Shown here in pieces: positions 1-34,264 of a DNA stretch of 34,264 bases (positions are counted from its first letter, which is position 1; each line of letters starts with the position of its first letter). The notes below the pieces were generated by a model, which did not search any database, was not told where the DNA came from, and saw nothing but the letters and a program-made list of their open reading frames with translations. Location: the NCBI GenBank assembly GCA_015058845.1, contig SVBO01000010.1, forward strand, positions 1 through 34,264, written 5' to 3'. The DNA comes from Erysipelotrichaceae bacterium. Its GTDB lineage: Bacteria; Bacillota_I; Bacilli_A; Erysipelotrichales; Erysipelotrichaceae. Made by a program: the position numbers and the translations under genes.

Positions 1-3000
1 ACCATCCAAAGATGTGAATGGTGGGATAATGATCTTGTTATTGGTTGGATGTACTCTAAATTCAGTAGCTAATGATAGATCAAGGTCGATCATAGACATA
101 GAATATCCTCTTAGATACATCTCTTCCGTAACTTCAAATGTCGTAATAAGGGCATTTTCTTTATTTGTAACACTCTTCTTTAATTCCTGATGACTTTGAC
201 GATACTTAATATCATTTAAACGTTGACATACAGACTCTAAGCCACTAGACATGACTTCAATATCATACGCATCACATCGAGTTGTGAAGTATGCGGCATA
301 ATAGTAATGTGGATGATGTACCTTGAACCAAGCAATACGTAAGGCACTTAATACATAGGCTACCGCATGTCCTTTAGGGAATAAATACTTGATCTTTAAA
401 CAAGAATCAATGTAGTACTGTGGTACGTTACATTCCTTCATGGCTTCTAACATTTCAGGTTTTAAACCTCTTCCCTTACGTACAGATTCCATGATATCGA
501 ATGCCATTTTCTTCTGCATATCATATTGTTGGATCAAAGTATTCATAATGTCATCACGACAACCGATAACATCCATTAGTTTATAATTACCAGTATCGAT
601 CAGATCCTTGGCATTATTCAACCATACATCGGTACCATGGCTTAGACCAGAGATCTGTACTAACTCAGCAAAGGAACTAGGTAAAGTGTCCTCTAGCATA
701 CCACGTACGAACTTCGTACCAAATTCAGGTAATCCGATCGCTCCTGTCTTTTCAGGATATTGGGTAGAATCTAAGCATAATGCTTCGGTAGAATTAAATA
801 AAGAATATACCTTCTCATCATTCATTGGGATCGTTCTAGGATCGATACCACTGATTCTCTCTAACATCTTAAGTACTGTTGGGTCTACGTGTCCTAGAAT
901 ATCTAGTTTCAAGACATTGTCATGGATCGCATGGAAGTCGAAGTGAGAGGTACGCCATACGGAATCTGGATTATTGGCTGGTAATTGCATTGGGGTAAAG
1001 TCATATACATCCATGTATTGAGGAATAACAATGATACCTCCTGGATGCTGTCCAGTAGTTCGCTTGACATCTTGACAACCCTTTGCCAGACGTAATTTCT
1101 CTGCACTACTGACATTCTCGATCCCCTTATTCTCAAAGTATCCACTCACATACCCATACGCAGTTTTCTCAGCTACACCACCGATCGTACCTGCACGTAA
1201 GACATTCTTCTCACCAAATAACTCTTTCGTATACGCATGCGCACGTTCTTGATATTCACCAGAGAAGTTTAAGTCGATATCTGGTACCTTATCCCCATAG
1301 AATCCCAGGAAGGTAGCAAACTCGATATCTTGACCATCTCCCTTAAGATTTGTACCACAATGTGGACAAGCCTTATCAGGTAAGTCATATCCACTCTTCA
1401 CACTACCATCTAAGAACCATTCCACATGCTGACACTTTGGACAATAATAATGAGGAGGTAATGGGTTTACTTCTGTGATCTTCATCATAGTCGCTACGAA
1501 TGAGGAACCAACTGATCCACGTGAACCTACGATATAACCCTCATCATTAGACTTCTTAACAAGTAGATGCGCTACATAGTAAATAACGGTGAATCCATTA
1601 CCAATAATACTCTTTAATTCCATATCTAAACGATCTTCGATCAATTTAGGTAAAGGATTTCCATATTGCTTATACGCATTCTCATAGGTAATACTCTTAA
1701 GTTTCTCTTCATCGCCTTCTAGATGTGGTTTATATAGTTGAGAGTGAAGAGGTTTTGCTACTTCGATCATATCAAAGATCTGATTAGGTGTATCAATGAT
1801 CAACTCTTTCTGTAGATCTTCTTCTAAATAAGAGAACTGTTCAAACATTTCCTTTGTAGTACGGAAGTGTTGATCAGGAGCTTGTGTTTTAGCACGCATC
1901 TGAGCATTGAAGTAATACAATGGATGTCGAGCTCCACCAATTCCTTGAGAATTAATATAGACATCACGGAAGATCTTATCCGTAGGATCAATATAGTGAA
2001 CATCCCCACTAGCCACGACCATCTTACCCATTTCTTTAGCAGCTTTGATCAGATTAATGATCACAGTACGTAAACGCTCTTTAGAGTGAACAGAATGAGA
2101 ATCGATCAGATTACTGTAACAAGCTTCTGGTTGGATCTCGATATAATCATAGAATTTAATCGCTTCTTTTAATTCTTCTTCTGTCTTATTTAAAGCCATC
2201 TCGAAGATCTCACCCTTCTGACAGCTACTACCTACTAAAATATTCTCACGTAAACGTTGAATCTCACTTCTTGGAATACGTGGTTCAGCAGCGACTTCTT
2301 CTCCTCCACTACTCTTACCAAAGGTAGCTAGATATTCAATATTGGATAAAGATACTAACTTGAATAGATCTTTCAAACCTGCTTGATTCTTAACTAGTAA
2401 AGTAACATGTTTATGACGTACTTTCTTGAAAGCTTCCTCATCTTGATAGTTCTGCATATCTACTAATGTCTCAACATTATCACGTCTTAGATCACAGATC
2501 ATTAAGAAGAAGACCTTGGCTAATACATCAGCATCATAGTCAGCGCGGTGAGCTACGTCTTCATCATATTCTACTTTATAATGTCTCGCAATAGCGCCTA
2601 ATGTATGAGAACGTCTTTGCTTCAGCATAGAACGAGCTAGGTCTAATGTATCTACTACACTATTTGTTAGTTTCGAATATCCATTTTCTACTAACTTAGC
2701 ATTCATGAAACCAACGTCGAACTTAGCATTATGGGCTACTAATATTCTACCCTTCATGATCTCTAGGATCTTAGGTAATGCTTCTTCGATCGTAATGGCA
2801 TTGGCTACTTGCTCATTCGTGATATTTGTTTTACTTTGAATAAAGGCTGGGATCGGTTGAGTAGGCTTGATGAAGAAGTCAGTAGATAATTCCTTAATGA
2901 CTTCTCCACCTTTCATGATCACACAACCAAATTCAATGATCTCATCATATCTAGCAGATAGACCTGTTGTTTCTAAGTCGAATACACAGAATTCTACTTC

Positions 3001-4158
3001 ATTGATCTTATCCTCTGTAGGAGATGTTACGATATCTAACAATGGATCGATCATGTTCATTTCGATTCCATAGATCACCTTGAAATCAGGATTCTTCTTA
3101 ACGATTTTTTCCCATGTTTGTTGTACTTGAGGATATGCTTGCACATTCATATGGTCAGTTATCGCAATACCTCTATGACCATATTCAGCAGCTCTATTGA
3201 TCAAAGCTCCTACATCACACACCGCATCCATTTCAGACATCTTTGTATGAGCATGTAGTTCTACCCTCTTCTCTTCAGAATCATCCACACGTTTCTCAAA
3301 CACAGTCTTCTTGACCATAGTATCCGCTAAGAAAGTAAGTTCACGAGCAAAGGTATCATCAGATACTTTCCCACTAATAATGAACTCATCTCCCACTTTA
3401 ATAGACTTCAGGAAATCACGATCAAAACTTCTACCCTCAAAACACTTCACGATGATAGAACTTGTATAATCTGTTACATAGTAACTCATAAGAAGAGCGT
3501 TCTTCTTCTTTAATTCTGTTTCTTCTATATGGAATACTTTTCCTTTGATCTGTACTCCATCAATCTCTTGCGTTAATTGAGAGATCGTATAATATTGATA
3601 AGAATCAGGTAATTTACGTGCTTGGAAACGATTGTTATTAGTCTTTGTATTTGGGGAAGTTAATGGAGCTTCTCTTTTAGGTCGATCTGTGATCTCGATC
3701 TCTACATCCACACTTTGTTCTTGTAAGAATACTGGATAATTGATACCAGCATTATGTAAACATCTAGAGATCTCTGTTAGATGTTTCTCTGCTTCTTGGT
3801 ATTTCTCTTTTGGAAAACGACAGACGATCGTTTCAGATTCGATCGTTGGTAGTACATTCTCATATACTTTACATTGTCTATGCGTAGATACATATTGATT
3901 CAGGAAGCGTAAGATATCATGTGCAGAGACATGAGTCGTAGTTGCCATGAATTGTAGTTTTACGGAACAATTAGTGAATTGTTCTAATGCTGTTTGGAAG
4001 GTTGTATATAGTTCATAGGACCATGTTTCAGGTACTACTAAAAAGACATCGATATGCTGTGTCTTAGGATTATGCTTGATCAATGTAATGGTAGAATTAA
4101 CGATCTGTTTATGATATTTCTGTAGACCCAATACTTCTACTAATGCTTCATAATTCAT
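1..4158 (-). CDS. polC: DNA polymerase III alpha subunit, Gram-positive PolC type (3' end outside window)
   Basis: Replicative polymerase of low-GC Gram-positives, with a built-in proofreading exonuclease. An uninterrupted frame runs from the ATG at 4158 to the window edge (1386 codons). The family is about 1440 residues, so roughly 50 C-terminal residues are missing; the last visible residues, IIPPFTSLDG, match the family's helix-hairpin region. Visible landmarks are the PHP motif VELHAHTKMSEM (first His about residue 302), the DEDD exonuclease motif VFDLETTGLSARYDE (Asp about 394) inserted in the PHP region, a zinc knuckle (CPKC...CPHC), and the polymerase active site VPDIDLNFSGEYQ with Asp 960 and Asp 962. 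The start follows a strong ribosome site (AAAGGGGG) and an extended -10 promoter. Usually proS precedes polC; here mnmM does. Confidence 0.97.
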   Translation of the reverse strand, partial: MNYEALVEVLGLQKYHKQIVNSTITLIKHNPKTQHIDVFLVVPETWSYELYTTFQTALEQFTNCSVKLQFMATTTHVSAHDILRFLNQYVSTHRQCKVYENVLPTIESETIVCRFPKEKYQEAEKHLTEISRCLHNAGINYPVFLQEQSVDVEIEITDRPKREAPLTSPNTKTNNNRFQARKLPDSYQYYTISQLTQEIDGVQIKGKVFHIEETELKKKNALLMSYYVTDYTSSIIVKCFEGRSFDRDFLKSIKVGDEFIISGKVSDDTFARELTFLADTMVKKTVFEKRVDDSEEKRVELHAHTKMSEMDAVCDVGALINRAAEYGHRGIAITDHMNVQAYPQVQQTWEKIVKKNPDFKVIYGIEMNMIDPLLDIVTSPTEDKINEVEFCVFDLETTGLSARYDEIIEFGCVIMKGGEVIKELSTDFFIKPTQPIPAFIQSKTNITNEQVANAITIEEALPKILEIMKGRILVAHNAKFDVGFMNAKLVENGYSKLTNSVVDTLDLARSMLKQRRSHTLGAIARHYKVEYDEDVAHRADYDADVLAKVFFLMICDLRRDNVETLVDMQNYQDEEAFKKVRHKHVTLLVKNQAGLKDLFKLVSLSNIEYLATFGKSSGGEEVAAEPRIPRSEIQRLRENILVGSSCQKGEIFEMALNKTEEELKEAIKFYDYIEIQPEACYSNLIDSHSVHSKERLRTVIINLIKAAKEMGKMVVASGDVHYIDPTDKIFRDVYINSQGIGGARHPLYYFNAQMRAKTQAPDQHFRTTKEMFEQFSYLEEDLQKELIIDTPNQIFDMIEVAKPLHSQLYKPHLEGDEEKLKSITYENAYKQYGNPLPKLIEDRLDMELKSIIGNGFTVIYYVAHLLVKKSNDEGYIVGSRGSVGSSFVATMMKITEVNPLPPHYYCPKCQHVEWFLDGSVKSGYDLPDKACPHCGTNLKGDGQDIEFATFLGFYGDKVPDIDLNFSGEYQERAHAYTKELFGEKNVLRAGTIGGVAEKTAYGYVSGYFENKGIENVSSAEKLRLAKGCQDVKRTTGQHPGGIIVIPQYMDVYDFTPMQLPANNPDSVWRTSHFDFHAIHDNVLKLDILGHVDPTVLKMLERISGIDPRTIPMNDEKVYSLFNSTEALCLDSTQYPEKTGAIGLPEFGTKFVRGMLEDTLPSSFAELVQISGLSHGTDVWLNNAKDLIDTGNYKLMDVIGCRDDIMNTLIQQYDMQKKMAFDIMESVRKGRGLKPEMLEAMKECNVPQYYIDSCLKIKYLFPKGHAVAYVLSALRIAWFKVHHPHYYYAAYFTTRCDAYDIEVMSSGLESVCQRLNDIKYRQSHQELKKSVTNKENALITTFEVTEEMYLRGYSMSMIDLDLSLATEFRVHPTNNKIIIPPFTSLDG

Positions 4159-4179
4159 ACAACAACCCCCTTTGATCGT

Positions 4180-4196
4180 ACTTATAATTATATCAA
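4180..4196 (-). promoter_or_regulatory. polC promoter (extended -10)
   Basis: TATAAT lies at 4192-4187 (minus) and is preceded by TGA, giving TGATATAAT. No good -35 box is seen at 17 bases. The site is about 30 bases upstream of the polC start and downstream of the mnmM terminator, so polC is probably its own transcription unit. Confidence 0.6.
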
Positions 4197-4255
4197 ATTT
4201 CTATATTATATACCATAGAATTATTACCTAATAAATGTAATTAAATTACAGAAAG

Positions 4256-4285
4256 AATTAAAAGGGTGCATAAATAATACACCCT
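4256..4285 (-). terminator. intrinsic terminator after mnmM
   Basis: The RNA stem AGGGTGTAT/ATGCACCCT (9 pairs, one G-U) has a 5-base loop and is followed by TTTTAATTCTTTC. It lies just after the mnmM stop and before the polC promoter. Confidence 0.85.
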
Positions 4286-4307
4286 AACTAATTTAAATAT
4301 TTTCAAA

Positions 4308-4841
4308 TCAGTGTTTATCTACTCCAATAATATAAGGAGCAGATCTACGATTCAACACTTTAAAAGAATATACATCATATTCCTTAGAAGGAAGTCCACT
4401 TAAATACTCCTCTACCATCAAAGACTCCTTAAGACCTACCTCAAACCCTGGATAACATACCACAATGATCCTTCCATTGGGATTTAAACATGCTAAGGCC
4501 TTCTCTAAAGTAGCAATTACCTCATCTCCCTGAGTCGTAATCGTCTTATCTCCTTTAGGATAATAGCCTAGATTAAAGATCCCTCTATCAAAAGAAATTA
4601 CATCCTCATCAAAGTAATAATGTGACTTTTGATAGAATTGAATATTAGTATATCCTTTCAATAACTCCTTAGCCTCTTCAATTGGTTCTGCTTGAATATC
4701 ATAACTATATACAAACTTCACATGATCGCATAGAAACTTAGAATCATTTCCACTACCACACGTAAAGTCGATAGCTATATCACTCTCATTACAACCCTCT
4801 AACAAATAATCATGTGCAATATCTACGATCTTCTTCAACAT
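4308..4841 (-). CDS. mnmM: tRNA 5-aminomethyl-2-thiouridine methyltransferase MnmM (YtqB family)
   Basis: A 177-residue class I SAM-dependent methyltransferase. The SAM-binding loop is IDFTCGSGNDSKFL (about residues 24-37), with the acidic end of strand 2 at YSYDIQ. The family signature FNLGYYPKGDK is at about residues 89-99, and the C-terminus RRSAPYIIGVDK matches YtqB proteins. In Bacillota that lack the MnmC methylase domain, MnmM makes the last methylation of mnm5s2U34 in tRNA. It is flanked on both sides by terminator hairpins, so expression depends on read-through from rseP or on a promoter I cannot see. Its position between rseP and polC is unusual, since proS normally occupies that place. 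Confidence 0.85.
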   Translation of the reverse strand: MLKKIVDIAHDYLLEGCNESDIAIDFTCGSGNDSKFLCDHVKFVYSYDIQAEPIEEAKELLKGYTNIQFYQKSHYYFDEDVISFDRGIFNLGYYPKGDKTITTQGDEVIATLEKALACLNPNGRIIVVCYPGFEVGLKESLMVEEYLSGLPSKEYDVYSFKVLNRRSAPYIIGVDKH

Positions 4842-4857
4842 ACTTATACCTCACACT

Positions 4858-4890
4858 TAAGAAAAGTGATCTTAGGTATCCTAAGATCAC
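4858..4890 (-). terminator. terminator or attenuator between rseP and mnmM
   Basis: The perfect 11-pair stem GTGATCTTAGG/CCTAAGATCAC has a 3-base loop and is followed by TTTTCTT. Only about 20 bases separate it from mnmM, with no promoter visible in them. Confidence 0.85.
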
Positions 4891-4898
4891 ACTTTATA

Positions 4899-5951
4899 CT
4901 AACTAAACACTCTGATCAGATCATTATACGTAACAAATATGAATAATGCTAAGATCATTCCCCATGCTACCATCATGATCGCATGTTCTATCTTTGGATT
5001 TAATTTCTTCTTGAATCCCCATTCACAAAGAGTAATTAGAGAACGACCTCCATCTAAGATCGGTAAAGGAAGTGCATTAAAGATACCAACATTCACACTG
5101 ATCATACCGATCAAGGCTAGATAAGAAGTCAATCCATACGATACTTGTGTTTGAGTCACCTCATAGATCCCTACTGGACCAGACATCATATCAAGACCTC
5201 TACCACGTACTAACTTAGAAAGTGTCATGAAGATACTAGAAGCACTAGATTGTAATTCTACTCCAGCATAATAGAAACAATCCATCAAGGATAGATCTAC
5301 TGGTGTAGAAGAAGGTGCTACGATTCCAAATAAGTTTCTACCTTCACTCTCTAAATATCTAGGTGCCATGGTTACTTCAAATACCTCATTACCACGAAGT
5401 AATGTAAATGTGACTTCCTCATCTTGATAGAATGTATAATGATTCACGAAGTCATAATATGTTTCTGGTTCTACTACAGACCCATCACTGAATACTAACT
5501 TAATGATCTCATCACCAGGTTGTACTCCCATCTCCTCAGCAATAGAACCTTCTAATACTTGATCAAAGACTGGTTCTGGTGGTAGATATACTTGCCCATT
5601 ATACGCAAAGATCCCAAAGAAGATGACATAGGCAAATAGCACATTCATGAAGATTCCAGCCATCATAATGATCAATTGCTTAAACGGATGGATCCCTTTG
5701 ATCGTACGAGATGGATCAAGTTCAATATCCTCATCCACACCATCTTCACCAGCCATAGCTACATAACCACCCATAGGTAATAAACGAAGTGTATACTTTG
5801 TTTCTCCTTTCTGGAATTGGAATATTTGTGGTCCCATTCCGATAGAGAATTCTGGTGTATATACATTGAATAGTTTCGCAAAGACAAAGTGTCCAAATTC
5901 ATGTACTAATACGATACTACCTAATAATATTACGAAATAAATAATTCCCAT
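4899..5951 (-). CDS. rseP: RIP site-2 metalloprotease RseP/RasP
   Basis: A membrane zinc protease that cuts transmembrane segments of anti-sigma factors and leftover signal peptides. It is 350 residues long. The zinc motif HEFGH (His17, Glu18, His21) lies in the first membrane helix. A periplasm-facing PDZ domain spans about 120-200 (VLEGSIAEEMGVQPGDEI). The second catalytic motif is NALPLPILDGG, with Asp about 300 as third zinc ligand, and a last membrane helix is near 325-342. The single PDZ and the length match the Bacillus form rather than the double-PDZ E. coli form. It is the last gene of uppS-cdsA-dxr-rseP, starts 13 bases after dxr with a clear AGGAGG site, and is followed by a strong terminator. 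Confidence 0.95.
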   Translation of the reverse strand: MGIIYFVILLGSIVLVHEFGHFVFAKLFNVYTPEFSIGMGPQIFQFQKGETKYTLRLLPMGGYVAMAGEDGVDEDIELDPSRTIKGIHPFKQLIIMMAGIFMNVLFAYVIFFGIFAYNGQVYLPPEPVFDQVLEGSIAEEMGVQPGDEIIKLVFSDGSVVEPETYYDFVNHYTFYQDEEVTFTLLRGNEVFEVTMAPRYLESEGRNLFGIVAPSSTPVDLSLMDCFYYAGVELQSSASSIFMTLSKLVRGRGLDMMSGPVGIYEVTQTQVSYGLTSYLALIGMISVNVGIFNALPLPILDGGRSLITLCEWGFKKKLNPKIEHAIMMVAWGMILALFIFVTYNDLIRVFS

Positions 5952-5964
5952 TTATAGTTTCCTC

Positions 5965-7101
5965 CTAAAAGAGTAATGCTTTCTCCCTAGTCTCTTGATC
6001 GATCTGGATCAATTGGTCCACAGAAGTAATCGGATGATTCTCATACGCATCTACCATACCAATAACGATACGTTCGATATCTAGAAAACTGATCTCACCC
6101 TTTAAGAAACGAGATACAGCTACTTCATTCGCTGCATTCATAACACATGGTAAGGCACCTTTTGCCTTACCAACTCTATACGCAAGAGCTAATAAAGGAT
6201 AACGTTCGTGAGAGAGTTCTTCAAAATGTAGTGTACCAACTTTCAAAAGATCTAAACGATTATCACGTTGCATCTCTAAGCGCTCTGGATGACTTAATGC
6301 CACTTGGATCGGAATACGCATATCTGCTTGTCCTAATTGAGCAAGTACAGAATGATCTTTAAATTCTACCATAGAATGAATAATACTTTCACGATGCATG
6401 ATCGTATCGATAGATGTATATGGTAGATCAAATAGATAATGTGCTTCAATCACTTCAAATCCCTTATTCATCATAGTGGCTGAATCGATCGTGATCTTAG
6501 AACCCATAGACCAATTTGGATGAGACAAAGCATCTTTCACAGTTACATTGGCTAATTCCTCACGTGTACGATCACGAAAAGATCCTCCACTAGCGGTAAT
6601 GATCAATCTCTTAACATCACTAGATGGAGCATTTTGAATACACTGGAATATAGCAGAGTGTTCAGAATCGATCGGTAAGATCTTTACATTATTCTCCTGC
6701 AACGCTTGATTTACAAGTTCTCCTGCAGCAACTAATGTTTCCTTATTTGCAAGGGCGATCGTATTACCAGTCTTAATAGCCGTAAGAGTAGGTACAACTC
6801 CTGCAAAACCTACTAAAGCATTAATGAATAGATCGCATTGTAATTCAGACATCTTCTTTAAACCCTCATCCCCACTAAAGAAGACTGTATTAGGAAATTC
6901 TACTTCTAAAGCTTTACGATCCTCTTCATATTGCACACAAGCATATGGAACATCATGAGATCTAAGATAAGCAGCTAGTTTCTCAACTCTTCTTCCTACA
7001 CTAAGTCCTATGATCACATATTGATCTGGATGATCTTCAACGATGTCTAATACTTGATCTCCAATAGAACCACTTGCTCCTAATAAAACGATTCTTTTCA
7101 T
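5965..7101 (-). CDS. dxr: 1-deoxy-D-xylulose-5-phosphate reductoisomerase
   Basis: Second enzyme of the MEP isoprenoid pathway: NADPH-dependent conversion of DXP to 2-C-methyl-erythritol 4-phosphate. The length of 378 residues is usual for the family. Visible motifs are the NADPH loop GASGSIGDQVLDIV (residues 8-21), LANKETLVAAG, the metal-binding PIDSEHSAIFQ, ITASGGSFRD, and the substrate loop HPNWSMGSKITIDSATMMNKG. The start has GGAG six bases upstream. It lies between cdsA and rseP, the conserved Bacillota order, so precursor supply (Dxr), undecaprenyl carrier synthesis (UppS) and CDP-diacylglycerol synthesis (CdsA) share one transcript. Confidence 0.97.
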   Translation of the reverse strand: MKRIVLLGASGSIGDQVLDIVEDHPDQYVIIGLSVGRRVEKLAAYLRSHDVPYACVQYEEDRKALEVEFPNTVFFSGDEGLKKMSELQCDLFINALVGFAGVVPTLTAIKTGNTIALANKETLVAAGELVNQALQENNVKILPIDSEHSAIFQCIQNAPSSDVKRLIITASGGSFRDRTREELANVTVKDALSHPNWSMGSKITIDSATMMNKGFEVIEAHYLFDLPYTSIDTIMHRESIIHSMVEFKDHSVLAQLGQADMRIPIQVALSHPERLEMQRDNRLDLLKVGTLHFEELSHERYPLLALAYRVGKAKGALPCVMNAANEVAVSRFLKGEISFLDIERIVIGMVDAYENHPITSVDQLIQIDQETREKALLF

Positions 7102-7114
7102 AATGATCTCCTAA

Positions 7115-7891
7115 CTATAGTATATTACTTAAAATAGTTGTAACAACTTGGAATACACAGATATTCAATAATAATGAGTCGATTCTATCTACCATACCAC
7201 CATGACCTGGTAACAATGAACCATAGTCCTTAACATGATAATGACGCTTGATCAGTGAGAATGTTAGATCTCCGATCGGACCTGTAATAGACATGATCAC
7301 ACCATATACGATCGCTCCTAATAATCCCAGTGTAATATCCGAACGGAAATAACATACAGCTAATGACATAAGTACACCACAGATGAAACCACCGATAGAT
7401 CCTTCGATCGTCTTTTTAGGTGAAATACGTTCATTAAGTTTGTGTTTACCAAAGAATCTACCTGCGAAATAAGCACCAGTATCATTAATGAAAGTCACTA
7501 AGGCTATATAGATAATATAGAAACCATCTTCTAAGCCATATGTTAATACACCATTACCTGCCATTGAAAGGAATAATCCCAGTGTAGTAAATAAACAAAC
7601 ATCTTCTAATGTGAAACTTTCTACCCAGATCGAAATAGTGAATAAAGTGATCATTAAGATCAATAATCCCCAGATCTTGAAGGAAATATCTACAAAGCAT
7701 AATGCCATTACCATAGCAATGATCAAGTAACGGATCCAATTAGGAAACTTTCCAGCTCTAAGAGATGTTAATTCAAACATACCTAATAGACCTACTGCTA
7801 GTACTACTACATTGATAAGAGGTCCTCCAATAAGGAAGATAGGTAGGAATATAGCTACTAAAGCTAATCCCGTAATAATACGTGCCATCAT
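7115..7891 (-). CDS. cdsA: phosphatidate cytidylyltransferase
   Basis: Integral membrane enzyme that makes CDP-diacylglycerol from phosphatidic acid and CTP, the branch point of phospholipid synthesis. It has 258 residues, mostly hydrophobic helices. The C-terminal family signature is clear: SLIKR, then VKDYGSLLPGHGGMVDRID (about 210-236). The earlier conserved stretch FINDTGAYFAGRFFGKHKL is also present. The ATG overlaps the uppS stop (ATGA), implying translational coupling, and GGAGGTG within the uppS end serves as ribosome site. A second ATG follows immediately, so the true start could be one codon later. Confidence 0.95.
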   Translation of the reverse strand: MMARIITGLALVAIFLPIFLIGGPLINVVVLAVGLLGMFELTSLRAGKFPNWIRYLIIAMVMALCFVDISFKIWGLLILMITLFTISIWVESFTLEDVCLFTTLGLFLSMAGNGVLTYGLEDGFYIIYIALVTFINDTGAYFAGRFFGKHKLNERISPKKTIEGSIGGFICGVLMSLAVCYFRSDITLGLLGAIVYGVIMSITGPIGDLTFSLIKRHYHVKDYGSLLPGHGGMVDRIDSLLLNICVFQVVTTILSNIL

Positions 7892-8580
7892 TTCTTAACA
7901 CCTCCAAACCTACGATCTCTGCCATTAAATGATTCAATTGCCTCTACAAAACACTTTTCATCAAAATTCGGCCATAAAACATCAGTAAAATATAGTTCAC
8001 TATATGCTAATTGCCATAACAAGAAATTAGAAATACGATATTCTCCACTAGTACGAATCATAAGATCAAGTGGATCAGCACTAGCACCCATTAAATGAGA
8101 AGATATAGTATCTTCTGTGATCTCTTCAGTAGGAATGCCCTCTTTCACAATATCCTTAACAGCTAATACGATCTCACGTTGACCACCATAATTCAAACAA
8201 AGATTCAATAACAATCCAGTATTATCTTTTGTTCTCTTTTCTGCCTCTTCAATAGGAGATAGAGCATAGACTGGTAAACGATCTCTTTCTCCAATTAAAG
8301 CGATCTTAACATTATTCTCCATTAATTCATCAATATAATCTTCAAAGAACTTTCCAGGAAGACGCATGATATATTCTACTTCCTTTTCATCTCTTTTCCA
8401 ATTCTCTGTTGAGAAAGCAAAGAGTGTTAAAGAAGATAATCCCATATTATTAGCTGCGATCGTAATATTACGAATATTCTTTGTACCTTGTAGATGACCA
8501 GCAGTACGAGGTAATCCTCTAAGCTTAGCCCATCTTCCATTTCCATCCATAATGATCGCTACATTTTTGATATTATTCAT
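7888..8580 (-). CDS. uppS: undecaprenyl diphosphate synthase (cis-prenyltransferase)
   Basis: Condenses isopentenyl diphosphate onto farnesyl diphosphate to give the C55 lipid carrier for peptidoglycan and teichoic acids. It has 230 residues. The active-site motif MDGNGRWAK (Asp12) is near the N-terminus, FSTENWKR is near residue 60, and RTSGEYRISNFLLWQ plus ELYFTDVLWPNF are at the C-terminal side; all are diagnostic for the family. It heads the uppS-cdsA-dxr-rseP unit, with its own promoter after the frr terminator. Confidence 0.97.
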   Translation of the reverse strand: MNNIKNVAIIMDGNGRWAKLRGLPRTAGHLQGTKNIRNITIAANNMGLSSLTLFAFSTENWKRDEKEVEYIMRLPGKFFEDYIDELMENNVKIALIGERDRLPVYALSPIEEAEKRTKDNTGLLLNLCLNYGGQREIVLAVKDIVKEGIPTEEITEDTISSHLMGASADPLDLMIRTSGEYRISNFLLWQLAYSELYFTDVLWPNFDEKCFVEAIESFNGRDRRFGGVKK

Positions 8581-8604
8581 TACACTTGGATCCTTTCATA
8601 GCAA

Positions 8605-8622
8605 TACTAGTATATTATATCA
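8605..8622 (-). promoter_or_regulatory. uppS promoter (extended -10)
   Basis: TGATATAAT on the minus strand, with the TATAAT at 8619-8614, lies between the frr terminator and the uppS start. The -35 region is poor, which is usual when TGn is present. Confidence 0.6.
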
Positions 8623-8662
8623 CATCTTTATTATGCTTTCATTAATTATAACAAATTGTTGA

Positions 8663-8688
8663 ATAAAAAGAACTCCTTTCGGAGCTCT
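8663..8688 (-). terminator. intrinsic terminator after frr
   Basis: AGAGCTCC/GGAGTTCT (8 pairs with one G-U) is closed by a GAAA loop and followed by TTTTTATTC. It ends the rpsB-tsf-pyrH-frr unit. Confidence 0.9.
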
Positions 8689-8690
8689 AA

Positions 8691-9236
8691 TTAAACAGTC
8701 ATGATCTCTTTTTGTTTAGCTTCAGCAATAGAATCGATCTTCTTGATGAATTCATCAGTCTTCTTTTGGATCTTTTCTTGTGCATCTTTTTGCATATCTT
8801 CTGTTAATTCTTTATTCTTCTTAACAGCATCATTACCATCACGACGAACATTACGTACAGCTACTTTTGCTTCTTCTGCCATCTTAGAAACAACTTTAGT
8901 TAATTCTTTACGACGTTCTTCAGTTAAACTAGGTACATTTAAACGAATTACTGTACCATCATTTTGAGGGGCAATACCAATATTAGCCTTATGGATAGCT
9001 GTTTCGATATCTTTAAGAATACTCTTATCAAAAGGTTTGATTACTAATTGTTTACCTTCTACTACAGAGATACTACCTACTTGATTGATAGGAGTTGGGC
9101 ATCCGTAATAATCAACTTCTACGCTGTCTAATAAAGATGCATTGGCGCGACCAGTACGAACAGTTGTTAATTCATGTTCAAATGATGCGATCGCTTTAGT
9201 CATTTTGTCATTCACTTGATTTAAGATTGTTTGCAT
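8691..9236 (-). CDS. frr: ribosome recycling factor
   Basis: RRF works with EF-G to split post-termination ribosomes. The length of 181 residues is close to the usual 185. The conserved N-terminal text ELTTVRTGRANASLLD (about 21-36), YYGCPTPINQVGSISV, and the C-terminal helix with RNVRRDGND are all present. It begins 2 bases after the pyrH stop, with GAGGAG placed inside the end of pyrH, so the two are tightly coupled. The stop lies immediately before the terminator hairpin. Confidence 0.97.
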   Translation of the reverse strand: MQTILNQVNDKMTKAIASFEHELTTVRTGRANASLLDSVEVDYYGCPTPINQVGSISVVEGKQLVIKPFDKSILKDIETAIHKANIGIAPQNDGTVIRLNVPSLTEERRKELTKVVSKMAEEAKVAVRNVRRDGNDAVKKNKELTEDMQKDAQEKIQKKTDEFIKKIDSIAEAKQKEIMTV

Positions 9237-9238
9237 GA

Positions 9239-9955
9239 TTATTTCTCCTCTTTAGTTATAATAGTTCCGATCTTTTCTCCTAAAACAGCTTTCAAGATAT
9301 TTCCCTCTTCATTCATATTGAAAACTAGTAAATCAATACCATTTTCTTTACATAAAGTAGCGGCAGTTTGGTCCATAACTTGTAAGTTATTACGGATTAG
9401 ATCCATATAAGTAAGTTTATCATATTTTTTAGCATTTTCAACCTTTTTCGGATCAGCATCGTAAACTCCATCTACGCCATTCTTAGACATAAGGATCACA
9501 TCAGCACCGATTTCGGAGGCTCTTAATGCTGCAGTAGTATCTGTTGAGAAATATGGAGAACCAATACCAGCACCAAAGATCACTACTCTACCCTTCTCTA
9601 AATGACGAGTAGCTTTACGAATGATCACTGGTTCAGCTACCTTATTCATTTCGATAGCAGTTTGTACACGTGTTGGTACACCAACTTGCTCTAATGAACT
9701 TTGTACTGCAAGAGCATTCATAACAGTAGCAAGCATTCCCATGTAGTCACCTTGAGAACGTTCGATACCGATCTCTTCAAGCATCTTACCACGTACGAAG
9801 TTACCACCACCTACTACGATAGCTAGTTCCACTCCACTTTCATATACTTTCTTTAATTCTAATGCTAAGCTCTTAAGAGTTTCAGGATCGAAGCCCTTTG
9901 AATAAGAACCAGCCAATGCTTCTCCACTTAGCTTTAATAAAACTCGCTTATACAT
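9239..9955 (-). CDS. pyrH: uridylate kinase (UMP kinase)
   Basis: Makes UDP from UMP in pyrimidine nucleotide synthesis. It belongs to the bacterial amino acid kinase fold and forms hexamers. It has 238 residues. Visible are the N-terminal [11 protein letters not shown], the glycine-rich [10 protein letters not shown], the [14 protein letters not shown] segment, the [20 protein letters not shown] loop and the C-terminal DLLVFN. An AGGAGG site lies about 10 bases upstream. Between tsf and this gene is a strong hairpin with a U run and no room for a promoter, so expression should depend on partial read-through from tsf. Confidence 0.96.
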
Positions 9956-9983
9956 AACTAAATATCCTCCTGTTTACACTTTT

Positions 9984-10012
9984 TAAAAAAGGACACAAGA
10001 AAACTGTGTCCT
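9984..10012 (-). terminator. terminator/attenuator between tsf and pyrH
   Basis: The perfect 8-pair stem AGGACACA/TGTGTCCT has a 7-base loop and is followed by TTTTTTAAAA. It sits inside a conserved operon, with only 30 bases left before pyrH. Confidence 0.85.
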
Positions 10013-10019
10013 AATTCAA

Positions 10020-10910
10020 TTAACGTACTTGACTCATTACTTCTTCAGCAAAGTTATCTTGACGCTTTTCAATACCTTCACCTACAGCATAACGAACACA
10101 TGTTACGATAGAAGCATTTGCATTCTTAACATATTGTCCAACTGTAACATCAGGATTCTTGAAGAATGGTTGATCTTCTAAGCAGATTTCCTTTAACATC
10201 TTGCTTAAACGACCTTCGATGATACCAGCTAATACCTTTTCAGGCTTGTTAGCTAATGCAGTATCGTTCTTAGCCATTTCGATTTGGATTGAACGTTCAT
10301 GTTCGATGAATTCAGCAGGAACATAAGTTCTGTTGATGAATTGAGGAGCCATAGCAGCAGCGTGCATTGAAACATCCTTAGCAACTTCATCATTGTTAGC
10401 AGAAATAACTGTTACACAGCTGATCTTTCCACCCATGTGCATGTAAGCACCGAATGATTGATCATCATTCTTAGTGAAGATTTCGAAACGACGGAATGAA
10501 ATCTTTTCACCGATTGTAGCTGTAGCATCTACTAGAATACTTTCTAATGTAGCACCAGCAGCATTTGTAGAAGCAAGAGCTTCTTCCACTGTAGCAGGCT
10601 TATTAGCTAATAATACAGTACCGATCTCAGTTAATAGATCTAAGAATTGTTGGTTCTTAGCAACGAAGTCTGTTTCAGAGTTAACTTCGAACATTACAGC
10701 AGTGTTACCTTCTACAACGATCTTAGTTAGACCTTCAGCAGCGATACGGCTAGCCTTCTTAGCAGCCTTAGCGATACCCTTTTCACGAAGCCAGTCTGTA
10801 GCAGCGTTGATATCTCCATCACATTCAGAAAGTGCCTTCTTGCAGTCCATCATTCCAGCACCAGTTTTTTCACGTAATTCTTTTACTAAACCAGCAGTAA
10901 TTGCAGCCAT
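10020..10910 (-). CDS. tsf: elongation factor Ts
   Basis: Nucleotide exchange factor that regenerates EF-Tu-GTP. It has 296 residues, the usual bacterial length. The N-terminal UBA-like domain (1-55) reads VKELREKTGAGMMDCKKAL and is followed by the EF-Tu contact motif FEVNSETDFVAKN (about 74-86). The coiled-coil/core region carries HAAAMAPQFINR. It begins 17 bases after rpsB with AGGAGG in between. Codon use resembles rpsB, and it has few GATC sites compared with the surrounding genes. Confidence 0.98.
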   Translation of the reverse strand: MAAITAGLVKELREKTGAGMMDCKKALSECDGDINAATDWLREKGIAKAAKKASRIAAEGLTKIVVEGNTAVMFEVNSETDFVAKNQQFLDLLTEIGTVLLANKPATVEEALASTNAAGATLESILVDATATIGEKISFRRFEIFTKNDDQSFGAYMHMGGKISCVTVISANNDEVAKDVSMHAAAMAPQFINRTYVPAEFIEHERSIQIEMAKNDTALANKPEKVLAGIIEGRLSKMLKEICLEDQPFFKNPDVTVGQYVKNANASIVTCVRYAVGEGIEKRQDNFAEEVMSQVR

Positions 10911-10927
10911 TACCTTATCCTCCTAGA

Positions 10928-11863
10928 TTATTCTTGTACAGGAGCTTCTGTTGTAGCTTCTGTAGTTGTTGTTTCTGTAGTTTCCTTAGCAGGACGTGCT
11001 TGACGTTCGAAACGGTTACCACGACGTTCACCACGTTCATTGTTGTAACGAGAACGACGTTCTTCAACACGTGCACGACGACGACGTTCATTTTCAGCAG
11101 CTTGTTCTTCAACGTTTTGGATAACGTCAGCCATTGTTACTTCCTTTTCATCTTCGTCAACAACATAAGCAGCATTTAATAGACCACCCTTAGCTTCCAT
11201 GATAGCATCAGCCATTAAAGTGATGATTAACTTAACTGAACGTAAAGCATCATCATTAGCAGGGATAGCGTAATCAACTTCTTCAGGATTACAGTTAGTA
11301 TCTACGATACCGAATACAGGGATACCAAGCTTCTTAGCTTCAGCAACTGCATTGTGTTCAACCTTTGGATCAACTACGAATACAGCATCAGGGATCTTCT
11401 TCATTTCCTTGATACCACCTAAGAAGTTTTCAAGACGTGTAGCTTCCTTACGAAGTTGAGCTTGTTCTTTCTTAGGATACTTTTCCATTAATCCGCTTTC
11501 TTCCATACCTTGGATCTCGATTAAACGCTTGATACGCTTTTGGATAGTACGGAAGTTAGTTAATGTACCACCTAACCATCTTTGGTTGATGAAGAATGAA
11601 CCAGTACGAAGAGCTTCTTCCATAACAACTACTTGAGCTTGCTTCTTAGTACCTACGAATAATACCTTACCGCCCTTTTCAGCGATAGCCTTCATAGCAG
11701 CATAAGCTTCATCTAACTTTGATTGAGTCTTCTCTAAGTCAATGATGTATACACCATTGCGTGCGCAGTAGATATAAGGGCGCATCTTAGGATCCCAACG
11801 ACGTGTTTGATGACCGAAGTGAGAACCAGCTTCTAATAATTTCTTCATTGAAACAACTGACAT
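10928..11863 (-). CDS. rpsB: 30S ribosomal protein S2 with long charged C-terminal tail
   Basis: Small-subunit protein that binds S1/S21-side rRNA and is needed for initiation. The S2 core (about 1-250) is ordinary: [68 protein letters not shown]. The protein is 311 residues while most S2 are about 240-255. The extra 55-60 residues are low-complexity: first an Arg/Glu-rich block ([16 protein letters not shown]...), then a Thr/Glu/Ala tail ([14 protein letters not shown]). The first ATG is chosen; the next Met (residue 6) has no ribosome site, though the GAGG here is 12 bases away. It is preceded by a structured leader and its own promoter. Confidence 0.97.
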
Positions 11864-11977
11864 AATTTATTTTTTCCTCGCTTTCCGTTATTTCCTCCAC
11901 CACTTCAAACATCGCCAACCTTTTCAGGCACGGAAGCAATGAATTCATGGTGTGTGAAGTGCACATAAAGTGCCATC
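11864..11977 (-). promoter_or_regulatory. structured 5' leader of rpsB (putative S2 autoregulatory leader)
   Basis: About 110 bases of transcribed leader lie between the promoter and rpsB. Two complementary pairs are interleaved: GGCAC (11974-11970) with GTGCC (11931-11927), and CACTTCA (11961-11955) with TGAAGTG (11907-11901). A local hairpin GCAC-TTTAT-GTGC competes with the first pair. Ribosomal operons commonly carry autoregulatory leaders; that this one binds S2 is inference. Confidence 0.5.
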
Positions 11978-11981
11978 AAAT

Positions 11982-12010
11982 ATTTTAACAGAAAAGTACA
12001 CAAAAGACAA
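11982..12010 (-). promoter_or_regulatory. rpsB operon promoter
   Basis: The -35 TTGTCT (12010-12005), a 17-base spacer and the -10 TAAAAT (11987-11982) predict a start of transcription near 11976, at the beginning of the structured leader. Confidence 0.7.
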
Positions 12011-12081
12011 GTAAAAAATAGGAAATATGTATACTTTTTTAACACTCATGGTTTTATTACTCTCTCCTCTATAGGATAAAT

Positions 12082-12110
12082 AATAAAAAAGTGATGATCA
12101 CTCATCACTT
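12082..12110 (-). terminator. intrinsic terminator overlapping the end of xerC
   Basis: The stem AAGTGATG/CATCACTT (8 pairs) has a 6-base loop and is followed by TTTTATTATTT. The xerC stop codon lies inside the loop/stem region, so the last sense codons form the hairpin. Confidence 0.85.
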
Positions 12111-13018
12111 ACAGTTAATCTGGCTCTTGGATGTGCCTTATAATAGGCTTCTTTTAGAGTACTTGTCGTTGTATGTACATAGATCTGGGTAGTAGACAGA
12201 GAACTATGTCCCAAGAACTCTTGCACTACTCTTAGATCACATCCATGGTCTAATAAGTGTGTGGCAAAGGAATGTCTAAGGGTATGGGGATGAACTTTCA
12301 TAAGGATCCCACTTCTTCGTACCTGCTGATCTAGCAGATACTGTACCCCTCTCTCAGTCAACTGCTCACCCTTCATGTTCACGAACACAAACGAATGCTC
12401 TTGATTATTCCTATGCATCAGATCAGCTCGAACAGTCTCGATATAACACTTGATCTGTTGTCCGATCTCTTCATAGAAAGGAACGATCCTCTCTTTCTTT
12501 CCCTTACCCAGGATTCGAACATATCTTTCCACAAGATCAATATCACTAAGCTTTAACGATACGCTCTCACTCACACGAAGACCGCATGCATAGATCAACT
12601 CCAATAGCGCTCTATTACGTACACCCATTTCAGTAGAAGTATCGATCGATTGCAATAATTCCTCTACCTCTTCCTCGAACAAGAAATCTGGTAACTTACG
12701 TTTAAACTTGCCACTCTTCACTTGAATAAATGGATTACTACTGACTACCTCTTTGCTTTGAAGATATTGATAGAAAGAACGTAGAGCAGATACTTTACGT
12801 GCTATCGTTTTATTAGATAACTGCTTATTCCCCTCTGTTCTAATGAATGAGATATAAGAAAGTACGATCTGATAGGTAACTTCCTTATACTCGATATGTT
12901 CCTTTTCTAGATACTTCTCAAACTGTCTTAGATCTCTTTCATACGCTTCTTTCGTATGTTCACTTCTAGAATTCTTTTGATATGTATACTCTAAGAAACT
13001 ATCGATCCATGGGATCAT
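12098..13018 (-). CDS. xerC: tyrosine recombinase XerC (chromosome dimer resolution)
   Basis: Site-specific recombinase that, with a partner, resolves chromosome dimers at dif. It has 306 residues. The N-terminal SAM-like core-binding domain spans about 1-90. The catalytic set is complete: Arg148 (YACGLRVSE), Lys172 (LGKGKKER), His245 and Arg248 (HPHTLRHS), His271 (LGHSSLSTT) and Tyr280 (QIYVHT). The context topA-trmFO-xerC is the classic Bacillota setting of xerC/codV, which supports XerC over phage integrase. It overlaps trmFO by 4 bases (ATGA). The hslV-hslU-codY genes that usually follow are absent; a terminator and the rpsB unit come next. Confidence 0.93.
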
Positions 13019-14310
13019 GCTTTTAATTCCTCTTTATACGATTCCATAACTTCTAAGGCTTGCTTACCATACGCTTCCTTACGATCCTTCTTAGACTTCA
13101 CATGCGTTTTAAGCTCCATGATCCCAAAGTTCGCATTCATAGGTTGGAAGTTTCCTTGCGCATGCGTAATATATTGGGCTTGAGATCCGATCACGCAAGT
13201 AGATGGTAATTCTACTAATGGCATATTACGTACATATCTAGCGATATTGATCCCTGCAAATAATCCACTAGCTGCACTTTCCACATATCCCTCTACTCCT
13301 GTCATTTGTCCCGCAAAGAATAGATCTTCTCTCTTACGACATTGATATGTTGGATTTAGTAATGATGGAGAGTGGATATAGGTATTACGATGCATAACAC
13401 CATATCTAACGATCTCACAGTTCTCTAATCCAGGGATCATTTGTAAGATCTTCTTTTGATTAGGGAATGTAAGATGTGTTTGGAATCCTACTACGTTATA
13501 TAGCGTTCCTACGGCATTATCTTGACGTAATTGAACGACTGCATATGGTCTAGAACCATCTGGTCTTTCTAGTCCTACTGGCTTCATAGGTCCAAATAAC
13601 AGTGTTTGTTGCCCTCTTCTAGCCATTTCTTCAAAAGGCATACATCCTTCAAAGAATACTTCCTTCTCAAACTCTTTTAAAGGAGCAGTCTCTGCTTCCA
13701 TAATAGCACGATAGAAAGCCTCGAACTCTTCCTTAGTCATCGCGCAATTGATATAGTCACTATCCCCCTTATCATATCTAGATTTAAAGTATGCTTTCGT
13801 AAAGTCGATACTTTCTTTCTCAATGATCGGTGCGGCTGCATCATAGAAGTATAAATGTTCACTTCCCATGAAATCAGCAATCGTTTTAGATAGAGCATCA
13901 CTTGTTAATGGCCCTGTGGCAATTAGTGTTGGCCCTTCTGGTAACTCTGTGATCTCTTCACTAACTACTGTGATCAGTGGATGTGACTTGATCTTATCTG
14001 TAATGTACTGAGAGAACCCATGTCGATCTACTGCCAATGCGCTACCTGCAGGTAAACGACAAGCATCTGCTGCTTCCATGATCAAAGAATCTAGCATACG
14101 CATTTCTTCCTTCAACACGCCTACTGCATTAGTAAGAGCATCAGAGCGTAATGAATTAGAGCAAACTAATTCCGCAAAGTTCTCACTATGATGGGCTGGA
14201 GAAGATTTCAATGGTTTCATTTCATATAGAAGTACTTCTACTCCACGATTTGCGATCTGCCAAGCTGCTTCACAACCTGCTAGACCAGCACCAACTACTT
14301 TTACTTGCAT
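13015..14310 (-). CDS. trmFO: methylenetetrahydrofolate-tRNA (uracil-54) methyltransferase TrmFO
   Basis: Folate- and FAD-dependent enzyme that makes m5U54 (T54) in the tRNA T-loop. I choose the ATG at 14310, giving 431 residues like the family's ~435. The frame stays open to 14394, but that longer version would lie inside topA and lacks a ribosome site. The protein begins [17 protein letters not shown], the FAD dinucleotide fold. Other family text: [64 protein letters not shown]. There is 1 base between the topA stop and this ATG, and a 4-base overlap with xerC, so topA-trmFO-xerC is one coupled unit. Confidence 0.96.
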
Positions 14311-14311
14311 A

Positions 14312-16429
14312 TTACTCTTCTTCCCCTTTCTTTTTTCCTGGAAGGATCGTCTTACACTTAGGATACGCACTACATGCAATGAATGGCTTACCATATCTAG
14401 AGATCTTCTCTACCATAGGACTGCCACAATTAGGACAATTCATGCCTGTTTCCTTAACTTCCTTCTTTTCAGACTTGATATATTTACACTTTGGATACGC
14501 ACTACAACCCGTAAATAACTGTCCAAAGCGATTCTTACGTTGTACTAATGGTGAATTACAATTCGGACATAATTCCTCTAATGTAACTACCTGTTTCTCC
14601 TCTAAAGAGCGTCTATAAGAGCATTCTGGATACGTGATACAAGAAATAAACTTACCATATCTACCCTTACGGATCACTAACTCATTACCACATTCAGGAC
14701 AGATCTCCCCTGTCTTCTCTGGTTGGATCTTCTCCATCTTCTCATAAGCAGAATCCACAAGTGGAATAAAGTCATCACAGAACTGTTGAAGAGCCTCAAT
14801 ATAATCTCTCTTCTCTTCTGCGATCTCATCTAGTTCTGTTTCCATATTCGCTGTATAAGAAACATTGATCACACTACTAAAGAACTCTTGTAACTTATCA
14901 CTTGTTAGAATTCCTTGTTCAGTAGGAATAAATACCTTCGTACGTCCCCCTTCACTAGTCTTTTCTAATGTAGCATAGTCTCTCGAGATCAATGTATCAA
15001 TGATCGTTGCATAGGTAGAAGGTCTACCAATACCCTTTTCCTCAAACTCTTTGATCAATCTAGCTTCACTGTAACGTAGTGGTGGTTGTGTGAAGTGTTG
15101 TCTATTCTCGATCTTTTGAGCTGTTAAATGTTCTTTTTCTTCTAGTACAGGTAACTTCTCATCTTTTTCCTCATAATCGTTATATAACTTTAAGTAACCA
15201 TCAAACATCAATACACTACCAGAACATGTGAATAATGCCTCATTATTGACCATTTCTAGGGTAGTGGCATTGAACTTAGCTGGTGCCATAATAGAAGCTA
15301 ATGCTCTTTCATAGATCAGTTTATATAACTTATACTGTTCACTACTTAAATACCCCTTAACACTCTCTGGTGTTCTCTCTAGAGAAGTAGGGCGGATCGC
15401 TTCATGGGCATCTTGCACATTTGCTTTTGATTTACTAGTCTTACGTCTACCCACATATTCTTTACCATAGGTATTACGAATATAGTCAACACCCTCATTT
15501 ACGAATGAATCACTTAAACGAATAGAGTCTGTACGCATATAAGTGATCAGACCGACTGTTTGAGCACCAAGATCCACCCCTTCATATAACCCTTGGGCAA
15601 TACTCATCGTACGTTTAGAAGAATAGCCTAATTTACGAGAAGCTTCTTGTTGCATCGTAGAGGTAATGAATGGTGCTTTGGGTTCACGTTTACGTTCTGT
15701 GTTCTTGATCGTATCTACTGTGAATGTATCAGATAGTGTTGCGATCAAAGCATCACATTGTTCTTGCGTTGTTAATTGAGGTTTCTCGTCTTTGTACTTA
15801 CTTAACGTAGCTTCAAATGTCTTATTGCTCTTCTTGAAGATCGCATGGATCGTATGATACTCCTCACTTACGAATGCAGCGATCTCTCTTTCACGATCTA
15901 CGATCAGCTTAAGGGCTACACTTTGTACTCTTCCTGCTGATTTACTAGAGATCTTACGCATTAATAGTTTTGATAGTTTGAAACCAATGATACGATCTAA
16001 GATCCTACGTGTTTCTTGAGAATGGACTAAGCCCATATCGATAGTACGTGGATTGTCGAATGCATTCAGTACTGCATCCTTAGTGATCTCATGGAAGATC
16101 ACTCGATTTTCCTCGTCTAATGGTAGATTTAATTCTTGAGCTAGATGCCAAGAGATCGCTTCTCCTTCACGGTCGGGGTCGGTTGCTAGATAGACACTAT
16201 CTGCTTTCTTAGCTTTGCTTTTCAGCTCTGCTACTAATTTCTTTTTATCTTTACTAAGCTCATACGTTGGCTTAAAGTTATTTGCTATATCTACTCCTAG
16301 TCCTTCTTTTCCTTTAGTTGCTAGATCACGGATATGGCCTTTGCTGTATACTACCTCATAGCCTTCTCCTAGATACTTAGCAATGGTTTTAGTTTTAGAA
16401 GGGGATTCCACTATTACTAGTTTGCTCAT
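14312..16429 (-). CDS. topA: DNA topoisomerase I (type IA)
   Basis: Relaxes negative supercoils through a 5'-phosphotyrosine intermediate. It has 705 residues. The TOPRIM domain has Glu8 (VIVESPSK) and DPDRE with Asp84, Asp86 and Glu88. The active-site Tyr297 is in [23 protein letters not shown] and [25 protein letters not shown] are conserved. The C-terminus (about 590-700) carries three four-cysteine zinc ribbons of the CPxC...C-x-YPxC type, the usual Bacillota arrangement. It has its own promoter at the end of dprA and is coupled downstream to trmFO. Confidence 0.98.
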
Positions 16430-16452
16430 AATATCACTCCATATCTTTTTCT

Positions 16453-16480
16453 ATCTTAATGTATTTTTCGATTTTGTCAA
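16453..16480 (-). promoter_or_regulatory. topA promoter
   Basis: A perfect -35 TTGACA (16480-16475) overlaps the dprA stop codon. After 16 bases comes TAAGAT (16458-16453). It explains how topA can be transcribed apart from dprA. Confidence 0.6.
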
Positions 16481-17301
16481 ACTCTTTTTATACTATTTAC
16501 GAACTCCTCTATACTAAACAGTATATTTGCCCCCTCATTTAGAAGTCTCAAATTACCTTCTCCTAGTCTAGAGAATAATGGATGAGGAACAACATATACC
16601 TCTTTACCAAGCCCTAGCATCTCGTTTACAGTGATCAATGTGCCACTGTGTAATGTTGACTCTATGACTACTAAATGATCGCTCAGAGCGGCTATAAGGC
16701 GGTTACGTTGGATGAATTGATGTTTCCGTATTGGTTCATGATATTCATACTCACTTAGTAGTAGACCTCTCTCTTGAATCTTCTGATATAAGTCTTTATT
16801 ACATAATGGATAGGTATATGCCATACCACTGCCAATGATAGCAATCGTTGGTTTATTCTCTTCTAAAGCATACTTATGAGCAAGACCATCACACCCCTTA
16901 GCTAGCCCACTGATCACTACTATATCCTCTGGTAATCGTTTGATCAGTTCAAAGATCACCCTCTCTCCATACGCATCATTCTCTCGACTACCAATAATAC
17001 CAATGCTAGGGAGTTTGAGTAGGTCTATGTTTCCTTGATAGAATAATGTGCATGGATAGTTGTATAGATGTAGTAATTTATCTGGATAATGGGGATCTAG
17101 GCATGTGAGATAGCTGGGATTCTGTTGGTGGATGTGTGTAGGAATGCTTGTATAGATCACTCTGGGATCGTGTTGAAGGTAGTATTGAAGGGTGTGTTCA
17201 TGGTGATATTTTTGTAAGATATGGGTATACATAAGGGCTACTCTTTGAATAGCATGAGGTACTTCTGGATAGTGTTGTGTTAGTTTTTCGAGTGTATTCA
17301 T
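16477..17301 (-). CDS. dprA: DNA-processing protein DprA
   Basis: Binds incoming single-stranded DNA and loads RecA during natural transformation; it also occurs in species not known to be competent. It has 274 residues, somewhat short (about 290-300 is common), and appears to lack a C-terminal winged-helix domain. The Rossmann-like core shows IGIIGSRENDAYG, VISGLAKGCDGLAHK, IAIIGSGMAYTYPL, RNRLIAALSDHLVVIES and SGTLITVNEMLGLGKEVYVVPH. The dprA-topA order is conserved in Bacillota. A terminator precedes it and the topA promoter overlaps its stop. Confidence 0.94.
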   Translation of the reverse strand: MNTLEKLTQHYPEVPHAIQRVALMYTHILQKYHHEHTLQYYLQHDPRVIYTSIPTHIHQQNPSYLTCLDPHYPDKLLHLYNYPCTLFYQGNIDLLKLPSIGIIGSRENDAYGERVIFELIKRLPEDIVVISGLAKGCDGLAHKYALEENKPTIAIIGSGMAYTYPLCNKDLYQKIQERGLLLSEYEYHEPIRKHQFIQRNRLIAALSDHLVVIESTLHSGTLITVNEMLGLGKEVYVVPHPLFSRLGEGNLRLLNEGANILFSIEEFVNSIKRV

Positions 17302-17321
17302 AATAACACCTCCCCTTTATT

Positions 17322-17348
17322 ATTATAAATGAGAGGAGAAAGTGTAAA
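17322..17348 (-). promoter_or_regulatory. possible dprA promoter
   Basis: TTTACA (17348-17343) and TATAAT (17327-17322) are separated by only 15 bases, which is short. The position between the lipoprotein terminator and the dprA ribosome site (GGGGAGG) fits. Confidence 0.45.
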
Positions 17349-17363
17349 TAAATTTAAAAAGAA

Positions 17364-17394
17364 ATTAAAAAGATCTAGAAATTACTCTAGATCT
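17364..17394 (-). terminator. intrinsic terminator after the lipoprotein gene
   Basis: The perfect 9-pair stem AGATCTAGA/TCTAGATCT has a 6-base loop and is followed by TTTTTAATTTC. Confidence 0.85.
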
Positions 17395-17398
17395 AGTA

Positions 17399-18103
17399 TT
17401 ATTCTAAGACTTCTGTATGTACCATAGGCCCAGAACTCCATTGTCTAACACTCACGAATTGCTCTAATAGACCCAGTACATATTCTTGATCTTCTTCTGT
17501 TATCTGTATACTCTTTTGATGAGTAAGATCATTGAAAGTACCACAATCTTCATGATATACATATCTCACATCATCGATCACTAACTCATATTCACTCAAA
17601 CAATCAGAAGTTCCCTCTTCCCACTCATATTTCGTAAATACGAGATTCAAGGCATCGATATCAATACCATATAAAGCATGGTATGTATCCTGTTCGATCA
17701 ACTTGATACGATCCATGTTAGATAGTTCAGAAGCCTCCTGTACACATCTCACTTCCAAAATATTAGATAACTTGGCTGGATATGTTTCTTCGATCATTCC
17801 ATCATATACGATCTCATACATATCTCCAAGTCTTGGTAAGCAATCCTCTGTGATCTCTTGAAGATCTATAAAGAATAGACTAGAAGTAGCATTCTCAATA
17901 GAATCTTGGGTAGGTACTACTAACATATACGTATCACTTACCTCTTGTACATACGCTCTTAGAATATATTTTGCTTCATCTTTCTCATCTGCTTGGGATA
18001 AAGATGGATCCTGACGCATATTTGTCTCAACATTCTTTACACTACACCCACTTACCATACATAGCATGAATACTAATACTATCATCATCCATTTAGATCT
18101 CAT
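17399..18103 (-). CDS. predicted lipoprotein with DUF3221/YobA-like OB-type region
   Basis: Function unknown. I choose the ATG at 18103 (234 residues), with GGAGG seven bases upstream; a GTG two codons earlier is too close to that site. The N-terminus is a lipoprotein signal: Lys4, a hydrophobic run, then the lipobox VSGC with Cys20. Residues about 45-110 look like a small beta-barrel (ILRAYVQEVSDTYMLVVP, then GDMYEIVYDGMIEETYPAKL), reminiscent of the DUF3221/YobA pattern of Bacillota lipoproteins. The C-terminal half is acidic with paired cysteines (DC...DC). It is transcribed alone, with its own promoter and terminator, between rnhB and dprA. Confidence 0.75.
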   Translation of the reverse strand: MRSKWMMIVLVFMLCMVSGCSVKNVETNMRQDPSLSQADEKDEAKYILRAYVQEVSDTYMLVVPTQDSIENATSSLFFIDLQEITEDCLPRLGDMYEIVYDGMIEETYPAKLSNILEVRCVQEASELSNMDRIKLIEQDTYHALYGIDIDALNLVFTKYEWEEGTSDCLSEYELVIDDVRYVYHEDCGTFNDLTHQKSIQITEEDQEYVLGLLEQFVSVRQWSSGPMVHTEVLE

Positions 18104-18130
18104 ATACACACCTCCATTTGATCTATCAAA

Positions 18131-18159
18131 ACTATATCAAAGTAGTATTTAGATGACAA
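18131..18159 (-). promoter_or_regulatory. promoter of the lipoprotein gene
   Basis: The -35 TTGTCA (18159-18154), a 17-base spacer and the extended -10 TGATATAGT (hexamer 18136-18131) lie about 28 bases upstream of the start codon. Confidence 0.75.
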
Positions 18160-18211
18160 TATGACTAGGATATGTTGCTAGTTATGCTTTACAAGTTACC
18201 ATTTTTAGGAA

Positions 18212-18245
18212 TTAGAAAAGATGACTTCATTCTTGAAATCATCTT
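18212..18245 (-). terminator. intrinsic terminator after rnhB
   Basis: The 12-pair stem AAGATGATTTCA/TGAAGTCATCTT (one G-U) has a 4-base loop and is followed by TTCTAATTCC. It closes the lepB-rbgA-rnhB unit. Confidence 0.8.
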
Positions 18246-18255
18246 ATATAACTGA

Positions 18256-18879
18256 TTATAGATCAAACAATGTAGGAGTTACCATACTCTTCACTGGTTC
18301 AAAGGTAGTGCGATGGATCGGACTGACTCCTAGTGTATGAAGAGCTTCGATGTGCTTCTTAGTCCCATATCCTTTATGAGAGGAGAAGTCATAGCCTGGA
18401 TATACTCTATCATATTCTTGCATGATCTTATCCCTAGTGACCTTTGCACATATACTAGCCGCTGCGATACTGATCGATAATTGATCTCCTTTAACTAGAC
18501 TATCTACTGGATACTTACAATTTGGTAATGGCATCGCATCACTTAACACACCATGGATCTGTGTATAGATCATATCTACACAGGATTGCATTGCTTCTTG
18601 TGTGACTTTATAGATATTAGATGCATCGATCTCTTTGCGATCTACGATTCTGATCACATAGGCTAATGCATCTTTCTTGATCACTTCAAATAACTCATTA
18701 CGTTTCTTTTCACTCAGTTTCTTAGAGTCATAGATCCCCTCATGGGTATAGCCAATTGGAAATACGACTCCTGCTACTACGACAGGACCTGCAATAGGAC
18801 CTCTTCCTGCTTCATCTAAGCCTATTACGAATTGTCCTTTCTCCCAATAAGGTAGTTCAAAGGAATTACCTGCTTCCAT
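18256..18879 (-). CDS. rnhB: ribonuclease HII
   Basis: Removes ribonucleotides from DNA and cleaves RNA in RNA-DNA hybrids. It has 207 residues. The catalytic motif GLDEAGRGPIAGPVVVA has Asp22 and Glu23. VDSLVKGDQLSISIAAASICAKVTRD supplies the further acidic residues, and HKGYGTKKHIEAL and HRTTFEPVK are typical. The ATG overlaps the end of rbgA by 14 bases, with GGGAGG as ribosome site. The rbgA-rnhB pair is conserved in Bacillota. Confidence 0.97.
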   Translation of the reverse strand: MEAGNSFELPYWEKGQFVIGLDEAGRGPIAGPVVVAGVVFPIGYTHEGIYDSKKLSEKKRNELFEVIKKDALAYVIRIVDRKEIDASNIYKVTQEAMQSCVDMIYTQIHGVLSDAMPLPNCKYPVDSLVKGDQLSISIAAASICAKVTRDKIMQEYDRVYPGYDFSSHKGYGTKKHIEALHTLGVSPIHRTTFEPVKSMVTPTLFDL

Positions 18880-19720
18880 CTGCTACCTCCCAAGAAATAG
18901 GCCCTAACATGTTATCTCTGATCTCACGAATGACCATATCTCTTGTTCTCTCAATATCGATCTCTCCCCCACTCTTCAATAACTTACGACTAGTACCGAT
19001 ACGTTGTAGTAATTCCATATGATCTTCACATACCTCGATCTCATAGCGTTTCTCTAATAAGTGTGGATAATGTTTCGCTAGATATGTTAATGCGAATTCA
19101 GTCACTTCTTCCTTTGGTAAGATCTCATCTTTGATCGCGCCACTCACTGCTAATCTAAGAGCAGTTTCTGTATCATCGAATTTAGGCCATAATACACCTG
19201 GTGTATCTAGTAATTCGAATACATTATTAACTTTGATCCACTTAGTAGACTTAGTCACACCTGGTCTATCACCTGTATCAGCTGCTTTACGTTTCGCAAG
19301 ACGATTGATCAAGGTAGATTTACCTACATTGGGAATACCAATGATCATAGCTCTAATAGAACGATTACGGATCCCTTTACGAGCATATCTCTCTAACTTT
19401 TCTTTTAGTAAGAATGTAGAGGCATCTAGGATCTCTTGTACATTTAGATTTCCATTGATATTGTATGCTAGTGCTTTAGTAGTCTGTGTATTTAGTATAT
19501 TCAACCATTCTTTTGTACACTTAGCTTCTGCTTTATCAGCCTTTGTTAAGATCAGTAAACGTGGTTTATCTTTCGTAATATCCTGTAAAAGTGGATTTGC
19601 ACTAGATTTTGGTAAACGTGCATCTCTTAATTCAATGATCATATCGACCATCTTGATCTTTTCTTCCATCTCCCTTTTAGCCTTAGTCATATGCCCAGGG
19701 AACCATTGTATTTGTGCCAT
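18866..19720 (-). CDS. rbgA: ribosome biogenesis GTPase RbgA (YlqF)
   Basis: Circularly permuted GTPase needed for late maturation of the 50S subunit. It has 284 residues. The motif order is permuted as expected: G4 ILTKADKAE (about 54-62) comes before G1 GIPNVGKSTLINRL (about 128-141) and G3 LLDTPGVLWPKF. The N-terminal IQWFPGHMTKAKREMEEKI is characteristic, and GDRPGVTKSTKW contains the G2 threonine. In Bacillus it follows rplS directly; here it sits between lepB and rnhB. Confidence 0.96.
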   Translation of the reverse strand: MAQIQWFPGHMTKAKREMEEKIKMVDMIIELRDARLPKSSANPLLQDITKDKPRLLILTKADKAEAKCTKEWLNILNTQTTKALAYNINGNLNVQEILDASTFLLKEKLERYARKGIRNRSIRAMIIGIPNVGKSTLINRLAKRKAADTGDRPGVTKSTKWIKVNNVFELLDTPGVLWPKFDDTETALRLAVSGAIKDEILPKEEVTEFALTYLAKHYPHLLEKRYEIEVCEDHMELLQRIGTSRKLLKSGGEIDIERTRDMVIREIRDNMLGPISWEVADGSR

Positions 19721-19728
19721 ACTACCTC

Positions 19729-20373
19729 CTATTTAATACCGAAATTATAGAAAGGATACACTACGAATGTACCTTTACTTTCGATTTGTTCTAATGTTAC
19801 AGGTCCAAAGATACGTGAATCACTAGATTTAGGTCTATTATCCCCTACTACAAAATACTCATTCTCTTGTAAGGTAACAGGCCCATAGTTATCCGTGAAG
19901 TTATCATTCATCAACATCGACATCTCATTACAATAGTCTTTGTCTAAGAAATCCTCACTCACAACTACACCATCAACATATAATTGATTATCTAGATATT
20001 CAATAGTTTCATTCGGTAGACCTATCACACGTTTGATCACGTATTCATTCAAACTCTCTTCATATAAGACAACTATATCAAATCTCTCTACACCCCCTAC
20101 ACTATAACTAAAGATATTAGAGAACCCAATATCTCCATGATGGATCGTTGGGTACATACTAGAACCATCTACTTTGATCGGTTTAAAGATGAATGTGGCT
20201 ACTACATATGAGATCAGGAAGCATACGCAGATATCTCGCATCAATGATAGTACATCGATCACTATATTAGTATCTTTATACTTTTTCTTCTTAGTTTCTT
20301 TAGAAAGATCAGATGTTTTCTCTTTTACTTCTTCTACCTCAACTTCAGTAATTTCTACTTCTCTCTCTTCCAT
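19729..20373 (-). CDS. lepB: type I signal peptidase
   Basis: Membrane-bound serine protease that removes signal peptides from secreted proteins. It has 214 residues. An unusually charged cytoplasmic leader (about 1-36, rich in Glu then Lys) precedes one membrane helix (about 38-62). The catalytic serine is Ser72 in VDGSSMYPT and the general base is Lys114 in YVIKRVIG. The later box VVGDNRPKSSDSRIFGPV is intact. The single membrane segment places it in the Gram-positive Sip group. It heads lepB-rbgA-rnhB; its promoter lies back-to-back with that of the S24 repressor. Confidence 0.96.
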   Translation of the reverse strand: MEEREVEITEVEVEEVKEKTSDLSKETKKKKYKDTNIVIDVLSLMRDICVCFLISYVVATFIFKPIKVDGSSMYPTIHHGDIGFSNIFSYSVGGVERFDIVVLYEESLNEYVIKRVIGLPNETIEYLDNQLYVDGVVVSEDFLDKDYCNEMSMLMNDNFTDNYGPVTLQENEYFVVGDNRPKSSDSRIFGPVTLEQIESKGTFVVYPFYNFGIK

Positions 20374-20402
20374 ATAGTTATCCCCTTCTTACGAATACCT
20401 AT

Positions 20403-20431
20403 AGTATACCAAAGTGTTGGCGGAAAGACAA
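20403..20431 (-). promoter_or_regulatory. lepB promoter
   Basis: The -35 TTGTCT (20431-20426), a 17-base spacer and TATACT (20408-20403) preceded by TGG make an extended -10. Confidence 0.75.
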
Positions 20432-20484
20432 CATTCTTCCCAATATCTACATTTTGTTGATTTTATGTGTTTTGTGGTATGTTC

Positions 20485-20495
20485 CATGGTATAAT
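20485..20495 (+). promoter_or_regulatory. promoter of the S24-type repressor gene
   Basis: TGGTATAAT (hexamer 20490-20495) is an extended -10 with no good -35. The hexamer TGGTAT occurs twice, 12 bases apart (20475 and 20487), overlapping the promoter; this could be an operator half-site or chance. Confidence 0.6.
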
Positions 20496-20519
20496 GATAG
20501 TAATATAGGGGGTAAACTC

Positions 20520-21122
20520 ATGCAAAGTGTAGGAAAGAATATTAAGTATCAACGTAAGAAAGCACATCTTTCTCAAGAAGATCTAGCGAATATGTTACAA
20601 TTAAGTACTAAGGCGATTTCCTCTTGGGAGATCGACCGTACGGAGCCTAGTAGTAAGAAATTAAAGGAGTTATGTAGTATCTTTCAATGTTCTAGTGATG
20701 AATTATTATTTGGTGAGTCGATCGCTTCTTTGATATATGTTCCTTTGTATGATGATATCTCTTGTGGTAAGGGTTCTTTCGTGTTAGATATGGCTGAGAG
20801 AACTGTGTCTATTTCTTCTTCTTTATTAGGAAATCATAAGAAATACTTTGCTCAGTATGCTAAGGGTGATTCTATGATCGAGGAGCATATTCAAGAGGGA
20901 GATCTATTGATCTTTGAACAGTGTGATGTATTGGAGAATGGAGAGATCGGTTGTTTCGTGATCGATGAGGATGTTGCTACTTGTAAGAAGTATTATAGAG
21001 ATCTGAGTAGTAACGTAATTCTTTTACAGCCTGCGAATTCTTCATATTCTCCTATTATTGTTTCTTCAGATTCTATATTCCGTATTATTGGTAGGTTACA
21101 TACAGTGATCAGAAGGTATTGA
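20520..21122 (+). CDS. XRE-family repressor with S24 (LexA-like) self-cleavage domain, HdiR-like
   Basis: I start at the ATG at 20520 (200 residues) after AGGGGG; the frame is open further upstream, but that part covers the promoter. Residues 5-62 are a Cro/CI helix-turn-helix (KNIKYQRKKAHLSQEDLANM... STKAISSWE). Residues 72-198 are an S24 peptidase fold: putative cleavage point Cys82-Gly83 (DDISCGKG), catalytic Ser118 (AKGDSMIEE) and Lys156 (VATCKKYY). The layout matches HdiR/CI-type repressors that inactivate themselves when RecA filaments form. It is chromosomal, with no phage or damage-repair genes adjacent, so its targets are unknown. It runs opposite to the surrounding genes. Confidence 0.85.
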   Translation: MQSVGKNIKYQRKKAHLSQEDLANMLQLSTKAISSWEIDRTEPSSKKLKELCSIFQCSSDELLFGESIASLIYVPLYDDISCGKGSFVLDMAERTVSISSSLLGNHKKYFAQYAKGDSMIEEHIQEGDLLIFEQCDVLENGEIGCFVIDEDVATCKKYYRDLSSNVILLQPANSSYSPIIVSSDSIFRIIGRLHTVIRRY

Positions 21123-21153
21123 TCTCACTTTTCAACATTTATTATAATATCTC

Positions 21154-21184
21154 TTGACTAGCCCCTTACTGGTTCGTTTACGAT
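21154..21184 (+). promoter_or_regulatory. possible MerR-type promoter with long spacer
   Basis: TTGACT (21154-21159) and TACGAT (21179-21184) are 19 bases apart, the stretched spacing typical of promoters that MerR proteins activate. No clear dyad is visible between the boxes. Confidence 0.4.
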
Positions 21185-21203
21185 ATTCTTGGAGGTGAGC
21201 TAT

Positions 21204-22070
21204 ATGTTGATCCATGAGATCGCTAAAGAATGTGGTATTACAAAGAAGGCTGTACAGTATTATGTAGACGAGGGACTATTATTCCCTACTATTCTAGAGA
21301 ATGGGTATAAAGACTTTTGTAATGAGGATAGGAAGGCATTGAAAAAGATCGTATTGTATCGTAAACTTGGGTTAAGTGTCCAGGAGATCAAGGTACTTCA
21401 AAAGGATCCTACGAAACTAGATCACATGATCCATCAAAGAGTATTAGATATAGAATATCAGAGAGTAAAACTACAATTATTGAATAGAATTCAAATGGGT
21501 GACGTAATAGAAGATCTTGAACAAGAAATCTATTCTATTAATCCAAATAGCATGATTATTCAAAGATTACTAGAATTATTTCCAAGTTATTATGGAAGAT
21601 TTCTTAGTTTCCACTTCTCACGTTTTCTAACGCATGAGATCGAAACTACAGAACAAATGAAAGCCTTCCAAGATATCATTGAATTCTTGGATGATCTTCC
21701 TGATATTGATCTACCAGAAGATCTGCAACAGTATTTACATGAATATTCATTAGAAGATCAAGATATGATCCAAGATATTCTTCAAAATCAAGAAGATGCA
21801 TTGAAAGATATAGAAGCATTCATGTTGAATAATAGTCAGATCATAGAAGACTATTATAGGATCAAGCAAACAGAAGAGTATATGAATACTCCTGCATATC
21901 GATTGATGGTGTATATGAAGTCTATATGTACGAATAGTGGGTATTATGATATATTCATACCTGCTATGAGAAAACTTAGTCCAACGTATAATGCGTATTA
22001 CAATCAACTTATGGAAGCAAATAAAAAGTTTATAGAGATCTATCCAGAGTATTCTAATATCGATTCATAA
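21204..22070 (+). CDS. MerR-family transcriptional regulator with long helical C-terminus
   Basis: I choose the ATG at 21204 (288 residues), five bases after GGAGGTGA; an upstream TTG overlaps that site. Residues 1-70 form the MerR winged helix (LIHEIAKECGITKKAVQYYVDEGLL, then YRKLGLSVQEIKVLQ). The dimerisation helix follows (about 80-110). The remaining ~180 residues are acidic and helical, with many aromatic residues and no cysteine cluster or recognisable ligand-binding family, so the signal is unknown. It lies 80 bases after the S24 repressor on the same strand and ends at a terminator shared with ansA. Confidence 0.85.
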   Translation: MLIHEIAKECGITKKAVQYYVDEGLLFPTILENGYKDFCNEDRKALKKIVLYRKLGLSVQEIKVLQKDPTKLDHMIHQRVLDIEYQRVKLQLLNRIQMGDVIEDLEQEIYSINPNSMIIQRLLELFPSYYGRFLSFHFSRFLTHEIETTEQMKAFQDIIEFLDDLPDIDLPEDLQQYLHEYSLEDQDMIQDILQNQEDALKDIEAFMLNNSQIIEDYYRIKQTEEYMNTPAYRLMVYMKSICTNSGYYDIFIPAMRKLSPTYNAYYNQLMEANKKFIEIYPEYSNIDS

Positions 22071-22079
22071 GTACAAAAT

Positions 22080-22115
22080 AAGACAAAGCAGGATCATCTA
22101 CTTTGTCTTTTCTTT
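22080..22115. terminator. bidirectional terminator between merR-type gene and ansA
   Basis: AAGACAAAG/CTTTGTCTT (9 pairs) has a 12-base loop. The plus strand continues TTTCTTT and the minus strand continues ATTTTGT, so it can serve both converging genes. Confidence 0.8.
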
Positions 22116-22117
22116 AT

Positions 22118-23137
22118 CTATTCATTCATTTCTCCACGTAGATTAGTAGCCATCAGTAACTTAACTCTCTCACTACTATACCCACAACTAAATAAATAAT
22201 ATAACTTAGCGATCGCAGCCTCGATCGTCATATCACTCGCAGAAATAGCCCCAGAACGTGCTAATTCACTACTAGTAGCATATGTCCCTAGAGTAGTTCC
22301 TCCTCTTTGACATTGCGATGTCACTAAGATGATCGTATCATTATCTGCTAATTTACGGATCCCTTCTACTAAAGCTTTGTTATTCGATGGTATATTTCCA
22401 CTACCAAAGGCTTCTAATACAACAGCTTTCAAATTACTATTGATCATACTTTCAAATAATTCAAATTGTAATCCTGGAATGATCTTTAAAACACCAATAG
22501 GAACTGGTTTAAACTCAGTTAATTGGAAATACTTGGGTCTACTTGGTAGACTCATAGCCTTCTCATCATAATGAATATCGATCCCTACTTCTGCTAGAGG
22601 TGGATGATCTGGAGAACCAAAGGCACGTAATTCATCAGAAGATACTTTAGTAGAACGATTACCACGTAGTAACTTACCACCAAAATAGATACATACTTCA
22701 CACACTTGTCCCTCTCCAGCGATCACGATCGAGTTGATCAGATTATCTCTACCATCACTTCTCAGTTCACATAAAGGGATCTGAGCACCTGTAAATACAA
22801 TAGGTTTATTTAAGCCTTCTAACATAAAGGATAAGGCAGAGGCACTATATGCCATAGTATCTGTACCATGTAGTACGACAAATCCATCATAGTCATTATA
22901 GCGATCAGCGATTACTTTCCCAATAGCATTCCATTGTTCTAATGCAATATTAGAGGAGTCTAGTAATGGATCGAATTCTACGATATCCCACTTAGGAAGT
23001 GTAGGACTTTGTAGTTGATGGATCTCATTGAGTAATACGGATAGATAATCCTTCTTAGGAGCATATCCGTGCTCTGTGGATACCATTCCGATCGTACCCC
23101 CTGTGTATAATATACATACTTTCTTATTGGATATCAT
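22118..23137 (-). CDS. ansA: L-asparaginase, type I cytosolic
   Basis: Hydrolyses asparagine to aspartate and ammonia. I choose the ATG at 23137, with AAAGGAGG ten bases upstream, giving 339 residues as in E. coli AnsA (338). The frame stays open to 23233, but that part contains the promoter. The nucleophile loop ILYTGGTIGM (Thr12, Thr15) and the second threonine motif VVLHGTDTMAYSASALSFML are intact, as are FTGAQIPLCELRSDGRDN and EAFGSGNIPSN. There is no signal peptide, so it acts in the cytoplasm. It is transcribed alone. Confidence 0.94.
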   Translation of the reverse strand: MISNKKVCILYTGGTIGMVSTEHGYAPKKDYLSVLLNEIHQLQSPTLPKWDIVEFDPLLDSSNIALEQWNAIGKVIADRYNDYDGFVVLHGTDTMAYSASALSFMLEGLNKPIVFTGAQIPLCELRSDGRDNLINSIVIAGEGQVCEVCIYFGGKLLRGNRSTKVSSDELRAFGSPDHPPLAEVGIDIHYDEKAMSLPSRPKYFQLTEFKPVPIGVLKIIPGLQFELFESMINSNLKAVVLEAFGSGNIPSNNKALVEGIRKLADNDTIILVTSQCQRGGTTLGTYATSSELARSGAISASDMTIEAAIAKLYYLFSCGYSSERVKLLMATNLRGEMNE

Positions 23138-23183
23138 AGAAAGAACCTCCTTTAGATGTGGATAAGTGATCTTTTTCTTTTCA

Positions 23184-23212
23184 ATTATACTCTGTAAAGC
23201 GTCTAAAAGCAA
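23184..23212 (-). promoter_or_regulatory. ansA promoter
   Basis: TTGCTT (23212-23207), a 17-base spacer and TATAAT (23189-23184) lie just downstream of the kinase gene's terminator. Confidence 0.65.
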
Positions 23213-23238
23213 GAAGACCTCGGTATACACCAAGGTCT
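23205..23238 (-). terminator. intrinsic terminator after the PfkB-family kinase gene
   Basis: The 10-pair stem AGACCTTGGT/ACCGAGGTCT (one G-U) has a 4-base loop and is followed by TCTTGCTTTT. The tail overlaps the ansA -35 box. Confidence 0.75.
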
Positions 23239-23243
23239 AATTC

Positions 23244-24176
23244 TTATTCCTCAACATCAATATCTAGTCCTAATTCACGTGGTAAGAATCTAGGACATAC
23301 ATTCTCTTTAGACGTAATTACAGTAGCAGCTAGATGAGTACCGATCTCTACAGCCTCAGCTAATGTCTTTCCATAAGTAAGACCCACAGCTACACCAGCA
23401 CAGAATGAATCCCCTGCACCAGTAGTATCGATCACATGTACCTTACGAGCTGGACATACTCCCTTATTTCCCTTACAATCAGCATAGACAGAACCCTTAT
23501 CTCCCATAGTAACGACCATAGACTTCAGATTACCAGCAATTACTTTCTTAGATAATACATCACATAACGCTTCTGCAGAATAATCAGAATAATCGTCTGC
23601 AAATAATACACCAGCTTCTTGTAGATTACAGATAAAACATTCATATTTCTGTAAGAAATCACGTCTTTCTGTCACTAATGGCATATTAGAAACGATCGCG
23701 AAGATCTTCTTATTATACTTTTCAGCTAATTGGAATACCTTCTTCATTAAGTTCTTCTCAATATCAGCCTCTAGAACGATTGAATCACATTGAGAAATGA
23801 TCTCATCCCCCTTCTCTTCTAACATCTCTAGAATTGGTAGAAGAATAGGACGCTGAGAAATAGAACCTGCTACATCTCCATTACTATCAAATACAGCTAA
23901 CCAAGTACCCATGCCTTGTGGTTTCTTCTGCATATACTTGATATTTACCTTATGATTCGCTAACTTCTGTAATACCGCTTCCCCAAGAGGTGTATCATCT
24001 ACGATTCCTACAAATGTAGGTCTTAGTTCCATGTTAGCGATATCTTCTACTACGTTTCTACTAACACCCCCATGGATATACTTTACATATCCTGCATTTC
24101 TACCATTTGGTGTATAATTATCATTTGGAAATCCCTTAATATCCACGAATGTGGCACCAATTACTACAATACCCAT
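23244..24176 (-). CDS. PfkB/ribokinase-family kinase, possibly pseudouridine kinase-like
   Basis: ATP-dependent sugar or nucleoside kinase; substrate not established. It has 310 residues. The N-terminal IVVIGATFVDIKGF and the glycine pair in HGGVSRNVVEDIANM (about 36-50) are the first family signature; this form (GGVxRNVxE) resembles pseudouridine kinases more than ribokinases or fructokinases. The second signature, DTTGAGDSFCAGVAVGL, holds the catalytic aspartate. The start has a GAGGG site. It lies between rplS and ansA with terminators on either side, so it is probably a single-gene unit. The promoter is unclear; TGGTAATAT at 24211-24203 is the best candidate. Confidence 0.85.
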   Translation of the reverse strand: MGIVVIGATFVDIKGFPNDNYTPNGRNAGYVKYIHGGVSRNVVEDIANMELRPTFVGIVDDTPLGEAVLQKLANHKVNIKYMQKKPQGMGTWLAVFDSNGDVAGSISQRPILLPILEMLEEKGDEIISQCDSIVLEADIEKNLMKKVFQLAEKYNKKIFAIVSNMPLVTERRDFLQKYECFICNLQEAGVLFADDYSDYSAEALCDVLSKKVIAGNLKSMVVTMGDKGSVYADCKGNKGVCPARKVHVIDTTGAGDSFCAGVAVGLTYGKTLAEAVEIGTHLAATVITSKENVCPRFLPRELGLDIDVEE

Positions 24177-24242
24177 ACTTTATCCCTCACTATATATGTA
24201 ATATATTACCACATAAATCACCTGAAATAAATATTAAGAATA

Positions 24243-24267
24243 AAGAAAAAACCGCATTATATGCGGT
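24243..24267 (-). terminator. intrinsic terminator after rplS
   Basis: The perfect 7-pair stem ACCGCAT/ATGCGGT has a 3-base loop and is followed by TTTTTTCTTT. Confidence 0.9.
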
Positions 24268-24274
24268 TAATTTC

Positions 24275-24625
24275 TTATTTACGGATTTCTTTGATACGAG
24301 CAGCCTTACCAGATAAGCCACGAAGATAGAATAATTTGTTTCTTCTAACCTTACCATGACGAACTACTTCGATACGGTCGATGATTGGAGTATGAACTGG
24401 GAAAGTTCTTTCAACACCGATTTGAGAAGAGATCTTACGTACTGTGAAAGTTTCACCAATACCGCTACCTTGACGCTTGATTACAAGACCTTCGAATAAT
24501 TGGATACGAGACTTGTCGCCTTCTTTGATCTTTACATACACCTTAACTGTGTCACCTGATCTGAAAGTAGGGATGTCTGTACGTAATTGAGATTTAGTTA
24601 ATTCGCTTACTAGATTTAAATTCAT
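24275..24625 (-). CDS. rplS: 50S ribosomal protein L19
   Basis: Large-subunit protein at the 30S-50S interface. I choose the ATG at 24625 (116 residues; family about 115), which has AAGGAG upstream; an in-frame ATG ten codons earlier lies inside the leader and has no ribosome site. Recognisable text: [66 protein letters not shown]. It follows trmD, as in most Bacillota, but with its own promoter and leader. Confidence 0.97.
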
Positions 24626-24694
24626 ATTTACACGCTCCTTCTTCTTGATGTTCATGACCGTAAATCGTCAGCGGAACATCCGTTGTCCATAGAC
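24626..24694 (-). promoter_or_regulatory. probable L19 ribosomal protein leader
   Basis: The short transcribed leader of rplS contains the stem CAACGG (24685-24680) / CCGCTG (24674-24669), five pairs with one mismatch, and a 5-base loop. Bacillota rplS genes are known to carry a small autoregulatory L19 leader; the match here is by position and a compact hairpin only. Confidence 0.5.
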
Positions 24695-24700
24695 TAAATA

Positions 24701-24729
24701 ATATTACCATAAAAATATAGATAATTCAA
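24701..24729 (-). promoter_or_regulatory. rplS promoter
   Basis: TTGAAT (24729-24724), a 17-base spacer and TAATAT (24706-24701) preceded by TGG lie between trmD and the rplS leader. Confidence 0.6.
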
Positions 24730-24752
24730 GTATTATTTACATAATTATGCAA

Positions 24753-25481
24753 TTATTTAATGCCTTTATTTTTCTTAATATTTTGAAGCATTTTCAGCTC
24801 CTCTTTCGTAAATTGACGATTCTGTAATAGATCTGGTCTTTTCTCTAAAGTAGTTTCTAAGGACTTCTCTAAACGCCATTTACGAATATTCTCATGATGC
24901 CCTGATAATAATACACTTGGTACTTCATGTCCATCATATACGATCGGTCTAGTATACTGAGGATATTCTAATAGATCATTCTCAAAGGAATCATCATTAC
25001 TACTCTCTGTTCTAATGACACCTTCTTGTAAACGGATCACTGCATCACTTACTACCATAGCCGCGATTTCTCCTCCTGTTAGAACAAAATCCCCGATTGA
25101 TAATTCCTCATCCACATAATTCAGAATACGATGATCAAATCCCTCATAATGACCACATAACAAGATCAAATGCTCATCCTTAGCATATTCTCTAGCAACC
25201 TTCTGATTAAATACTCTTCCACTAGGAGTAAGCATAACTACTTTAGAATTAGGCATACGTACATCCTTTAAACAATCCACGATCGGTTGGCATTGTAAGA
25301 CCATACCTGCTCCACCTCCACATGGAGTATCATCTACACGATGGAATTTATCTGTCGCATATTCACGGAAGTCTACACATTCAAATTCGATCTTCTCATT
25401 GGCTACTGCTCTAGCAATAATAGAATTCTTCAAGAATCCTTCAAACATTGAAGGAAACAGAGTTAAGATCGTTATCTTCAT
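24753..25481 (-). CDS. trmD: tRNA (guanine-37-N1)-methyltransferase
   Basis: Makes m1G37, which prevents frameshifting. It is a SPOUT-fold dimer with a knotted SAM site. It has 242 residues. Visible are ILTLFPSMFEGFLKNSII at the start, DDTPCGGGAGMVLQ, the knot text LLCGHYEGFDHRI (about 112-124), and LSIGDFVLTGGEIAAMV (about 130-146). The start overlaps the rimM stop by 4 bases (ATGA), coupling the two genes. The typical order rimM-trmD-rplS is kept. Confidence 0.97.
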   Translation of the reverse strand: MKITILTLFPSMFEGFLKNSIIARAVANEKIEFECVDFREYATDKFHRVDDTPCGGGAGMVLQCQPIVDCLKDVRMPNSKVVMLTPSGRVFNQKVAREYAKDEHLILLCGHYEGFDHRILNYVDEELSIGDFVLTGGEIAAMVVSDAVIRLQEGVIRTESSNDDSFENDLLEYPQYTRPIVYDGHEVPSVLLSGHHENIRKWRLEKSLETTLEKRPDLLQNRQFTKEELKMLQNIKKNKGIK

Positions 25482-25978
25482 AGTAGACCCTCGATCACTT
25501 GGATCATCATTGTATTCTCTTCTAGATCAATATCTAATACGAATGCATCGACAAGGGGTACTAAGATATCGCTACGTCCTTCTGCTTCGATTCTAATCAC
25601 ATCATTAGCTAGCGTAGACTCAATAGCCTTGACTACTCCTAACACATTATGATCTTGATCTACTGCTTGTAGACCTACTAGTTCAAAGTTATAGTAACTA
25701 CCATCTGCCTTATCACATAGATCCTCTACATCGATCTCTAGGTATTGACCCTTTAACTTTTCTGCTTCTGTAAGAGATGGGAGCTCTTTGAATGTGACTA
25801 ACTCAGTACCCTTGTGTGTACGAGTAGATACTACTGTTAATGGTTTCATAGAAGGTTGCGCTAATAGCTTTACTTCTGGTCTAAAGATCTCTTTACCAAA
25901 GTCATCTAATAGTACTACTTTACATTCTCCTTTGATCCCATGTGTATTAATAATTCTTGCGAAACGAATTTTACTCAT
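25478..25978 (-). CDS. rimM: 16S rRNA processing protein RimM
   Basis: Assembly factor for the 30S head that binds S19. It has 166 residues. The N-terminal domain begins with the typical FARIINTHGIKGECKV; the C-terminal PRC-barrel part shows YYNFELVGLQAVD, VLGVVKAIEST and the final DILVPLVDAFVLDIDLEE. A GGGAGG site precedes the ATG. Just upstream is a hairpin with a U run and no promoter, so transcription must read through from rpsP-khpA. Confidence 0.95.
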   Translation of the reverse strand: MSKIRFARIINTHGIKGECKVVLLDDFGKEIFRPEVKLLAQPSMKPLTVVSTRTHKGTELVTFKELPSLTEAEKLKGQYLEIDVEDLCDKADGSYYNFELVGLQAVDQDHNVLGVVKAIESTLANDVIRIEAEGRSDILVPLVDAFVLDIDLEENTMMIQVIEGLL

Positions 25979-26003
25979 AGTATACCTCCCGTTTTAATTG
26001 ATG

Positions 26004-26027
26004 AAAAAAGTGTGTACATGACACACT
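26004..26027 (-). terminator. internal terminator/attenuator between khpA and rimM
   Basis: The perfect 7-pair stem AGTGTGT/ACACACT has a 5-base loop and is followed by TTTTTTC. Only about 25 bases separate it from rimM. Confidence 0.75.
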
Positions 26028-26033
26028 GTTCTC

Positions 26034-26282
26034 TTAATAAGATTCAAACTTGATAGTGATCTTCTTACGTTCACTTCTAGAGCCGATAGCCATCATTTGA
26101 CGGATCGCACTAGCCATACTGCCTTGCTTACCAATTAAACGTGCTGTATCCTTGGAATCACAGTATACATATAAAAGAATCTCATTATCATTTAGGCTTT
26201 GCATTTGCTTGACACTCAAAGCATTTTGATTGTCAACCATTGGCTTTACCAAATTCAAAAGAACTTCTTCAAAATTGATCAT
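26034..26282 (-). CDS. khpA: KH-domain RNA-binding protein KhpA (YlqC)
   Basis: Small RNA-binding protein that in other Bacillota pairs with KhpB and affects cell length and RNA stability. Its 82 residues are one KH domain with the binding loop LIGKQGSMAS (GxxG at GKQG, about 52-55). It starts 5 bases after the rpsP stop. The position between rpsP and rimM is conserved. The downstream hairpin may set its level above that of rimM-trmD. Confidence 0.92.
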   Translation of the reverse strand: MINFEEVLLNLVKPMVDNQNALSVKQMQSLNDNEILLYVYCDSKDTARLIGKQGSMASAIRQMMAIGSRSERKKITIKFESY

Positions 26283-26287
26283 AGTTC

Positions 26288-26560
26288 TTATTTAGAGTTC
26301 TTTGACTCATGGAATTTCTTCATGATACCTTCGTTAGATAATAAGCTACGAACTGTATCAGAAGGTTGAGCACCGTTGTGTAACCACTTAAGAGCTAATT
26401 CTTCATTGATTGTAACTTGAGCTGGTTCCTTAACTGGGTTGTAAGTACCTACAACTTCGATAAAACGACCATCACGAGGGCTGCGAGAATCAGCTGCAAC
26501 GATACGATATACTGGAGCCTTCTTTTGACCCATTCTTGCTAAACGTAATTTAACTGCCAT
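26288..26560 (-). CDS. rpsP: 30S ribosomal protein S16
   Basis: Early-binding 30S protein. The length of 90 residues is normal. The N-terminus [29 protein letters not shown] is the family signature; [10 protein letters not shown] and [14 protein letters not shown] follow. The start has AGGAGG. It is driven by a near-perfect promoter that overlaps the ffh terminator, as expected for the heavily expressed head of rpsP-khpA-rimM-trmD. Confidence 0.98.
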
Positions 26561-26598
26561 ATATATTTCCTCCTATAAATTACTCATTTGACTCGTAT

Positions 26599-26626
26599 AT
26601 TATATCACTAAATAAAAAGGTGTCAA
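26599..26626 (-). promoter_or_regulatory. rpsP promoter
   Basis: Perfect -35 TTGACA (26626-26621) and perfect -10 TATAAT (26604-26599) with a TG extension (TGATATAAT), 16 bases apart. The -35 box is part of the ffh terminator stem. Confidence 0.9.
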
Positions 26627-26646
26627 GTATTTTTACTTAACACTTT
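26611..26646 (-). terminator. intrinsic terminator after ffh
   Basis: The 13-position stem (26646-26634 with 26629-26617; one mismatch, one G-U) has an AAAA loop and is followed by TTTATTT. The descending arm includes the rpsP -35 box. Confidence 0.85.
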
Positions 26647-26658
26647 GTACTTTTTATT

Positions 26659-28077
26659 TTACCAACGTTTACCACGCATAAATGATGGAATTTGTCCCTT
26701 ACTCATCTTTTGTTGTTTCTTAGGATTTTGTAATGCACTCATATCTGGCATAGATGGCATACCTCCTCCTTGACTCATACGAGTAAGCATAGTCATCATT
26801 TCTTTTTGTTTCTTGAAGTTATTGATCACTTGGTTTACTTCATTGACTGATGTACCACTACCCTTTGCAATACGATTCTTATGAGAGGCACGTAAGATAG
26901 ATGGATCTTTTCTTTCTTTCTTAGTCATAGATAGAATGATCGCTTCTGTACGTTTCATAGTTTTATCAGTCTTATCATCATCTAATTGTTCTAATTGAGA
27001 GAAAGCACTCATACCAGGGATCATCTTCATGATACCACTTAATGGTCCAAGTTTCTTCATCATCTTCATTTGTTTCAACATATCTTCTAGATCGAAAGTA
27101 CCGTTCATCATCTTCTGCATCAACTTCATACTTTCTTCTTCATCCATGTTTTCTTGCGCTTTCTCAACTAATGTTAATACATCTCCCATACCTAAGATAC
27201 GATCTGCTAATCTTTCTGGATAGAAGATACTCATATCAGAGATCTTTTCCCCTTCACCAATAAACTTCACTGGCACAGATGTGATACTCTTAACACTTAG
27301 TACAGAACCACCACGAGAGTCACCATCCATCTTAGTCACTACTAGACCTGTGACAGATAATAATTCATGGAATGATTTCGCTACATGGATGATATCTTGA
27401 CCAGACATGGCATCAACTACTAATAAGATCTCATCTGGTGTAATAGTCTTCTTGATCTGAGATAGTTCTTCCATCAATGCTTCATCGATATGTAGACGAC
27501 CTGCTGTATCGACGATCATAACATCAAATTGGTTTGCTAATGCATATTGTTTAGCTTGTTTTACTAATTCTACTGCCGAAAGAGATACTCCTCTTTCAAA
27601 CACTTCGATCTCACATTGTTTCCCAAGTGTCTTTAATTGATCGATCGCAGCAGGACGGATCAAGTCACATGCTACCATCAATACCTTCTTACCTTGCTTC
27701 GTTAATAAGTTAGCGATCTTAGCTACACTGGTAGTCTTACCGCCACCTTGCAGACCTACCATCATGATCGTAGTTAATCCATTAGTCTTGATATTTAATG
27801 AAGTATCTCCACTTCCTAATAAATCTACTAATTTATCATGAACGATCTTAACGACCATTTGTCCTGGTTCTACTGCTGTATATACCTGTTGACCAATAGC
27901 CTCTTCTTTGATCTCTGCTAATAATTTCTTAACAACGGAATAGTTAACATCTGCTTCTAATAGAGCCAAACGGATCTCTTTCAGCATGCTCTCCATGTTG
28001 TTTTCACTTAATTTATCTTTCCCTTGAATATGTTTGAATGCCTTCGTAATTTTGTTACCTAAATTCTCAAATGCCAT
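26659..28077 (-). CDS. ffh: signal recognition particle protein Ffh (SRP54)
   Basis: GTPase that binds 4.5S/6S-type SRP RNA and signal sequences to target membrane proteins. I choose the ATG at 28077 (472 residues), nine bases after GGAGG; an in-frame TTG overlaps that site. The N domain reads MAFENLGNKITKAF. The G domain has GLQGGGKTTSVAK (G1, about 105-117), DTAGRLH and TKMDGDSRGG. The M domain is methionine-rich (LEDMLKQMKMMKKLG, GGGMPSMPDM) and ends KGQIPSFMRGKRW. The usual partner ylxM is not upstream; cyuA is, behind a terminator. Confidence 0.97.
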   Translation of the reverse strand: MAFENLGNKITKAFKHIQGKDKLSENNMESMLKEIRLALLEADVNYSVVKKLLAEIKEEAIGQQVYTAVEPGQMVVKIVHDKLVDLLGSGDTSLNIKTNGLTTIMMVGLQGGGKTTSVAKIANLLTKQGKKVLMVACDLIRPAAIDQLKTLGKQCEIEVFERGVSLSAVELVKQAKQYALANQFDVMIVDTAGRLHIDEALMEELSQIKKTITPDEILLVVDAMSGQDIIHVAKSFHELLSVTGLVVTKMDGDSRGGSVLSVKSITSVPVKFIGEGEKISDMSIFYPERLADRILGMGDVLTLVEKAQENMDEEESMKLMQKMMNGTFDLEDMLKQMKMMKKLGPLSGIMKMIPGMSAFSQLEQLDDDKTDKTMKRTEAIILSMTKKERKDPSILRASHKNRIAKGSGTSVNEVNQVINNFKKQKEMMTMLTRMSQGGGMPSMPDMSALQNPKKQQKMSKGQIPSFMRGKRW

Positions 28078-28103
28078 TTCAATTTCCTCCAATAACTTTT
28101 GTT

Positions 28104-28132
28104 ATTATAACACATTGCCTATTCCTTGTCAT
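28104..28132 (-). promoter_or_regulatory. ffh promoter
   Basis: ATGACA (28132-28127, five of six matches to TTGACA), a 17-base spacer and TATAAT (28109-28104) with TG extension. Confidence 0.75.
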
Positions 28133-28154
28133 GTATAGGAAGTAAGAATGTGAA

Positions 28155-28176
28155 TTAAAAAGGTGCATAAGCACCT
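28155..28176 (-). terminator. intrinsic terminator overlapping the cyuA stop
   Basis: The stem AGGTGC/GCACCT (6 pairs) has a 4-base loop and is followed by TTTTTAATTC. The TAG stop of cyuA supplies the first base pairs of the stem. Confidence 0.75.
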
Positions 28177-29455
28177 ATTTCTCCCATGTATCTAACATGA
28201 TATTCAAGATCTCTTCATCTGTTTCCTTCATACCATACTTACCAAGATATCCTACAGCAGAGATCGTAGACTCAATATCTTCTTTCAGAATACCTAATGT
28301 AGAGTCATATACACGATTACGCATTGCTAATTGATGCGCCATCATAGCAGCATCTACAGAAGTAGCGATCTTAGCAGCACATGTGGCTTTTGCGCCATCA
28401 CATACGATTCCTGGGATGTCTGCTAGTGTATTCGTAATAGTATTGCGTAATTGCTGGATCGATGCATTCTCGATATAAGAGATCGCACATCCTGCTGCAC
28501 AAGCAGCACTAACTGCTCCACAGAAAGCCGATAAACGACCGATACGTGTCTTTTGATGGATCGTCATGAGATTAGAGAAGACTAATGTTCTCCATAACTG
28601 TTCTTTTGTTTTATTCTTTTCCTTAGCATATACGATTACTGGAACAGAACAAGTGATCCCTTGATTACCACTTCCAGAATTCGTAACAACTGGTAAAGAA
28701 CAACCACACATTCTAGCTTCACTAGCAGCAGCTGTATATGCCTTCATCTGTGTAAATACACTATTCTCTCCTGTTTCTAGTAATACCTTACCAAGACCAA
28801 TTCCATAATTCCCGGTTAATCCTTCATTAGCAATTGCCATATTGTACTGGATCTGACGTTGTACTAAGAATTTGATATCTTCTAATTCACAAGTATTCGC
28901 AAAGTGATAGATCTTTTCTAAGCTTAAACAACTACGATCTGTAAAGGATCCTAGATACTTTTCATTTCCCTCTTCCTCAAAGATCGTTTGATCATCATAT
29001 TGAATCTTAGTGATATGTGTATGAGCATCTTGGATCTCTACACTACAACTATGATTCTCTCCATAGGCTTTGATGACGATATGTAGAACACGATTCGTAT
29101 CTAGTAAATTTACTTGACAGAAATCTTGCTTCACTAACTCTTTCGTCTTAGCAATAGCCTCATCACTGACCTCAGCAATCACTTCTAACTCACGAGCAGT
29201 ATTTCCTGCTAATATACCAATAATAGCACTTGCTTCAATACCGATCAGATTTCCAGTATTAGGTACGATAACACACTTGGTATTCTTGATAATATTCCCA
29301 CTACAAAAAGCCTCAAGACGTACTACTTCCTCTTGTAATATATCCTTAGCTTTACTAGCTGCATAGGCAATAGCAATCGGTTCTGTACACCCCATTGCAG
29401 GAACCATTTCTTCTTTTAAAATCGATAGAAACTTTTGATATTCCACTGTATTCAT
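28175..29455 (-). CDS. cyuA: L-cysteine desulfidase family protein (CyuA/YhaM, UPF0597)
   Basis: Iron-sulphur enzyme that breaks L-cysteine into pyruvate, ammonia and sulphide. I choose the ATG at 29455 (426 residues), preceded by GGGGA. Diagnostic text: PAMGCTEPIAIAYAA (Cys23, expected cluster ligand), FCSGNIIKN, PNTGNLIGIEASA, EARMCGCSLPVVTNSGSGNQG, FCGAVSAACAAGCAISY and IVCDGAKATCAAKI with a Cys pair probably also binding the cluster. It may supply sulphide or degrade excess cysteine; a cysteine desulfurase and thiI lie nearby, but on a separate transcript. The first 101 bases overlap the frame of the upstream small gene. Confidence 0.88.
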   Translation of the reverse strand: MNTVEYQKFLSILKEEMVPAMGCTEPIAIAYAASKAKDILQEEVVRLEAFCSGNIIKNTKCVIVPNTGNLIGIEASAIIGILAGNTARELEVIAEVSDEAIAKTKELVKQDFCQVNLLDTNRVLHIVIKAYGENHSCSVEIQDAHTHITKIQYDDQTIFEEEGNEKYLGSFTDRSCLSLEKIYHFANTCELEDIKFLVQRQIQYNMAIANEGLTGNYGIGLGKVLLETGENSVFTQMKAYTAAASEARMCGCSLPVVTNSGSGNQGITCSVPVIVYAKEKNKTKEQLWRTLVFSNLMTIHQKTRIGRLSAFCGAVSAACAAGCAISYIENASIQQLRNTITNTLADIPGIVCDGAKATCAAKIATSVDAAMMAHQLAMRNRVYDSTLGILKEDIESTISAVGYLGKYGMKETDEEILNIMLDTWEK

Positions 29456-29771
29456 AGTAATCCCCATTCTTAAATACATCTTGTCTTACATTCATGAAAT
29501 CTTGTGATAAAGATAGAGTTTGGCTTAAATATGATAAAGCATTGTCATTAGAAACTATCTCGAATTTCAAGTTATCTTTTAATACTTTGAAATTAATCTT
29601 ACGAGATGTGAGTACACCGCATTTGCACCATAGTGTATGTCTACCAGGTAAAATATCAACACATAGTTCTTCATTAGCTTTTAGTTTACCCATCATATAA
29701 TTATCGATATATACACTGAATAATGCATGTGCTTCATGGGCATCTACGCGATTGATCATTACTTTAGCCAT
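29355..29771 (-). CDS. hypothetical small protein with PEGA-like beta domain
   Basis: Unknown function. A strong AGGAGG site and a promoter precede the ATG, so expression is likely. The 138 residues have no signal peptide. Residues about 12-75 look like a small beta-sandwich of PEGA/carboxypeptidase-regulatory type: VYIDNYMMGKLKANEEL, LPGRHTLWCKCG, KINFKVLKDNLKFEIV. The last ~33 residues (from about YEYSG) are encoded inside the start of cyuA in another frame and read as an odd Cys-rich tail (DCYCLCS). That tail may be an extension gained by loss of an earlier stop, so the conserved part probably ends near residue 100. Confidence 0.65.
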   Translation of the reverse strand: MAKVMINRVDAHEAHALFSVYIDNYMMGKLKANEELCVDILPGRHTLWCKCGVLTSRKINFKVLKDNLKFEIVSNDNALSYLSQTLSLSQDFMNVRQDVFKNGDYYEYSGISKVSIDFKRRNGSCNGVYRTDCYCLCS

Positions 29772-29801
29772 AGGTCTTCCTCCTATCTATTATCATAAGT
29801 T

Positions 29802-29829
29802 ATTATATAATGTATTTCGTAAAATACAA
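29802..29829 (-). promoter_or_regulatory. promoter of the PEGA-like gene (and probably cyuA)
   Basis: TTGTAT (29829-29824), a 16-base spacer and TATAAT (29807-29802). No separate cyuA promoter is visible, so the two genes are likely cotranscribed. Confidence 0.6.
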
Positions 29830-29883
29830 GAGATAAAGAGAAATTGGTATACTTTATATTTAGAAATGCTAAACAAGAAAGTA

Positions 29884-29911
29884 TATAAAAAGGAGAAGTA
29901 TTTCTTCTCCT
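29884..29911 (-). terminator. intrinsic terminator after the Asn/Gln-rich small gene
   Basis: The perfect 8-pair stem AGGAGAAG/CTTCTCCT has a 5-base loop and is followed by TTTTTATATAC. Confidence 0.9.
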
Positions 29912-29925
29912 AAAATGATTACGAT

Positions 29926-30186
29926 TTATTTACGTAATGTGTTGTTTTGACGTACGTTTTGTTGACGTTGTTTGTCATTGTCTTTCTGACGATTATTGTC
30001 TTCTAAATTAAACCAATTCTCTTCTACTTCTTCATTGTAACGAGCCCCTAATTCATTAGCCATTTCCATATCGAATCTTTGTTGGTTCTTACGGTTTTCT
30101 TCACTTTGTTTTTGTAGTTGGTTTTGATTACGATTTAGTGATTCATTACGTTTTTGATTGTTGTTTTGGTTGATTTGATTATTCAT
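29926..30186 (-). CDS. small Asn/Gln-rich hydrophilic protein, possibly SASP-related
   Basis: I choose the ATG at 30186 (86 residues) with GAGGTGAG upstream; the GTG three codons earlier is part of that site. The ends are low-complexity (Asn, Gln, Arg, Lys), with no hydrophobic segment. The central, more ordered piece RFDMEMANELGARYNEEVEE contains EMANELG, which resembles the E-[IF]-A-[SN]-E-[FL]-G site where spore protease GPR cuts small acid-soluble spore proteins. The C-terminal SASP motif (VGG...K) is not present, so relation to SASPs is a guess. It has its own terminator and lies after thiI. Confidence 0.65.
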   Translation of the reverse strand: MNNQINQNNNQKRNESLNRNQNQLQKQSEENRKNQQRFDMEMANELGARYNEEVEENWFNLEDNNRQKDNDKQRQQNVRQNNTLRK

Positions 30187-30240
30187 TTTTCTCACCTCGA
30201 TGATAGTATTACCATCCGAAAGTGAGTCTATACATGAATC

Positions 30241-31422
30241 TTAGAATAGATCCTCATTTTCATTCTGTGGATAGATAACGATCGTTTCTGTAGCATTCAC
30301 ACAATCTTCGATCATCTTCTCATAATCCCATCTCTCAAAGCTTTCCGCACGTTTACGAGTAGGCTTTGTAACTGGATTCTTTGGAGTAAAGATTGTACAG
30401 CAATCCTCAAATGGTTGAATAGATAACTCATATGTATCGATTTTCTTAGCTACATCAATGATCTCTAACTTATCATATGTTACTACTGGTCTAAGCACTG
30501 GAATATCTACTACACAGTTGATCGTATCCATACTCTCTAATGTTTGAGAAGCAACTTGTCCCACACTCTCTCCATTAACTAATGCTTTACAGTTATTCTT
30601 CTCTGCCACTCTTTGTCCAATACGATACATCATACGACGCATAATAGTGATCGGATAGCTTTCTGAAGCATGTTTATAGATTTCTAATTGAATATCTGTA
30701 AATGGTACGATGTGTAGTTTCACACGTCCTTGATAACGAGCTAATTTACGTGCTAGGTCGATTACTTTTTGTTTCGCTCTATCACTTGTATATGGTGGAG
30801 AAGCATAGTGGATACACTCGATCTCAATACCACGTTTCATAGTTAGATAAGAAGCTACTGGAGAATCGATACCACCAGATAACATAACTAATGCTTTACC
30901 CCCTGCTCCTACTGGATATCCTCCAGCACCCATGATCACTTTAGATAATACATAAGCACAGTCAGGACGGATCTCGATCTGTAAGCGAATATCTGGTTGA
31001 CGTACATTTACTTTACAAGTAGTGTTCTTCAAAATCTTAGTTGCTACATAACGATTGATCTCATCACTATTCATAGGATAAGACTTATCACTACGACGAG
31101 CATCTACTTTAAATGTGCAACCTTCATTCTCTTGCATCATTTCAAGTGCGATACACGCGATCTCTTCGATGTCTTTACTACTCTTTACAGCTGGTGAGAA
31201 AGAATGGATCCCGAATACATGTTGTAGACGTTCACACACAGCATCTTTATCTTCTCCATGTAGAATGACGAACATTCTATCATGCATAGTTTCAAACTTT
31301 AAATTAGGAAAATCATTCAATGCATTCTTCGCATTATTGCGAAGACGTACAATGAAATCTTTCTTATTCTTACCCTTGGTAGATAATTCACCAAAGCGTA
31401 CTAAGATATGATTATATTCCAT
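30241..31422 (-). CDS. thiI: tRNA 4-thiouridine synthetase ThiI
   Basis: Adenylates U8 of tRNA and inserts sulphur to give 4-thiouridine. It has 393 residues: N-terminal ferredoxin-like domain (ILVRFGELSTKGKNK), THUMP domain (about 60-165), and PP-loop ATPase with VMLSGGIDSPVASYL (about 181-195). There is no C-terminal rhodanese domain, as in the Bacillus form, so sulphur must come directly from a desulfurase; the gene for one ends 11 bases upstream. The ribosome site is AAGGAGA. Confidence 0.95.
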   Translation of the reverse strand: MEYNHILVRFGELSTKGKNKKDFIVRLRNNAKNALNDFPNLKFETMHDRMFVILHGEDKDAVCERLQHVFGIHSFSPAVKSSKDIEEIACIALEMMQENEGCTFKVDARRSDKSYPMNSDEINRYVATKILKNTTCKVNVRQPDIRLQIEIRPDCAYVLSKVIMGAGGYPVGAGGKALVMLSGGIDSPVASYLTMKRGIEIECIHYASPPYTSDRAKQKVIDLARKLARYQGRVKLHIVPFTDIQLEIYKHASESYPITIMRRMMYRIGQRVAEKNNCKALVNGESVGQVASQTLESMDTINCVVDIPVLRPVVTYDKLEIIDVAKKIDTYELSIQPFEDCCTIFTPKNPVTKPTRKRAESFERWDYEKMIEDCVNATETIVIYPQNENEDLF

Positions 31423-31433
31423 ATATATCTCCT

Positions 31434-32555
31434 TTACTTAACAAACTTCTCGATCGTTGTAATAACTTGCTTTACAAAGCTTTCAATATCTTTATGACTT
31501 ACTTCCTCATGCATACTCACGCGGATCGTATGATCAGCTTCTTCTAGGCTAATACCAAGTGCTACTAATACATGAGAGGCACTTTGTTCTTGAGAAGAAC
31601 AGGTACTTTTAGCACTTACCATAAAGCCTGCTGATTGTAATGAATTCATCATGATCTCACTTGGTACTGGACTAGCGAAATTAAAGATGAATGGACTTCC
31701 ATTGACTGGAGAGTGTACCTTGACACCCTCTACTTGACTTAAAGTATTTCGTAGATATTGATTCAATTCACTTACATGCTTATACGCTTTAGGTTGAGCA
31801 GTAAGTGCTTTACGTAATGTCTTAGCTAATACAATTTGTGCTGGTGCATTGATCGTACCCCCACGCATACCTCTTTCCTGTTCTCCACCACAGATCACAG
31901 GTTCTAGATACAAGGAAGCTGGTTTAAATAAAATACCACTTCCCTTTAATCCATGGATCTTATGTGCTGAGATAGTGCCCATATCTACATATTCTAATGA
32001 TAGTGGGATCTTACCTACTGCTTGTACAAGATCACAATGGAATAAAATGCCACGATGTCTTTCGTGTAACATCTTACCGATCTCATGGATCGGATTGATC
32101 GAACCCACTTCATTATTGACAGCCATAATAGATACTACAGCAGTATCCTCACAAATAGCTCTTTCTACTTGTTCTACAGTAACTACTCCTTGTTCATTTA
32201 CAGGAAGATATGTCACTTTACAACCAAAGTATTTCTCTAATTGTTGACAAGTATGAATAATGGAAGCATGTTCGATATTCGTTGTAATGATGTGTTTCTT
32301 ATTTTGTCCTAATACGACACCCTTTAGGGCTAAGTTATTGGATTCACTGGCACCTGATGTGAAGATAATGTCTTTCTTAATTAAGTGTAGAGAATCAATA
32401 ATATGGCCTCTCGCTTGCTCTAGCAAACGAGAAGCCTCGACACCTACTGTATGTATAGAATCAGGATTTCCAAATAAACTCTTAAGCAAAGTGGTATATG
32501 TATTCAACACTTCACTATCTAAAGGAGTGGTCGCTGCATAATCTAAATATACCAT
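31434..32555 (-). CDS. cysteine desulfurase, NifS/IscS family (NifZ-type partner of ThiI)
   Basis: PLP enzyme that removes sulphur from cysteine as enzyme-bound persulfide. I choose the ATG at 32555 (373 residues), six bases after AGGTG; a GTG three codons earlier is too close to the ezrA stop. The N-terminal VYLDYAATTPLDSEV, ASESNNLALKG, the PLP lysine in TISAHKIHGLKGSG and the catalytic cysteine in SAKSTCSSQEQSA are all seen. The order ezrA-desulfurase-thiI is the same as ezrA/nifZ/thiI of Bacillus, where this enzyme supplies ThiI. A role in Fe-S assembly cannot be excluded. Confidence 0.93.
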   Translation of the reverse strand: MVYLDYAATTPLDSEVLNTYTTLLKSLFGNPDSIHTVGVEASRLLEQARGHIIDSLHLIKKDIIFTSGASESNNLALKGVVLGQNKKHIITTNIEHASIIHTCQQLEKYFGCKVTYLPVNEQGVVTVEQVERAICEDTAVVSIMAVNNEVGSINPIHEIGKMLHERHRGILFHCDLVQAVGKIPLSLEYVDMGTISAHKIHGLKGSGILFKPASLYLEPVICGGEQERGMRGGTINAPAQIVLAKTLRKALTAQPKAYKHVSELNQYLRNTLSQVEGVKVHSPVNGSPFIFNFASPVPSEIMMNSLQSAGFMVSAKSTCSSQEQSASHVLVALGISLEEADHTIRVSMHEEVSHKDIESFVKQVITTIEKFVK

Positions 32556-32564
32556 ATATAACAC

Positions 32565-34264
32565 CTACCCTTGAGAACGGATCAATCTCTCATATGAACC
32601 TGGATGGATCTTCTCGATCATTTGAATAGCGATCGTTAAGGCTTGTGTATATTCCCCATTACGGAAACATAACTCAGCACGTGTTAACTCACTATCTACA
32701 TCTGGATATGTAGAACGATACTTATTACCATATACCAATGCATTCTCTACCATAGCAGCAGAACCTACTAAGTTATTTACATTGTTATACAATTTATAGA
32801 TATGTTCGATCGCAATGTTTAAATGTGCATTCAATCTCTCGATATTCAATGGAACTTGTTCTAATAAACGTTCGATCTCTGCTAATTCATGATACCCTTC
32901 CTTCATAGCAGTATCAAAAGAATCTGCAATAGATGGAAGACGTTCCTTACGGATCTTGACATTTACTTCATGCATGATGAGTTGTAACTTATGTAACTGT
33001 TCGATAGCTCTATGTTCATCACGACAAGCATTCTTCAGCTTATCTGATAATGCTGTGATCTCTTTACCAATGATCGTTAATGTTTCCTCATATTCCTTCA
33101 ATGTTAATACTAGTGAACTATAAGGAGTTTGCTTCATTTGATGTTCTTTGATCAATGCCTCTACACGACCCTTTAGAGCATTTAACTGTGCTGTCTTATC
33201 ATTTAGGAAGATCGTCCAATCTTCATACCCAAAACGCTCTCTATTACGCTCATACATAGCCTTGAACTCGACCATGTATTCTAACTTCTTATCAATATCC
33301 TTACGTAATTGATCACTAATAGAAATGAAGCTTTCATATGCTTTCGCTTCTCTTTCGATCTGTTGAGACAATTGATTCAATCTAGTAATACACTCTTGTA
33401 AAGAATGATCACAATCCTCTAATTCCCCGTTCTTTAATTTCGCAAGATCTTGGGCCATAATATCACGCACTAAATCTAAGTTCTTAGGGATCTCTAGATG
33501 ATTCAACACTACCCCTACCTCACGCGCTTGTAAGTATAAAGATGATACATCTCCACACATAGATTTGATCTTTCCTTGTGCTGTTTCTAAGATACTAGGA
33601 ACATTCTCGATCATAGACTTGAAATGTGCTAAACGTTCTGTGATCTGTGCAGTGATCTCTTTAGAAGAATCAAATTCACTCGCAAAGATATACTCTTCAA
33701 AACGTGTAAATAGTTCCTCGATCTGCTTACATTCCTCATCCATATGAGCACTTACGAAACTAAGTTCTCCACTATGTTCGATATAAATAGAACGAAGATT
33801 ACGATATAATTCTTTTAGTTTAGTAATATCAGCACGTTGCATGCTTTCTTTCTCTAATACCTGATCCATGAAATCAGATAACTCATTTACTGTAGGGGCA
33901 ATATCTGCTAACTTTTCTTCTACTTCAGCGATCTTCTCCATGGCTTTCTTACGCTTATGCATATAGATCAGATCATCTGCTTCGGCAAGAGATGATGCAA
34001 TGTTACTGAAAGCATCTTGAACGATGTCGTATTGTTCTTTACACTTAGGCACTAAGGTAGCTACTTCAGCGTTTGCTTTAGCTAATGCCATTGTTTTTTG
34101 TAACTTAAAAGATAGAGGCGTACTACGTAATTCGTTATAGCGAACATCTAGTTCCTCCAGTAATTTCTTGGTATGTTTTTTCTTTAGCGAATGGATCGCA
34201 ATAGATAATATGATAGCACCTAAACCAGCTCCTAGAATGATGGCTTGTTGAGGTTGTTGAATAG
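32565..34264 (-). CDS. ezrA: septation ring formation regulator EzrA (5' end outside window)
   Basis: Membrane-anchored protein that modulates FtsZ ring formation. The frame is open to the window edge (566 codons visible). The first visible residues include a membrane helix (AIILGAGLGAIILSIAI) followed by a basic stretch (HSLKKKHTKKLLEELD), so only a few N-terminal residues are missing. The rest is almost entirely long coiled coil built of spectrin-like repeats, rich in Glu, Lys, Leu and Ile. An internal Met at 34091 is not the start because the membrane anchor lies upstream in the same frame. The stop is 9 bases before the desulfurase ATG, giving the unit ezrA-desulfurase-thiI. Confidence 0.92.
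   Translation of the reverse strand, partial: IQQPQQAIILGAGLGAIILSIAIHSLKKKHTKKLLEELDVRYNELRSTPLSFKLQKTMALAKANAEVATLVPKCKEQYDIVQDAFSNIASSLAEADDLIYMHKRKKAMEKIAEVEEKLADIAPTVNELSDFMDQVLEKESMQRADITKLKELYRNLRSIYIEHSGELSFVSAHMDEECKQIEELFTRFEEYIFASEFDSSKEITAQITERLAHFKSMIENVPSILETAQGKIKSMCGDVSSLYLQAREVGVVLNHLEIPKNLDLVRDIMAQDLAKLKNGELEDCDHSLQECITRLNQLSQQIEREAKAYESFISISDQLRKDIDKKLEYMVEFKAMYERNRERFGYEDWTIFLNDKTAQLNALKGRVEALIKEHQMKQTPYSSLVLTLKEYEETLTIIGKEITALSDKLKNACRDEHRAIEQLHKLQLIMHEVNVKIRKERLPSIADSFDTAMKEGYHELAEIERLLEQVPLNIERLNAHLNIAIEHIYKLYNNVNNLVGSAAMVENALVYGNKYRSTYPDVDSELTRAELCFRNGEYTQALTIAIQMIEKIHPGSYERLIRSQG

Follow-up and report, generated by a model that had tools for sequence, protein, structure and literature searches.

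The analysed window is a stretch of 34,264 nucleotides from an Erysipelotrichaceae genome. On its minus strand lies an ORF of 311 amino acids (10928–11863) which we take, from recognition of the sequence and without a family search, to encode ribosomal protein S2 (rpsB). Of 97 genomes, including that of the window, 91 hold a matching S2 frame, and the window's genome is one of these. Downstream of rpsB follows an ORF on the same strand (10020–10910) that we likewise take by recognition to be tsf, encoding elongation factor Ts, and after tsf come genes that are presumably pyrH, frr and uppS, again named by recognition of their sequences. We investigated the leader, which occupies the minus strand directly upstream of the rpsB ORF. 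The features of the leader described below lie on this strand, and positions are those of the window.

A consensus scan detected a promoter-like site at 11982–12010, consisting of TTGTCT and TAAAAT separated by 17 nt with a TG ahead of the second hexamer. From this site transcription is predicted to start near 11975. Taken alone the site is weak, since two consensus matches compare with a mean of 1.8 in shuffles, a number no better than chance. The predicted start does not fall downstream of 11930; a start there was named by an earlier sequence-only reading of the locus as an outcome that would refute its proposal. In a set of 70 leaders from the window and its relatives the best TATAAT-like box closely precedes the 5' hairpin, at a distance of a few bases; as the box was selected by script as the best one, its position carries no independent weight. 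An intrinsic-terminator-like site at 12089–12110 is situated behind the upstream recombinase gene, suggesting that rpsB has its own promoter. It is the sole such site in the region 11700–12300, and none lies between the predicted start and rpsB, which favours control of translation. Attenuation of transcription has been reported for another ribosomal leader of the Firmicutes, that of B. subtilis rplJL (PMC4538822), but with the only terminator-like site of the region (12110–12089) lying behind the upstream gene we consider it very improbable that the rpsB leader acts in this way.

The likely Shine-Dalgarno sequence is GAGG at 11876–11879, 12 nt before the ATG. Its predicted duplex with the anti-Shine-Dalgarno tail is modest at −6.9 kcal/mol (each of the two sampled families has a median of −12.2), these energies being computed with the tail sequence as we assume it to be. 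A GGAGG at 11894–11898, located at the 3' foot of helix P1, is conserved in the 70-leader alignment and also present in the t44 consensus; judged from the sequence, its distance to the start codon is too great for an ordinary Shine-Dalgarno. We also noticed a GGAAAG at 11881–11886, present at the same place in other Erysipelotrichaceae leaders, which overlaps one strand of the pseudoknot described below. As it can presumably pair with the same 16S tail, it represents a possible second point of competition.

Leaders were collected from relatives of the window. The set of 70 consists of the window and 69 relatives. It takes in every one of the 52 Erysipelotrichaceae genomes with an S2 match, that of the window among them, while a sister family contributes 18 of its 39. 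One recognisable leader was found in the rpsB upstream region in all 70 cases. The expectation of the sequence-only reading that a leader of regulatory type precedes rpsB is supported by this conservation and by its correspondence to the known rpsB motif.

The predicted RNA begins with a 5'-terminal hairpin, P0 (GCAC-UUUAU-GUGC, 11961–11973), which appears in the minimum free energy fold with pair probabilities of 0.95–0.96. A hairpin of this type, varying in sequence, is predicted in 47 of the 52 Erysipelotrichaceae leaders, window included, and in 2 of the 18 sister-family leaders; in this count one leader (L011) that gave an empty stretch was scored as having no hairpin, and the shuffles used were mononucleotide shuffles. 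Helix P1 is formed by CACCAU (11947–11952) pairing with GUGGUG (11898–11903), at pair probabilities of 0.90–0.92. In the 70 leaders 99.8% of its cells are paired and five of its six pairs show two-sided changes, one of them occurring as 39 CG, 27 UA and 2 AU, which gives direct support for the fold. P1 is followed by an internal loop with GAAUU (11942–11946) on the 5' side and UUUGAA (11904–11909) on the 3' side. In the numbering of the first alignment row A49 is invariant and G47, T50 and T51 are at least 90% conserved on the 5' side, while G87, A88 and A89 are invariant on the 3' side. These bases are conserved outside helices, suggesting a protein site, and both sides of the loop are a candidate protein contact.

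Beyond the loop, P1b pairs CAUUGC (11936–11941) with GCGAUG (11910–11915) in the window, with pair probabilities of 0.91–0.99. The count on the alignment covers five pairs of P1b, each of which shows two-sided changes, and 87.1% of their cells are paired. A gap in the alignment displaces the fifth of these pairs, which does not form in 20 of the 70 rows, including that of the window. P1 and P1b together thus show two-sided changes at 10 of 11 counted pairs. P3 is a hairpin GCCU...AGGU (11918–11929) with 97.0% of cells paired and two-sided changes at three of four pairs. In some Erysipelotrichaceae leaders (L006, L010–L016, L019) P3 is lengthened by about 15–25 nt, often with a second hairpin. 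The consensus fold shows no stem at the position of P2, between P1b and the strand of the pseudoknot.

RNAalifold applied to the 70-row alignment returned 15 pairs, 13 of them with two-sided changes. For P1, P1b, P3 and the pseudoknot combined (20 pairs), 92.1% of cells are paired, and two-sided changes occur at 15 pairs in 254 cells. The covariation of this structure is 0.478 compared to a shuffled mean of 0.169, a value reached in none of 500 shuffles, and versions slid along the alignment gave at most 0.173; some of this margin is inherent in the procedure, as the structure was derived from the same alignment. The single-sequence minimum free energy fold of the window yields P0, P1, P1b and P3, i.e. 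the same nested fold, with an overall stability that is not unusual (z −0.89).

The sequence-only reading had arrived at a different set of pairings. It described two interleaved helices, a/a' between GGCAC (11974–11970) and GTGCC (11931–11927) and b/b' between CACTTCA (11961–11955) and TGAAGTG (11907–11901), with GGTGGAGG adjoining the b' arm at 11901–11894. All four arms and the adjoining sequence are present at these places, and within the window the arms are perfectly complementary. Such an arrangement is weak structural evidence, because dinucleotide shuffling of the same 114 bases produced interleaved 7-bp and 5-bp helices, both perfect, by chance in 352 of 2000 cases. Both helices have a probability of 0.000 in the nested RNA ensemble, which leaves out pseudoknots but allows either helix alone. 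When the 12 pairs were assessed on the 70 leaders, 54.1% of the cells held standard pairs, slightly more than the shuffled mean of 52.5 (1 of 500 shuffles as high), but their covariation of 0.071 against 0.065 in shuffles (31 of 500 as high) was no better than that of a version slid by −2 columns, so that the pairings failed this test. In one relative of the same genus (L002) the b' arm reads CGAAATG and two of the seven b/b' pairs are lost. Moreover b' overlaps the 3' strand of P1, which covaries with a different partner. We therefore regard it as highly improbable that a/a' and b/b' are real helices, either as a pseudoknot or as a two-state switch. A local GCAC/GTGC hairpin (11973–11970 with 11964–11961) that had been described as competing with one arm is indeed present in the minimum free energy fold; the supposed competitor is P0, the recurrent 5' hairpin of the family.

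Instead of the pairs named earlier, a pseudoknot was found between the junction preceding P3 and the region just upstream of the Shine-Dalgarno. Its 5' strand is (U)CCGU at 11930–11934, with CCGU at 11933–11930, and its 3' strand ACGG(A) at 11884–11888, with ACGG at 11888–11885, 21 nt from the start codon. The idea of a pseudoknot close to the GGAGG stretch was thus correct, in the form of CCGU/ACGG, whereas the two mutually exclusive folds are unsupported; the earlier proposal of a pseudoknotted leader regulating S2 has the right kind of element but the wrong pairs. CCGU/ACGG occurs in 51 of the 52 Erysipelotrichaceae rows, window included, and the remaining row (L031) holds AAACGG, shifted in the alignment. 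The distance from the 3' strand to the start codon ranges between 9 and 21 nt in the 52 Erysipelotrichaceae leaders, with the window at 21 nt; in the 18 sister-family leaders it is 16–20 nt, measured from AAC. In three leaders (L019, L031, L046) the strand reads ACGGAGG and so overlaps a Shine-Dalgarno-like GGAGG.

We assessed the pseudoknot on 111 rows, consisting of the 70 leaders, 40 representatives of the class and E. coli. The innermost pair is kept in all 111 rows, as U-A in 108 and as A-U in 3, and the second pair is G-C in 110. The core is GU/AC in 107 rows and GA/UC in three, the switch from GU/AC to GA/UC being found in L250, L256 and L258, which belong to three families (f14, f20 and f22). 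Pairs three and four are present in 69 and 70 rows, compared to means of 51.2 and 44.8 after shuffling. Relatedness is not taken into account in these shuffles, and the excess at the two pairs comes mostly from one family. A fifth pair, present in 37 rows against 36.0 in shuffles, is at chance level. For the window this would be U11934-A11884, which is unsupported, with 28 UA and 2 UG among 68 counted cells, and possible in 29 of 52 Erysipelotrichaceae rows; in the 70-row count as many as 16 rows are gapped at columns of the pseudoknot.

The length of the pseudoknot differs between the families. In the Erysipelotrichaceae 22 rows have four contiguous pairs and 29 have five, so that 51 of 52 have at least four. 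Sister-family rows have two (15 rows) or three (3 rows). Among the 40 other rows of the class 26 have two, 13 have three and one, L226 of family f8, has five (CUUGU/ACAAG); counting all 58 rows of other Bacilli families, two pairs are found in 41, three in 16 and five in 1. A long pseudoknot is therefore the rule in the Erysipelotrichaceae but seldom occurs in the other sampled families of the Bacilli. Its extension varies, from CC/GG in the window's family to UU/AA in L226 and GGG/CCC in E. coli, where five pairs are formed (GGGGU/ACCCC). Being invariant in 51 of 52 rows, the CC/GG extension has no covariation of its own inside the Erysipelotrichaceae. The A-U switch, L226 and E. coli are the cleanest evidence for the pseudoknot, and the switch and L226 support its published form by compensatory change.

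In order to determine how widely the leader is distributed, a covariance model was built from the 70 leaders. The window leader scores 85.2 bits, as expected for one of the training rows. Among the 296 genomes of the class it has a match at E up to 0.1 in 155, and S2 is found in 288; since 141 genomes are missed, the leader may not be universal in the class. From the 155 matching genomes 40 were fetched, chosen by hand for spread across families. A frame with an S2-like N-terminus lies downstream of 39 of these 40 matches by a loose motif test in which TGA was read as W; the fortieth, L226, is cut before the motif and resembles its sister sequences by eye. A pattern scan of named genomes gave 112 stretches. 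Among the 80 that were listed, 59 are labelled Erysipelotrichaceae, Erysipelotrichales, Erysipelotrichia or genera thereof; of the other 21 listed, five match the covariance model (L081, L092, L133, L146, L152) and 16 do not, the latter being chance pattern matches. Inside the window the model has a second, weak match at 1802–1888 (15.1 bits, E 0.25). Two of the second matches in relatives, in G299 (E 0.0013) and G031 (E 0.0020), were considered as additional leader copies but treated as chance, since the frames downstream of the two do not look like S2.

Two observations concern the S2 proteins of these relatives. By eye, S2 appears extended by about 15–50 residues before the usual N-terminus, with an extension that is acidic in many cases, in L222–L224, L226–L229, L233, L235, L239, L240, L247 and L249 (families f8 and f19) and in L243, L244 and L248 (f16). 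In the draft relative G009 (L048 / L267) codon 8 of rpsB is an in-frame TAG, and one TAG also occurs in the topA match of this genome. We make no claim of a changed genetic code with TAG recoding in this genome, because tsf is free of TAG and several frames of the same contig seem by eye to end at TAG; the codon-8 TAG is more likely to reflect an error or a broken gene copy.

In E. coli, S2 is reported to repress rpsB-tsf through the 5' UTR that forms this leader, and to need bS1 for doing so; the mechanism of the S2 operator is called unclear there, as the operator does not include the ribosome binding site (PMC10931766). For the present leader we infer a steric mechanism. Transcription would begin just before P0, and the leader RNA would fold into P1, the conserved internal loop, P1b and P3, with the CCGU junction before P3 pairing with the ACGG just upstream of the Shine-Dalgarno. 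S2 in excess of free 16S rRNA would then bind the leader, probably at the internal loop, and stabilise the fold of P1 and the pseudoknot. The stabilised fold would block loading of the 30S subunit on the nearby Shine-Dalgarno and thereby lower the synthesis of S2 and EF-Ts.

We also searched for the partner protein. With the rpsA model TIGR00717 none of 21 genomes exceeded the cut-off, which is strict, as no more than 2 of 14 controls pass it. The genome of the window (G000, a draft, 97.1% complete) holds four matches of at most 63.3 bits, each covering about one S1 domain, whereas the sister-family relative G061 has a match over 342 positions with 247 bits. In a draft genome a multi-domain bS1 may have been missed. 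As repression in E. coli needs bS1, the protein side may differ in the present lineage. If bS1 is absent, S2 would have to repress alone or with another S1-domain protein, or else it does not repress.

According to a further explanation the leader is conserved but acts mainly as an element for translation initiation or mRNA stability, such as a structured standby site or a 5' hairpin acting against 5' decay, and does not respond to S2. The position of P0 at the predicted transcript end, the second GGAGG inside the structured part and the failure to find in the draft genome the multi-domain bS1, reported as the repression partner in E. coli, would all fit such an element. The same architecture is, however, an S2-responsive operator in E. 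coli (PMC10931766), and the conserved bases of the internal loop suggest a protein site, so that we judge an unresponsive element to be improbable, if less so than attenuation. We hold it very probable, as one joint claim, that the sequence is the S2 (uS2) leader of the Erysipelotrichaceae, belonging to the rpsB motif, and that feedback by S2 blocks translation of S2 and EF-Ts. As a tentative extension of this S2 feedback, rather doubtful at present, the Erysipelotrichaceae leader may be a self-sufficient switch in which the ACGG strand, lengthened and located near GGAGG or, in L019, L031 and L046, within it, allows S2 to mask the ribosome binding site without bS1. A lineage that shares the leader of E. 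coli but has a longer pseudoknot close to the Shine-Dalgarno, and in which a multi-domain bS1 went undetected, would be a test of repression by S2 alone and of the pseudoknot as blocking element.

Searching the window against Rfam 15 at its cut-offs reported no family. For t44 (RF00127) there was no match in the window at the gathering score of 44 bits, nor in a permissive scan of 501 bases. Flavo-1 was considered as a relative but rejected, scoring 13.7 bits (E 6.1) around the window leader and being unlisted at E up to 5 in 20 relatives. The leaders of 20 relatives gave five full-length t44 matches of 21.5–29.4 bits, all below the cut-off; two are clear (29.4 bits at E 0.0076 and 29.0 bits at E 0.01) and three weak (E 0.17 to 1.3). 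At the level of whole genomes 7 of 21 match t44 at E up to 10 and none exceeds the cut-off, the best relative reaching 29.7 bits. In five of the seven the match lies at rpsB. By themselves the weak genome matches mean little, since 6 of 14 control genomes match as well, one of them over the cut-off. In the reverse direction the model from the 70 leaders locates the rpsB leader of E. coli K-12 correctly within 221 kb (22.7 bits, E 0.0016), demonstrating homology of the two leaders. They agree in the order of their parts and in the positions of ACACAC, GUGC, GGAGG and AAC. They differ in that the window and all relatives tried stay below 44 bits and in the pseudoknot, which is GGGGU/ACCCC in E. 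coli and CCGU/ACGG here. This leaves a gap in annotation, as no Rfam 15 family reaches its threshold on the window leader although the motif was published in 2009 (PMC2704228).

Ribosomal-protein-gene leaders found by covariation have also been described by Eckert and Weinberg in 2020 (PMC7247131). Table 1 of that work names S2 as the ligand in none of its 20 rows, and its single mention of rpsB concerns an L13 leader in Bacteroidia, to which the gene may additionally belong. In the literature searched, mostly open texts, we found no prior report of an S2 leader in Erysipelotrichia, although the motif description in PMC2704228 already names some Firmicutes and its alignment may include the family.

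The comparison with known ribosomal leader models called for by the sequence-only reading led to the rpsB motif of Meyer et al. 2009 (PMC2704228), which corresponds to the present leader. The motif is described from Alpha- and most Gammaproteobacteria, a few other Proteobacteria, Cyanobacteria and some Firmicutes. As in that description, the leader lies upstream of rpsB and has a long P1, here P1 and P1b, as well as P3; P2 is absent, as it is absent or very short in Firmicutes; and the junction strand forms a pseudoknot with the 3' extension after P1. Two features differ: the Firmicutes pseudoknot is described as appearing to have only three base pairs, in comparison to four (CCGU/ACGG) here, and the recurrent P0 is unmentioned in the motif section of PMC2704228. 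The kind of leader is therefore already known, and two features may be specific to this lineage, the pseudoknot of at least four pairs and the failure to detect a multi-domain bS1 in the draft genome.
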